This document shows positions 1-64,000 of a DNA stretch of 64,000 nt, piece by piece. The notes beneath the pieces were generated by a model. The model was not told the origin of the DNA. It saw only the letters and a list, made by a program, of their open reading frames with translations, and did not search any database. Source of the DNA: Pantoea piersonii (lineage in GTDB: Bacteria; Pseudomonadota; Gammaproteobacteria; Enterobacterales; Enterobacteriaceae); assembly GCF_003612015.1 (NCBI RefSeq), contig NZ_RARB01000004.1:372001-436000 (forward strand). Direction: 5' to 3'. A program made the translations under genes and the position numbers. Position 1 is the stretch's first letter. Each line of letters begins with the position of its first letter.

Positions 1-1
1 T

Positions 2-1558
2 ATGGCGGATGGCCTGGCACGCGCCACGGGCGAAGTCGGCGTGGTGCTGGTGACGTCGGGTCCCGGCGCAACCAATGCGATCACCGGTATCGCCACCGCC
101 TATATGGATTCGATCCCGCTGGTGATCCTGTCGGGTCAGGTGCCTTCCTCGCTGATTGGCTACGACGCCTTTCAGGAGTGCGACATGGTGGGGATTTCCC
201 GTCCGGTGGTGAAGCACAGCTTTCTGGTGAAAAGCACCGAAGAGATCCCGACCGTGCTAAAAAAAGCCTTCTGGCTGGCGGCCAGCGGGCGTCCAGGCCC
301 GGTCGTTATCGATCTGCCGAAGGACATTCTGAACCCGGCCAATAAACTGCCTTACGTTTATCCGGAATCGGTGAGCATGCGCTCCTACAACCCGACCATT
401 CAGGGGCACAAAGGGCAGATCAAACGCGCTTTAAACACGCTGCTCGCCGCGCACAAACCGGTTATTTACGCTGGCGGCGGCGCGATTACCTCAGCGTGCG
501 AAGCGGAGCTGCTGCAGCTTGCGGAAAAGCTGAATATTCCGGTCACTACGTCGCTGATGGGGCTGGGCGCGTTTCCCGGCACGCACCGTCAGGCAGTGGG
601 TATGCTCGGCATGCATGGCACCTATGAAGCCAACATGACGATGCATAACGCCGATCTGATCTTTGCCGTCGGCGTGCGCTTTGACGATCGCACCACCAAT
701 AATCTGGCTAAATATTGCCCGAACGCGACGGTGCTACATATCGACATCGATCCTACCTCGATTTCGAAAACCGTGGCGGCGGATATCCCTATCGTTGGCG
801 ATGCGAAGCAGACGCTGCAGCAGATGCTGGAGCTGCTGGCGCAGAGCGAAACGAAGCAGGAGTTCGACAGCCTGCGCGACTGGTGGCAGAGCATTGAAGG
901 CTGGCGCAGCCGTAAATGTCTGGCGTTCGATCGCAGCAGCGACGCGATTAAACCGCAGGCGGTGATCGAGACGATCTGGCGCCTGACCAACGGCGACGCT
1001 TACGTCACCTCGGATGTCGGCCAGCATCAGATGTTCGCGGCGCTTTACTATCCCTTTGATAAACCGCGTCGCTGGATCAACTCAGGCGGACTCGGCACCA
1101 TGGGCTTCGGTCTGCCAGCCGCGCTGGGCGTCAAAATGGCGCTGCCAGAGGAAACGGTGATTTGCGTGACCGGCGACGGCAGCATTCAGATGAATATCCA
1201 GGAGCTCTCTACCGCGCTGCAGTACGATCTGCCGGTGCTGGTGCTGAGCCTGAATAACCGCGTCCTCGGCATGGTGAAACAGTGGCAGGATATGATCTAT
1301 TCAGGCCGCCATTCGCAATCTTATATGGAGTCGCTGCCGGACTTTGTGCGTCTGGCTGAGGCCTACGGTCACGTCGGCATCGCCATTCAGCATCCTTCCG
1401 AACTGGAAGAGAAACTGCAGCTGGCGCTGGATACGCTGGCGAAGGGCCGCCTGGTATTTGTCGACGTCACCGTCGACGGCAGCGAGCATGTGTACCCGAT
1501 GCAGATTCGCGGCGGGGCGATGGATGAGATGTGGCTGAGCAAAACGGAGAGAACATAA
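2..1558 (+). CDS. ilvI: Acetolactate synthase isozyme III large subunit (5' truncated by the window edge)
   Basis: Catalytic subunit of acetohydroxyacid synthase III, which makes 2-acetolactate or 2-aceto-2-hydroxybutyrate in valine, leucine and isoleucine synthesis using ThDP, Mg2+ and FAD. The frame is open from the first bases and starts inside the conserved N-terminal ThDP-binding domain ([15 protein letters not shown], then TSGPGATNA). By comparison with the 574-residue E. coli protein about 56 residues are missing at the left edge, so the Met at position 2 is internal. The central FAD-binding region and the C-terminal ThDP motif ([12 protein letters not shown], then LNNR) are intact. 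It ends two bases before ilvH, so the two subunits are translationally linked. Confidence 0.97.
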
Positions 1559-1560
1559 TT

Positions 1561-2052
1561 ATGCGTCGTATTTTATCGGTTCTGCTGGAGAATGAATCCG
1601 GCGCATTGTCGCGCGTGGTGGGCCTCTTTTCTCAGCGCGGCTACAACATCGAAAGCCTGACCGTCGCGCCGACTGACGACCCAACGCTGTCGCGTATGAC
1701 CATTCAAACCGTCGGTGACGAGAAGGTGCTGGAGCAGATTGAAAAGCAGCTGCATAAGCTGGTGGACGTGCTGCGCGTCAGCGAGCTGGGGCAGGGCGCC
1801 TACGTCGAACGCGAGATCATGCTGGTGAAGCTGCAGGCCACCGGTTACGGCCGCGAAGAGGTAAAGCGCAGCGCCGAAATCTTCCGCGGTCAGATTGTCG
1901 ACGTGACGCCAACGCTGTACACGGTTCAGCTTGCGGGCACCAGCGATAAGCTCGACGCCTTTCTCAATACCGTGCGCGAAGTCGCTGAGATTGTCGAAGT
2001 GGCGCGTTCCGGCATCGTCGGCGTGTCGCGCGGCGATCGCATTATGCGTTAA
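1561..2052 (+). CDS. ilvH: Acetolactate synthase isozyme III regulatory small subunit
   Basis: Regulatory subunit that binds IlvI and confers valine feedback inhibition. It is 163 residues, the same as E. coli, with an N-terminal ACT domain (about residues 4-78, beginning [20 protein letters not shown]) and a C-terminal ACT-like domain. An in-frame upstream start at 1531 lies inside ilvI and would add ten residues foreign to the family. The ATG at 1561 is preceded by GGAGAG at the end of ilvI and gives the family length. It is the last gene of the ilvIH operon. Confidence 0.97.
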
Positions 2053-2073
2053 TCACAACAGGTTACTGTCTCT

Positions 2074-2099
2074 AACCCGGCGTAATGCCGGGTTTTTTT
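2074..2099 (+). terminator. Intrinsic terminator of ilvIH
   Basis: A stem AACCCGGC / GCCGGGTT with a short TAAT-type loop is followed by a run of seven T, 20 bp after the ilvH stop. This is a textbook Rho-independent terminator. Confidence 0.9.
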
Positions 2100-2240
2100 A
2101 TTTTATGCGCTAAACAGGGATCGCTAAGAAAAGCGGTTGCTCAGCGCGGAGTTCTGCTGTTAGATGTTACAAACGAGTTACCCTTAGCTTAGTTGCGGAC
2201 ATCTGTCGCAACGCGGCTCGCCGTGAAGTATGGAGTTATC

Positions 2241-3251
2241 GTGAAACTGGATGAAATCGCGCGTCTGGCGGGCGTGTCGCGCACCACGGCCAGTTATGTC
2301 ATCAATGGCAAAGCGCGGCAGTATCGTGTCAGCGAAAAAACCGTCGAGAAAGTGATGGCGGTCGTGCGTGAGCATAACTATCACCCTAATGCAGTGGCGG
2401 CGGGCCTGCGCGCCGGCCGCACGCGTTCTATCGGCCTGGTGATCCCCGACCTGGAGAATACCAGCTACACCCGCATCGCCAATTATCTGGAGCGTCAGGC
2501 GCGTCAACGCGGCTATCAGCTGCTGATCGCCTGTTCAGAAGATCAGCCCGACAATGAAATGCGCTGTATCGAACATCTGCTGCAGCGTCAGGTTGATGCG
2601 ATTATCGTTTCTACCTCTTTGCCGCCTGAGCATCCCTTTTATCAGCGCTGGATCAACGATCCGCTGCCGATTATCGCGCTGGACCGCGCGCTGGATCGCG
2701 AGCATTTCACCAGCGTCGTCGGCGCCGATCAGGACGACGCTTTTGCCCTGGCGGCTGAATTGCGTCAGCTGCCGGTAAAAAACGTCCTGTTCCTCGGCGC
2801 GCTGCCGGAGCTTTCCGTCAGCTTTTTACGCGAAATGGGGTTCCGCGATGCCTGGAAAGAGGATCCACGACCCATCGACTATATCTACTGCAACAGCTTC
2901 GAGCGTACGGCGGCGGCCGCGCTGTTTGAGAAGTATCTTGACGATCATGATATGCCAGAGGCGCTTTTCACCACCTCGTTCGGCCTGCTGCAGGGCGTTA
3001 TGGACGTGACGTTAAAACGTGACGGGCGGCTGCCGACCGACCTCGCTATCGCGACCTTTGGCGACCACGAATTACTGGACTTTCTGGACTGTCCGGTGCT
3101 GGCCGTAGGGCAGCGTCATCGCGATGTTGCGGAGCGCGTGCTGGAGTTAGTTCTGGCTTCGCTTGATGAGCCGAGAAAACCGAAACCGGGATTAACGCGT
3201 ATTCGGCGAAATTTATTTCGCCGTGGGCAGCTAAATCGCAAAATTAAATAG
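2241..3251 (+). CDS. cra: Catabolite repressor/activator Cra (FruR), LacI family
   Basis: Global regulator of carbon flow that senses fructose phosphates, repressing glycolytic and activating gluconeogenic genes. The protein is 336 residues. The LacI-type helix-turn-helix lies at the extreme N terminus ([22 protein letters not shown], with hinge helix [17 protein letters not shown] near residues 45-60), followed by a periplasmic-binding-protein-like effector domain. The start is GTG at 2241, preceded by GGAG with good spacing. The longer frame from 2193 would put 16 unrelated residues before the HTH, and E. coli cra also uses GTG. It is monocistronic, between the ilvIH terminator and its own terminator. 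Confidence 0.97.
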
Positions 3252-3256
3252 CCGAC

Positions 3257-3287
3257 GGGCAGCAATACCGCTGCCCTTAAATTTTTA
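3257..3287 (+). terminator. Intrinsic terminator of cra
   Basis: A stem GGGCAG / CTGCCC (3257-3262 with 3271-3276) followed by TTAAATTTTT lies just after the cra stop codon. Confidence 0.75.
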
Positions 3288-3648
3288 TGTATTAATATTC
3301 GTCAATTTTTAGGGTAAAAAAGCGTAAATCTGCGACACCTCATCTAACAAATTAGCGGCGATGTGATTGTTAATTGTCCATTTCTTCGGGCTGACAACCC
3401 CTCCCGCCGTGCCTGGGGCGGGTGTGGCCGCTTTCAGAAATCCCCTAAAATGTAGCCCCTGTCTCAGAAACAGTGAAGAATATTAGCGCAGACCATCAGG
3501 TTTATTTTTAATCATTTTTTTAAGCACTATGGTTTTTATTCCACTATTCATCAGGTTAATTTTTAAAATTGACCTTTTGACCCCTTTGTCGCTTTTCAAT
3601 CAGCGAAATTCCCCCCTGTAAATAGTTATATTCCCGCCGCGCTTCGGC
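3288..3648. other. Non-coding stretch between cra and the mra promoter
   Basis: About 360 bp without a credible gene. It is AT-rich compared with its neighbours and holds one GC-rich stem-loop (CCCGCC at 3403-3408 with GGCGGG at 3417-3422) that has no T-tract. I see no tRNA, repeat or mobile element. It may carry further upstream mra promoter elements, but no box pair is convincing. Confidence 0.5.
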
Positions 3649-3678
3649 TTGACAACGATTTCATCGCCTCCGTAAACT
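3649..3678 (+). promoter_or_regulatory. mra promoter for the dcw cluster
   Basis: A perfect -35 TTGACA (3649-3654) is followed after 18 bp by TAAACT (3673-3678). The position just upstream of the MraZ repeats and the CGTAAACTC core match the E. coli mraZ promoter as I remember it. Assignment is by sequence and context only. Confidence 0.7.
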
Positions 3679-3685
3679 CGTGGCG

Positions 3686-3730
3686 TGGTAAAAAGTGGGG
3701 TAAAGTGGTGAAAACGGGAAGTTGAGGGGA
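3686..3730 (+). promoter_or_regulatory. MraZ operator: five 10-bp direct repeats
   Basis: TGGTA (3686), TGGGG (3696), TGGTG (3706), GGGAA (3716) and GGGGA (3726) recur exactly every 10 bp with A-rich 5-bp spacers. MraZ is known to bind TGGGN repeats separated by 5 bp and to repress its own operon. The last repeat also serves as the mraZ Shine-Dalgarno, so operator and ribosome-binding site overlap. Confidence 0.8.
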
Positions 3731-3738
3731 AGACTGGC

Positions 3739-4197
3739 ATGTTCCGTGGGGCAACGTTAGTCAATCTCGACAGCAAGGGGCGACTGGCCGTACCTGTGCG
3801 CTATCGCGACACGCTGATCGGGGAATCTCAAGGGCAGATGGTATGCACCATCGACCTTCATCAGCCCTGCCTGTTGCTTTATACCTTGCCCGAATGGGAA
3901 ATCATCGAAAAAAAGCTGTCTCGCTTATCCAGCATGAACCCCGTTGAGCGACGCGTACAGCGTCTGCTGCTGGGCCATGCCAGTGAGTGTCAGATGGACA
4001 ATGCAGGCCGTTTACTGCTGGCGAATACGCTTCGGCAGCACGCGGGCCTGACAAAAGAAGTGATGCTGGTCGGCCAGTTCAATAAGTTTGAACTGTGGGA
4101 TGAACAGACCTGGTATCAACAAGTTAAGGATGACATTGACGCAGAACAGTCGGCTCAGGAACCGTTATCTGAGCGGTTGCAGGACTTGTCGCTATAG
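3739..4197 (+). CDS. mraZ: Transcriptional regulator MraZ
   Basis: First gene of the division and cell-wall cluster, an AbrB-like DNA-binding ring protein that represses the mra promoter. It has 152 residues, the same as E. coli. Two tandem MraZ/SpoVT-AbrB folds are visible, each with the DXXXR signature: [15 protein letters not shown] near residue 10 and [16 protein letters not shown] near residue 85. The ATG lies 8 bp after GGGGA. It ends 2 bp before rsmH, so the pair is co-translated, and the operator repeats just upstream provide autoregulation. Confidence 0.97.
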
Positions 4198-4199
4198 CT

Positions 4200-5141
4200 A
4201 TGCAGGAAAATTTTAAACATACCACGGTGCTACTGGACGAGGCGGTTAACGGCCTCAACATCAGGGAAGACGGCATCTACATCGACGGCACCTTTGGTCG
4301 CGGCGGACATTCACGATTGATTCTGTCGCAGCTGGGCGCGCAGGGACGGCTTATCGCCATCGATCGCGACCCGCAAGCTATCGCTGCAGCTGCTGAAATC
4401 GCCGATCCGCGCTTTTCCATTGTGCATGGCCCGTTCTCCGAGCTGGCCGAGTATGTCGAAGCGCTGGAGTTAAGCGGCAAAATTGACGGCATCCTGCTTG
4501 ATCTTGGCGTGTCGTCGCCGCAGCTGGATGACGCCGAACGCGGTTTCTCTTTTATGCGTGATGGGCCGCTGGACATGCGAATGGACCCGACGCGCGGGCA
4601 TTCCGCCGCTGAGTGGCTGTTGCAGGCCGAAGAAGCGGATATCGCCTTTGTGCTGAAGACCTACGGCGAGGAGCGTTTTGCTAAACGTATCGCGCGCGCC
4701 ATCGTGGAGCGTAACCGCGAGCAGCCGATGACGCGCACCAAAGAGCTGGCCGAAGTCATCGCGGCGGCGACGCCGGTGAAAGATAAGTTTAAACATCCAG
4801 CAACGCGCAGCTTTCAGGCGATACGTATCTGGATCAACAGCGAGCTGGAAGAGATCGAAAAGGCGCTGAAAGGCGCGTTAACGGTGCTGGCACCTGAGGG
4901 GCGTCTCTCCATTATCAGCTTCCACTCGCTGGAAGATCGCCTGGTAAAGCGTTTTATGCGCGATCAGAGTCGCGGTCCGCAGGTGCCAGCAGGGCTTCCG
5001 ATGACCGAAGCGCAGCTTAAGGCACTGGGCGGACGTCAGCTGAAGCTGCTCGGCAAAATGACGCCGGGCGAAGCGGAAGTGGCGGACAATCCACGCGCGC
5101 GCAGTTCGGTTCTGCGTATCGCGGAGAGAACCGACGCATGA
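4200..5141 (+). CDS. rsmH: 16S rRNA (cytosine(1402)-N(4))-methyltransferase
   Basis: SAM-dependent methylation of C1402 N4 in the 16S rRNA P site (formerly MraW). The 313-residue protein shows the SAM-binding glycine motif [14 protein letters not shown] near residues 29-42, the adjacent acidic IAIDRDPQA, and the conserved [11 protein letters not shown]-terminal [14 protein letters not shown] is also family-typical. It sits between mraZ (2-bp gap) and ftsL (4-bp ATGA overlap). Confidence 0.97.
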
Positions 5142-5458
5142 TCGGCAACGAACGTCACAGTCTGCCTGGGGTTATCGGCGGCGATCTGCTGCGATTCGGC
5201 AAAATCCCGGTGATTTTGCTTATCGCCGTATTGGTGTCGGCCATCATGGTGGTGACAACGACGCACAAAACGCGTCTGCTGACCGCGCAGCGCGAGCAGC
5301 TGGTATTAGAGCGCGACGCGCTCGACATTGAATGGCGTAACCTGATCCTTGAGGAGAACGCGCTGGGCGATCACAGTCGGGTGGAGCGTATCGCTACCGA
5401 GAAGCTGCAGCTACAGCATGTCGATCCCTCTCAGGAAAACATTGTGGTACAGAAATAA
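5138..5458 (+). CDS. ftsL: Cell division protein FtsL
   Basis: Bitopic division protein that forms the FtsQLB complex and activates FtsWI septal synthesis. It has 106 residues: a short cytoplasmic N terminus ([16 protein letters not shown]), one transmembrane segment at about residues 26-46, then a periplasmic leucine-zipper coiled coil ([20 protein letters not shown]) ending in the conserved [16 protein letters not shown]. It is about 15 residues shorter at the N terminus than E. coli FtsL. The start overlaps the rsmH stop, and no upstream in-frame start fits better. Confidence 0.95.
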
Positions 5459-5474
5459 GGAACGCTAAATCGCC

Positions 5475-7241
5475 ATGAGCGGCGCAAGCAAAACGCTGAA
5501 GTTGAAAAAACAGGAAGATAAAGCCAGCTTTGTAAGCTGGCGTTTTGCGTTGCTGTGCGGCTGTATTTTACTGGCGCTGTTCGGCTTGCTGTCTCGCGTC
5601 GCCTGGCTGCAGGTCATCAAGCCGGATAAGCTGGTGAAAGAGGGCGATCTGCGCTCCTTGCGCGTACAGGCTATCCCCACCGCGCGCGGCATGATCAGCG
5701 ATCGCGCTGGTCGTCCGCTGGCGGTCAGCGTGCCGGTCAACGCCATTTGGGCCGATCCCAAAGAGCTGCACGACGCGGGCGGCGTGACCCTCGACAGCCG
5801 CTGGAAGGCGCTTGCCGACGCGCTCTCGATTCCGCTCGATCAACTGGCGACGCGCGTCAACGCCAATCCCAAAGGACGTTTCATCTATCTGGCGCGTCAG
5901 GTCAATCCCGCCATCAGCGACTACATCAAAAAGCTCAAGCTGCCTGGCATCCATCTGCGTGAAGAGTCACGTCGCTACTATCCCGCCGGTCAGGTGACGT
6001 CTCATCTGATCGGCTTTACCAATATTGACGGGCAGGGCATCGAAGGCATCGAAAAGAGCTTCGATAAGTGGCTGACCGGCGCGCCTGGCGAGCGAACGGT
6101 GCGTAAAGATCGCAACGGCCGCGTCATTGAAGATATCTCATCGGTAGACAGCCGCGCCGCCCATAACCTGACGCTCAGCATTGACGAACGTCTGCAGGCG
6201 CTGGTTTACCGCGAGCTCAATAACGCCGTCGCGTTCAATAAAGCTGAATCTGGCTCCGCCGTGCTGGTCGAGGTTAATACCGGCGAAGTGCTGGCGATGG
6301 CGAACAGCCCGGCTTACAACCCTAATAACCTCGGTAACACGCCGAAAGAGATCATGCGCAACCGCGCCATCACCGATATTTTCGAGCCGGGCTCGACCGT
6401 TAAGCCGATGGTAGTGATGACGGCGCTGCAGCGCGGCGTGGTGCGGGAAAACAGCGTGCTTAATACCGTGCCGTATCGCGTTAATGGTCATGAAATCAAA
6501 GACGTGGCGCGATACAACGAACTGACCCTTACCGGGGTTTTGCAGAAGTCGAGTAACGTCGGTGTTTCACGACTGGCGTTAGCGATGCCCTCCTCAGCGC
6601 TTGTAGATACTTACGCGCGCTTTGGCCTGGGTAAACCGACCAATTTGGGGCTGGTCGGGGAAAGTAGTGGCTTATACCCTCAAAAACAACGGTGGTCTGA
6701 CATAGAGAGGGCCACCTTCTCTTTCGGCTACGGGCTAATGGTAACCCCGTTACAGTTAGCGCGTGTCTACGCGACGATCGGCAGCTACGGCATCTTTCGA
6801 CCGCTGTCGATTACTAAAGTCGATCCGCCTGTGGCGGGTGAGCGCGTCTTCCCGGAGTCGCTGGTGAAAACCGTGGTTCATATGATGGAAAGCGTCGCGC
6901 TGCCGGGCGGCGGCGGCGTGAAAGCGGCGATTAAGGGCTACCGCATCGCGATTAAAACCGGTACCGCGAAAAAAGTCGGACCGGATGGCCGTTACGTTAA
7001 CAAATATATTGCTTACACCGCAGGCGTCGCGCCTGCCAGTCATCCTCGTTTTGCGCTGGTGGTGGTGATCAACGATCCCCAGGCCGGTAAATATTACGGT
7101 GGTGCGGTCTCCGCGCCGGTGTTCGGTGCCATTATGGGCGGGGTTTTACGCACCATGAATATCGAGCCGGACGCGTTGCCGACCAATGACAAAAACGAGC
7201 TGGTGACTAACAGAAGTGAGGAAAAAAGTGACAGATCGTAA
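5475..7241 (+). CDS. ftsI: Septal peptidoglycan transpeptidase PBP3
   Basis: Class B penicillin-binding protein that cross-links septal peptidoglycan with FtsW. It has 588 residues, identical in length to E. coli. After a basic cytoplasmic tail there is one transmembrane helix (about residues 22-44), a non-catalytic PBP dimerisation domain, and the transpeptidase domain with S307-T-V-K310, S359-S-N and K494-T-G-T. Codon usage between about 6530 and 6760 departs from the rest of the gene (rare TTA, CTA, ATA, AGG), explained by an embedded RNA element annotated separately. It overlaps murE by 14 bp. Confidence 0.98.
6655..6726 (+). ncRNA. ftsO: FtsO-like sponge RNA element embedded in ftsI
   Basis: Within ftsI, a GTAGTGGC element (6664-6671) can pair with the GCCACUGC 5' seed of the sRNA RybB (one G-U pair). 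It is followed by a stem-loop GGTGGTC (6691-6697) / GGCCACC (6710-6716) and a pyrimidine tail TTCTCTTTC, resembling a terminator-like 3' end. E. coli FtsO is a known ftsI-internal RNA that sponges RybB. The surrounding codons keep unusual synonymous choices that, from memory, are nearly identical in E. coli. Ends are approximate, since the sequence cannot show processing. Confidence 0.55.
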
Positions 7242-8715
7242 CCTGCGCGACTTGCTGGGCCCGTGGGTGCCAGGCGCGCCGGCGCGTCCCCTGGGTGACA
7301 TGACACTGGACAGCCGCAAAGCGGCCTCCGGCGATCTGTTTGTGGCCGTCGCAGGCCACCACGCCGACGGACGGCGTTTTATTCCGCAGGCGATCGCGCA
7401 GGGCGTTGCCGCCGTGATCGCGGAAGCTGAAGGCGAAGCCAGCGATGGCGATATTCGTGAGATGCACGGCGTGCCGGTGATTTACCTGGCGCAGCTGGCG
7501 CAGCGCCTCTCCGCGCTGGCGGGGCGTTTTTATGGTCAGCCGGGCGAAAAGCAGAAGCTGATAGGCGTAACCGGCACCAATGGTAAAACCACTACCACGC
7601 AGCTGCTGGCTCAGTGGGCGCAACGGCTGGGTGAAACCGGCGCGGTGATGGGCACGGTCGGCAATGGCCTGCTCGGGCAGCTGACCGCCGCAGAGAACAC
7701 GACCGGATCGGCCGTCGAGGTGCAGCATCTCTTACGGGATCTGGCGCAGCAGGGCGCAACGCTGACCGCGATGGAGGTCTCCTCGCACGGTCTGGTGCAG
7801 CATCGCGTTGCCGCGCTGCCGTTCGCCGCTGCGGTCTTTACCAACCTCAGCCGCGATCATCTTGACTACCACGGCGATATGCAGACCTACGAATCGGCTA
7901 AGAAGCTGCTTTTTACCGACCATCAGGTTGGCGAAATGATCCTTAACGCCGATGACGAAGCCGGGCGCCGCTGGCTGGCGACGCTGCCGGACGCCGTCGC
8001 CGTCACCATGGCAAATAATTTACAGCCGGGCTGTCACGGTCGCTGGGTGAAAGCCGAAGAGGTGAAGTATCACGATAACGGCGCCCATATCCGTTTCAGC
8101 TCAAGCTGGGGCGAGGGCGAATTCGACAGCCGACTGATGGGCGCGTTTAACGTCAGCAATCTGCTGCTGGCTTTCGCTACGCTGCTGGCGCTTGATTATC
8201 CGCTCGCCGATCTGGTGCGGACCGCGCCGCAGCTTCAGCCGGTCTGCGGCCGCATGGAAGTTTTCAGCGCGCCGGGCAAACCGACTGTTGTAGTGGATTA
8301 CGCCCATACGCCGGACGCGCTGGAAAAAGCGCTGGAGGCTGCGCGCCTGCACTGCAAAGGCAAGCTGTGGTGCCTGTTTGGCTGCGGCGGCGATCGCGAT
8401 AAAGGCAAGCGTCCCCTGATGGGCGCGATCGCCGAGCAGTTCGCGGATATTGTGGTGATTACCGACGACAATCCGCGCAGCGAAGATCCGCAGGCCATCG
8501 TTAACGACATTTTGACCGGCCTGCTCGAACCGCATCGCGCGCGCGTCGTGGCGGGACGTGCGCAAGCGGTCACTAACGCTGTGTTGCAGGCGCAACCTGA
8601 CGACATCGTGCTGGTGGCGGGCAAAGGTCATGAAGATTATCAAATCGTGGGGAATCGTCATCTGGATTACTCCGACCGCGCCACGGTTGCTGCGTTATTA
8701 GGAGTGACGGCATGA
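7228..8715 (+). CDS. murE: UDP-MurNAc-L-Ala-D-Glu:meso-diaminopimelate ligase
   Basis: Adds meso-diaminopimelate to the peptidoglycan precursor. The 495-residue form starts at GTG 7228, giving [18 protein letters not shown], which matches the E. coli length. A second GTG at 7216 would add four residues. Mur ligase motifs are present: P-loop [14 protein letters not shown] near residue 113, the conserved lysine in YESAKK that is carbamylated in the family, and the DAP-specificity motif DNPR in [11 protein letters not shown]. The start lies inside ftsI (14-bp overlap) and the stop overlaps murF. Confidence 0.96.
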
Positions 8716-10070
8716 TCCCGGTTTCCCTTACCACTCTGGCTGAGATCAGCGGCGGCACGCTTCACGGCGGCGATCTTACGCTTAACGACGTCACTACCGA
8801 TACGCGCAAAGTAACACCGGGCAGCCTCTTTGTGGCGCTGGTCGGTGAACGCTTCGACGCGCATGACTTTGCCGCTGACGCTATCGCCAGCGGCGCGCAG
8901 GCGCTGTTAGTGAGTAAGTATTTACACGTCTCCGTACCGCAGGTCGTGGTTGCCGACACGCGCATTGCGTTCGGCAAGCTGGCCGCCTGGGTGCGTCAGC
9001 AATCGAAAGCGCGCGTAGTCGCGCTCACCGGTTCGTCCGGTAAAACCTCGGTCAAAGAGATGACCGCCTCCATCCTGCGTGAATGCGGCGAAACGCTCTA
9101 TACCGCGGGCAATCTGAATAACGATTTCGGCGTACCGATGACGCTGCTGCGCCTGACCGAGCAGCATCAGTATGCGGTTATCGAACTGGGCGCGAATCAC
9201 CAGGGCGAAATCGCCTATACCACCGAGCTGACGCGTCCTGAGAGCGCACTGGTGAATAACCTGGCGGCGGCGCATCTGGAGGGCTTCGGTTCGCTGGCGG
9301 GCGTAGCGAAGGCGAAAGGGGAGATCTTCAACGGCCTGCCCGCGAACGGCACTGCCATTCTGAACGCCGACAGCAACGACTGGCCGCACTGGCAGGCGAA
9401 CCTGCACGGCAAGCGCGTATGGCGCTTCTCGCCACAGGCGGCCGACAGCGATTTTACCGCGCGCGATATCCGTCTGACCGTAGACGGCACTCATTTCATC
9501 ATGCAGACGCCGCGCGGCGACATCGACGTTACGCTGCCGCTGCCGGGTCGTCATAACATCGCTAACGCGCTGGCTGCCGCCGCGCTGGCGCTGTCGGTCG
9601 ACGCGCCGCTTAGCGCCATTCAGAGCGGGCTGAAAAGCCTGCAGGCCGTTCCTGGCCGCCTGTTCCCGATTCGTCTCTCTGAGAAGCAGCTGCTGCTCGA
9701 CGACAGCTATAACGCCAATGTCGGCTCGATGACGGCCGCCGCGCAAGTGCTGGGCGAAATGCCCGGCTACCGCGTAATGGTAGTAGGCGATATGGCGGAG
9801 CTGGGCGAAGAGGCGGAGCAGTGCCATCGCGAGGTCGGGCTGGCGGCGAAAGCCGCAGGGGTCGATCGCGTGCTGAGCGTCGGCGCGCTGAGCGCGCACA
9901 TTAGTGAAAGCAGTGGGGTTGGCGAACATTTCGCCACAAAAACCGCGCTGACTGAACGTTTACGGACGCTGTTGTCCGAACATCGGGAATTAACCGTTTT
10001 GATTAAAGGTTCGCGTAGTGCTGCCATGGAGCAGGTCGTGCAGAACCTACAGGAGATGGGAACATGTTAG
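8712..10070 (+). CDS. murF: UDP-MurNAc-tripeptide:D-alanyl-D-alanine ligase
   Basis: Final cytoplasmic Mur ligase, adding D-Ala-D-Ala to UDP-MurNAc-tripeptide. It has 452 residues with the three Mur domains: an N-terminal substrate domain ([16 protein letters not shown]), a central ATPase domain with the divergent P-loop [12 protein letters not shown] near residue 107, and a C-terminal domain with [13 protein letters not shown] and [13 protein letters not shown] overlap with murE upstream and a 7-bp overlap with mraY downstream show tight translational coupling. Confidence 0.97.
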
Positions 10071-11146
10071 TCTGGCTGGCCGAGCATCTGGTCGCTTTTT
10101 ATTCCGGCTTCAACGTCTTTTCGTATCTGACGTTTCGCGCCATTGTCAGCCTGCTGACCGCTTTATTTATCTCTTTATGGATGGGGCCTCGCCTGATTGC
10201 CTGGCTGCAAAAGCTGCAAATCGGCCAGGTAGTGCGCAACGACGGTCCGGAATCGCACTTCAGCAAGCGCGGTACGCCGACCATGGGCGGGATTATGATC
10301 CTCACCTCGATCACCGTTTCGGTGCTGATGTGGGCTTATCCTTCGAATCCCTATGTCTGGTGCGTACTGGTGGTGCTGGTGGGCTTTGGCATCATCGGCT
10401 TTGTCGATGACTATCGCAAAGTGGTGCGTAAAGACACGAAGGGCCTGATCGCGCGCTGGAAATATTTCTGGATGTCGGTGATTTCGCTGGGCGTGGCGTT
10501 TGCGCTCTACGCCGCCGGTAAAGGGACGCCCGCGACGCAGCTGGTGGTGCCTTTCTTCAAAGATATCATGCCCCAGCTTGGCCTGTTCTACGTGGTGCTC
10601 GCCTACTTCGTTATCGTCGGCACCGGCAACGCCGTTAACCTGACCGACGGTCTGGACGGGCTGGCAATTATGCCGACCGTATTCGTCGCGGCAGGGTTCG
10701 CGCTGGTGGCCTGGGCGACCGGCAACGTTAAGTTCGCTGAGTATCTCCATATTCCCTATTTACGCCATGCGGGCGAGCTGGTGATCGTCTGTACCGCTAT
10801 CGTCGGGGCAGGGCTGGGCTTCTTGTGGTTCAACACCTATCCGGCGCAGGTCTTTATGGGCGACGTGGGTTCGCTGGCGCTGGGCGGCGCGCTCGGCACG
10901 CTGGCTGTGCTGCTGCGTCAGGAGTTTTTGCTGGTGATTATGGGCGGCGTGTTTGTGGTCGAGACGCTCTCTGTGATCCTGCAGGTAGGATCGTTCAAGC
11001 TACGCGGACAGCGCATTTTCCGCATGGCACCGATTCATCATCACTATGAACTGAAAGGCTGGCCGGAACCGCGCGTGATCGTGCGCTTCTGGATCATCTC
11101 GCTGATGCTGGTGCTTATTGGCCTGGCCACGCTGAAGGTACGTTAA
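10064..11146 (+). CDS. mraY: Phospho-MurNAc-pentapeptide translocase (lipid I synthase)
   Basis: Integral membrane enzyme transferring phospho-MurNAc-pentapeptide to undecaprenyl phosphate to form lipid I. It has 360 residues with about ten transmembrane helices. Family signatures are GFVDDYRKV (active-site aspartates), [13 protein letters not shown], and the histidine cluster [14 protein letters not shown] near the C terminus. It starts inside the end of murF and is followed after 2 bp by murD. Confidence 0.98.
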
Positions 11147-11148
11147 TT

Positions 11149-12465
11149 ATGGCTGACTATCGGGGCAGAAAAGTCGTCATTATCGGGCTGGGCCTGACCG
11201 GGCTCTCCTGTGTTGATTTCTTTTTAGCGCAAGGCGTAACGCCGCGCGTGATGGATACCCGTGTGTCGCCGCCGGGACTCGACAAGCTGCCTGAGCAGGT
11301 AGAGCGCTATACCGGCGGGTTGAACAGCGACTGGCTGCTGGCGGCGGATCTTATCGTCGCGAGCCCAGGCATCGCGCTGGCGCATCCGGCGCTCAGCGAG
11401 GCGGCAGATGCGGGCGTTGAGATCGTCGGCGATATTGAGCTTTTCTGCCGCGAAGCGCAGGCGCCGATCGTCGCGATCACCGGTTCCAACGGCAAAAGCA
11501 CCGTCACCACGCTGGTTGGCGAAATGGCGCGGGCCGCTGGCTGGCAGGTTGGTGTCGGCGGCAATATCGGCCTGCCGGCGCTGTCGCTGCTGAAGTCGCC
11601 CGCGCAGCTCTATGTGCTGGAGCTTTCCAGCTTTCAGCTGGAGACCACGTTCAGCCTGAAGGCCGCGGCGGCGACCATTCTTAACGTCACCGAAGATCAT
11701 ATGGATCGCTATCCGCTCGGCATGCAGCAGTATCGCGCCGCGAAGCTGCGTATCTATGAAAATGCGCGAGTATGCGTAGTCAACGCTGACGATGCGATGA
11801 CGATGCCGGTGCGCGGCGCCGATGCGCGCTGCGTCAGTTTCGGCATCGACTTTGGCGACTATCACCTTAACCGCCAGCAGGGCGCGACCTGGCTGCGCGT
11901 GAAGGGCGAAAAAGTGCTCAACACCGACGAGATGAAACTGGTGGGGCAGCACAACTATACCAATGCGCTGGCGGCGCTGGCGCTGGCGGATGCCGTGGGC
12001 CTGCCTCGCGCTTCCAGCCTGGCGGCGCTGACCAGCTTTAGCGGGCTGGCGCATCGTTTTCAGCTGGTGCATGAGGCGAAGGGCGTGCGCTGGATCAACG
12101 ACTCTAAAGCCACCAACGTCGGCAGCACCGAGGCGGCGCTTAACGGTCTGCAGGTTAAAGGCCGACTCTGGCTGCTGCTGGGCGGCGACGGCAAATCGGC
12201 CGATTTTTCCCCGCTGGCGCGCTACGTGCAGGACGAGAAGGTTCATCTCTACTGCTTTGGCCGCGATGGCGACGCGCTGGCTGCGCTGCGCCCTGACAGC
12301 GCCGTGCGCACCGAGACGATGCAGCAGGCGATGGAGCAGATTGCGCCGCAGCTGCAGCCTGGCGATATGGTATTGCTCTCGCCAGCCTGCGCCAGCCTCG
12401 ATCAGTTCCGTAATTTCGAGCAGCGTGGCGACCGCTTCGCGCAACTGGCGAAGGAGTTAGGCTGA
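11149..12465 (+). CDS. murD: UDP-MurNAc-L-alanine:D-glutamate ligase
   Basis: Adds D-glutamate to UDP-MurNAc-L-Ala in the cytoplasm. It has 438 residues. The N-terminal Rossmann-like uracil-binding domain starts [17 protein letters not shown], the P-loop is [13 protein letters not shown] near residue 110, and the C-terminal domain carries [13 protein letters not shown] and [13 protein letters not shown]. The stop codon shares a base with the ftsW start (TGATG), a typical coupled junction. Confidence 0.97.
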
Positions 12466-13691
12466 TGCGTATTCCTGGCGCCGGACTGATAATCGGACTT
12501 TTTGCTTTTGTCGGCAGCCGACTGAAAGACTGGGTAATGGGCGCGCGCGAAAGCGACGACTCCGCGCTGGTGCTCTATGACCGCACGCTGCTGTGGCTGA
12601 CCTTCGGCCTGGCGATTGTGGGCTTTGTGATGGTGACCTCGGCTTCTATGCCGGTCGGTCAGCGTCTGAACGACGATCCCTTTTACTTCGCCAAGCGCGA
12701 CGCGTTCTATATTGCGCTGGGTCTCGGCATCGCGCTGGTCACGCTACGCGTGCCGATGGATTTCTGGCAGCGCTACAGCAACGCCATGCTGCTGGCTTCG
12801 GTAGTGATGCTGCTTATCGTGCTGGTCGTGGGCAGCTCGGTGAACGGCGCGTCTCGCTGGATCGCTCTGGGTCCGCTGCGTATTCAGCCCGCGGAGCTGT
12901 CGAAGCTGTCGCTGTTCTGCTATCTCGCCAGCTATCTGGTGCGTAAGGTCGAGGAAGTGCGAAATAACTTCTGGGGCTTCTGCAAACCGATGGGCGTGAT
13001 GGTGGTGCTGGCTGTGCTGCTGCTGGCGCAGCCTGACCTCGGCACCGTGGTCGTGCTGTTCGTCACCACGCTGGCGATGCTCTTCCTGGCGGGCGCGAAG
13101 CTGTGGCAGTTCCTGGCGATTATCGGCTCCGGCATTTTCGCCGTGGTGCTGCTGATTATCGCCGAGCCCTACCGCATGCGTCGCGTGACTTCCTTCTGGA
13201 ACCCCTGGGAAGATCCCTTCGGCAGCGGTTATCAGCTGACGCAGTCGCTGATGGCGTTTGGCCGCGGCGAGTTCTGGGGACAGGGGCTCGGTAATTCGGT
13301 GCAAAAGCTGGAATATCTGCCGGAAGCGCATACCGACTTTATCTTCTCCATCATCGGCGAGGAGCTGGGTTATATCGGTGTGGTTTTAGCGTTGTTGATG
13401 GTATTCTTCGTCGCTTTTCGTGCGATGTCGATTGGCCGCCGCGCGCTGGAGATCGATCAACGTTTTTCCGGCTTTCTGGCCTGCTCGATCGGCGTGTGGT
13501 TCAGCTTCCAGGCGCTGGTAAACGTCGGCGCGGCAGCGGGCATGCTGCCGACGAAAGGTCTGACGCTGCCGTTAATCAGCTACGGCGGCTCCAGCCTGCT
13601 GATTATGTCGACCGCGATCGTGTTTTTGCTGCGTATTGATTATGAAACGCGCCTGACCAAAGCGCAGGCGTTTACCCGAGGTGCCCGATGA
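12465..13691 (+). CDS. ftsW: Septal peptidoglycan glycosyltransferase FtsW
   Basis: SEDS-family glycan polymerase working with FtsI at the septum. The 408-residue protein has ten predicted transmembrane helices after a short cytoplasmic tail. Conserved SEDS features include the VNGASRWI loop, the [37 protein letters not shown] region with the catalytic-type aspartate (HTDF), and [25 protein letters not shown]. Junctions overlap at both ends (murD 1 bp, murG 4 bp). Confidence 0.97.
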
Positions 13692-14746
13692 GTGGGAAGC
13701 GTTTGATGGTGATGGCGGGCGGAACCGGCGGGCATGTCTTCCCCGGTCTGGCCGTCGCCCATCATCTGATGGAACAGGGGTGGCAGGTTCGCTGGCTCGG
13801 TACGGCCGACAGAATGGAAGCGGATCTGGTGCCGAAACACGGTATTGAGATTGATTTTATCCGCATCAGCGGCCTGCGCGGCAAGGGGCTGAAAGCGCTG
13901 CTGCTGGCGCCGATGCGTATTTTCAACGCCTGGCGTCAGGCGCGCGCCATTATGCGGGCGTGGAAGCCGGATGTGGTGCTGGGCATGGGCGGTTACGTCT
14001 CGGGGCCTGGCGGCCTCGCCGCCTGGAGCTGCGGCATCCCGGTGGTGCTGCATGAGCAGAACGGCATTGCCGGACTGACCAACAAGTGGCTGGCGAAGAT
14101 CGCCAGCAAAGTGATGCAGGCGTTTCCCGGCGCCTTTCCGCATGCGGACGTCGTCGGCAACCCGGTACGTACCGATGTGCTGGCGCTGCCGCTGCCGGAG
14201 CACCGTCTGGCTAACCGCAGCGGCCCGGTCCGCGTGCTGGTGGTCGGCGGCAGCCAGGGCGCGCGCGTGCTGAATCAGACGCTGCCGCAGGTCGCGGCCG
14301 CGCTGGGCGACACGATCACGCTGTGGCACCAGACCGGTAAAGGGGCGCTGCAGGATGTGCTTAAGGCCTATCAGCAGGTCGGCCAGACACAGCATAAGGT
14401 TACGGAATTTATTGATGATATGGCGGCCGCCTACGCCTGGGCGGATGTGGTGGTTTGCCGCTCCGGCGCGCTGACCGTCAGCGAAATCGCCGCAGCGGGT
14501 TTACCGGCGATTTTCGTGCCCTTTCAGCATAAAGATCGTCAGCAGTACTGGAATGCGTTGCCGCTGGAAAAAGCGGGCGCAGCCAAAATTTTTGAGCAGC
14601 CGCAGTTTACCGCGGATGCCGTGGCGGAGACGCTGCGCCACTGGGATCGCCCCACACTATTGAACATGGCGGAAAAAGCCCGTCAGGTGGCGATCCCCGA
14701 TGCAACCGAACGGGTTGCGCAAGAAGTGGCGCGCGCCGCGAAGTGA
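13688..14746 (+). CDS. murG: UDP-GlcNAc transferase making lipid II
   Basis: Peripheral inner-membrane GT28 glycosyltransferase that adds GlcNAc to lipid I. It has 352 residues. The N-terminal glycine-rich loop [14 protein letters not shown], the [11 protein letters not shown] loop, the second G-loop [12 protein letters not shown] and the donor-binding [30 protein letters not shown]-type region are all present. It starts in the ftsW stop (ATGA). A 69-bp gap to murC is the largest break so far in the cluster. Confidence 0.97.
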
Positions 14747-14815
14747 TAAATCGGGTCAGCGTAGCTGGCCGGTGCCGCAACAGGCACAGATAAAGATGAC
14801 AGGTAACTGAGAACG

Positions 14816-16291
14816 ATGAATACACAACAACTGGCAAAACTGCGCTCCATTGTGCCCGAGATGCGTCGCGTCCGGCACATTCACTTTGTCGGCATCGGCG
14901 GTGCCGGCATGGGCGGTATTGCCGAAGTGTTGGCGAACGAGGGTTACCATATTAGCGGCTCCGATCTGGCGCCGAACGCGGTGACGCAGCATCTGGCGGC
15001 GCTGGGCGCCATCATTTATTTCAACCATCGCCCGGAGAACGTCACCGACGCCAGCGTCGTGGTGGTCTCCAGCGCGGTGGCGCAGGACAACCCGGAACTG
15101 GTCGCGGCGCGCGAACAGCGTATCCCCGTTATCCGTCGCGCTGAGATGCTGGCGGAGCTGATGCGTTTTCGGCATGGCATCGCCATTGCCGGAACGCACG
15201 GCAAAACCACGACTACAGCGATGGTATCAAGCATCTATGCCGAAGGCGGTCTGGATCCGACCTTCGTCAACGGCGGGCTGGTTAAGGCCGCGGGCACGCA
15301 CGCGCGGCTCGGCAGCAGCCGTTACCTGATTGCGGAAGCGGACGAGAGCGACGCCTCTTTCCTGCATCTGCAGCCGATGGTGGCGGTGGTGACCAATATC
15401 GAAGCTGACCACATGGACACCTATCAGGGCGACTTTGAGAACCTGAAGCAGACATTTATTAATTTTCTGCACAACCTGCCGTTTTACGGCCGCGCGGTCA
15501 TGTGCATTGATGATGTGGTGATCCGCGATCTGATCCCTCGGGTCGGACGGCACATCACCACCTACGGTTTCAGCGACGACGCTGACGTGCGCATTGAGCA
15601 CTATGAGCAGCGCGGCGCGCAGGGGCATTTTACGCTGGTGCGTCATGACAAGCCGCGCCTGCAGGTGACGCTGAACGCCCCTGGCCGCCATAACGCGCTC
15701 AACGCGGCGGCGGCAGTTGCGGTAGCGAGCGAAGAGGGCATTGAAGACGACGCCATTCTCGCCGCGCTGGAAAGTTTCCAGGGCACAGGCCGTCGCTTCG
15801 ACCTGCTGGGCGAATTCCCGACGGAGCCGGTGAATGGCAACCCGGGCACCGCGATGCTGGTAGATGATTACGGCCACCATCCGACGGAAGTTGACGCCAC
15901 GATTAAGGCGGCGCGCGCCGGCTGGCCGGATAAAAAGCTGGTAATGGTCTTTCAGCCGCACCGTTATACGCGCACCCGCGACCTGTTCGACGATTTCGCC
16001 AATGTGCTGTCGCAGGTCGACGTGCTGCTGATGCTGGATGTCTACTCGGCGGGCGAAACGCCGATTCCAGGCGCGGACAGCCGGGCGCTGTGCCGCTCTA
16101 TTCGCGGCCGCGGCAAGGTCGATCCGGTACTGGTGCCGGATCATGACGCGCTGCCGGAAATGCTGGCGCCGCTGCTGTCGGGCAACGATCTGATTCTGGT
16201 GCAGGGCGCCGGTAACGTAGGCAAAGTGGCGCGCAAGCTGGCGGAGTGCAAGCTGCAGCCGGAGCGTAAAGCGGAGGAGCGTCATGGCTGA
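14816..16291 (+). CDS. murC: UDP-MurNAc:L-alanine ligase
   Basis: First Mur ligase of the pathway, adding L-Ala to UDP-MurNAc. It has 491 residues. The N-terminal motif [17 protein letters not shown] binds the UDP sugar, the P-loop [14 protein letters not shown] lies near residue 122, and [24 protein letters not shown] and [10 protein letters not shown] follow the family pattern. The 8-bp overlap with ddlB indicates coupling. No strong Shine-Dalgarno precedes the ATG, only GAGAAC-like purines. Confidence 0.97.
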
Positions 16292-17204
16292 TAAAGTCGC
16301 TGTCCTGATGGGCGGCACCTCGGCGGAGCGCGAGGTTTCGCTGATGTCGGGCAAGGCAGTGCTGGCGGGGCTGCGCGAAGCGGGCATCAACGCGCACGCG
16401 GTCGACACGCGCGAAGTCTCGGTGCTGACGCTGAAAGAGCAGGGCTTCGACGCTGCCTTTATTGCGCTGCACGGTCGCGGAGGCGAAGACGGCACCCTGC
16501 AGGCGGTACTGGAATTTTTGCAGCTGCCCTATACCGGCAGCGGCGTAATGGCGTCAGCCATTACTATGGATAAGCTGCGCACCAAATTACTCTGGCAGGG
16601 GCGCGGTTTACCGTCAGGCCGTTTTGTCTGGCTGACGCGCGAGCAGTATCAGGCAGGTCTGACCGCGGAAACGCGCAACGCCGTTGAGGCGCTCGGCCTG
16701 CCGCTGTTCGTCAAGCCGAGCAGCGAAGGCTCAAGCGTCGGCATCAGCCGCGTCAACGCGCTGGAAGCGCTGCCTGCGGCGCTGGATGAAGCCTTTCGTC
16801 ATGACGATAACGTGTTAATCGAAGCTTTTCTCAGCGGCGCTGAGTACACCGTCGGCATTATTGGCGATCACATTCTGCCTTCAATACGCATTCAGACCGC
16901 CAGCGAGTTCTATGACTATGAAGCAAAATACATTTCTGACGATACTCAATACTTCTGCCCGGCAGGATTAAGCGCGGAGCGGGAGGCGGAGCTGCAGAAA
17001 CTGGTATGGGACGCATGGCGCGCGCTGGGCTGTAGCGGCTGGGGACGCGTAGATGTTATGGCGGACGGTGAAGGCAATTTCCAGCTGCTGGAGGTGAATA
17101 CCTCGCCGGGAATGACCAGCCACAGCCTGGTGCCGATGGCGGCCAGAGAAGCGGGAATGAGCTTCTCCCGGCTGGTGGCGCGTATTCTGGAGCTGGCCGA
17201 CTGA
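16284..17204 (+). CDS. ddlB: D-alanine:D-alanine ligase B
   Basis: ATP-grasp enzyme producing D-Ala-D-Ala for MurF. It has 306 residues, matching E. coli DdlB. The signature [15 protein letters not shown] lies near residue 63, the ATP-binding loop [14 protein letters not shown] is central, and the C-terminal [23 protein letters not shown] carries metal and substrate ligands. It begins inside murC and is followed by ftsQ with a one-base gap. Confidence 0.97.
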
Positions 17205-17205
17205 T

Positions 17206-18042
17206 ATGTCACAGGCGGCACTTAACGCACGGAACCGCGAGCCTCAGGAGCGCGTGCGCACGGGGCGCAGCAACGGGGCCAGACTTTTCGGCATCGTTTT
17301 TTTGCTGATGGTCATTGGCATTATGATTTTCGGCGGGCTGGTCGTGCTGAAGTGGATGAACGACGCGTCGCGACTGCCGCTCTCAAAACTGGTGGTGACG
17401 GGCGAAACCCACTACACCACGCACGATGATATTCGCCAGGCGATTTTGTCGCTGGGCGCGCCGGGCACCTTTATGTCGCAGGATGTCAACATCCTGCAGC
17501 AGCAGATTGAGCGTTTGCCGTGGATTAAGCAGGTCAGCGTGCGCAAGCAGTGGCCTGACGAGCTGAAGATCCATCTGGTGGAGTATGTGCCGGTGGCGCG
17601 CTGGAACGATCTGCATATGGTGGATGCGGACGGCGTCTCCTTCAGCGTACCGGCCAGCCACATCGGCAAAGAAACGATGCCGATGCTGTACGGACCGGAA
17701 GGCAGTGAAAAAGAGGTGTTGGCGGGTTACCACAGCATGAGCGACGTGCTGAAGGCCAACAAATTTACCCTGAAGGTAGCGTCGATGACGGCGCGGCGGT
17801 CATGGCAGCTGGTCACCAGCGACGATGTGCGCATCGAACTGGGACGCGGCGAACCCATGAAACGTCTCAACCGATTTATTGAGCTCTATCCGGCGTTGCA
17901 GCAGCAAGGGCAGAACGAGCACAAGCGTATCAGCTATGTGGATTTGCGGTACGACTCGGGTGCAGCCGTGGGCTGGACGCCGGAGCCCGTAGAGCTCCAG
18001 GACAGTAATCAGCAACAGAACCAGGCACAGGCTAAACAATGA
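17206..18042 (+). CDS. ftsQ: Cell division protein FtsQ
   Basis: Bitopic inner-membrane scaffold of the divisome. The 278-residue protein has a basic cytoplasmic segment, one transmembrane helix at about residues 26-48, a POTRA domain beginning [20 protein letters not shown], and the conserved beta domain with [18 protein letters not shown] and [14 protein letters not shown] near the C terminus. The Gln-rich tail ([12 protein letters not shown]) is typical. In E. coli, promoters feeding ftsAZ lie in this gene. I cannot verify equivalents here. Confidence 0.97.
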
Positions 18043-19295
18043 TCAAGGCAACGGACAGAAAACTGGTAGTTGGACTCGAAATTGGCACCGCGAAGGTTGC
18101 CGCCCTGGTTGGGGAAATTCTGCCCGATGGCATGGTCAACATTATCGGGGTGGGCAGCTGCCCGTCTCGCGGTATGGATAAAGGCGGCGTAAACGACCTT
18201 GAGTCGGTGGTGAAATGCGTACAGCGCGCCATCGATCAGGCCGAGCTGATGGCGGATTGCCAGATCTCTTCCGTCTATCTTGCTTTATCGGGCAAACATA
18301 TCAGCTGTCAGAACGAAATCGGGATGGTTCCGATTTCCGAAGAGGAAGTGACTCAGGATGATGTGGAGAATGTCGTACACACTGCGAAGTCAGTGCGCGT
18401 GCGCGATGAGCACCGCATCCTGCATGTTATTCCTCAGGAATACGCTATCGATTATCAGGAAGGCATTAAAAATCCGGTGGGTCTCTCGGGCGTGCGCATG
18501 CAGGCGAAAGTGCACCTGATCACATGTCACAACGATATGGCGAAAAATATCGTCAAAGCCGTTGAACGTTGTGGCCTGAAAGTTGACCAACTGATTTTTG
18601 CCGGCCTGGCGTCCAGTTTTGCCGTGTTGACGGAAGACGAACGTGAACTTGGCGTCTGTGTTGTCGACGTCGGTGGCGGTACAATGGATATCGCTGTTTA
18701 TACAGGCGGGGCGCTGCGTCACACTAAAGTGATCCCTTATGCAGGTAACGTGGTCACCAGCGATATCGCCTATGCTTTCGGCACGCCGCCGACAGACGCA
18801 GAGGCGATTAAGGTTCGCCACGGTTGCGCGCTGGGTTCGATTGTCGGCAAAGACGAAAACGTCGAAGTGCCGAGCGTTGGCGGACGACCGCCGCGCAGTC
18901 TGCAACGGCAGACGCTGGCTGAAGTGATCGAGCCGCGATACACCGAATTGCTGAATCTGGTTAATGACGAGATTTTGCAGCTACAGGAACAACTGCGTCA
19001 GCAGGGCGTTAAGCATCATCTGGCTGCCGGGATCGTGCTGACCGGAGGTGCTGCGCAAATTGAAGGGCTGGCCGCCTGCGCGCAACGCGTTTTTCATACG
19101 CAGGTGCGCATTGGACAGCCGCTCAATATCACAGGATTGACGGATTACGCGCAGGAACCTTATTACTCAACCGCAGTGGGGCTGCTGCACTATGGCAAAG
19201 AGTCCCATATGAACGGCGATGCAGAGACGGAAAAACGCGCATCGGTGGGCAACTGGTTCAAGCGCATTAATAGCTGGTTGAAGAAAGAATTTTAA
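18039..19295 (+). CDS. ftsA: Cell division protein FtsA
   Basis: Actin-like ATPase that tethers FtsZ to the membrane. It has 418 residues. The actin-family phosphate and adenosine motifs are visible ([47 protein letters not shown]), and the C-terminal amphipathic membrane helix ([15 protein letters not shown]) is conserved. The start overlaps the ftsQ stop (ATGA). A 69-bp gap with a hairpin separates it from ftsZ. Confidence 0.98.
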
Positions 19296-19304
19296 TTTTA
19301 GAAA

Positions 19305-19335
19305 GGAGACCATGCAGGCACTGTTTATGGTCTCC
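19305..19335 (+). promoter_or_regulatory. Stem-loop in the ftsA-ftsZ gap
   Basis: A perfect 9-bp inverted repeat GGAGACCAT (19305-19313) / ATGGTCTCC (19327-19335) with a 13-nt loop lies 30 bp before the ftsZ ATG. There is no T-tract, so it is not an intrinsic terminator. It would fold in the ftsZ leader of the polycistronic message. The ftsZ Shine-Dalgarno (CGGAGAG) lies outside it. Confidence 0.6.
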
Positions 19336-19364
19336 AGGCGACAGGCACATAACGGAGAGAAATC

Positions 19365-20519
19365 ATGTTTGAACCGATGGAATTGACCAATGACGCGGTG
19401 ATTAAAGTCATCGGCGTCGGCGGCGGCGGCGGCAACGCCGTAGAGCACATGGTACGCGAGCGTATCGAAGGTGTAGAATTCTTCGCTGTGAACACCGACG
19501 CCCAGGCGTTGCGTAAAACAGCGGTTGGCCAGACGATCCAGATCGGCACCAATATCACCAAAGGTCTGGGTGCTGGGGCGAATCCGGAAGTTGGTCGTAC
19601 CTCGGCTGAAGAAGATCGCGAAGCACTGCGTTCTGCGCTGGAGGGAGCAGACATGGTGTTTATCGCTGCCGGTATGGGCGGCGGTACCGGTACCGGCGCT
19701 GCGCCGGTAGTCGCGGAAGTGGCCAAAGACCTGGGCATTCTGACCGTTGCGGTCGTGACCAAGCCGTTCAACTTCGAAGGCAAAAAGCGTATGGCTTTTG
19801 CCGAGCAGGGCATCGCTGAACTGTCGAAGCATGTGGATTCGCTGATCACTATCCCGAACGACAAGCTGCTGAAAGTGCTGGGTCGCGGCATCTCTCTGCT
19901 CGACGCCTTCGGCGCGGCAAACGACGTGCTGAAAGGCGCGGTACAGGGCATCGCCGAGCTGATTACGCGTCCGGGCCTGATGAACGTCGACTTCGCTGAC
20001 GTGCGCACCGTTATGTCCGAAATGGGCTACGCCATGATGGGCTCCGGCGTCGCTTGCGGTGAAGACCGTGCGGAAGAAGCGGCAGAAATGGCGATTTCCA
20101 GCCCGCTGCTGGAAGATATCGATCTTTCTGGCGCGCGCGGCGTGCTGGTCAACATCACGGCGGGCTTCGACCTGCGTCTGGATGAGTTCGAAACCGTGGG
20201 TAACACCATCCGCGCCTTCGCCTCCGACAATGCGACCGTGGTTATCGGTACCTCGCTGGATCCAGAGATGAACGACGAGCTGCGCGTTACCGTGGTAGCA
20301 ACCGGCATCGGTATGGACAAGCGTCCTGAAATCACGCTGGTGACCAACAAGCCTGCCAGCCAGCCGGTCATGGATCATCGCTATCAGCAGCACGGCATGT
20401 CGCCGCTGCCGCAGGAGCAAAAACCGGCAGCGAAAGTGGTCAACGACCAGAGCGCGCAGTCAAACAAAGAGCCCGATTACCTTGATATTCCAGCGTTTCT
20501 GCGTAAGCAGGCCGACTAG
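19365..20519 (+). CDS. ftsZ: Tubulin-like division GTPase FtsZ
   Basis: Polymerises at midcell into the Z ring. It has 384 residues: N-terminal [14 protein letters not shown], the tubulin signature GGGTGTG in [19 protein letters not shown] near residue 105, the T7 loop [11 protein letters not shown], a variable linker, and the conserved C-terminal peptide [15 protein letters not shown] that binds FtsA and ZipA. The ATG is preceded by CGGAGAGAAATC. Confidence 0.99.
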
Positions 20520-20580
20520 GAATAACCTGAGAATTGGGATTCTCCGCTCTTTGTGCTAAAGTGTTCGCCCGCTGGTAAAG

Positions 20581-20586
20581 TATACT
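20581..20586 (+). promoter_or_regulatory. Likely -10 element of the lpxC promoter
   Basis: TATACT sits 35 bp before the lpxC ATG in the ftsZ-lpxC gap, in a context (GGTAAAGTATACTAGCGG) resembling the E. coli lpxC promoter. No good -35 is found at 16-18 bp, so assignment is by -10 match and location. Confidence 0.45.
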
Positions 20587-20620
20587 AGCGGTCGGATGGG
20601 TAATATTGCGAGATAATACG

Positions 20621-21538
20621 ATGATCAAACAAAGGACTTTAAAACGTATTGTTCAGGCGACTGGCGTCGGTTTGCATACCGGCAAGAAAGTCACACTGAC
20701 ATTACGCCCTGCGTCGGCTAATACCGGGGTCATCTATCGTCGCACTGACTTGAATCCACCGGTTGATTTCCCGGCTGATGCAAAATACGTGCGCGACACC
20801 ATGCTGAGTACCTGCCTGGTGAATGATGAAGGCGTGCGTATTTCAACGGTTGAGCATCTGAACGCCGCGCTGGCCGGTCTGGGCATCGACAACATTATTG
20901 TTGAAGTGGATGCGCCAGAAATCCCGATCATGGACGGCAGCGCCGCGCCCTTTATCTATCTGCTGATGGATGCGGGCATTGAGCAGCTGAACAGCGCGAA
21001 GAAATTTGTGCGCGTTAAGCAGACTGTTCGCGTGGAAGATGGCGATAAGTGGGCTGAGATTAAGCCGTACAACGGTTTTTCTCTCGATTTCACTATCGAC
21101 TTCAACCATCCGGCGATCGACTCCAGCTCTCAGCGCTATCAGCTGAACTTCTCTGCCGACTCTTTTGTTCGTCAGATCAGCCGCGCCCGTACCTTCGGCT
21201 TTATGCGTGAAATCGAGTACCTGCAATCCAAAGGCCTGTGCCTGGGCGGTAGTCTGGATTGCGCTATCGGCCTCGACGATTTTCGCGTGCTGAACGAAGA
21301 AGGCTTGCGTTTTGAAGACGAATTCGTTCGTCATAAAATGCTTGATGCAATCGGCGACCTGTTTATGTGCGGCCATAATATTATCGGCGCGTTTACCGCG
21401 TTCAAATCAGGCCACGCACTGAACAACAAGCTGCTGCAGGCCGTCCTGGCGAAACAGGAAGCCTGGGAATGGGCTACCTTCGAAGACGAAGCGGAACTCC
21501 CGCTGGCATTCAAGGCACCAAACCTGGTTCTGGCTTAA
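20621..21538 (+). CDS. lpxC: UDP-3-O-acyl-N-acetylglucosamine deacetylase
   Basis: Zinc deacetylase catalysing the committed step of lipid A synthesis. The start at 20621 gives 305 residues ([21 protein letters not shown]), the E. coli length. An in-frame ATG at 20606 would add five non-family residues. Zinc ligands are visible as H79 ([10 protein letters not shown]) and the HKMLDAIGD motif (H238, D242), with the catalytic-type histidine in KSGHALNNK. The C-terminal tail ends FKAPNLVLA; in E. coli the C terminus is the FtsH/LapB degradation signal, so turnover control is probably kept. Confidence 0.97.
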
Positions 21539-21558
21539 TTACCCCAGAACGTTGAAAG

Positions 21559-21606
21559 GCTGGTTATGCTGACACCCCTCTCCGGTCAGCGGCGCCAGCT
21601 TTTTTA
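21559..21606 (+). terminator. Intrinsic terminator after lpxC
   Basis: A bipartite stem, outer GCTGG/CCAGC (21559-21563 with 21595-21599) and inner GCTGAC/GTCAGC, is followed by seven T. It closes the dcw/lpxC transcription unit before secM. The rest of the approximately 300-bp gap to secM shows only a TACTAT-type possible -10 near 21741-21746. Confidence 0.8.
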
Positions 21607-21837
21607 TTGCCTGTTTTGCTCCTCTGAGATTTCCGGCACGCCTCGCAATAAATGATGTCATGCTGCTGAAACGCTGAACAATCAGGCGTCTTTTCTTCCA
21701 GAGCGACTTTAAACACTGATGTGGTCGCCCCACATTAATGGTACTATCAGGCGCTCTGAAAAGCTGAGCGCCGCTGTTCAAAGACGAGCGGCAAACCCCC
21801 AACAACGACGCGATCGTTGATGCGCAATGGAAGAGCT

Positions 21838-22344
21838 GTGATCGGAATTTTTCTACGCTGGCGACACTTAGGCAGACGCTATTTCTGGCCTCATCTTCTG
21901 TTGGGGATGGTGGCGGCCAGCTTTGGTTTGCCTGTCTGCGCGCAGAGTGCCGAACTTAACACCTCATCTGAATCCTCTTCCAGCAGCCTGTTCGTCGGTA
22001 ACGCCGCGCGCTTCGATCACCTGATCCGGCTGCAGGAAACGGCGCGACGTCCCAGCTTTACTATCGATTACTGGCATCAGCACGCCATCCGCACCGTTAT
22101 CCGCCACCTTTCGTTTACCTTAACGCCGCAGGCGGAAACACCGGATACTGTCCCGCTGGCTGCGCATAAGCTGGCGCTTATCGATTCGCTCCAGGCGTTA
22201 CTGACCACGCACACTTCTCTGCGTCAGCCGTCGCAGCAGGTCGCGCAGGCGCCGCGTGAAGCCCTCGTACCTGTCACTTCGCTGGCCGACTGGCGCAGCA
22301 AAACGCATGCAATTCGCGCCGGACCGTCTACGCTGCTTGTCTGA
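21838..22344 (+). CDS. secM: Secretion monitor SecM
   Basis: Secreted translation-arrest peptide that couples secA translation to secretion capacity. The start at GTG 21838 (M-IGIFLRWRHLGRRYFWPH) mirrors the GTG-started E. coli gene and gives 168 residues. The signal peptide runs to about residue 38 (LLGMVAASFGLPVCAQSAE). The DYWHQHAIRTVIRHLSF segment is conserved. The arrest region reads TSLADWRSKTHAIRAGP: W152, R160, A161, G162 and P163 match E. coli W155/RAGP, but residues equivalent to F150, I156 and G161 are T, R and A. Arrest strength may therefore differ. Confidence 0.93.
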   Translation: MIGIFLRWRHLGRRYFWPHLLLGMVAASFGLPVCAQSAELNTSSESSSSSLFVGNAARFDHLIRLQETARRPSFTIDYWHQHAIRTVIRHLSFTLTPQAETPDTVPLAAHKLALIDSLQALLTTHTSLRQPSQQVAQAPREALVPVTSLADWRSKTHAIRAGPSTLLV

Positions 22345-22376
22345 AACCGTTATTTAAATACCCTTTTTCATTATCG

Positions 22377-22396
22377 CAGCCCGTGTAAAGCGGCTG
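22377..22396 (+). promoter_or_regulatory. Helix upstream of the secA ribosome-binding site
   Basis: CAGCC (22377-22381) can pair with GGCTG (22392-22396), just before the secA Shine-Dalgarno GAGAAG (22401-22406). In E. coli a secM-secA intergenic helix masks the secA site until SecM stalling opens it. This stem is in the right place, but the full fold was not computed. Confidence 0.5.
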
Positions 22397-22414
22397 AATT
22401 GAGAAGTTTTTAAT

Positions 22415-25120
22415 ATGTTAATCAAACTGTTAACGAAAGTATTTGGCAGCAGCAACGATCGTACTCTGCGCCGTATGCGCAAAGTGGTAGACGTCATCAA
22501 CAAGATGGAGCCGGATTTCGAGAAACTTTCAGACGATGAGCTGAAAGCGAAAACCAATGAATTCCGTGAGCGTCTGAAAAAGGGCGAGTCGCTGGAAAGC
22601 CTGATCCCGGAAGCTTTCGCAACGGTACGTGAAGCGAGTAAGCGTGTCTTCGGCATGCGCCACTTTGACGTGCAGCTGATTGGCGGCATGGTGCTGAACG
22701 ATCGCTGTATTGCTGAGATGCGTACCGGTGAAGGTAAAACGCTGACCGCGACGCTGCCTGCCTATCTCAATGCGCTGAGCGGCAAAGGCGTGCACGTCGT
22801 GACCGTCAACGACTATCTGGCGCAGCGCGATGCGGAAAACAACCGCCCGCTGTTTGAATTCCTTGGCCTGAGCGTCGGCATTAACCTGCCTGGCATGCCT
22901 TCTGTGGCGAAGCGTGAAGCCTACGCGGCAGATATCACCTACGGCACCAACAACGAATATGGTTTCGACTATCTGCGCGACAACATGGCGTTCAGCCCGG
23001 AAGAGCGCGTACAGCGCAAGCTGAACTACGCGCTGGTGGACGAAGTTGACTCCATTTTGATCGATGAAGCGCGTACGCCGCTGATTATTTCCGGCCCGGC
23101 TGAAGACAGTTCTGAGCTCTATATCAAGGTCAACAAAATCATCCCTAGCCTGGTACGTCAGGAGAAAGAAGATTCTGATAACTTCCAGGGTGAAGGCGAT
23201 TTCTGGGTCGACGAGAAAGCGCGCCAGGCGCATATGACCGAGCGCGGTCTGGTCAAAGTCGAAGAGCTGCTGGTTAGCCAGAACATTATGGCCGAGGGCG
23301 AATCGCTCTACTCGCCGACCAACATTATGCTGATGCATCACGTCACGGCGGCCTTACGCGCGCATGCGCTGTTTACGCGCGACGTAGATTACATCGTAAA
23401 AGATGGTGAAGTGGTTATCGTCGACGAGCACACCGGCCGTACCATGCAGGGCCGCCGCTGGTCTGACGGCCTGCATCAGGCGATTGAAGCTAAAGAAGGC
23501 GTAGAAATCCAGAACGAGAACCAGACGCTGGCTTCCATCACCTTCCAGAACTACTTCCGTCTCTATGAGAAGCTGGCCGGTATGACCGGTACGGCGGACA
23601 CCGAGGCTTTTGAGTTCAGCTCCATCTATAAACTCGACACGATTGTGGTGCCAACCAACCGTCCGATGGTGCGTAAAGATCTGCCCGATCTGGTCTATAT
23701 GACCGAAAAAGAGAAGATCGACGCGATCATTGAAGATATTCGCGAGCGTACCGCAAATGGCCAGCCGGTGCTGGTGGGTACGATTTCCATCGAAAAATCG
23801 GAAGTGGTCTCTAACGAACTGACGCGCGCGGGCATCAAGCACAACGTGCTGAACGCCAAATTCCACGCCCGTGAAGCGGACATCGTGGCGCAGGCTGGTC
23901 AGCCGGGCGCGGTCACCATCGCGACCAACATGGCGGGTCGTGGTACCGACATTATGCTGGGCGGCAGCTGGCATGCGGAAGTTGCTGAGCTGGAAGAGCC
24001 CACCGAAGCGCAGATTGAAGCGATCAAAGCCGCGTGGCAGCAACGCCATGATGCGGTACTGGCTTCAGGCGGTCTGCACATTATCGGCACTGAGCGTCAT
24101 GAATCGCGCCGTATCGACAACCAGCTGCGCGGCCGCGCCGGTCGTCAGGGCGACGCCGGTTCTTCCCGTTTCTATCTGTCGATGGAAGATGCGCTGATGC
24201 GTATTTTCGCCTCGGATCGCGTCTCTAATATGATGCGTAAACTGGGTATGAAGCCTGGCGAAGCGATTGAGCACCCGTGGGTGACCAAAGCTATCGCCAA
24301 CGCGCAGCGTAAAGTGGAAAGCCGCAACTTCGATATTCGTAAGCAGCTGCTTGAGTATGACGACGTGGCGAACGACCAGCGTCGCGCTATCTACAGCCAG
24401 CGCAACGAATTGCTGGACGTCGCCGACGTCAGCGAAACCATTAACAGCATTCGCGAGGACGTATTCAAAACCACCATCGACAGCTACATTCCGCCGCAGT
24501 CGCTGGAGGAGATGTGGGACGTGCCGGGTCTTGAAGAGCGTCTGCGCAACGACTTCGATCTTGATCTGCCGATCGCCGAGTGGCTGGATAAAGAGCCGGA
24601 TCTGCATGAAGAGACGCTGCGCGAGCGCATCATGACGCATGCCCGTGAGAGCTACGCCAGTAAGGAAGAGGTTGTCGGCGTTGAGATGATGCGCAACTTC
24701 GAAAAAGGCGTGATGCTGCAGACGCTGGACTCGCTGTGGAAAGAGCATCTGGCGGCGATGGACTACCTGCGTCAGGGCATCCATCTGCGCGGCTACGCGC
24801 AGAAAGATCCGAAGCAGGAGTACAAACGCGAATCTTTCGCTATGTTCGCGGCGATGCTGGAGTCGCTGAAGTATGAAGTGGTCAGCACCCTGAGCAAGGT
24901 GCAGGTTCGTATGCCGGAAGAAGTCGAAGCGATGGAGCAGCAGCGTCGCGAAGAAGCTGAACGTCTGGCGCAGCAGCAGCAGCTCAGCCATGTCGATGAT
25001 GAAGCCGCCGCAGCGGCGTCGCTGGCGGCGCAGAGCGGCGAGCATAAAGTCGGACGCAACGATCCTTGCCCATGCGGCTCCGGTAAAAAATATAAGCAGT
25101 GTCATGGCCGACTGGCCTGA
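22415..25120 (+). CDS. secA: Preprotein translocase ATPase SecA
   Basis: ATPase motor of the Sec translocon. The 901-residue protein has DEAD-motor motifs ([17 protein letters not shown] near residue 102, [16 protein letters not shown] near residue 207), the preprotein cross-linking and scaffold domains, a second nucleotide-binding domain ([31 protein letters not shown]), and a C-terminal linker ending in the zinc-binding [14 protein letters not shown] tail that binds SecB. It sits 70 bp after secM. Confidence 0.99.
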
Positions 25121-25131
25121 CAGACGCTAAG

Positions 25132-25157
25132 AAAAAGGAGCTTCGGCTCCTTTTTTC
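25132..25157 (+). terminator. Intrinsic terminator of secA
   Basis: AAAAAGGAGC-TTCG-GCTCCTTTTTT is a stem closed by a stable UUCG tetraloop with a T-tract, 11 bp after the secA stop. Confidence 0.92.
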
Positions 25158-25239
25158 TTGCCCGCGGAGTGTGATTAACATTACGCCGCCCATGCTTTAG
25201 AATCAGCGCACATTGACTCACCTGACGTGGAAAAACCTT

Positions 25240-25635
25240 ATGAAGCACCTGCAGGTTGCCGTTGGCATCATCCGTAACGCCGATAAACAGATCTTTCTGG
25301 CTCAGCGCCCGGCCTCATCGCATATGGCGAATATGTGGGAGTTCCCCGGTGGCAAAATCGAGGCGGGGGAGAGCGCTGAAGAGGCGCTGAAGCGCGAGCT
25401 GCTGGAAGAGACAGGCATTGACGTGACGCAGGCGACAGCGATTGGCGCAGCGGATCATACCTACGAAGATCTGCGCGTTACGCTGAACTTCTTTCTGGTG
25501 GAAGGCTGGAACGGCGAACCGTGGGGACGTGAAGGGCAGCCGCAGCGCTGGGTGGCGCAAAGCGCGCTGGTGGCGGAAGAGTTCCCGCCAGCTAACCATA
25601 CGCTGATTGCACGTCTGGTCGCCGGCGAGCTTTAA
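25240..25635 (+). CDS. mutT: 8-oxo-dGTP diphosphatase MutT
   Basis: Nudix hydrolase that removes 8-oxo-dGTP from the nucleotide pool. The ATG at 25240 gives MKHLQVAVGIIRN and 131 residues. An upstream in-frame start at 25213 adds nine residues lacking in the family. The Nudix box G38-x5-E44-x7-R52-E-x2-E56-E57-x-G59 is complete. The gene is alone between the secA terminator and a convergent yacG. Confidence 0.95.
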   Translation: MKHLQVAVGIIRNADKQIFLAQRPASSHMANMWEFPGGKIEAGESAEEALKRELLEETGIDVTQATAIGAADHTYEDLRVTLNFFLVEGWNGEPWGREGQPQRWVAQSALVAEEFPPANHTLIARLVAGEL

Positions 25636-25636
25636 C

Positions 25637-25657
25637 AGCAGGGGCTGCGCCCCTGCT
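25637..25657. terminator. Hairpin between convergent mutT and yacG
   Basis: A perfect 9-bp stem AGCAGGGGC / GCCCCTGCT with loop TGC fills the 23-bp gap between the mutT and yacG stop codons. There is no long T-run, so it is either a weak bidirectional terminator or a 3'-end stabiliser. Confidence 0.55.
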
Positions 25658-25658
25658 C

Positions 25659-25856
25659 TCAGTGCTGCTCTTCGCTCCAGTCCTCGCTGTCGTTCAGATC
25701 GCCCTCGCTGGGAATGCGTTTCTCTTCCTCTGCCCATTCGCCTAAGTCAATCAGCTGGCAGCGCTTGCTACAGAATGGGCGCCACGGGCTGAGTTCATCC
25801 CAGATTACATCTCTACCGCAGTGCGGGCACTGAACGGTAATCACTTCATTTTGCAT
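25659..25856 (-). CDS. yacG: DNA gyrase inhibitor YacG
   Basis: Small zinc protein that binds GyrB and inhibits gyrase in E. coli. The ATG at 25856 gives 65 residues ([14 protein letters not shown]), the E. coli length. Zinc ligands are CPHC near residue 10 and CSKRC near residue 30. The acidic C-terminal tail ([13 protein letters not shown]) is typical. An in-frame TTG/CTG-type extension to 25871 would overlap the upstream gap and is unlikely. It is the last gene of the leftward coaE-zapD-yacG unit. Confidence 0.93.
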
Positions 25857-25864
25857 AGCTACCT

Positions 25865-26608
25865 CTAACAACAGGCCAGTTCAAAGTTGAGTCGTGCGGG
25901 TACTTCGCCATGTTCGCTGTCCAGCGGCAGGAAACGGATGGCGTAACGACTTTTGTGGCCGGAAACCTGGGGGTAAAGCGCATCTTCCAGCTGCAGCTGC
26001 AGGCGCAGCAGTTCCGCACCCTCCGCATTATCCTGATAAAAACCGTTCAGGCTGGTCTGATGGCGGAATGCCCCCGACTGACGAATAAGATCCAGAATCA
26101 TCGCCAGGCTCTGATGCAGCGGCTCCAGCGTCTCCAGCCAGGCGGCGACGTGGCTGTCGCGCATCTCCTGAGGCTGATGCAGCCAGATATGCAGTCCTGG
26201 CAGATCGAAACTACAGCATCCGCCGGGAATGCTAAGCCGTTGACGCACCAGCCCGATAAGCCGATCCTCACGCAGCTGCTGCCCCATACGCGGCGCACTG
26301 TTGAGCTGAACTGCCTGCGCGCGTAGCTGGTCGCGCAGCGCATCGACCACGGCCATATCAACGCCGGGTACGTCAGCCCAGGCGCGCAGTTTTTGCTGCT
26401 GACGCTCCAGCTCTTTCAGGAGTTCAGTGCGCATATCGCCGCGCTCGAAAATATCCAGCAGCTCGCCGATGATGCGGAAAAAGGTCAGGGCCGAGGCGGT
26501 ACGGGTTATCGGCACGGTTTCCTGCAGCTGCTGGATCAGGAATTCCACGCGCAACCAGGTGCGCATTTTTTCATTCAGAGGATGTTCAAACAGAACGACT
26601 GTACTCAT
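25865..26608 (-). CDS. zapD: Cell division protein ZapD
   Basis: FtsZ-binding protein that bundles protofilaments. The ATG at 26608 ([24 protein letters not shown]) gives 247 residues, the E. coli length. The longer frame to 26683 runs into coaE and is spurious. Conserved blocks include [12 protein letters not shown] and [11 protein letters not shown], and the C terminus LNFELACC. Located between coaE (4-bp gap) and yacG (8-bp gap), in one operon. Confidence 0.95.
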
Positions 26609-26612
26609 GGCG

Positions 26613-27221
26613 TTAATCCTGTTGCGTTGCCGCCAGCGCCAGATAGCGCTGGTGCAGGGCGGCAACCTGCGGCAGCGCCTCATCGGGCGTGCCGCTGTTA
26701 TTGATGACGTCGTCGGCTACGGCGAGGCGCGCGCTGCGCGTCGCCTGAGCGGACAGAATATTTTGCGCCTGCTGTCGGTCGATGCCGTCGCGCTGGATAG
26801 TGCGCATGAGCTGTGTCGCTTCATCGACGTCGACGACCAGTACGCGATCCGCCTGGCGCTGCAGGCCATTCTCGACCAGCAGCGGCACGACCCACAGCAC
26901 ATAGGGCGCTGTGGTCAGCGCTTTCAGCTGCTGCGTGCGGGCGTTAATCAGGGGATGAAGCAGATTATTCAGCCAGGTTTTTTCATCAGGCGACCGGAAA
27001 ATAATGTCTCTCAGCCGGGCGCGATTCAGCGTACCTTCTTCCGTCAGGATGCCGTTGCCGTGGCGCTCTGCGATTTTCTGTAGCGCCGCCGAGCCTGGCT
27101 CGACCACTTCGCGCGCAATAACATCCGCGTCGATAATGGGTACGCCAAGCGCCGCAAAAGCATTGGCGATGGTGCTCTTTCCACTGCCGATTCCACCGGT
27201 CAGCGCCACGGTATAAGGCAT
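26613..27221 (-). CDS. coaE: Dephospho-CoA kinase
   Basis: Last step of coenzyme A synthesis, phosphorylating the 3'-OH of dephospho-CoA. It has 202 residues with P-loop GGIGSGKST at residues 9-17, IDADVIARE, the lid region and LLVENGLQ. It is the first gene of the leftward coaE-zapD-yacG operon and diverges from guaC across a 217-bp gap. Confidence 0.96.
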
Positions 27222-27345
27222 ATCACTCTCTCAGGCGCGCTACACAGCCAGGCAAGCCGAAGCGCAGAACTGTGTGCGCGATCACAATGAAAATTCTCAG
27301 CTAAATTTATGGGATTGTAGCTTAAATAAAGTGAAATTCGCAGTC

Positions 27346-27373
27346 TTGTCGGCAGGCGTATGGCGCGTATGAT
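27346..27373 (+). promoter_or_regulatory. Candidate guaC promoter
   Basis: TTGTCG (27346-27351), 16 bp, then TATGAT (27368-27373), about 65 bp before the guaC ATG in the divergent coaE-guaC gap. The match is good, but the start site is unproven. No PurR-type palindrome was recognised. Confidence 0.5.
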
Positions 27374-27438
27374 TATGCCACTGGAGCCGTGCGCGCTACC
27401 CGAACTGCGGTTCGTTGCCACTTACCAGGACATTTTTT

Positions 27439-28479
27439 ATGCGTATTGAAGAAGATTTAAAGCTGGGTTTTAAAGATGTACTGATCCGTCCTAAACGCTC
27501 CACGCTGAAAAGCCGCTCTGAAGTCGAACTGGAACGTCAATTTACCTTTAAGCATTCCGGGCTGAGCTGGAGCGGCGTACCCGTGATCGCGGCGAACATG
27601 GACACCGTCGGTACTTTCAGCATGGCGGAAGCGCTGGCGAGCTTTGATATTCTTACGGCTGTGCACAAGCACTACAGCGTCGAAGAGTGGCGCGCCTTTA
27701 TTCAGCGCTCGTCTGTTGCAGTGCTGAACCACGTTATGGTGTCGACGGGCACCTCCGATGCCGATTTGCAAAAGCTGACCGCCATTCTGGCGCTCTCCGC
27801 CGATCTTAAATTCATCTGTATTGACGTGGCTAACGGCTATTCCGAGCACTTTGTCACCTTCCTGCAGCGCGCGCGTGAAATCTTCCCGGATCGCACCATT
27901 TGCGCAGGCAATGTGGTCACTGGCGAGATGGTGGAAGAGCTTATCCTTTCCGGCGCGGATATCGTTAAGGTGGGCATTGGTCCAGGCTCAGTGTGCACAA
28001 CGCGCGTCAAAACGGGCGTCGGCTATCCTCAGCTCTCCGCCGTTATCGAATGTGCGGATGCGGCGCACGGCTTGGGTGGTCAGATTGTCAGCGACGGCGG
28101 CTGCGCGGTGCCGGGTGATATCGCCAAGGCATTCGGCGGCGGTGCCGATTTCGTAATGCTGGGCGGCATGCTCGCCGCGCATGATGAGTGCGAGGGAACG
28201 GTGATCGACGAGAACGGCGAGCAGTTTATGCTGTTCTATGGCATGAGCTCTGAATCGGCGATGAAGCGTCACGTTGGCGGCGTCGCGCAGTATCGTGCAG
28301 CGGAAGGCAAAACGGTGAAGCTGCCGCTGCGTGGTCCGGTTGCCGAAACGGCGCGCGATATTCTTGGCGGTTTGCGCTCAGCCTGTACCTATGTCGGCGC
28401 TGAGCGGCTCAAGGAGCTGACCAAGCGAACCACCTTTATTCGCGTTGCCGAGCAGGAAAACCGCGTTTTCAACCGTTAA
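27439..28479 (+). CDS. guaC: GMP reductase
   Basis: NADPH-dependent conversion of GMP to IMP and ammonia in purine salvage. It has 346 residues with an IMPDH-type TIM barrel. The catalytic loop is GPGSVCTTR with Cys186, preceded by ADIVKVGIG, and the phosphate-binding [26 protein letters not shown] region is intact. The ATG at 27439 follows CCAGGA. An in-frame earlier start at 27415 has no ribosome-binding site. Confidence 0.96.
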
Positions 28480-28487
28480 CGGTGTCT

Positions 28488-28520
28488 ATGCATTAGGGTG
28501 CCGCGCGCACCCTAATGCAT
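28488..28520. terminator. Perfect 14-bp inverted repeat between guaC and hofC
   Basis: ATGCATTAGGGTGC (28488-28501) pairs exactly with GCACCCTAATGCAT (28507-28520) around a 5-nt loop. It lies 8 bp after the guaC stop and includes the hofC stop codon and last residues. It probably ends both convergent messages, although neither side has a T-run. Confidence 0.65.
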
Positions 28521-29711
28521 CACGTTTCCCAGTCCAAATACCGGCAGATACATCGCGATCACCAGCGTGCCGACAATAGCGCCGATAATCACCATCATTA
28601 CTGGCTCCAGCGAGGCGGCGAGCGCATCGGCAAGCGCCAGCGTTCGGGCCTCATGCCACTCCGCTAGCTGCGCCAGCATGGTATCCAGCGCACCAGCCTC
28701 TTCCCCGACCAGCACCAGCTGCATACAGAGCGGCGTAAACAGCGGATGCGCCCGCATCGCCTGATGCAGCGGCTCTCCCCGCGTAATATGCTGCTGAAGC
28801 GCAATGACGGCGTCGCGCCATAACCGCGTCGTCAGCGTCGCTTCAGCCGCCTGTAAACCCTGCAGCAGCGTAATGCCTGCCTGTTGCGTCAGCTGCAGAA
28901 TGGCGTAAATCTGGCTGAGCTGGCTGCCGCGCCACAGATCTGAGAAAAGCGGCAGGCGCAGCATCAGACGCTGTTCCCACCGTTGCCATGCTGACGAGCG
29001 TTGTTGTAGCGCTCGCCAGCCCGCTGCGGCGAACAGCAGCGCGACCGCGAGCCAGCCGCCCCAGCGCTGCAGGCCCACTGAGAACGCCAACACCGCCGCC
29101 GTAAAGGCGGGGAGCGGCGCGTTGAACGAGGCGTAGACCGAGACGAACTCCGGCAGCACAAACAGCAGCATGCCGCCGCTTACCGCGACTGCCACCATTA
29201 AAATAAAGAGTGGGTAGCGCAGCGCCTTGATGACTTTATTCCTCAGATGTTGCTGACGTGCCTGTTGATCGGCCAGCTGCGCGCAGCAGACGTCAAGCTG
29301 GCCGGTCAGTTCGCCCACCTGCATTATGGCGGCGAACAGGGGTGGAAAAATTTGCGGCCACTGGCTTAACGCCTGGGAGAAGGGGACGCCGCTTAAGACG
29401 CGCAGCCGCAGCGCATGCAATAGTAACCGCCAGCCAGGATGGGGATGACCTTGCGACAGCAGCTCCAGGCCTTGCGCCAGCGGCAGACCCGCTTTAAGCA
29501 AGGTTGCCAGTTGCCTGACAAGGTCTGTTTTGTGCTGCCACTTCCAGTCACGTGCCCGCCACACTTTACGACGCTGCCAGCTAACCGGTAGCAGATCCTG
29601 TTCGGCCAGCTGGCGCAGCAGGTTCTCTTCATCAACCGCCAGGCTCTGCCCCTCGTGCAGCTGCTGCTGGCTGTTGAGCGCTTGCCAGCGGTAGAGGCTA
29701 AGCCTGGACAT
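28512..29711 (-). CDS. hofC: Type IV pilus assembly inner-membrane protein HofC (GspF/PilC family)
   Basis: Platform protein of type IV pilus or type II-like pseudopilus assembly. The start at ATG 29711 (MSRLSLYRWQALN) gives 399 residues, matching E. coli HofC at 400. The ORF extends further upstream only because it is open inside hofB. Two GspF repeats are visible, each with cytoplasmic helices and transmembrane segments (RYPLFILMVAVAVSGGMLLFVLPEF; ALADALAASLEPVMMVIIGAIVGTLVIAMYLPVF). It overlaps the hofB 3' end by 14 bp. Function may be compromised because its partner ATPase is frameshifted. Confidence 0.9.
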   Translation of the reverse strand: MSRLSLYRWQALNSQQQLHEGQSLAVDEENLLRQLAEQDLLPVSWQRRKVWRARDWKWQHKTDLVRQLATLLKAGLPLAQGLELLSQGHPHPGWRLLLHALRLRVLSGVPFSQALSQWPQIFPPLFAAIMQVGELTGQLDVCCAQLADQQARQQHLRNKVIKALRYPLFILMVAVAVSGGMLLFVLPEFVSVYASFNAPLPAFTAAVLAFSVGLQRWGGWLAVALLFAAAGWRALQQRSSAWQRWEQRLMLRLPLFSDLWRGSQLSQIYAILQLTQQAGITLLQGLQAAEATLTTRLWRDAVIALQQHITRGEPLHQAMRAHPLFTPLCMQLVLVGEEAGALDTMLAQLAEWHEARTLALADALAASLEPVMMVIIGAIVGTLVIAMYLPVFGLGNVMH

Positions 29712-31085
29712 CTTCCAGACCGGTAACGCGCTGCATCTCCTCCAGCGAGGTTTCGCCGCGGCTGACCGCCTCCAGGCCAGCGCTGAACAGGGTGCGCATA
29801 CCCTGCTTTTTTGCCAGCGCCAGCACACTGTCGAGCGGCATCTCGGCGGCGATGGCATTTTGCAGTTTGTTGCCGACCGGCAGGATTTCAAACAGCGCCA
29901 GCCGCCCGAAATAGCCGGAAAAACAGTGGTCGCAGCCGGGCGCGCGCCAGGTTTGCAGCGTGCCGGGCCAGATGTCGGGCGGGAAGTGCGCTATCGCCTG
30001 CGCCGGCTGTCGACAGTGGGGGCAGAGGCGGCGCACCAGCCGCTGCGCCACAATCAGCCGTAACGCCGGGCCGAGCAGATAGCCAGGAATGCCCATCTGC
30101 CGCAGCCGCGTCAGGGTCTCCGCCGTTGAGTTGGTATGCAGCGTCGATAAGACCAGATGGCCGGTCTGCGCCGCTTTGACCGCAATTTCTGCCGTTTCCG
30201 CATCGCGTATCTCGCCCACCATAATGACGTCCGGGTCCTGGCGCAGCAGGGCACGCAGCACCCGGTTAAAATCGAGGCCGCATTTCGGGTTGATCTGCGT
30301 CTGGTTAATGCCGGCCAGTGGAATTTCGACCGGATCCTCTACGCTGCTGACGTTCATTTCCGGTCGGTTCAGCGTGCTCAGGCAGCTGTAGAGCGTAAAG
30401 GTTTTTCCGCTGCCGGTGGGGCCAGTCACCAGAATTAGCCCCTGCGGCTGCGCCAGCGCGGCATCCAGCAGACGCCGCTGCGCAGCGGGCAGGCCGAGCT
30501 TATCCAGCGCCAGGGCGCTATCCTCGCTTTGCAGCAGACGAATGACCGCTTTTTCACCGTACTGCACACCGGCAGCGTCGCCAGGCGGAAAGCGGCGGGC
30601 TTGCCCTCCAGCGTCAGAGTAAACTGACCATCCTGCGGCAGTCGTCGCTCGGCAATATCCAGACCGCCCAGAATTTTCAACCTGGCGAGCAGCGCGGCGG
30701 GCGGCGCTTCGCTCAGGAGCGTCAGCGGCTGCAGCACGCCGTCTATGCGCAGCCGTATCCGCACGCCGTCCCGCTGCGGTTCAATATGAATATCGGACGC
30801 CCGTCGCCGCAGCGCCTGCTGCAACATCTGGTTAACGGCCTCGATAGCCGACTCCGGCAGGGCGTCGCGCGGCGCATCCGTAGCGGCACTGCCGTGCTGG
30901 TGAAGCTCAAGGCGCGCCAGAGGCCAGCACTCAACTTCAACCTGGCACTGGCTGGCGAAGGAGAGCGCCTCGCTTAAGCCCTCCGGCACCTGTTCCGCAA
31001 CGGCGACGCGCAGCAGCGTCGCATCATGATGCAGTAAGACGGCGCGATAGCGCTGGCACAGCGCGCGAATAGCGGAATCAGCCAT
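29698..31085 (-). pseudogene. hofB: Type IV pilus assembly ATPase HofB (GspE/PilB family), frameshifted
   Basis: The gene is split into two frames. The N-terminal part (from ATG 31085, MADSAIRALCQRYRAVLLHH, through RLPQDGQFTLTLEGKPAAFRLATLP) reads to about 30570. The remainder (VQYGEKAVIRLLQ through Walker A TGPTGSGKTFTLYS, Asp box VEDPVEIPL, Walker B DPDVIMVGEIRDAET and the CPHC zinc region) is in another frame. Removing two bases from the GTGTG at 30565-30569 joins them into one protein aligning without gaps to E. coli HofB at this point. It is either a real disruption or an assembly error. It overlaps ppdD and hofC. Confidence 0.85.
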
Positions 31086-31533
31086 TGCCATCGCTGGCTC
31101 CTTTGTCATCGAAGCGGAACTGTTCCAGACAGTTATCACGCAGGCTGTCGCTGGTGCTGGTACAGCTACGCTGCCACCTCAGGCTGCCTTCCGCACTGTC
31201 CCATACCGGCGTCATCTCGACACTCAGTCCAGTCAGGCTCTCCTGACCGGTTAAGGTGATCGCGCCGTTTACGACGCTGAGCGTCGAAACGTAACGTGAG
31301 CCTTTTGCCGCCGGTATGCCTTTTTCGCCCGCCTGGCACTGCGCAGGGCCGCCTCGCTCCATAGCGCATAGCTCAACGGCCGTTTTGTAGGGCACCATCG
31401 TTTGCAGCATGTCGGTGAGCGCTGCGCGTTGCAGGTAGTTTTGATAGGCTGGTAAGCCGATAGCGCTAAGGATCGCCACGATCCCCACCACAATCATCAG
31501 CTCGACCAGGGTAAAACCCTGTTGATGAGTCAT
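31078..31533 (-). CDS. ppdD: Type IV prepilin PpdD
   Basis: Major pilin-like subunit. It has 151 residues with a short basic leader MTHQQG followed by the class III cleavage and methylation site G-FTLVELMIVVGIVAILSAIG (conserved Glu+5), then a globular domain with cysteines near the C terminus for the disulfide loop. It is the first gene of the leftward ppdD-hofB-hofC set, and its stop overlaps the hofB start by 8 bp. Confidence 0.95.
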   Translation of the reverse strand: MTHQQGFTLVELMIVVGIVAILSAIGLPAYQNYLQRAALTDMLQTMVPYKTAVELCAMERGGPAQCQAGEKGIPAAKGSRYVSTLSVVNGAITLTGQESLTGLSVEMTPVWDSAEGSLRWQRSCTSTSDSLRDNCLEQFRFDDKGASDGNG

Positions 31534-31678
31534 TACATCGCCTCCTGAGTAGATTAAGAGGCGGCAGAATAAAAAAGCGCAGGCGTTAAACCCAGCCGCG
31601 GATTTTCAGGCCGGGAAAGGGAACGCAATAAAGCGACGGAGTTGCAGCGTTCTGAACAACGAAGCGGAAGCGGGCGCG

Positions 31679-31705
31679 CAAAAAAGCCGTGTGCAGCGCC
31701 ACGGC
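31679..31705 (-). terminator. Intrinsic terminator of nadC
   Basis: Read on the minus strand, GCCGTG / CACGGC with a short loop is followed by TTTTTT, 10 bp after the nadC stop. It separates nadC from the ppdD unit. Confidence 0.8.
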
Positions 31706-31714
31706 ATAGTTGGT

Positions 31715-32674
<960 letters not shown>

Positions 32675-32810
32675 TCACCAGCCGAAGTCTGAGTTTTGTT
32701 TAGTATACTTAACATGGTTGCGTCACCGCCGTAGCGCAGCACCTTTAGGCTGCCGAAAATCAGTGGAAATCATGCTATTCTCAGCCCGACTCTGCTAAGG
32801 AAAAACCGGC

Positions 32811-33362
32811 ATGAAACTGGAACAGGGCTGGCTGACCGACATTCGTCAGGTGCCGTCGCCGCATTTTAATCAACGTCCCAACGACGAGGCGCCCTCGCTG
32901 TTGGTCATCCACAATATCAGCCTGCCGCCGGGCGAATTCGGTGGGCCGTGGATCGATCGGCTGTTCACCGGCACTTTGCCGCCCGACGCCCATCCCTATT
33001 TTGCCGATATCGCCCACCTGCAGGTCGCCGCGCATTGCCTGATTCGTCGCGACGGTGAAATCGTGCAGTATGTCTCTTTCGAAAATCGCGCCTGGCACGC
33101 CGGGGTTTCCTGCTATCAGGGCCGCGAAAACTGCAACGATTTTTCTATCGGCATCGAGCTGGAAGGCACCGACGATCTGCCTTATACCGATGCGCAGTAC
33201 CAGGCGCTGGCCGCAGTGACGCGACTACTGCTGCAGCACTATCCTTTGACGCCTTCGCGCATTACCGGACACAGTGATATTGCCCCGACACGTAAGACCG
33301 ATCCGGGTCCTGCTTTTGACTGGGCGCAGTATCAGCGACTGTTGGCGCAGACTTCTTGTTGA
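32811..33362 (+). CDS. ampD: 1,6-anhydro-N-acetylmuramyl-L-alanine amidase
   Basis: Cytosolic zinc amidase that recycles anhydromuropeptides and, in species with AmpR-AmpC, keeps beta-lactamase repressed. It has 183 residues with zinc ligands H34 (LLVIHNIS), H154 (TGHSDIAP) and D164 (KTDPGPAF), identical in numbering to E. coli AmpD. It is followed by ampE after 16 bp. No ampC or ampR lies in this window. Confidence 0.97.
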
Positions 33363-33378
33363 TTTTCCCGGAGTGGGT

Positions 33379-34233
33379 ATGACGTTGTTTTCCTTGTTAC
33401 TGGTTTTAGGTTGGGAACGCCTGTTTAAGCTGGGTGAGCACTGGCAACTCGACCATCGGCTGGAGCCTCTCTTCCGCCGTCGCCGTCATTTTTCGCTGCT
33501 GCGCACGCTGGGCATGACCCTGCTGGCGATGGCGCTAACGGCGCTGGCGATCTGGTGCGTAAAAGGCCTGCTGTTCGGCGTCGTGCAGCTGCTTTTCTGG
33601 ATCCTGGTCGGTCTGCTCTGCATCGGCGCCGGCTCGGCACGCCTGCACTATCACGCCTATCTGAAGGCGGCGAGCCACGACCATGTGGCGGCCCATCAGA
33701 TGATGGCCGCCGAACTGACGATGATCCACGGCGTGCCGGTGGAGTGCAGCGAGCGTGAGTTTCTGCGCGAGCTGCAAAACGCGCTGATCTGGATTAATTT
33801 CCGCTTCTATCTGGCGCCGATGTTCTGGTTTGTGGCGGGCGGCCCCTATGGGCCGGTGCTGCTGGTGGGATATGCTTTCCTGCGCGCATGGCAGAGCTGG
33901 CTGGCGAAGCATAAGTCACCCCTTGAGCGCGCGCAGTCAGGCGTTGACGGCCTGCTGCACGTTATCGACTGGATCCCGGCGCGGCTGGCTGGCGTCGCCT
34001 ACGCGTTGCTGGGGCACGGCGAGAAGGCATTGCCCGCCTGGTTCGCCGCGCTGACCGACTTCCATCGTTCGCAATATCAGGTGCTGACCAGTCTGGCGCA
34101 ATTTTCGCTGGAGCGCGATCCGCACATGGATAAAGTCGAAACGCCGCGCATCGCTGTTGCCCTGGCGAAACGCATTTCGCTGGTGCTGGTGGTCGTGGTG
34201 GCGTTGCTGACCATCTACGGCACGCTGGTCTGA
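33379..34233 (+). CDS. ampE: Inner-membrane protein AmpE
   Basis: Membrane protein of unknown biochemical role co-transcribed with ampD. The ATG at 33379 ([23 protein letters not shown]) is preceded by GGAG and gives 284 residues, the same as E. coli. The longer frame from 33274 overlaps ampD. About four transmembrane segments are visible (near residues 1-15, 45-90, 145-165 and 262-284). Its 3' end overlaps the convergent GH43 gene by 19 bp. Confidence 0.95.
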
Positions 34234-35174
34234 TCCGCAGGCGGCACGCCGAAATCGGGCGTGCCGTCGTCGCGCCAGTGAAAATTCTTCAGCCGCGTAT
34301 GACGATTGGGGTCCCACAGCGGATCCCCTTCAATTTCCGTATAGTTGCGTGCGTGATAGACCAGCACATCCTCGCCGTTCTCATCCTGAGTGAAACAGTT
34401 ATGGCCTGGTCCATACTGATGGTTATCCCAGTTTGAGGTGAAAACCGGCCGCGCCGACTTATGCCAGTTGGCGGGGTTAAGCAAATCCTGCTCGCTGTCG
34501 ATCGACAGCAGTCCCAGGCAGTAGTTTTCATCCGTCGCGCTCGCGGAGTAGGTGACGAAGAGCCGGTCGCCGTGCTTAATCATCGCCGGCCCCTCATTCA
34601 CGCTGAATCCCGCGCACTCCCACTCATATTCAGGTCGACTCAGCATCGTTGGCGCGCCTGTCAGCGTCCAGGGATTAAGCAGTTCCGCCAGATAGAGGTT
34701 AGAGTTGCCGGGAATCGCCGGATCCTTCTGCGCCCACAGATACCAGTTTTTGCCTTGATGCACGAAGTGCGTGGCGTCCAGCGCAAAGGTGTCGAACTGG
34801 CTAAAGACCCGACGCGGCGCCTGCCAGCGTCCGCTCAGCGGATCGGCGTCGTCGCTCACCAGCGCATACATGCGGTGCTGAAACAGGCCCTCTTTAATAT
34901 CGCGCGTCGGCGCGGCGGCGAAATAGATCACCCACTGGTTGTCGATGCGGTGCAGCTCCGGCGCCCAGATTAGCTCGCTGCACGGACCGCTCTCCGGTTT
35001 GCGCCAGACTACTACCGGTTCGGCGTCGCGCAATCCCAGCAGCGTGCTGGCACGACGCAGTTCCAGCCGGTCATAGGCGGGTACGGAGGCGATAAAGTAG
35101 TAGTGCTGCTCATGGCGCAGAATAAAAGGGTCGGCCCGTTGTTCAATAAAAGGATTCGGCCAGTGTAGGGTCAT
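34215..35174 (-). CDS. GH43 family glycosidase (arabinofuranosidase/xylosidase type)
   Basis: Intracellular-looking glycoside hydrolase of 319 residues, without a signal peptide. The five-bladed propeller catalytic set of GH43 is visible: D15 (RADPFILRH, base), D133 (ALDATHF, pKa modulator) and E194 (NEGPAM, acid), plus WAPELH at residues 70-75. GH43 enzymes act on arabinose- or xylose-containing oligosaccharides. Specificity here is not decidable, though the short single-domain form resembles exo-arabinofuranosidases. It starts in the stop of the upstream symporter (ATGA overlap), so both form an uptake-and-hydrolysis operon. Its end overlaps ampE. Confidence 0.85.
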
Positions 35175-36583
35175 TTCACTTCTCCTGGTTGGGTGACGGC
35201 GCCGTCGCGCTGACGCAGTTCATGCAGTTCGCGGAAGTTGGCGCGGCGCAGCGCGAGATCGTCCTGAATAGTGCGCATGAGCGCGCGGTCGACCTTCAGC
35301 AGACGGACAACGCCTGCGGTAATCAGATAGCCCACGCCGGGGATGACGGTGAACAGCAGCATAATGCCGTTTACCGCCTGCGAAGACTGCTGTTTCGCAC
35401 CTGCGTCGTAGCCGTAAATTGAGAGAAGAAAGCCGACCATCGCGCCCGCCACCGCCAGCCCAACCTTAAGGAAAAACAGGTTGCCGGAGAAGCTGATGCC
35501 GGTGATGCGCTTGCCGGTTTTCCACTCACCGTAATCATCGACGTCGGCCATCAGCGACCAGTGCAGCGGCGACGGGATTTGATGCAGCACGTTCAGCAGG
35601 AAGTAGGCGATCACTATCGCGACGGTGGCGTGCGGATCGATCCAGTAAAAGCCGCAGGAGAAGAACGCCAGCGCGATATTGGTCCAGAAAAAGACTTTCA
35701 GTTTACACCAGCGGTCAGTAAGCAGCTTCGCCAGCGTACTGCCGAACATCATGCCCACGACGCCGAGGCTGATAAACAGCGTAGCGAAGTGGGTCGACTG
35801 GCCCATTACCCAGGTAACGTAGTACATGGTGGCGGCCATACGGATAAAGCCGGGACAGACGTTGCAAAAGGTAAGCAGCAGGATGCGCACCCACTGGTCG
35901 TTTTTCCAGACGTCGCGCAGATCGTTTTTCAAATCGTCATGGGTCGGCACCGCCGGGCGAATACGCTCGCGCACTGTGGCGAAGCAGAACAGAAACATCC
36001 CCAGCCCAATCAGCGCCAGTACGCTCATCGCCAGCTGATAGCCGCGCGCCTTGTCATCGCCGCCGAACCATTCCGCCATGGGCAACAGCGACAGAGAGAG
36101 GATCAGCGTCGCGATGCCGACCATAACAAAGCGGTAAGACTGGCAAGAGACGCGTTCGCCAGGATCGTTGGTGATAACGCCGCCCAGCGAGCAGTAGGGG
36201 ATATTGATGGCGGTGTAGGTCAGAGACATGAAAAAGTAAGTAACGAAGGCCCAGATAACTTTGTTTTCGTAGCTCCAGTCTGGCGTGGTGAACATCAGCA
36301 CGCTGAACAGCACGTAGGGCACTGAGACCCACAGCAGCCAGGGGCGAAAACGGCCCCAGCGGCTTTGCGTACGATCGGCGATGGCGCCCATAATCGGGTC
36401 GGTAACGGCATCAAGCACGCGCACCGAGAGCAACAGCGTACCCACCAGCGCAGGCGCCAGGCCAAAGACATCGGTATAGAAGTAATTAAGAAACAGCATG
36501 ATGGCGCCGCCAATCATATTGCAGCCCGCATCGCCCATGCCGTAACCCAACTTTTCGCGAAAAGAGAGGGCGGAATCCTTCAT
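35171..36583 (-). CDS. GPH-family sugar:cation symporter
   Basis: Glycoside-pentoside-hexuronide transporter of 470 residues, similar in layout to E. coli YicJ/YagG/XynT. The ATG at 36583 follows AGGA at 8-nt spacing and gives MKDSALSFREKLGYGMGDAGCN. An ATG six codons upstream (36601) lacks a ribosome-binding site. Twelve transmembrane helices, the DAVTDPIMGAIADRTQSRWGRFRPW loop after helix 2 and helix-10 GKRITGISFSGNLFFLKVG are family-typical. It is coupled with the GH43 gene, suggesting import of a pentose oligosaccharide. No regulator is adjacent. Confidence 0.88.
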   Translation of the reverse strand: MKDSALSFREKLGYGMGDAGCNMIGGAIMLFLNYFYTDVFGLAPALVGTLLLSVRVLDAVTDPIMGAIADRTQSRWGRFRPWLLWVSVPYVLFSVLMFTTPDWSYENKVIWAFVTYFFMSLTYTAINIPYCSLGGVITNDPGERVSCQSYRFVMVGIATLILSLSLLPMAEWFGGDDKARGYQLAMSVLALIGLGMFLFCFATVRERIRPAVPTHDDLKNDLRDVWKNDQWVRILLLTFCNVCPGFIRMAATMYYVTWVMGQSTHFATLFISLGVVGMMFGSTLAKLLTDRWCKLKVFFWTNIALAFFSCGFYWIDPHATVAIVIAYFLLNVLHQIPSPLHWSLMADVDDYGEWKTGKRITGISFSGNLFFLKVGLAVAGAMVGFLLSIYGYDAGAKQQSSQAVNGIMLLFTVIPGVGYLITAGVVRLLKVDRALMRTIQDDLALRRANFRELHELRQRDGAVTQPGEVK

Positions 36584-36718
36584 GGTTATTATCCTGCGCA
36601 TTTGGTATGAGCAGAGAAGTATCGTTGCTGAGTCAGCAGGATGGCTGGGAGCAAATAGTCAGTAAGATGGACAAAACAGGCGCGGCGGGAAAAATGTGAG
36701 CTGGATCCAGAGGAAAAG

Positions 36719-36745
36719 AGCCCGCCGACCTGAATCGGCGGGATG
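36719..36745 (-). terminator. Terminator downstream of aroP
   Basis: An 8-bp stem CCCGCCGA / TCGGCGGG around 6 nt, read on the minus strand after the aroP stop, is followed by CTCTTTTCC. It separates aroP from the downstream symporter. Confidence 0.65.
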
Positions 36746-36754
36746 AAGATCGCA

Positions 36755-38110
36755 TCAGGCGCGCTGCGTTCTGTTTTTAACGGTGTAGCCAATGGCGAGG
36801 ATGACCAGCCAGACCGGGATCAGCCAGACGGAGATCGCCATGCCGGGGGTCATCAGCATAATCACCAGGATAGCCACCATAAACGCCAGGCAGAGCCAGT
36901 TGCCGAAGGGATAGAGCAGGGCTTTAAAGCGCGTGGTGACGCCCTGCTGATCTTTCTTACGGCGGAACTTCAGATGCGCCATGCTAATCATTGCCCAGTT
37001 GATCACCAGCGCGGAGACCACCAGCGACATCAGCAGGCCAAAGGCTTCGCCCGGCATCAGATAGTTGATTAGCACGCAGAGCGCGGTCGCCACGGCAGAG
37101 ACCAGAATCGTAGCCACCGGCACGCCGCGGCGGTCTACCTTCAGCAGCGCTTTCGGCGCGTTGCCCTGTTGCGCCAGGCCGAACAGCATGCGGCTGTTGC
37201 AGTAGACGCAGCTGTTATAGACCGACAGCGCCGCGGTCAGGATGACCACATTCAGCGCGTTCGCCACCAGCGCGTCGCCCAGATCGTGGAAAATCAGCAC
37301 AAAAGGGCTGGTGTCTGCGGTCACGCGCGTCCAGGGCATCAGCGACAGCAGCACCGCCAGCGAACCGATATAGAAGATCAGGATGCGGTAGATAACCTGA
37401 TTGGTGGCTTTGGGGATGCTCTGCTCCGGATTATCAGCTTCCGCAGCGGTAATGCCCACCAGCTCCAGACCGCCGAAGGAGAACATAATTATCGCCATCA
37501 TCATCACCAGCCCGCTGAAGCCGTGCGGCAGAAAACCGCCCTGCGCCCAGAGATTGCTGACGCTGGCCTGCGGGCCGCCTGTGCCGCTGAACAGCAGCCA
37601 GCCGCCGAACAGGATCATGCCGATGACCGCAACCACTTTTATGATAGAGAACCAGAACTCCATTTCACCGTAGACTTTTACATTGGTCAGGTTAATGGCG
37701 TTGATCAGCACAAAGAATACCGCGGCGGTAATCCAGGTCGGCACATCTGGCCACCAGAACTGAATATATTTGCCCACGGCGGTCAGCTCGGCCATGGCTA
37801 CCAGCACATAGAGCACCCAGTAGTTCCAGCCTGACGCGAAGCCGGCAAAGTTGCCCCAGTATTTGTAGGCGAAGTGGCTAAAGCTGCCGGCAACCGGCTC
37901 CTCGACCACCATCTCTCCCAACTGACGCATAATCAGAAAAGCGATAAAGCCAGCAATGGCGTAGCCCAGAATAACACCCGGACCGGCAGCCTGAATGACC
38001 GATGCGCTGCCCAGAAACAGGCCGGTACCCACCGCCCCGCCCAGCGCGATCAACTGAATATGACGGTTTTTCAGGCCGCGCTTCAGCGTATCGCCGTGCT
38101 GTTGTTCCAT
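36755..38110 (-). CDS. aroP: Aromatic amino acid permease AroP
   Basis: Proton symporter of the APC superfamily for Phe, Tyr and Trp. It has 451 residues with twelve transmembrane helices. The signature GGAVGTGLFLGSASVIQAAGPG in helix 1 and MFSFGGLELVGITAAEADNPE in helix 6 match the amino-acid transporter family and are nearly identical to E. coli AroP. It diverges from pdhR. The C terminus is a few residues shorter than in E. coli. Confidence 0.96.
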   Translation of the reverse strand: MEQQHGDTLKRGLKNRHIQLIALGGAVGTGLFLGSASVIQAAGPGVILGYAIAGFIAFLIMRQLGEMVVEEPVAGSFSHFAYKYWGNFAGFASGWNYWVLYVLVAMAELTAVGKYIQFWWPDVPTWITAAVFFVLINAINLTNVKVYGEMEFWFSIIKVVAVIGMILFGGWLLFSGTGGPQASVSNLWAQGGFLPHGFSGLVMMMAIIMFSFGGLELVGITAAEADNPEQSIPKATNQVIYRILIFYIGSLAVLLSLMPWTRVTADTSPFVLIFHDLGDALVANALNVVILTAALSVYNSCVYCNSRMLFGLAQQGNAPKALLKVDRRGVPVATILVSAVATALCVLINYLMPGEAFGLLMSLVVSALVINWAMISMAHLKFRRKKDQQGVTTRFKALLYPFGNWLCLAFMVAILVIMLMTPGMAISVWLIPVWLVILAIGYTVKNRTQRA

Positions 38111-38510
38111 ACAAACCTCGTGTTGTTTTAATTCTTCTTTTGCAGCGCGCGATGGCTGTCAGGAAGTGGTTACAATAACGTACTGTTTTATTTACGGTAT
38201 CAGGCGCCTTCTCTGTAAGCGGATGCTACCCTGGCGACAAGAATAGTGATATGCGGTGCGCTTTGCACCTGCTTTCTCTTTTCGTGCTGGGAGTTAACTG
38301 AAAATCATCGTTGCCATCACACTGCCGCCTGCGTCTGTTCTGCCACGAACGAGCGGCAAAGACGAATAAGGTTGTCTTATGACCCGACGGAAAATTGTCC
38401 TTAACGCTGTGTAAGGTTTGGTAAAAATCCCGGCATCTCACTTTTTTCGTACAGCGCCGTTTCTGGTTTTCCGGCGGTAACTTAACCCTGTGCAGCCTGT
38501 TGTCTGGCAA
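38111..38510. other. Non-coding region between aroP and the pdhR promoter
   Basis: About 400 bp without a credible gene. A CGTAAA-N6-AGTACG arrangement near 38179-38196 (minus strand) is a weak TyrR-box resemblance for aroP, which is TyrR-controlled in E. coli. The match is too poor to assert. Confidence 0.4.
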
Positions 38511-38514
38511 GGAT

Positions 38515-38530
38515 TGTGACGGGCGTCATA
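38515..38530 (+). promoter_or_regulatory. CRP-like site upstream of pdhR
   Basis: TGTGA-CGGGCG-TCATA has one perfect CRP half-site and a 3/5 second half with correct 6-bp spacing. CRP is known to affect pdhR expression in E. coli. Assignment by motif only. Confidence 0.5.
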
Positions 38531-38549
38531 TAGACACAAGGTGAATACT

Positions 38550-38592
38550 TTGTTACTTTACGGCCAACTTTTTGGAATTGGTATTACCAATT
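38550..38592 (+). promoter_or_regulatory. pdhR promoter with PdhR operator
   Basis: TTGTTA (38550-38555), 17 bp, TGGAAT (38573-38578) form a plausible promoter. Overlapping and following it is the nearly perfect palindrome AATTGGTATTACCAATT (38576-38592), matching the PdhR consensus ATTGGTnnnACCAAT. PdhR bound here would block initiation, giving pyruvate-relieved autorepression of the pdh operon. Confidence 0.85.
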
Positions 38593-38624
38593 TACTCCGG
38601 ACGACGGCTTGATAAGAAGGGAAG

Positions 38625-39389
38625 ATGGCTTACAGTAAGATTCGCCAACCCAAGCTCTCTGATGCCATTGAGCAGCAGCTGGAATCTCTGATTATGGAAG
38701 GGACGCTACGTCCTGGCGAGAAGCTGTTGCCCGAGCGCGAACTCGCCAAACAATTCGATGTCTCACGTCCATCCCTTCGCGAAGCCATACAGCGTCTGGA
38801 AGCGAAAGGTCTGCTGCTGCGCCGTCAGGGCGGCGGCACCTTCGTCCAGCAGAATCTCTGGCAAAGCCTGAGCGATCCGCTCGTCAGCCTGATCACTAAA
38901 CATCCAGAATCTCAGTTCGATTTACTGGAAACGCGCCATGCGCTGGAAGGGATCGCCGCCTACTATGCGGCGCTGCGTGGCACCGAAGAGGATATCGAGC
39001 GTATCCGCCACTGCCACGTACAGATTCAGCAGGCTCAGGAGAGCGGTGACCTCGACGCGGAAGCGGATGCGGTGATGCAGTATCAGATCGCTGTCACAGA
39101 AGCCGCCCATAATGTGGTGCTTTTGCATTTGCTGCGGTCGATGGGCCCTATGCTGGAACAAAACGTTCGACAGAATTTTGAATTGCTCTACTCGCGCCGG
39201 GAAATGCTGGCGAAAGTGAGCGGTCACCGCGCCAGTATTTTCGAGGCGATTGTGGCTCGCGAGCCAGAACAGGCACGCGAGGCCTCGCATCGTCACCTGG
39301 CGTTCATAGAGGAAATCTTGCTGGACAGAAGTCGGGAGCAGACTCGTCGTGAACGCTCCCTGCGTCGTTTACAGCAACGTAAGGAATAA
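38625..39389 (+). CDS. pdhR: Pyruvate-sensing repressor PdhR
   Basis: GntR/FadR-subfamily repressor of the pyruvate dehydrogenase operon, released by pyruvate. It has 254 residues, as in E. coli. A winged helix is at the N terminus ([47 protein letters not shown] region, residues 28-75) and the all-helical FCD effector domain follows ([34 protein letters not shown]). It is the first gene of pdhR-aceE-aceF with its own operator upstream. Confidence 0.97.
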
Positions 39390-39422
39390 CGCGCGACAAA
39401 GAACGCGCGACATCAACGACGG

Positions 39423-39476
39423 GCCTGTCTCCTTGTGCTCTGGCAAATGAAGCAAGCAGAGCACATGGAGACAGGC
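39423..39476 (+). promoter_or_regulatory. Long stem-loop in the pdhR-aceE leader
   Basis: A 20-bp stem with 19 pairs (39423-39442 with 39457-39476, one T-T mismatch at 39433/39466) closes a 14-nt loop. It is followed by CTCCAGACAATTC, not a T-tract, so it is not an intrinsic terminator. It lies 44 bp before aceE. Possible roles are mRNA stabilisation, RNase processing between pdhR and aceEF, or a protein-binding site. Confidence 0.8.
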
Positions 39477-39520
39477 TCCAGACAATTCAACGTATTAGAC
39501 ACAGATAAGGAATACCCCCC

Positions 39521-42187
39521 ATGTCAGAACGTTTACAGAATGACGTGGATCCGATCGAAACTCGTGACTGGCTACAGGCGATCGAATCGGTCATCCGTGA
39601 AGAAGGTGTTGAGCGTGCGCAGTATCTGATCGATCAGGTGCTGAGCGCAGCCCGCAAAGGCGGCGTAAAAGTGGCGGCAGGTGGTAACGCCGTCAGCAAC
39701 TATATCAACTCTATTGCCGTTGAAGACGAGCCGGAGTATCCGGGCAACACGTCTCTGGAGCGTCGTATCCGTTCCGCAATTCGCTGGAACGCCATCGTAG
39801 CGGTGCTGCGCGCCTCGAAGAAAGATCTGGAGCTGGGCGGCCATCTCTCCTCATTCCAGTCTTCTGCGACCATCTATGAAGTGTGCTTTAACCACTTCTT
39901 CCGCGCGCGCAGCGACAAGGACGGCGGCGATCTGGTTTACTTCCAGGGTCATATCTCGCCGGGTATCTACTCGCGCGCGTTCCTTGAAGGCCGTCTGACC
40001 GAAGAGCAGATGAATAACTTCCGTCAGGAAGTGCACGGCAACGGTCTGTCATCTTACCCGCACCCGAAACTGATGCCGGACTTCTGGCAGTTCCCGACCG
40101 TTTCTATGGGCCTGGGGCCGTTGAACGCTATTTATCAGGCGAAGTTCCTGAAATATCTGGAACACCGCGGCCTGAAAGATACCTCTAACCAGACCGTTTA
40201 CGCCTTCCTCGGCGATGGCGAGATGGACGAGCCGGAATCCAAAGGCGCGATCACCATCGCGACCCGCGAGAAGCTGGACAACCTGGTGTTCATCATCAAC
40301 TGTAACCTGCAGCGTCTGGACGGCCCGGTTACCGGCAACGGCAAGATCATCAACGAACTGGAAGGCATCTTCGCAGGCGCCGGCTGGAACGTGATCAAAG
40401 TCATCTGGGGCGGTCGCTGGGATGAGCTGCTGCAGAAAGACACCAGCGGTAAACTGATCCAGCTGATGAATGAAACCGTCGACGGCGACTACCAGACCTT
40501 TAAATCCCGCGACGGCGCCTATGTGCGCGAACACTTCTTCGGTAAATACCCGGAGACGGCGGCGCTGGTTAAAGACTGGTCAGACGAAGAGATCTTCGCC
40601 CTGAACCGCGGCGGCCACGATCCGAAGAAAATCTACGCGGCACTGAAGAAAGCACAGGAGACCAAAGGTCAACCGACGCTGATTCTGGCGCATACCATTA
40701 AAGGCTATGGTATGGGCGACACCGCTGAAGGTAAAAACATCGCGCACCAGGTCAAGAAGATGAACATGGATGGCGTTCGCTACATCCGCGATCGCTTCAA
40801 TGTGCCGGTTGCCGACGACAAGATCGAAGAGCTGCCGTACGTGACCTTTGAGAAAGGTTCCGAAGAGTACAACTACCTGCACGGCCAGCGCGAGAAGCTG
40901 GGTGGCTACCTGCCGTCCCGTCAGGCGGAGTTTACTGAAAAACTGGACATGCCGAAGCTGGAAGAGTTCAAAGCGCTGCTGGAAGAGCAGAGCAAAGAGA
41001 TCTCAACCACCATCGCCTTCGTGCGCGCCCTGAACGTGATGCTGAAGAACAAGTCGATCAAAGATCGTCTGGTGCCGATCCTGGCGGACGAGGCCCGTAC
41101 CTTCGGTATGGAAGGTCTGTTCCGTCAGATTGGTATCTACAGCCCGAACGGCCAGCAGTACACGCCGCAGGACCGCGAGCAGGTTGCTTACTACAAAGAA
41201 GATGAGAAAGGCCAGATTCTGCAGGAAGGGATCAACGAGCTGGGCGCAGGTTCATCCTGGCTGGCAGCGGCGACCTCTTACAGCACCAACAACCTGCCGA
41301 TGATCCCGTTCTATATCTACTACTCCATGTTCGGTTTCCAGCGTATCGGCGATCTGATGTGGCTGGCGGGCGACCAGCAGGCGCGCGGCTTCCTGATCGG
41401 CGGCACTTCCGGTCGTACCACGCTGAACGGCGAAGGTCTGCAGCACGAAGATGGTCACAGCCACATTCAGGCGCTGACTATCCCGAACTGTATCTCTTAC
41501 GATCCGGCGTATGCGTATGAAGTAGCGGTCATCATGCATGACGGCCTGGTACGTATGTACGGCGAAGCGCAGGAGAACGTTTACTATTACATCACCACGC
41601 TGAACGAAAACTACCACATGCCAGCGATGCCGGAAGGCGCCGAAGAGGGTATCCGTAAGGGTATCTACAAGCTGGAAACCGTGGAAGGCAGCAAAGGCAA
41701 AGTGCAGCTGCTGGGTTCAGGCTCTATCCTGCGTCACGTGCGTGACGCGGCGCAGATCCTGGCGAAAGAGTACGGCATCGGTTCCGACGTCTACAGCGTG
41801 ACCTCGTTCACCGAACTGGCGCGCGACGGCCAGGACTGCGAACGCTGGAACATGCTGCATCCGACCGAGGAAGCGCGCGTGCCTTACATCGCTCAGGTGA
41901 TGAACGACGCGCCGGCGGTGGCATCGACCGATTACATGAAGCTGTTCGCTGAACAGGTTCGCAGCTACATTCCGGCCAGCGATTACCGCGTGCTGGGCAC
42001 CGACGGCTTTGGCCGTTCTGACAGCCGCGAAAACCTGCGTCACCACTTTGAAGTGGACGCCTCCTACGTGGTGGTGGCTGCGCTGGGCGAGCTGGCTAAA
42101 CGTGGCGAAATCGACAAGAAAGTGGTGGCGGACGCGATCGCTAAGTTCGACATCGATGCCGATAAAGTTAACCCGCGTCTGGCTTAA
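39521..42187 (+). CDS. aceE: Pyruvate dehydrogenase E1 component
   Basis: Homodimeric ThDP-dependent E1 that decarboxylates pyruvate and acetylates the lipoyl groups of AceF. It has 888 residues. The ThDP motif is [12 protein letters not shown] through [12 protein letters not shown] near residues 228-268, with upstream [15 protein letters not shown] and C-terminal transketolase-like domains ([20 protein letters not shown]). The ATG follows TAAGGA. A 14-bp gap to aceF indicates co-translation. A short alternative frame starting 39435 is noise. Confidence 0.98.
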
Positions 42188-42201
42188 GAGGTAAGAGAGT
42201 A

Positions 42202-44094
42202 ATGGCTACTGAAATTAAGGTACCGGATATCGGGTCTGATGAAGTTGAAGTCACCGAGATCCTGGTGAAGGTTGGCGACAAGGTGGAAGCCGAGCAGTCG
42301 CTGATCACCGTAGAAGGCGACAAAGCCTCTATGGAAGTTCCCTCGCCGCAGGCGGGCGTAGTGAAAGAGATCAAAATCGCGACCGGCGACAAAGTCGAAA
42401 CCGGCTCGCTGATTATGATTTTTGACGCAGAAGGCGCGGCGGCAGACGCGGCGCCAGCGGCGGAAGAGAAGAAAGCCGAAGCCGCTCCGGCGCCGGCTGC
42501 TGCCGCCACCGCAGCAAAAGACGTCAATGTGCCCGATATCGGCGGCGACGAAGTGGAAGTCACCGAGATCCTGGTGAAAGTCGGCGACAAAGTTGAAGCC
42601 GAACAGTCGCTGATCGTCGTTGAAGGCGATAAAGCCTCAATGGAAGTGCCTGCGCCGTTCGCGGGTACCGTGAAAGAGATCAAAATCGAAACCGGCGCGA
42701 AAGTCAGCACCGGCTCGCTGATCATGGTCTTCGAAGCAGAAGGCGCGGCGCCGGCAGCGGCGGCGAAGCCGGAAGTGAAAGAAGCGGCGACCTCCGCACC
42801 TGCGGCTACCGCTGGCGCGAAAGAGGTCAAGGTGCCGGATATCGGCGGCGACGAAGTGGAAGTCACCGAAGTGCTGGTGAAGGTCGGCGATAAAGTGGAA
42901 GCCGAACAGTCGCTGATTGTTGTTGAAGGCGACAAGGCTTCAATGGAAGTGCCTGCGCCGTTCGCTGGCACCGTCAAAGAGCTGAAAGTCTCAACCGGCG
43001 ATAAAGTGAGCACCGGCTCGCTGATCATGATCTTCGAAGTAGAAGGCGCGGCGAAAGCCGAAGCGCCGAAGCAGGAAGCTGCGCCCGCACAGGCTCCGGC
43101 GAAAGCCGCTGCGCCTGCCGCACCGGCCGCGCCTAAAGCTGACGCGAAGAGCGACTTTGCCGAAAATGACGCCTATGTGCACGCGACCCCGGTTATCCGT
43201 CGTCTGGCGCGCGAATTTGGCGTGAACCTGGCGAAGGTGAAAGGTACCGGCCGTAAAGGCCGTATCCTGAAAGAAGACGTTCAGAGCTACGTGAAAGACG
43301 CGGTGAAACGCGCTGAGGCGGCTCCGGCTGCCGCCAGCGGCGGAAGCCTGCCAGGCCTGCTGCCGTGGCCGAAAGTGGACTTCAGCAAGTTCGGCGAAGT
43401 TGAAGAAGTGGAGCTGGGTCGCATCCAGAAAATCTCTGGCGCTAACCTGAGCCGTAACTGGGTAGTTATCCCGCACGTTACGCACTTCGATAAAACTGAT
43501 ATCACCGATCTGGAAGCGTTCCGTAAACAGCAGAACGCGGAAGCCGAGAAGCGTAAGCTGGATGTGAAATACACCCCGGTGGTGTTTATCATGAAAGCGG
43601 TCGCTGCCGCGCTGGAACAGATGCCGCGCTTCAACAGCTCGCTGTCTGAAGACGCGCAGCGCCTGACGCTGAAAAAGTACATCAACATCGGTGTGGCGGT
43701 CGATACGCCGAACGGCCTGGTGGTTCCGGTCTTTAAAGACGTGAACAAGAAAGGCATCACCGAGCTCTCTCGCGAGCTGATGGCGACCTCGAAGAAAGCG
43801 CGCGACGGCAAGCTGACCGCGAGCGACATGCAGGGCGGATGCTTCACCATCTCCAGCCTTGGCGGTCTTGGCACCACGCACTTCGCGCCGATCGTCAACG
43901 CGCCGGAAGTGGCTATCCTCGGCGTGTCTAAATCGGCGATGGAGCCGGTCTGGAACGGTAAAGAGTTTGTGCCGCGTCTGATGATGCCGATCTCGCTTTC
44001 CTTCGATCACCGCGTGATTGACGGCGCTGATGGTGCGCGTTTCATCACCATCATCGGCAATATGTTGTCCGACATCCGCCGTCTGGTGATGTAA
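42202..44094 (+). CDS. aceF: Dihydrolipoamide acetyltransferase E2 of pyruvate dehydrogenase
   Basis: Core E2 that transfers acetyl groups to CoA. It has 630 residues: three tandem lipoyl domains with modified lysines K41, K144 and K245, each in GDKASMEVP, joined by Ala/Pro-rich linkers, then the E3-binding domain ([28 protein letters not shown] region near residue 330) and the catalytic domain ending [15 protein letters not shown] with the catalytic His and Asp. The three lipoyl repeats are near-identical in DNA, so misassembly or recombination is possible here. Confidence 0.98.
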
Positions 44095-44102
44095 GTACAA
44101 TC

Positions 44103-44124
44103 AAGGCCGGCAATCGCCGGCCTT
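44103..44124 (+). terminator. Hairpin after aceF
   Basis: AAGGCCGGC-AATC-GCCGGCCTT is a perfect 9-bp stem just after the aceF stop, followed by GTTGTAA rather than a pure T-run. It probably attenuates read-through from the pdh operon into lpd. Confidence 0.7.
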
Positions 44125-44150
44125 GTTGTAAAGATTCGTGGCATCGCGGT

Positions 44151-44178
44151 TTGCAGTTTGTTAACAATTCTGTAAACT
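44151..44178 (+). promoter_or_regulatory. Candidate lpd promoter
   Basis: TTGCAG (44151-44156), 16 bp, TAAACT (44173-44178). It starts in the aceF-lpd gap, where E. coli lpd has its own promoter that also supplies E3 to 2-oxoglutarate dehydrogenase. Downstream is a leader of about 210 nt (see the leader ORF). Confidence 0.5.
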
Positions 44179-44216
44179 CTTGCGGTGAAAAATGTCCCGG
44201 TGGAGCAAAGGACATC

Positions 44217-44393
44217 GTGAGCCTGTTTCGTCAGGCGTACCTGGCGCAGTCAGTTGTTGACGCCCAGCGCGCAGAACCTGCAGCGTACTTAAGATACGCA
44301 AGGCGTCGCGCACTGCCCGGATGCAAGTGGCCTCCCAGCCTGATGAAAAACGCTCTACGTCTGACCCGCCGGATCACAACTAAGAGGTCATGA
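44217..44393 (+). CDS. Possible lpd leader ORF (58 codons)
   Basis: GTG at 44217 is preceded by AAAGGA, though at only 4-nt spacing, and the frame stays open to TGA at 44391-44393, which shares one base with the lpd ATG. The peptide (starting MSLFRQAYLAQSVVDAQRAE) is basic and has no recognised domain. A 6-bp stem ATGTCC / GGACAT (44192-44197 with 44210-44215) could mask its ribosome-binding site. It may be a coupled leader peptide or a chance frame. Confidence 0.25.
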   Translation: MSLFRQAYLAQSVVDAQRAEPAAYLRYARRRALPGCKWPPSLMKNALRLTRRITTKRS

Positions 44394-45817
44394 TGAGTAC
44401 AGAGATTAAAACCCAGGTCGTGGTACTTGGGGCTGGTCCTGCAGGTTACTCTGCAGCCTTCCGTTGCGCTGATTTAGGTCTGGAAACCGTACTGGTAGAG
44501 CGTTACAGCACCCTGGGCGGTGTCTGTCTGAACGTGGGCTGTATCCCGTCAAAAGCGCTGCTGCACGTTGCTAAAGTGATCGAAGAGGCGAAAGCCCTGG
44601 AAGAGCACGGCATTGTGTTTGGTCAGCCCTCTACGGACATCAACAAAGTCCGCACCTGGAAAGAGAAAGTCATTAACCAGCTGACCGGTGGTCTGGCTGG
44701 CATGGCGAAAGGCCGTAAAGTCAAAGTCGTTAACGGCCTGGGCAAATTCACCGGTGCAAATACTCTGGTTGTGGAAGGAGAAGGCGGCGCGACCACCATC
44801 AACTTCGACAACGCTATTATCGCGGCCGGTTCTCGTCCGATCACGCTGCCGTTTATTCCGCATGACGACCCGCGCGTATGGGACTCTACCGATGCGCTGG
44901 AGCTGAAAGAAGTGCCGGAGCGTATGCTGGTTATGGGCGGCGGTATTATCGGTCTCGAGATGGGTACCGTTTACCATGCGCTGGGTTCGCAGATTGACGT
45001 GGTTGAGATGTTCGACCAGGTTATCCCGGCTGCCGACAAAGATGTGGTGAAAGTGTTCACCAAGCGCATCGCTAAGCAGTTCAACCTGATGCTGGAAACC
45101 AAAGTCACCGCGGTTGAAGCGAAAGAAGACGGCATCTACGTTACGATGGAAGGCAAGAAAGCGCCGGCCGAACCGCAGCGTTACGACGCGGTGCTGGTCG
45201 CGATCGGCCGTGTGCCGAACGGTAAAGGTCTGGATGCAGGTAAAGCGGGCGTGGAAGTGGACGATCGCGGTTTTATCCGCGTCGACAAGCAGATGCGCAC
45301 CAACGTTCCGCACATCTATGCTATCGGCGATATCGTCGGTCAGCCGATGCTGGCGCATAAAGGCGTGCACGAAGGCCACGTAGCGGCCGAAGTTATCGCT
45401 GGCATGAAGCACTACTTCGATCCGAAAGTGATCCCGTCTATCGCTTACACCGAGCCGGAAGTTGCATGGGTCGGCCTGACTGAGAAAGAAGCGAAAGAGA
45501 AGGGCATCAGCTACGAAGTCTCTACCTTCCCGTGGGCCGCCTCAGGCCGCGCTATCGCGTCTGACTGCGCAGACGGCATGACCAAGCTGATTTTCGACAA
45601 AGAGACGCATCGCGTTATCGGCGGCGCGGTTGTCGGCACCAACGGCGGCGAGCTGCTGGGCGAAATCGGTCTGGCGATCGAGATGGGTTGCGATGCAGAA
45701 GATATCGCGCTGACTATCCACGCGCACCCGACGCTGCACGAGTCGGTTGGCCTGGCGGCAGAGATCTTCGAAGGCAGCATCACCGACCTGCCAAACCCGA
45801 AAGCGAAGAAAAAGTAA
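44393..45817 (+). CDS. lpd: Dihydrolipoamide dehydrogenase E3
   Basis: FAD enzyme that reoxidises lipoamide for the pyruvate and 2-oxoglutarate dehydrogenase complexes and the glycine cleavage system. It has 474 residues starting from ATG 44393. An adjacent ATG at 44390 adds one Met. Motifs: GAGPAGYSAAFRCADLG, redox disulfide GGVCLNVGCIPSKALLH, NAD-binding VMGGGIIGLEMGTVYHALG and the catalytic C-terminal HAHPTLHES. Confidence 0.98.
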   Translation: MSTEIKTQVVVLGAGPAGYSAAFRCADLGLETVLVERYSTLGGVCLNVGCIPSKALLHVAKVIEEAKALEEHGIVFGQPSTDINKVRTWKEKVINQLTGGLAGMAKGRKVKVVNGLGKFTGANTLVVEGEGGATTINFDNAIIAAGSRPITLPFIPHDDPRVWDSTDALELKEVPERMLVMGGGIIGLEMGTVYHALGSQIDVVEMFDQVIPAADKDVVKVFTKRIAKQFNLMLETKVTAVEAKEDGIYVTMEGKKAPAEPQRYDAVLVAIGRVPNGKGLDAGKAGVEVDDRGFIRVDKQMRTNVPHIYAIGDIVGQPMLAHKGVHEGHVAAEVIAGMKHYFDPKVIPSIAYTEPEVAWVGLTEKEAKEKGISYEVSTFPWAASGRAIASDCADGMTKLIFDKETHRVIGGAVVGTNGGELLGEIGLAIEMGCDAEDIALTIHAHPTLHESVGLAAEIFEGSITDLPNPKAKKK

Positions 45818-45836
45818 TTTTCTCTGCTGATAAAGA

Positions 45837-45864
45837 GAAGCTCCCGCAAGGGGGCTTTTTTTTG
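45837..45864 (+). terminator. Intrinsic terminator of lpd
   Basis: AAGCTCCC-GCAA-GGGGGCTT with one G-T pair, followed by a run of T, 20 bp after the lpd stop. Confidence 0.88.
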
Positions 45865-46254
45865 CGCCCGATCCACGATGAGCGTCGCGGGCAAAACAGA
45901 GGCGCCAGACGCCTTTATTCATAACCCAGAAGTGCATCAATACGGAAAAAGTTGGTGTAAAAGTTATACCTGCCTCCTGAATGCCGCCGTGCCGCTTCAC
46001 CAGATAGCCGCCTGACGAAAGCACATTTTGCAAACAACCTCTGACGCCACGCCGTTCCCCGCCAGCTAGCCCAAAAATTCAAAAAGCGCACTTTTTTACC
46101 CTGTTAATTATGTTGTGTTTTTGTAAACAGATTAACAAACAGCCTGAACCCTGCTATGCTGCCCCACGCGGAACCGGGCACCTTACCCTACTCATGGAAT
46201 GCTTTGTCACCAGGGTGCACCGGAAACCCATACAATGTGAGCGAGGAGAACGTC
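45865..46254 (+). promoter_or_regulatory. acnB upstream region with promoter and ArcA-like site
   Basis: About 390 bp with no gene. Near its end are TTAACA (46132-46137), 17 bp, and an extended -10 TGCTATGCT (TATGCT at 46155-46160), a good sigma-70 promoter. GTTAATTA (46103-46110), followed by further TTAAC-type sequence, resembles ArcA-P binding sequence, consistent with anaerobic repression of aconitase. The leader from the predicted start to the GTG is about 88 nt. In E. coli, apo-AcnB and RyhB act on this message, and nothing specific for that was resolvable here. Confidence 0.65.
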
Positions 46255-48852
46255 GTGCTAGTAGAATACCGTAAGCACGTTGCTGAGCGTGCAGCCCAGG
46301 GGATCGTACCTAAGCCGTTAGATGCTTCCCAGATGGCCGCGCTGGTTGAACTGCTGAAAAACCCGCCAGCGGGTGAAGAAGAATTCCTGACCGATCTGTT
46401 GGTCAACCGTGTCCCACCCGGCGTTGATGAAGCCGCCTACGTTAAAGCGGGTTTCCTTGCCGCGGTGGCTAAAGGCGAAACGACCTCTCCTCTGGTATCC
46501 CCCGAAAAAGCGATTGAACTGCTGGGCACCATGCAAGGCGGTTACAACATCCATCCGCTGATTGACGCGCTGGATGACGCGAAGCTGGCACCGATTGCCG
46601 CGAAAGCGCTGTCGCACACGCTGCTGATGTTTGACAGCTTTTACGACGTTGAAGAGAAAGCGAAAGCGGGCAATCCCCATGCGCAGCAGGTGATGCAATC
46701 CTGGGCAGATGCTGAGTGGTACCTGTCACGCCCTGAGCTGGCAGAAAAAATTACCGTCACCGTGTTCAAAGTGACCGGCGAAACCAATACCGACGACCTC
46801 TCTCCGGCGCCGGATGCATGGTCACGTCCGGATATTCCACTGCACGCGCTGGCGATGCTGAAAAACGCTCGTGAAGGCATCAACCCGGATGAGCCTGGCA
46901 ACGTCGGCCCGATCAAGCAGATTGAAGCGCTGCAGGCTAAAGGCTATCCGCTGGCTTATGTCGGCGACGTCGTTGGCACCGGCTCTTCTCGTAAATCAGC
47001 GACCAACTCCGTTCTGTGGTTCATGGGCGACGATATCCCGAACGTCCCGAACAAAAAAGGCGGCGGTCTGGTGCTGGGCAGCAAAATCGCGCCGATCTTC
47101 TTCAACACCATGGAAGATGCGGGCGCGCTGCCGATCGAAGTGGACGTTGGCGAGCTGAATATGGGCGACGTGATTGACGTCTATCCCTATAAAGGCGAAG
47201 TACGCAACCACGAAACCGGCGAGCTGCTTGCCAGCTTTACGCTGAAAACCGACGTGCTGATCGACGAAGTGCGCGCGGGCGGTCGTATTCCGCTGATTAT
47301 CGGCCGCGGCCTGACCAGCAAAGCGCGCGAATCGCTGGGTCTGCCGCACAGCGACGTGTTCCGCCAGGCGAAAGACGTTGCTGAAAGCACGCGCGGCTAC
47401 TCGCTGGCGCAGAAAATGGTCGGTCGCGCCTGCGGCCTCGACGGCGTCCGTCCAGGCGCCTACTGCGAACCGAAGATGACCTCGGTAGGTTCTCAGGACA
47501 CCACCGGTCCAATGACGCGCGACGAGCTGAAAGATCTGGCGTGCCTCGGCTTCTCCGCCGATCTGGTGATGCAGTCATTCTGCCACACCGCCGCCTATCC
47601 GAAGCCGGTTGACGTCAATACGCACCATACGCTGCCCGACTTCATTATGAACCGCGGCGGCGTATCGCTGCGTCCGGGCGACGGCGTGATCCACTCCTGG
47701 CTGAACCGCATGCTGCTGCCTGACACCGTCGGCACCGGCGGCGACTCGCATACCCGCTTCCCGATCGGCATCTCGTTCCCGGCAGGCTCTGGCCTGGTGG
47801 CCTTTGCCGCCGCGACCGGCGTGATGCCGCTCGATATGCCGGAATCGGTGCTGGTGCGCTTTAAAGGCAAAATGCAGCCGGGCATCACGCTGCGCGATCT
47901 GGTGCATGCGATCCCGCTGTACGCGATCAAACAGGGTCTGCTGACCGTTGAGAAGAAAGGCAAAAAGAACATCTTCTCTGGCCGTATCCTGGAAATCGAA
48001 GGTCTGCCGGATCTGAAAGTTGAGCAGGCGTTTGAGCTTACCGATGCCTCGGCTGAGCGCTCGGCGGCGGGCTGTACGATCAAGCTGGATAAAGCGCCGA
48101 TTATCGAATACCTCAACTCCAACATCGTGCTGCTGAAGTGGATGATCGCAGAAGGCTACGGCGATCGCCGCACGCTGGAGCGTCGTATTCAGGGTATGGA
48201 AAAATGGCTGGCGGATCCGCAGCTGCTGGAAGCGGACGCCGATGCCGAATACGCTGCGGTAATCGAGATCGACCTGGCTGATATCAAAGAGCCGATTCTG
48301 TGCGCGCCGAACGATCCGGACGACGCGCGTCTGCTCTCTGACGTACAGGGCGAGAAGATCGACGAAGTCTTTATCGGTTCGTGCATGACCAACATCGGTC
48401 ACTTCCGTGCGGCAGGTAAACTGCTCGACAGCCATAAAGGCCAGCTGCCGACCCGCCTGTGGGTTGCGCCGCCGACCAAAATGGATGCGGCTCAGCTGAC
48501 TGAAGAGGGCTACTACAGCGTCTTCGGCAAAAGCGGCGCGCGTATCGAGATCCCGGGCTGCTCGCTCTGCATGGGTAACCAGGCGCGCGTGCAGGACGGC
48601 GCGACGGTGGTCTCCACCTCAACCCGTAACTTCCCGAACCGTCTTGGCACTGGCGCGAACGTCTACCTGGCATCGGCTGAACTGGCTGCGGTCTCTTCGC
48701 TGCTTGGCAAACTGCCGACGCCGGAAGAGTATCAGCAGTTTATGGTGCAGGTGGATAAAACCGCCAGCGACACCTACCGCTATCTCAACTTTGATCAGCT
48801 GAATCAATACACCGATAAAGCGGACAATGTGATTTTCCAGACTGCGGTCTGA
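46255..48852 (+). CDS. acnB: Aconitate hydratase B / 2-methylisocitrate dehydratase
   Basis: Main TCA-cycle aconitase. The start is GTG at 46255 ([16 protein letters not shown]), preceded by GAGGAG, giving 865 residues as in E. coli. The frame remains open upstream to 46156 but that part is leader. A HEAT-like N-terminal domain, then the swivel domain ([17 protein letters not shown]), and [4Fe-4S] ligands C710 (GSCMTNIG), C769 and C772 (CSLCMG) are present. Confidence 0.98.
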
Positions 48853-48870
48853 GTGACTCACTAAAATACA

Positions 48871-48898
48871 AAGGGGCGATAATCGCCCCTTTTTCTTT
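48871..48898 (+). terminator. Intrinsic terminator of acnB
   Basis: AAGGGGCGAT-AATCGCCCCTTTTTC: a stem GGGGCGAT/ATCGCCCC followed by TTTTTCTTTT, about 20 bp after the acnB stop. Confidence 0.9.
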
Positions 48899-49004
48899 TG
48901 CCTTTTCCTCGCAATAATGTCGCCCCGATCTCACTTTAGCGTTGATGATGCGCACACTCTATTTTGGTGCGGATTACTCGCGTCATTAACCAAAGGGTTA
49001 GCCC

Positions 49005-49367
49005 ATGGAATACGAATTTTTACGCGATCTCACCGGGCAGGTGAAAGTACGCATGTCGATGGATCACGAGGCGGTGGGCCACTGGTTCAACGATGAGGTC
49101 AAAGAGGATCTGGCGCTACTCGATGAAGTAGAAGCCGCCATGCGCGCTATCAAGGGCAGCGAGCGCCAGTGGCAGCGCATCGGCCATGAATATACGCTGT
49201 GGATGGATGACGAAGAGGTCATGATCCGCGCCAACCATCTCGCATTAGAGGATGACGGGCTGGAAGAGGGGATGAATTATTACGATGAAGAGAGCCTGTC
49301 GTTCTGCGGCGTTGAAGACTTTCTGGCCGTTATAAATGCCTACCGTCAGTTTTTGCAGGGACGCTGA
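49005..49367 (+). CDS. yacL: UPF0231 family protein YacL
   Basis: Uncharacterised small acidic protein. It has 120 residues, as in E. coli YacL, starting [22 protein letters not shown]. Conserved blocks are the [19 protein letters not shown] helix and [19 protein letters not shown]. No transmembrane segment or known catalytic motif is seen. It lies between acnB and the beta-lactamase and is probably its own unit. Confidence 0.94.
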
Positions 49368-49427
49368 GTCAGCGCGCCCATGCCCAGGGTTAACCCGCTG
49401 CGCGCCCATAAATTAAGGACGACCCTC

Positions 49428-50297
49428 ATGTTTTCTCTGTTAAAACTTACCGCTGTTTCCCTGCTGCTTAGCGCTGTGGCCGCTCACGCCTCGATAAATG
49501 ACGACGCCGCGCTGGCGACCGTCGCGAAGCAGGAGGAGCAGGCGCTGAAGGCGCGTATCGGCATCGCCGTAATCGATACCGCCACAGGAAGCGTCGCGCG
49601 CTATCGCGGCGATGAGCGCTTCCCGCTCAACAGTACGCATAAAGCGCTGCTGTGCGGCGCGCTGCTTAGCCAACAGGATAAGGGCAGGCTGATGCTTTCG
49701 GAACGTACGCAGTTCGATCGCGCTGCGCTGGTCACCTGGTCACCGGTGACTGAAAAATCTGTCGCGCCCGCCACCATGAGCTGGCAGCAGCTCTGCCATG
49801 CAGCCATCGCTTACAGCGATAATACGGCGGCGAATCTGATTGCGAAAAAGCTGGGCGGTCAGGCGGCGGTTACCCGCTTTTTCGCTGATCTTGGCGACAA
49901 GGTGACGCGACTGGACCGCTTTGAGCCAGAGCTAAACAGCGCCATACCCGGCGATATGCGCGATACCACGACGCCGGTCGCCGTCAGCGAGACGCTGCAA
50001 AAGCTGACGCTGGGAGAGGCGCTGAAGCCCGCCTCGCGCGCGCAGCTGGTGCAATGGATGCGCGACGATCGGGTCGCAGGGGCCTTGCTACGTTCGGTTT
50101 TACCGGCGGGCTGGTCAATTGCTGACAAAACCGGGGCGGGGGAATATGGCTCGCGGTCGATTATCAGCGTGGTCTGGTCGGAAAACGGCAAGCCGGTGAT
50201 TATCGCTATCTATGTGACGCAAACAGAGGCGACGCTCGCGCAGAGCAATGCGGCTATCGCCCGTATCGGCAAAGCGATTTTCGCCGTGGCGCGCTAG
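49428..50297 (+). CDS. Class A beta-lactamase
   Basis: Periplasmic serine beta-lactamase. The ATG at 49428 follows AAGGA and gives MFSLLKLTAVSLLLSAVAAHA, a clean signal peptide cut near residue 21. The longer frame to 49380 adds a non-signal extension. Catalytic motifs are S69-T-H-K72, S130-D-N132, E166-x-x-x-N170 (FEPELN) and K234-T-G236, with C76/C123 placed for the class A disulfide. It has 289 residues. Nothing mobile flanks it, so it looks like a resident chromosomal enzyme, as described for Erwinia, Rahnella and relatives. No divergent LysR (AmpR) gene is adjacent, so expression is probably constitutive. Confidence 0.93.
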   Translation: MFSLLKLTAVSLLLSAVAAHASINDDAALATVAKQEEQALKARIGIAVIDTATGSVARYRGDERFPLNSTHKALLCGALLSQQDKGRLMLSERTQFDRAALVTWSPVTEKSVAPATMSWQQLCHAAIAYSDNTAANLIAKKLGGQAAVTRFFADLGDKVTRLDRFEPELNSAIPGDMRDTTTPVAVSETLQKLTLGEALKPASRAQLVQWMRDDRVAGALLRSVLPAGWSIADKTGAGEYGSRSIISVVWSENGKPVIIAIYVTQTEATLAQSNAAIARIGKAIFAVAR

Positions 50298-50313
50298 TTT
50301 GATGCAAAACGAG

Positions 50314-50345
50314 AAAAGGCTCTGAACATGGTCAGAGCCTTTTTT
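50314..50345. terminator. Bidirectional terminator between bla and the MFS gene
   Basis: AAAAGGCTCTGA / TCAGAGCCTTTTTT with a 6-nt loop has A-run on one side and T-run on the other, so it can end both the beta-lactamase message and the convergent four-gene operon. Confidence 0.88.
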
Positions 50346-50356
50346 GCAGGCCACCC

Positions 50357-51676
50357 TCAGACGCCGCTGGTGACCGCCCGAGGCTGATGAGCCTTCTCTT
50401 CATCGACGATAGGCTCAACCTTGCCCATCAGGAACAGGTAGTTGATGATCCCGATCACCACCAGCACGGCGGAAAAGACCAGCGCCCAGGTAAAGTTGCC
50501 GGTCGCGCCGACAATCGCGCCGGTAATAATTGGGCCGACCGCACCGCCCATATTCGACACCGTATTCTGCAAACCAGCGACGATAGAGACGCTGTTCTTC
50601 GGCGCGACGTCGCCCGGCAGCGCCCAGACCTGCGAGGCGGCCACGGTGGTGCCTGACTTGGCGATACAGAGCAGCAGCACGGTCATAAACACCGAGTCGG
50701 TAAAGGGCGCGAAGCCGATGCACAGCGCCATTAGCAGACCGATGGTAAGGAACAGCTTGCGTGTGGCGGTCAGCGACAGCACCTTTTTATGCACCATACG
50801 ATCCGACGCCCAGCCCGCCAGCACCTCAATCAGCATGCCGCAGATCAACGGCAGCGCGGCGACAAAGCCCATCTTCAGGAAATCCATACCCTTATCTTTC
50901 ACCAGATAGGTCGGCAGCCAGGTAATAAAAAAGTAAGAGGTGTAGTTAATGGTGAAAAAGCCGATGCACATCGCCCAGATATTGCGGTAGCGCAGCAGTC
51001 GGTACCACCTCATCGGGCGCACCCCTTTTTCGCCATGATTTTGCGCCTGGCCGTCGCGGATCAGGCGAACTTCACTTTGATCGATCTTTTTATGATCTTC
51101 CGGATTCTCGGCATAAACAAAATACCAGGCGATCACCCAGAACAGGCCGATCGCGCCGATCGCCAGGAAGGTGATGCGCCAGTCCACCATGGCGATCATC
51201 CAGACAATGAGCGGCATCGCCACTGCGCCGCCGAACTTCGAGGCGCTGTCGAACAGGCCCGACACGGTGGCGCGCTCGCGATCCGGGAACCAGCGCGCGG
51301 CGATACCCGCATTGCTGGGGTAGGCGGCCGCTTCGCCGACGCCCAGCGCCAGACGCAACGCCAGCAGCGACTTGAAGCCGGTCGCCAGTCCCATCGCCAT
51401 GGTGGCGATCGACCACCAGCCGACCGCGATGCCGAGGCCTTTTTTCTGGCCGAAGCGGTCGGCGAACCAGCCCGCAGGAATTTGCAGCAGCGCATAAGAC
51501 CAGAAGAAGGCGGCCATAATCAGGCCCATCATTTCTGGATCGATCTCCAGTTCGGTGATCAGGTGCGGTGCGGCGGCAGAAAGAACGGTTCGGTCAATAT
51601 AGTTAATAGCGACCGCCAGCCACATCAGGCCAGCGATCCACCAGCGGATCCTGGTCGAGCGCGTCGTAGGGTTCAT
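50357..51676 (-). CDS. MFS transporter, anion:cation symporter (ACS) family
   Basis: Sugar-acid or organic-anion porter of 439 residues and twelve transmembrane helices. WLAVAINYIDRTVLSAAAPHL in helix 1, WFADRFGQKKGLGIAVGWWS between helices 2 and 3, and LALRLALGVGEAAAYPSNAGIAARWFP are typical of the GudP/ExuT/phthalate-permease branch. It is the last gene of a leftward operon (Fe-ADH, DapA-like, 2-hydroxyacid dehydrogenase, MFS) and its natural candidate substrate is the acid sugar processed by the locus. Substrate is not readable from sequence. Confidence 0.88.
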   Translation of the reverse strand: MNPTTRSTRIRWWIAGLMWLAVAINYIDRTVLSAAAPHLITELEIDPEMMGLIMAAFFWSYALLQIPAGWFADRFGQKKGLGIAVGWWSIATMAMGLATGFKSLLALRLALGVGEAAAYPSNAGIAARWFPDRERATVSGLFDSASKFGGAVAMPLIVWMIAMVDWRITFLAIGAIGLFWVIAWYFVYAENPEDHKKIDQSEVRLIRDGQAQNHGEKGVRPMRWYRLLRYRNIWAMCIGFFTINYTSYFFITWLPTYLVKDKGMDFLKMGFVAALPLICGMLIEVLAGWASDRMVHKKVLSLTATRKLFLTIGLLMALCIGFAPFTDSVFMTVLLLCIAKSGTTVAASQVWALPGDVAPKNSVSIVAGLQNTVSNMGGAVGPIITGAIVGATGNFTWALVFSAVLVVIGIINYLFLMGKVEPIVDEEKAHQPRAVTSGV

Positions 51677-51718
51677 TGTTGTTTTCCACTCGAATCGGTT
51701 TGCAGATCAAGGCGGCGC

Positions 51719-52672
51719 TTACGCCAGCCCGTTCATTACGTTTACTGGCCGCTCTTCCTGCCTGACGCACTGCACAATCTGCGCCACGCAGCGTTCGCCA
51801 ATGGCGCTGATAGCGCCATCGGTATAACCGGCGATATGCGAGGTCGGGATAAAACTGGGCAGGCTAAAGAGCGGGTGCGTCGTCAGCGGCTCCTGCACAA
51901 ACACATCAGCCGCCGCTCCGGCGATCGTCTGGTCCTGTAGCGCATGGAACAGATCCGCTTCATTCACTACGCCGCCGCGCGAGACATTGATCAGAAAGGC
52001 GCTTTTCTTCATGCGGCGCAGGCGCGCGGCGTCGAACAGATCGCGCGTCTCGTTGGTCAGTGGCGTATGCAGCGTGATGAAATCGCTCTCCTCCGTCAGC
52101 CGATCGAGGCTGACAAAAGTAACGCCCTGTTCGGCGGCAAAGGTCTCGTCAGGGTAGAAATCAAAGGCGATGACGCGCATGTTGAAGCCTTTCGCGCGCA
52201 GCGCCACCTGCTTGCCGATATTGCCCAGCCCGATAATGCCCAGCGTTTTGCCGTAAACGTCGGTGGCGAAAATGCGTGGCCAGCCGCCCGCGCGCGTTTC
52301 TGTCGCTGCCTGCGTCACCTGACGCGCACTGTTGAGGATCAGCGCAAAGGCGAAATCGGCGACGGCATGCTTGTTGGCGTCCGGCACGTTAGTGACATAA
52401 ATTCCACGCGCGCGCGTGGCGTCAAGATCGATATTGTCGACGCCGACGCCGTGCTTGCAGACAATTTTTAACCCTGGCGCCTGGTTAAGCAGCGCTTCGT
52501 TCACCTCGGTGAAGGCGACAATCATCGCCACGGTCTCCGGCAGATGCGGAGCCAGTGCTTCCGGCGGCGCGTCGGCGGGCAGGGATATCAGTTCAAAGCC
52601 GTGCTGTTTCAGGGTTTCAATCGGCGTCGTGTCATATCTGGCGAACGACGGCGAGGTGCAGATTACTTTCAT
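51719..52672 (-). CDS. D-2-hydroxyacid dehydrogenase (phosphoglycerate dehydrogenase-like)
   Basis: NAD(P)-dependent oxidoreductase of the D-isomer-specific 2-hydroxyacid family, 317 residues from ATG 52672 (a GTG one codon upstream is possible). It has the Rossmann motif GIIGLGNIGKQVALRAKGF and the catalytic triad R232 (NVSRGGVV), E261 (FVQEPL) and H279 (SHIAGYT). No ACT domain, so it is not a canonical SerA. It is third in the leftward catabolic operon and presumably reduces a 2-oxoacid or oxidises a 2-hydroxyacid of the pathway. Confidence 0.87.
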   Translation of the reverse strand: MKVICTSPSFARYDTTPIETLKQHGFELISLPADAPPEALAPHLPETVAMIVAFTEVNEALLNQAPGLKIVCKHGVGVDNIDLDATRARGIYVTNVPDANKHAVADFAFALILNSARQVTQAATETRAGGWPRIFATDVYGKTLGIIGLGNIGKQVALRAKGFNMRVIAFDFYPDETFAAEQGVTFVSLDRLTEESDFITLHTPLTNETRDLFDAARLRRMKKSAFLINVSRGGVVNEADLFHALQDQTIAGAAADVFVQEPLTTHPLFSLPSFIPTSHIAGYTDGAISAIGERCVAQIVQCVRQEERPVNVMNGLA

Positions 52673-52730
52673 CACGTTTCCCGGTGCTTAAGTGATACAG
52701 GCAAGGGCAGCAACGGCCGCCCTGACGGCC

Positions 52731-53615
52731 TTACTTCAGGTACTGATTGACGACCTGACGAATTTTTTGCTCTTCGTCGGCGCTGAAACGCACCGCATAG
52801 CGGCTTTCGCCAACGTCGTAGCCAAGCAGAGAGACCGCTTTCTTCACCGCGGCCGGTGAGAAGCCGATGCTGTAGAGGTCGGTACGCAGGCCGGTCACGT
52901 TTTCCTGCGCCGCGCGCGAACCGTCAATGTCGCCTGCGCTGAAGCGCGCCCAGATCGCGTTGATCTCTTTCGGCGCGGCGTTGGCCAGGCCGGAGATACA
53001 GGCGGAACAGCCATCAACGAAGCCCTGATGGATCAGCGAGTCCGGGCCGTTGAGGACGTTAAAGTTATCGATGCCTTCCGCTGCTTTAATAAAGCCGCTC
53101 AGGCTTTCATAGCTGCCCGCCGAATCTTTAATGCCGATAATATTGGGATGCGACGCCAGGGTGCGTACGGTTTCGGGCTGCAGGGTATTGCCGGTGCGCG
53201 CCGGGATGTTATAGAGGAACAGCGGCACGTCGAGCGCGTCAGCCACGGTCTGATAGTGATAAATCAGCTCTTCCTGCCTGAGCGGCACGAAGTAAGGGGT
53301 GATCGCCGATACCGCATCCACGCCCAGCTTTGCAATCTGTTTGCCGAGGCGGATGGTTTCGCGCGTCGAGATTTCGCCGATATGCGCCACCACCGGCGCG
53401 CGGCCGTTGACCTCATCGACGCAGGTCTCCGTGACCGCGATTTTTTCCTGCTCGTTCAGCACAAAGAATTCGCCGTTGGTGCCGCCGCAGAAGATGCCGT
53501 TGCCTGCCGCCAGCTGACGCTTAATCTGCTCGCGCTGTGCGGTGGGATTCAGGGCGCCTTCCTGATCAAAGCAGGTGACGATAGCGGTCAATACGCCGGT
53601 TATTTTCTGACTCAT
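52731..53615 (-). CDS. DapA-family aldolase/synthase
   Basis: TIM-barrel class I aldolase of the DHDPS/N-acetylneuraminate lyase family, 294 residues. Schiff-base K163 (IIGIKDSAG) and Y135 (FLYNIPARTG) are present, with the GGTNGEFFVL substrate loop near residue 44. The third-position residues are not those of a lysine-pathway DapA in context; a catabolic 2-oxo-3-deoxy acid aldolase making pyruvate plus an aldehyde is more likely. It is second in the leftward operon, 11 bp from the Fe-ADH gene. Confidence 0.85.
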   Translation of the reverse strand: MSQKITGVLTAIVTCFDQEGALNPTAQREQIKRQLAAGNGIFCGGTNGEFFVLNEQEKIAVTETCVDEVNGRAPVVAHIGEISTRETIRLGKQIAKLGVDAVSAITPYFVPLRQEELIYHYQTVADALDVPLFLYNIPARTGNTLQPETVRTLASHPNIIGIKDSAGSYESLSGFIKAAEGIDNFNVLNGPDSLIHQGFVDGCSACISGLANAAPKEINAIWARFSAGDIDGSRAAQENVTGLRTDLYSIGFSPAAVKKAVSLLGYDVGESRYAVRFSADEEQKIRQVVNQYLK

Positions 53616-53625
53616 ACAATCCTCT

Positions 53626-54774
53626 TTATTCCTGGTGTGACGGGAACAGCGTCAGGTAGACGTCACGGACGTCGCTGGCGCTGACGGCAGCGGGCACGTT
53701 CTTCATCAGACGTTGAACGTCGAGCGCGGCCTCCACTAAGTAGGGCAGGTGATCCGGGCCGATGCCAAGCTCTTCAAGGCTGGCTGGCAGCTTCAGACGT
53801 TTAACCAGCGCGATGAAATAGTCCACCAGCGCGTGCGATTTGGCCTCGTCATCCAGCGCCGGATTGGCATCGGGCAGCAGATCGTAGGCCTGCGCAAATT
53901 TGCTCACCGCGGCAGGGCGCACAAAAGCCATGCAGGGCGCCAGCAGAATGGCGTTGGCGACGCCGTGCGGCAGGTGATATTTGCCACCCAGCGGATAGGA
54001 CATGGCGTGCACCAGGTGCGTGCCCGCATGGGCGATCGCCGCGCCGCCGTAATAAGAGGCCCAGAGCATATCCAGGCGTGCACGCAGGTTATGCGGCTCT
54101 GCAACGGCGGTTTCGAGGCTGGCGAACAGCTTTTTCATACCAATCAGCGCGTAGTTGTCGCTTACCGGATTCGAAACCGTGGCGGTGAAGCATTCGATAA
54201 GATGACAAAGCGCATCGATACCGGTTGAAGAGGCGATATGCGCCGGCATGCTGGTGGTCAGTTCCGGCACCAGCGCCACGAAATCGGGTAGCATCACCGG
54301 CGAGATAATACCGACTTTCGTTTCGCGCTCCGGGATCGCCAGAATCGCATTCGGCGTCGCTTCTGAACCGGTGCCTGCGGTGGTCGGGATTAACAGTGAG
54401 GTGGTGCGCGTGGTCGGCTTTTCGCCCGCCAGCAGCGCCTCCAGAGATGGCGCGTTAACCACGCACAGTACCGACAGCAGCTTGGCGACATCCAGCACGC
54501 TGCCGCCGCCGACGCCAATCACCAGATCCACCTCACGCATGGGCAGCGCCGCCAGAATCGCCGCGACATCGTGCTGGCTCGGCTCCGGCGGCACGCTGTT
54601 GATCACGCTCACGCTGGCGATATGCTGTTTCAGCTGGGCGATTAGCGCCTGCACAGCCGGAATGGTTTCAATGTTCTTGTCAGTGACCAGCAGCGCGCTG
54701 GCTTTTCCTTTCAGCAAATAGCTAATGTCGTTCAGCGCCTGATAGCCGCTAATTACCGTGCTGTTGATCGTCAT
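53626..54774 (-). CDS. Iron-containing alcohol dehydrogenase
   Basis: Group III (Fe-dependent) alcohol dehydrogenase, 382 residues. The NAD motif GGGSVLDVAK is at residues 89-98 and metal ligands are D187, H191, H256 and H270 (GIDALCHLIE, LVHAMSYPLGGKYHLPHG). It is first in the leftward operon, driven from the divergent region shared with the kinase. It could interconvert an aldehyde produced by the neighbouring aldolase and its alcohol, or act on the initial polyol or acid substrate. Confidence 0.87.
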   Translation of the reverse strand: MTINSTVISGYQALNDISYLLKGKASALLVTDKNIETIPAVQALIAQLKQHIASVSVINSVPPEPSQHDVAAILAALPMREVDLVIGVGGGSVLDVAKLLSVLCVVNAPSLEALLAGEKPTTRTTSLLIPTTAGTGSEATPNAILAIPERETKVGIISPVMLPDFVALVPELTTSMPAHIASSTGIDALCHLIECFTATVSNPVSDNYALIGMKKLFASLETAVAEPHNLRARLDMLWASYYGGAAIAHAGTHLVHAMSYPLGGKYHLPHGVANAILLAPCMAFVRPAAVSKFAQAYDLLPDANPALDDEAKSHALVDYFIALVKRLKLPASLEELGIGPDHLPYLVEAALDVQRLMKNVPAAVSASDVRDVYLTLFPSHQE

Positions 54775-54885
54775 TTCACACCCTTATTACTGCGAAGTCG
54801 GACTGAATGATTGTTTTTGCTCACTACAGTGCGATATCTGTCACTTACTGTGCCTCAATTTATAGGGCATATCGATTTCAATTAA

Positions 54886-54927
54886 TTTGATCTTGCTCAC
54901 ATATAATCAATCGTGATTGAATATAAT
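54886..54927 (+). promoter_or_regulatory. Divergent control region of the acid-sugar locus
   Basis: A CRP-like site TTTGA-TCTTGC-TCACA (54886-54901) is followed by a perfect palindrome TCAATC-GT-GATTGA (54907-54920) and TATAAT (54922-54927). The CRP dyad centre lies about 41.5 bp before the start expected from that -10, the class II activator spacing. The palindrome between them is a natural operator, plausibly for the DeoR-family gene at 57203. Confidence 0.6.
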
Positions 54928-54963
54928 CATACACAGCGGCATGCAGCCGAATCAGGAGAGAAG

Positions 54964-56223
54964 ATGACGCAAAGGTCATGGAAAACGCCGGTGCTGGTTA
55001 TCGCCGACGATTTCACCGGCGCTAACGACGCGGGCAGCGGCCTGGCGCAGGCGGGCGCACGCGTCCATGTGCTGTTCAGCAGCGAGACGCCGCTGGATGC
55101 CGCCGCCGCCGACGTCTGGGTGATCAGCACTGACAGCCGCGCCATCAGCGCACAGGATGCGGCGGCACGCACTGAGGCTGTAGTGCATCGGCACCAGGCA
55201 TTTATTACGCAGGGCTGGCTGTTTAAAAAGATCGATTCCACGCTGCGCGGCAATGTCGGCGCTGAAGTGCGCGCCGCGCTGGCCGCCAGCGGTAAAAAAC
55301 GCGCGCTGATTGTGCCCGCCGTGCCCCGACTGGGACGCGTTACGCGCAACGGCGAGGTGCAGGTAAACGGCGTGCCGCTGACCGAGACCGAATACGCCAG
55401 CGATCCAAAAACGCCGGTGGTCAGCGCCCACGTATTAACGCAGCTGGGGATCGACGGCAGCGAGATCGATCTCGCCACGCTGCGCAGCGATCGCTTTGCT
55501 GCGCTGCTGGCCGAACAGCAGGGCGCAGTGGTGATCGATGCGGAGCAAGAGAGCGATATTGCACGCATCCTGGCCGCCGCCGCGCAGCTGGACGAAACGC
55601 CGCTGCTGGTCGGCGCCGCCGGACTGAGCGATGCGCTCGGCGCGCAGCTTGCCGCACGCGCCGCCGCGCCGGTTCTGGCGGTGATCGGCTCGATGAGCAC
55701 CAGCGCGCAGCAGCAGATCGCCCGGCTGGCAGCACAGCGCGATATTGCGCTGGTGGATGTCGATATTCGTCAGCTGTTTGCGCAACCTCGCTGGCCGGAG
55801 AGCCCACACTGGGCGGCGCAGGCGCTTGCCGCGCTGCGTGCGGGTCGGCATACGGTGATTCGGACCTGCCAGCGCGCCGATCAGCGCCACGAGATTGACG
55901 CGCTCTGTCTGCAGCATCAGCTAACGCGCCAGCAACTCGGCGAGGCGATTTGCCACTTTTTAGGCGAGCTGACCCTGACGCTCTGCCGCACGCAGCGGCC
56001 CGCCGGGCTCTATCTTTCCGGCGGCGACGTGGCGATTGCGGTGGCGCAGGCGCTGGGCGCCAGCGGTTTTCAGATTCAGGGCATCGTGGCGGGCTGTGTG
56101 CCGCACGGCGTCCTGCTTAACAGTGAATTTACCCTGCCGGTGATGACCAAAGCGGGCGGTTTTGGCGACGAAAACACCCTGGTAGCAGCCATTCGTTTTA
56201 TTGAGGAGAAGTCGAGTGAGTAA
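54964..56223 (+). CDS. Four-carbon acid sugar kinase, DUF1537 (DtnK-like)
   Basis: ATP-dependent kinase of the family that phosphorylates D-threonate, D-erythronate or 2-oxo-tetronates. The ATG at 54964 follows CAGGAGAGAAG and gives MTQRSWKTPVLVIADDFTGANDAGS, with the family signature DDFTGAND at residues 15-22. The C-terminal domain has the nucleotide-binding SGGDVAIAVAQALG. It has 419 residues. A pdxA2 homologue overlaps its end, the pairing described for the D-threonate and D-erythronate pathways that yield dihydroxyacetone phosphate. Confidence 0.9.
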   Translation: MTQRSWKTPVLVIADDFTGANDAGSGLAQAGARVHVLFSSETPLDAAAADVWVISTDSRAISAQDAAARTEAVVHRHQAFITQGWLFKKIDSTLRGNVGAEVRAALAASGKKRALIVPAVPRLGRVTRNGEVQVNGVPLTETEYASDPKTPVVSAHVLTQLGIDGSEIDLATLRSDRFAALLAEQQGAVVIDAEQESDIARILAAAAQLDETPLLVGAAGLSDALGAQLAARAAAPVLAVIGSMSTSAQQQIARLAAQRDIALVDVDIRQLFAQPRWPESPHWAAQALAALRAGRHTVIRTCQRADQRHEIDALCLQHQLTRQQLGEAICHFLGELTLTLCRTQRPAGLYLSGGDVAIAVAQALGASGFQIQGIVAGCVPHGVLLNSEFTLPVMTKAGGFGDENTLVAAIRFIEEKSSE

Positions 56224-57196
56224 AATTATTGCGGTGACCATGGGCGATCCGGCGGGCATCAGCCCGGAGATCATCATCAAAGCGCTGGCGGAAGGGGACC
56301 TTAACGGCGCGCCGGCGGTGGTGGTGGGATGCGCGGCGACGCTGCGTCGCATTCTTGCCCTGAATATTACGCCGCAGGTGGAGCTGCGCGTGCTGGATAG
56401 CGTAAAAGAGGCGCACTTCGCGCCGGGCATCGTCAACGTTATTGACGAGCCGCTGGCCGAGCCGGATGCGCTGAAGCCAGGCGTGGTGCAAAAGCAGGCG
56501 GGCGATCTTGCCTGGCGCTGCGTAAAGCGCGCCACCGAGCTGGCGCTGGCGGGCGAGGTACAGGCTATCGCCACCGCGCCGCTGAATAAAGAGGCGCTGC
56601 ACTCGGCAGGCCATCTCTATCCTGGCCATACCGAACTGCTGGCGCATCTCACCAACACCAAAGATTACGCGATGGTGCTCTATACCGATAAGCTAAAGGT
56701 CATTCACGTCACTACCCATATCGCGCTGCGCAAGTTCCTCGACACGCTGAACCGTACGCGTATCGAAACGGTGATTGGCATGGCAGATACCTTTTTGCGC
56801 CGCGTCGGCTTTGAAAAGCCGCGCATCGCGGTGGCGGGCGTCAATCCGCATGCCGGAGAGAACGGCCTGTTCGGCGACGAGGAGATCACCACCGTCGCGC
56901 CTGCGGTGAAGGCGATGAAGGCGCAGGGCATTGAGGTTTTTGGTCCCTGTCCGCCTGATACGGTTTTCCTGCAGTGTCAGGAAGGACAGTACGACATCGT
57001 GGTGGCGATGTACCACGATCAGGGACATATCCCGTTGAAACTGCTTGGCTTTTATGACGGCGTTAATATCACGGCCGGTCTGCCGTTTATCCGCACGTCT
57101 GCGGACCACGGCACCGCTTTTGATATCGCATGGACAGGTAAAGCGAAGTCTGAGAGCATGGCGATCTCCATTAAACTCGCGATGCAGCTGGCATAG
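56216..57196 (+). CDS. pdxA2: 4-phospho-D-threonate/erythronate dehydrogenase, PdxA2-like
   Basis: NAD-dependent oxidative decarboxylase of the PdxA family, 326 residues from GTG 56216, which overlaps the kinase end and follows GAGGAGAAG. Metal-binding histidines are in YPGHTELLAH and MYHDQGHIPLK, and TMGDPAGISPEII begins the protein. In the kinase/PdxA2 pairing it converts the phosphorylated C4 acid to dihydroxyacetone phosphate and CO2. It is not the vitamin B6 pdxA, which normally sits with ksgA elsewhere. Confidence 0.9.
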   Translation: MSKIIAVTMGDPAGISPEIIIKALAEGDLNGAPAVVVGCAATLRRILALNITPQVELRVLDSVKEAHFAPGIVNVIDEPLAEPDALKPGVVQKQAGDLAWRCVKRATELALAGEVQAIATAPLNKEALHSAGHLYPGHTELLAHLTNTKDYAMVLYTDKLKVIHVTTHIALRKFLDTLNRTRIETVIGMADTFLRRVGFEKPRIAVAGVNPHAGENGLFGDEEITTVAPAVKAMKAQGIEVFGPCPPDTVFLQCQEGQYDIVVAMYHDQGHIPLKLLGFYDGVNITAGLPFIRTSADHGTAFDIAWTGKAKSESMAISIKLAMQLA

Positions 57197-57202
57197 GGAA
57201 AT

Positions 57203-57964
57203 ATGAAGGGACAAAGTCGCCTTGACCAGATTATGGACTATCTGAAAAGCCATAATCTGGTGACTGTTGATCAGCTGGTGAGCGCTATCTCCGCCTCGCC
57301 AGCAACCATTCGACGTGATTTGATTAAGCTGGATAAAGAAGGGGTGATTAGCCGCAGCCACGGCGGCGTCACGCTGAACCGTTTTATTCCGGCGCAGCCC
57401 ACTACGCTGGAGAAGATGCAGCGTAACCTGGCGGAGAAGCAGGCAATCGCCCATCACGCCGCTACGTTTGTGCAGTCGGGCGATGCGGTGGTGCTGGACG
57501 CTGGCACCACCATGCTGGAACTGGCGCGGCAGCTGACGCATTTGCCGCTGCGCGTCATCACGGCCGATCTGCATATCGCGCTGTTTCTCTCTGAATTCAA
57601 ACAGATTGAAGTGACTATTATCGGCGGCCGTATCGACGACTCCAGCCAGTCATGCGTCGGCGAACACGGGCGTCGTCTGCTGCGCAGCATCAATCCTGAT
57701 ATCGCTTTCGTCAGCTGTAACTCCTGGAGCCTTGAGCGCGGCATTACTACGCCGACGGAGGAGAAGGCGGGGCTGAAGCGGGATCTGCTGGCGAATGCGC
57801 GACGCCGCATCCTGCTGGCGGACAGCAGCAAATATGGCTCCTGGTCGCTGTTCTGCGCCGCGGCGATAGACGATTTGACCGATGTGGTAACCGACAGCCG
57901 CTTAGACGACGACGTATGCCGCACGCTGCGCGAGCGCGGCATTGCGCTGGCGCTGACGGAGTAG
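57203..57964 (+). CDS. DeoR-family transcriptional regulator
   Basis: Probable repressor of the acid-sugar locus, 253 residues. The N-terminal HTH ([36 protein letters not shown] region, residues 20-55) and the sugar-phosphate-binding DeoR C-terminal domain ([35 protein letters not shown]) are complete. It follows pdxA2 after 6 bp, so it is co-transcribed and may sense a phosphorylated intermediate. Confidence 0.92.
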
Positions 57965-58338
57965 AGGTAGGCAGTTTAGATGGAACGCGCTGCGTTCGCT
58001 TCTTGCGCCTGGAATAAAAAGAGATAAACGAGTCCGCCGCGCGGGTTGATTCATCATGGGTAGAATTTACGGGTTTGGCTGTTAAGTGTAATTCTGCCTT
58101 TTCACCAGAAAGCCGCGGGCATTGCTTCTCCAGGCTTTAGAAAGACGCTTCGCTGGAATTCTTCCCCCTGGCTTTCATCTCCTGTCTCTCCTTCGAGAAC
58201 TTCCGTTTACCCTTTTTTCTGCATGAAATATAACTCATTGAAAAATAATAGGTTGTGTTAAGGGTAAATAAAAGGGTTAAAAGGTTCATATTGCTGTTTT
58301 TGTTTGGCAAATGAGTTGGTTAGTTTGATAAGGTAACG
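57965..58338 (+). other. Non-coding region and AT-rich CRISPR leader
   Basis: The first part has a short GAACGC/GCGTTC stem (57983-57997) that may end the kinase operon. From about 58200 to the first repeat the DNA is markedly AT-rich (runs such as TAAATAAAAGGGTTAAAAGG), unlike its GC-rich surroundings, the expected character of a CRISPR leader with a promoter. No gene is visible. Confidence 0.6.
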
Positions 58339-58604
58339 GTGCACTGCCGTGCAGGCAGCTTAGAAATGATGGGGCGTCGTGCTGGCTGCATGTTGTGGGT
58401 GCACTGCCGTGCAGGCAGCTTAGAAAAGATACTTAATTACGAAGAGGGCTATCGCGAGGTGCACTGCCGTACAGGCAGCTTAGTAACGGAGAGAGAAAGC
58501 GCAGGCGAAGGGAGAGAGGTGCACTGCCGTACAGGCAGCCTAAAAGTGTTATGCGTGATTTTTTACTCGTCATTAGTTGTACTGCCGCACAGGTAATCTC
58601 AAGC
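58339..58604 (+). CRISPR. Type I-F-like CRISPR array, 4 spacers, no adjacent cas genes
   Basis: Four 28-nt repeats start at 58339, 58399, 58459 and 58519, exactly 60 bp apart, followed by a degenerate fifth at 58579 with a 2-nt deletion. The repeat begins GTGCACTGCC, has the CTGCC-GTRCA-GGCAG hairpin and ends TTAGAAA, the type I-F form. Spacers (58367-58398, 58427-58458, 58487-58518, 58547-58578) are all 32 nt, the I-F length. Repeats 1-2 have GTGCAGG and 3-4 GTACAGG. Repeats decay rightward, so the leader is on the left. About 106 bp to speD hold nothing recognised. Confidence 0.93.
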
Positions 58605-58710
58605 ACCTTGAGCTTCCTCTGCGACATCCATGCAGCCAGGCCCAACATGCAAAACCCTAAAACGAAACGGCGCGCGCCTGGTACCCTTGCCAGTGCCGCG
58701 CGCCCAATCG

Positions 58711-59520
58711 CTAAAACGTCTTCAACCCCACCGCCGGAATATTGCGGCCGTAGTAAATCTCGCGCATCTCCTTCCACAGCAGGTCGGTAATACGCTTATG
58801 TTCCGCCGGGCTGAGATCTTCAGGACGGGTATTAAACAGATAGTGTTTCAGGTCGAACTCTTTCAGCAACATCTTGGTGTGAAAGATATTTTCCTGATAA
58901 ACGTTTACGTCCACCATGTCATACATCGCCTTCATATCTTCCGACATAAAGTTCTGGATCGAGTTAATTTCATGGTCGATAAAGTGCTTCACGCCGTTCA
59001 CATCGCGGGTAAAGCCGCGCACGCGGTAGTCGACGGTGACGATATCGGATTCCAGCTGGTGGATCAGGTAGTTCAGCGCCTTCAGCGGGGAAATCACGCC
59101 GCAGGTTGAGACTTCAATATCGGCGCGGAAAGTGCAGAGTCCCCCTTCAGGGTGGCTTTCCGGGTAGGTGTGCACGCAGATATGGCTTTTATCCAGGTGC
59201 GCGACGACGGCGTTCGGCAGCGGGCCGGGATGTTCCGAGTTGTCGATATCTTTAGGATCGATCGGCTCTTCGCTCACCAGAATGGTGACGCTGGCGCCCT
59301 GTGGCTCATAGTCCTGGCGCGCGATATTCAGCACGTTCGCCCCGATGATCGCACAGGTTTCCGTCAGGATTTCGGTCAGACGGTTGGCGTTGTACTGCTC
59401 GTCGATATAGGCGATATAGCCATCGCGCTCGGCTTCAGTATTCGCATAACAAATATCGTAAATACAAAAACTCAGGCTTTTGGTCAGGTTGTTGAAGCCA
59501 TGCAGTTTAAGCTTTTGCAA
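58711..59520 (-). CDS. speD: S-adenosylmethionine decarboxylase proenzyme
   Basis: Makes decarboxylated SAM, the aminopropyl donor for spermidine. It has 269 residues. The start is TTG at 59520 ([16 protein letters not shown]), preceded by a near-perfect GGAGGTGA, and E. coli speD also uses TTG. Self-cleavage between K111 and S112 ([14 protein letters not shown]) forms the pyruvoyl group. The downstream partner of speE, 14 bp away. Confidence 0.95.
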
Positions 59521-59534
59521 TTTGGTTCACCTCC

Positions 59535-60404
59535 TTATACAGGCTGTTCAGCGGACAGAGCGTTAAGCAGATATTGCGGCAGCGCGAAACTACCAGCATG
59601 GATAGCCGGATTATAGTAGCGGCACGTCAGGCCAGCCGCAGCGAAACGCGCTTGAAGCGTGGCGACATCAAGCTGACGCAGCGCCGGATTATCGCTTGCC
59701 CAGGCGAAGGTCATGATCCCGCCGTAATAGGTGGGGATCGCCGCCTGGTAAAAACTGACGTCGGCGAAATAGTGGCTGAGTTTGCGATGGCTGTTGACCG
59801 CTTCCTCTTGTTGCAGAAAACAGACACCGTTCTGCGCCACGAAAATGCCGCCAGGATTCAGCGCGTTTTTGCAGCCAGCGTAAAATTCCGAGGTGAACAG
59901 ACTCTCGCCCGGACCGACAGGATCGGTGCAGTCGGAAATGATCACGTCGAATTTTTCCTGGGTCTGGTTAACGAAGTTTACGCCGTCGTCGATCACCAGA
60001 TTGAGACGCGGATCGTTATAAGCGCCCTGGCTATGTTCAGGAAGATATTGCTGGCAGAAGGTCACCACGCCGGCGTCAATCTCGACCATGGTAATGCTTT
60101 CCAGCTGGGCGTGACGCGACACCTCGCGCAGCATCGCGCCGTCGCCGCCGCCGATAATCAGCACGCGCTTCGCCGCGCCGTGCGCCAGCAGCGGCACATG
60201 CGTCATCATTTCGTGATAGATGAATTCGTCGCGCTCGGTGGTCTGCACCACGCCGTCCAGCGCCATTACGCGGCCCATCTGCGCGTTTTCGAAGATAATT
60301 AAATCCTGATGCGCGGTCTTTTCCCGGTAAAGCGTTTTGTCGACCGTGAAATATTGTCCGAAACCGGCATGAAGGGTTTCATACCACATCTCTTTTTGCG
60401 CCAT
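59535..60404 (-). CDS. speE: Spermidine synthase
   Basis: Transfers aminopropyl from decarboxylated SAM to putrescine. The ATG at 60404 gives [19 protein letters not shown] and 289 residues, matching E. coli at 288. Upstream in-frame starts to 60482 run into a palindrome and are not family-like. Motifs: [13 protein letters not shown] and [15 protein letters not shown]. It is the first gene of the leftward speE-speD operon. Confidence 0.96.
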
Positions 60405-60462
60405 GGTGGGCTCCTCTCTGATGACTTCGCCATGAAAAGAGCGGCACATGATAACCAGGAGT

Positions 60463-60480
60463 GACCGTGCATGCACGGTC
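60463..60480. repeat. Perfect 18-bp palindrome upstream of speE
   Basis: GACCGTGCATGCACGGTC is fully self-complementary and lies 59 bp before the speE ATG, 28 bp before the yacC end marker of the upstream gene. It has no T-tract. It could be a regulator-binding site or a 3' hairpin for yacC. Confidence 0.75.
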
Positions 60481-60508
60481 AAATGATCGGCAGAAGGCGG
60501 ATAGCGAC

Positions 60509-60856
60509 TTATTTAACGTAGGCGAGCAGGCTGAGAGAATCGCGCGCCAGCGACTTGCACTTCTTGTCGTTGGTGATGGCGATGCCGCTCAGATCTTTGT
60601 AGCTCGCTTCGCCAAGCGCTTTCATATTGTAAGTGGCGTAATTGCTTAAATCCCAGCGGTTCTGCTGGGCGAAAAACACCAGAGCCTTGCGGATTTGCGC
60701 ATCAGGGAGATCCTGATAGCCGCAATCGTTTTTCAGATAAACGAATACGGCGGTAAGATCGGCCAGATCTTCTGCTTCGGATTCGCTCAGGGCAAAACTG
60801 GTGGAGGAGAAGCCAAAGAGTCCTGCCAGTAACAGGATCCTGATGCTTTTCTTCAT
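60509..60856 (-). CDS. yacC: Periplasmic pilotin-like protein YacC
   Basis: Small secreted protein of the T2SS pilotin (GspS-like) family, unknown role in most species. The ATG at 60856 gives 115 residues, as in E. coli, with a signal peptide of about 25 residues ([22 protein letters not shown]). [30 protein letters not shown] and [13 protein letters not shown] are nearly identical to E. coli. Two cysteines suggest a disulfide. Confidence 0.94.
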
Positions 60857-60974
60857 AGTGGTTCTCATTCATTGATCATCATGTGACGATAGCACAGTGA
60901 CTGGCAGGATTCCGATTATTTTGCCGTGGAGAGCCCGCGCCAGCACTTTTTTCAGGCGTTTCCGCTATCAAGAC

Positions 60975-61005
60975 TTGACCCTCCCGCAGGGGAAGGGTTT
61001 AGGCT
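60975..61005 (+). promoter_or_regulatory. CueR-type cueO promoter with 19-bp spacer
   Basis: TTGACC (60975-60980) and TAGGCT (61000-61005) are separated by 19 bp, the distorted spacing that MerR-family activators correct. Between them is the dyad ACCCTCC-N7-GAAGGGT (60978-60998), 6 of 7 matching, like CueR operators. It would give Cu(I)-responsive cueO expression. Confidence 0.85.
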
Positions 61006-61036
61006 GTGGTTCCCTTACCACACGGATGAATAAGCT

Positions 61037-62653
61037 ATGCATCGTCGCCATTTTCTTAAACTGACCGCAGCGCTGAGCGCAGCCGGGGCGCTGCCGATCT
61101 GGAGCCGCTCCCTGATGGCGGCCAGTCGCCCGCTGCTGCCGGTTCCTTCAAGGCTGGAGCCCGATCCGCGCGGCCAGATCCAGATCACCGCCATGACCGG
61201 CACCAGCCAGTGGCAGGGCAAGGATGTGGCGACATGGGGCTACAACGGCAGTTTGCTGGGGCCGGCCATCGTGCTGCGGCGCGGCAAAACGGCGACGGTC
61301 AATATCAATAACCAGCTGCCGGAAGCTACGACGCTGCACTGGCACGGACTGGCGATCCCCGGCGACGTCGACGGCGGGCCGATGGCGCGTATCGAACCCG
61401 GCGCGACGCGGCAGGTCAGCTTTACGCCCGATCAGCCCGCCGCGACCTGCTGGTTCCATCCACATCTGCATGGCAAAACCGGCCATCAGGTGGCGCAAGG
61501 CCTGGCGGGATTGATCCTGCTGCAGGACGATGAGACCGACAGGCTGCGTCTGCCAACGCAGTGGGGCTCGGACGATGTGCCGCTGATCTTCCAGGACAAG
61601 CGGCTCACTCAGGACGGCAGCCGCATCGACTACCAGCTCGATATCATGAGCGCCGCGGTCGGCTGGTTCGGCGATATGATGCTGACTAACGGCGTACAGT
61701 ATCCGCAGCAGGCGGTGCCGCGCGGCTGGCTGCGCCTGCGCCTGCTGAACGGCTGCAATGCACGCTCTCTGCATATCGCCGCCAGCGATAACCGGCCGCT
61801 CTATGTTATCGGCAGCGACGGCGGACTACTGGCGGAGCCGGTGAAAGTGGCGTCGTTGCCGCTGCTGCCGGGCGAACGTTTCGAGGTGATGGTCGATACC
61901 TCCGACGGCAAAAGTTTCGATATCGTGACGCTGCCGGTGGAGCAGATGGGCATGACGCTGGCGCCGTTCGATCAGCCGCTGCCGCTGGTGCAGATCCTGC
62001 CGCTGCGCGTGATGGCGAGCGCCACGCTGCCCGACACGCTGGTGCAGCTGCCGCCGGTTCCCTCCGCGGAAGGCGCCAACGCGCGCTGGCTGCAGCTGAT
62101 GATGGATCCGCAGCTCGATCAGCAGGGCATGGCGGCGCTGATGCAGCGCTACGGCGATAAAGCGATGGGCAATATGGGCGGGCATCATGCTATGTCATCG
62201 AAGAGCGAAAGCCACGACCAGATGGCGATGGGCGATCATGATATGTCGGCGATGAGCGGCCATGATATGTCGATGCCCAAGGCGCACGGCGCTAAAGCGG
62301 CCTACGACTTCCATAACGGCAATAAGATCAACGGCCAGGCCTTTAATATGACGAAGCCGATGTTCAACGTTACGCCTGGCCAGCTGGAGAAGTGGACCAT
62401 CTCCGGCGAAGGGGACAAGATGCTGCATCCCTTCCATATTCACGGCACGCAGTTCCGCATTCTTTCAGAAAACGGTAAGCCGCCTGCACCGCACCGCCAG
62501 GGATGGAAGGATATGGTCAATGTCAACGGCTGGCGCAGCGAAGTGCTGGTGCGCTTTGACCACCGCGCCGCCGCCGAACACGCCTATATGGCGCACTGTC
62601 ATCTGCTGGAGCATGAGGATACCGGCATGATGCTGGGCTTCAGCGTCGGCTGA
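61037..62653 (+). CDS. cueO: Multicopper oxidase CueO
   Basis: Periplasmic Cu(I) oxidase for copper tolerance. It has 538 residues with a Tat signal (RRHFLK at residues 3-8). Copper ligands: [34 protein letters not shown] and [13 protein letters not shown] Met/His-rich insert ([21 protein letters not shown] region, about residues 380-415) corresponds to the copper-binding flap of E. coli CueO. It is driven by the CueR-type promoter above. It abuts the next gene, with TGA immediately followed by the TCA complement of that gene's stop. Confidence 0.97.
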
Positions 62654-63937
62654 TCAGGCTTTCTCCAGCGCCAGACGAATATCTTCCACCAGATCGCCGG
62701 CGTTCTCGATGCCAATTGAGAGGCGAATGGTGGCGTCGCTGATGCCGATACGCTGCCTGACCGCTTCCGGCACGCCGGAGTGCGTGGTGCTGCCGGGATG
62801 GCTGGCAAGCGACTCGGTGCCGCCGAGACTCACCGCCTGCTTAAACAGCGCCAGCGCGTTAAGAAAGCGGAACGCAGCGGGCTGTCCGCCGACGATATCA
62901 AACGAGAAGGTCGAACCGGCGCCGCTGCACTGCTGGCGGAAGGTGCGGCCTTCGGCGCTGTTCTCATCGAGATAGGGCAGCCACTGCAGCTTCGCCACCT
63001 TTTCATGGCTGCGTAAAAAGGCCGCCACCGCCTCGGCGTTCTGCCAGGCTTTCTCCATGCGCAGCGACAGCGTCTCCAGCGAACGGCCGATCATCCAGCT
63101 GGAGTGCGGATCGAGCTGGGTGCCAATGGCGCTGCGCAGCGCGCGTATTTGGGTAATCAGCGCCTTGCTGCCCATTGCCGCCCCGGCGATCAGATCGGAG
63201 TGGCCGCCGACATATTTGGTTAACGAATAGAGCGACAGATCGGCGCCAAAATTCAGCGGGCGCTGAAACAGAGGACCGAGCAGCGTATTGTCGCAGGCGA
63301 CAACCGGACGCGATCCCTGCTGCTGACCGATCTCATCAGCGATACGCGCAATCAGCGCAATATCAACCAGGCTGTTGGTGGGGTTGGCAGGCGTTTCAAT
63401 CAGGATCAGCGCTACGCGCCCCAGGCTCAGCGCCTGCTGCGCGGCGGCGCGTACTTTTTCTTCATCGGTGCCGTCGCTGAAGCCCACCGGCTCAATATTG
63501 AGGTTGTGCAGGGTCTTGCTCAGCAGCGTCTCGGTGCCGCCGTAAAGCGGCTGCGAGTGGAGGATTACGTCGCCGGGACGCGCAAAGGTCAGCAGGGTAG
63601 TGGAGATGGCCGACATGCCGGATGAGAACAGGGCGCAGCTCTCCGCCTCTTCATAGATCGCCAGACGATCTTCAACGATTTCACTGTTGGGATGATTAAA
63701 GCGCGAATAGACCAGGCCGCCGCTTTTGCCTGCCGGCGGCTCGCGCCGTCCCGCCACGTAATCAAAGAAATCGCGTCCCTCTTCGGCGCTGTTAAAGACA
63801 AAAGTTGACGTCAGGAATACCGGCGGTTTGACCGCGCCTTCCGACAGCCGCGGATCGTAGCCGTAGTTGAGCATCTGGGTTTCCGGATGCAGCTTGCGCT
63901 CGCCGATATGGGTTTTTTTACTGGAGTGGTCAGACAT
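62654..63937 (-). CDS. Cystathionine gamma-synthase family PLP enzyme
   Basis: Fold-type I PLP enzyme of the Cys/Met metabolism family, 427 residues. Internal aldimine lysine K241 lies in [16 protein letters not shown], with [31 protein letters not shown] and [13 protein letters not shown] as family markers. The long form with the extension before [14 protein letters not shown] resembles cystathionine gamma-synthase-like or methionine gamma-lyase-like proteins rather than MetB, and substrate is open. It is convergent with cueO without a gap. The 63 bases at the window end hold its leader, with a TATATT-like box on the minus strand. Confidence 0.85.
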
Positions 63938-64000
63938 GGGATCTCCTGCTCAGCGCAGATGTAATATAACGATATGTTGACCACAGGCTATCATGTAGCG

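Follow-up and report, generated by a model that had tools for sequence, protein, structure and literature searches.

A cas-less type I-F CRISPR array in Pantoea, most likely a remnant comparable to those of Erwinia and Escherichia coli

A short type I-F CRISPR array without accompanying cas genes raises the question of whether it is still in use, serves another purpose, or has outlived the system that built it. We examined such an array in a stretch of 64,000 nucleotides (hereafter the window) on contig C22 of a Pantoea genome of 4.85 Mb, a draft assembly in 27 contigs rated 100% complete. On the evidence set out below, we consider it highly probable that the array was inherited as a satellite of an I-F system since lost, and that it is inert in this strain.

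Among the hallmarks that assign an array to type I-F is a repeat of 28 nt that resembles GTTCACTGCCGTACAGGCAGCTTAGAAA and folds into a hairpin (5-bp stem, 5-nt loop). Four repeats in the window (R1–R4; Table 1), spaced at a period of exactly 60 nt, have this sequence character and form the hairpin, which the fifth, degenerate repeat (R5) does not. All three spacers between intact repeats are 32 nt long. R5 lies about 2 nt out of register, so that the last spacer measures 30 nt, unless R5 has itself lost 2 nt; the exact 32-nt spacing proposed in a preliminary description of this DNA therefore holds between R1 and R4 and breaks down at the distal end. The same description had divided the repeats into a GTGCAGG pair (R1 and R2, identical to each other) and a GTACAGG pair (R3 and R4), a division that we confirm, with the addition that R3 and R4 combine the A form of the loop with mutated 3' ends, a decay that had gone unmentioned. 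If cut by Csy4, a transcript of the array would give crRNAs of 60 nt with a CTTAGAAA handle. The window holds no further I-F repeat, and a genome-wide search for other arrays of the same repeat, which had been suggested earlier, recovered nothing beyond R1–R4 at up to 3 mismatches; a reverse-read control pattern gave 0 matches in the genome, which excludes chance as the origin of the array. As a side observation, positions 58339-58596 constitute an 85-aa open frame with HCRAGSLE-like repeats, and annotation could easily mistake the array for a gene of a hypothetical protein.

Table 1. Features of the type I-F array and its leader in the window.
Feature	Position	Strand	Description
Leader	58209..58338	+	ACCCTTTTTT...TTGAAAAATAA...AAAAGGGTT...ATGAGTTGGTTAGTTTGATAAGGTAAC
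Repeat 1 (leader-proximal)	58339..58366	+	GTGCACTGCCGTGCAGGCAGCTTAGAAA; hairpin and 8-nt handle intact
Spacer 1	58367..58398	+	32 nt; target not found
Repeat 2	58399..58426	+	same sequence as R1, GTGCACTGCCGTGCAGGCAGCTTAGAAA
Spacer 2	58427..58458	+	32 nt; matches a phage lysozyme gene, CC PAM
Repeat 3	58459..58486	+	GTACAGG form; 3' handle mutated to CTTAGTAA
Spacer 3	58487..58518	+	32 nt; matches an F-type (MOBF) plasmid element, CC PAM
Repeat 4	58519..58546	+	GTACAGG form; 3' handle decayed to CCTAAAAG
Spacer 4	58547..58576	+	30 nt if the decayed repeat starts at 58577; target not found
Degenerate terminal repeat (R5)	~58577..58604	+	TTGTACTGCCGCACAGGTAATCTCAAGC; Csy4 hairpin broken

The AT-rich leader, located to the left (upstream) of R1, aligns with the leaders of arrays that stand beside I-F cas operons in Erwinia and is conserved at the same site in three other Pantoea. 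Family models for I-F Cas1, generic Cas1, Cas3f, Csy3 and Csy4 found no match in the genome carrying the window, and likewise none in the three relatives with arrays at the same site (G009, G027 and G029), with the E. coli positive control detected in each of these model searches. Csy3 was also absent from a broader sample of 60 Pantoea genomes, and I-F Cas1 never exceeded its cut-off there. As far as a draft assembly allows, there is thus good support for the absence of the proteins of adaptation, cleavage and the backbone. The preliminary picture of an orphan array of four 28-nt I-F repeats with its leader on the left is borne out. The accompanying idea that a cas locus elsewhere in the genome might serve the array finds no support in the same models, and the relic alternative offered alongside it emerges as the best supported. 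A weak Cas1 match, below the I-F cut-off, was recovered from another Pantoea (G015:C13:38316-39080; L035, L036) and probably belongs to another CRISPR type. A Tn7-like I-F3 CRISPR-associated transposon was also considered and rejected, since Csy3 (cas7f) is absent from the genome.

The spacers may offer a view of what the array once encountered, and the previously proposed search for their targets succeeded for spacers 2 and 3 and failed for spacers 1 and 4. Spacer 2 encodes the segment ILNYEEGYRE of a phage lysozyme and aligns with 11 viral contigs at 26-28/32 (4-6 mismatches), all of them with a CC PAM. It also matches a resident prophage-like gene on contig C21 at 28/32 (4 mismatches, three of them within positions 1-8), again with a CC PAM; the product of this gene scores 21.3 against the Pfam lysozyme profile, just under the cut-off of 22.3. 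Spacer 3 has an exact match in a repeated intergenic element of F-type plasmids of Pantoea and Mixta, which occurs in several copies per plasmid, most of them with CC preceding the protospacer. The mobile-element protospacers of both spacers thus carry CC (GG on the other strand), in agreement with the published I-F motif 5'-protospacer-GG-3' (PMC4117759). Spacers 1 and 4 found no target among phages, plasmids or viral contigs; for spacer 1, a search of 392 genomes of the family that allowed up to 3 mismatches was negative as well.

The plasmid element targeted by spacer 3 merits closer description. On a P. agglomerans HJS002 plasmid typed as MOBF, its copies are found beyond TraM and a transglycosylase gene, in the company of small genes and one for plasmid SOS inhibition, surroundings that we read as the putative leading region of the plasmid. 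Copies near transfer genes are represented by L175 731-762, L044, L045 and L181 12001-12032. The element may be a regulatory or single-strand promoter element (for the Frpo single-strand promoter, see PMC11541004); its folding is only weakly better than that of shuffled sequences (z -1.75 and -1.21). A spacer directed against such an element agrees with the report by Westra et al. 2013, as cited in PMC4117759, that CRISPR spacers preferentially target the leading regions of MOBF plasmids. A resident plasmid contig of the same genome, C13, whose products include TraM, a transglycosylase, an LPD29/LPD30 protein and the C-terminal domain of TraI, matches spacer 3 at 31/32, with the sole mismatch at position 27. 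Such a target should draw attack from any working I-F system, and the presence of a near-perfect, PAM-bearing protospacer on a resident plasmid speaks against I-F interference in this cell.

A survey of 61 Pantoea genomes recovered I-F repeats in four of them: that of the window, P. latae, Ca. P. deserta and G027. Each has an array with the conserved leader between deoR and speD, and the latter three possess a second array between lpdA and acnB. In a FastTree phylogeny of deoR and speD, with low support at some inner nodes, the four array-bearers fall into one clade together with G007, the Plautia symbiont and Ca. P. persica. These last three do not have the repeat, and the deoR-speD gap of G007 measures 46 nt. 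No spacer is common to the arrays of the four species, which implies acquisition after the species had split and hence either several independent losses of cas or intervening episodes in which cas was gained and lost again. With site and leader in common and spacers different, these four relatives open the order of acquisition and loss to study. In Ca. P. deserta, GTG repeats of a 14-repeat array are grouped on the leader side much as in the window, and the two forms mix to some extent deeper in the array. The same species displays two other I-F structures, both leaderless. One comprises two repeat-spacer units (120 nt; L038 6032-6151, minus strand, equivalent to L073 8332-8451) inserted in frame in a four-carbon acid kinase gene, where the insert ends in a repeat, with 2 differences, of about 26 nt of the gene sequence; the other is a degenerate six-repeat array on C68 (L173 9728-10054).

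Related loci that retain cas genes were found in Erwinia. I-F cas operons accompanied by arrays occupy the acnB-yacL gap in E. mallotivora and E. psidii and, in Erwinia sp. JUb26, the gap between cueO and a metY-like gene; family models confirmed Cas1, Cas3f, Csy1 and Csy4 in JUb26, and Csy3 and Cas3f in all three. The cueO gap also houses orphan arrays in Erwinia rhapontici and a Mixta, in both cases without Csy3. The cas-less array of the window shares its repeat and leader with arrays that stand beside cas operons in relatives. We had expected the Erwinia cas loci at the exact sites of the Pantoea arrays, an expectation that proved wrong: the Erwinia, Mixta and Pantoea sites fall along one stretch of chromosome in different gaps (acnB-yacL and cueO-metY-like as against lpdA-acnB and deoR-speD). 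As the Erwinia loci occupy neighbouring gaps, identity of site is not claimed.

These observations are consistent with the following course of events. Cas1 and Cas2-3 would once have inserted spacers next to the leader, each time copying the first repeat, and an A-to-G change in the leader-proximal repeat would have been passed on by at least one later spacer addition. Copying of the leader-proximal repeat explains the identity of R1 and R2, and to this extent the earlier argument for activity after the mutation stands; the split fits a minimum of one acquisition, does not imply recent activity and cannot date the loss of cas. The record kept by the array would include a phage lysozyme gene and the repeated element of F-type conjugative plasmids. 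Without Cas1, Cas3, Csy3 and Csy4, no spacers would be added, no transcript cut by Csy4 and no target attacked; as these four proteins are missing from the cell, the array should be inert in this strain, and it is decaying at its distal end. Some features weigh against this reading: the leader, R1, R2 and their hairpins are intact, and spacer 3 is exact in present-day plasmids, so that cas may have been lost recently or may still serve the array in other strains; the unshared spacers of the four species and the draft state of the assembly also count against it.

We judge it unlikely that the array is instead retained as a barrier, its crRNAs turning any incoming I-F cas machinery on the cell's own elements or on cas genes and thereby blocking re-establishment of I-F. 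One pointer in this direction comes from Ca. P. deserta, where spacer 2 of the deoR-speD array, ACAGGCTTTTATTTCCGCGATGGCAGGCGAAG (L038 3260-3291, minus strand), aligns with I-F cas1 of several genera at 3-8 mismatches (best 29/32) with a CC PAM, over a segment encoding QAFISAMAGE of Cas1; among 400 random Pantoea 32-mers compared with the same cas set, none fell below 8 mismatches. This spacer suggests that the anti-cas phenomenon of E. coli extends to Erwiniaceae, and the orphan CRISPR4 arrays of E. coli are described as acting in this manner (Almendros et al. 2016, as presented in PMC8616872). The matches of spacer 3 to the resident plasmid contig and of spacer 2 to the resident prophage would also suit a barrier. 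However, 0 of the 4 spacers in the window match the tested I-F cas genes better than random (best 11-13 mismatches, within the random range), and an anti-cas reading of them was rejected; moreover, the resident match of spacer 2 has three mismatches in positions 1-8, R3 and R4, which flank spacer 3, have mutated handles, and the closely related G007 has no array, indicating that it is dispensable. For the clade as a whole, it is similarly doubtful that the deoR-speD orphan arrays have been kept, or repeatedly reused, as barriers to the return of I-F cas, which in Ca. P. deserta would work through its anti-cas1 spacer and in the present strain by directing any incoming I-F complex at the resident conjugative plasmid and prophage.

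It is improbable that the array is live, with I-F cas genes acting on it in trans from other strains of the species or from DNA missing in the assembly: the intact leader and leader-proximal repeats and the different spacers in each relative would accord with this, but Csy3 and above-cut-off I-F Cas1 are missing from the Pantoea genomes surveyed, the assembly is rated complete, and a target of spacer 3 resides in the same genome. A Cas-independent regulatory RNA locus merely resembling a CRISPR array is scarcely credible, as nothing beyond the persistence of the locus speaks for it, whereas spacers 2 and 3 have targets bearing the I-F PAM in a phage gene and a plasmid, spacers vary between relatives, and a consensus scan of the array region gave no promoter-like site.

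Returning to the inherited satellite array of a lost system, the Pantoea locus is most likely a remnant much like those on record for Erwinia and E. coli. The nearest published case is CRR4 of Erwinia amylovora, left over from the type I-F system found in E. pyrifoliae and E. tasmaniensis (PMC9004355). Both are short leftover I-F arrays in Erwiniaceae genomes without I-F cas, with cas-bearing relatives; CRR4, however, has 5-6 spacers and is stable across the species, whereas the present array has four and belongs to a different genus, in which the array sites are deoR-speD and lpdA-acnB. The orphan CRISPR4 (I-F) loci of E. coli, described in PMC8616872 from Almendros et al. 2016 as small arrays left after loss of all I-F cas, are comparable in being small and cas-less, and the sister array in Ca. 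P. deserta shares with them an anti-cas1 spacer; the window spacers differ in matching no I-F cas gene, two of them hitting a phage gene and a plasmid element instead. The CRISPR2/3 satellite arrays of Pectobacterium atrosepticum likewise illustrate one I-F system distributed over several sites, with distinct leaders that have shared parts, although there, unlike here, the I-F cas operon is present and active (PMC4117759). Pantoea thus joins the groups in which I-F cas genes have been lost and their arrays kept.
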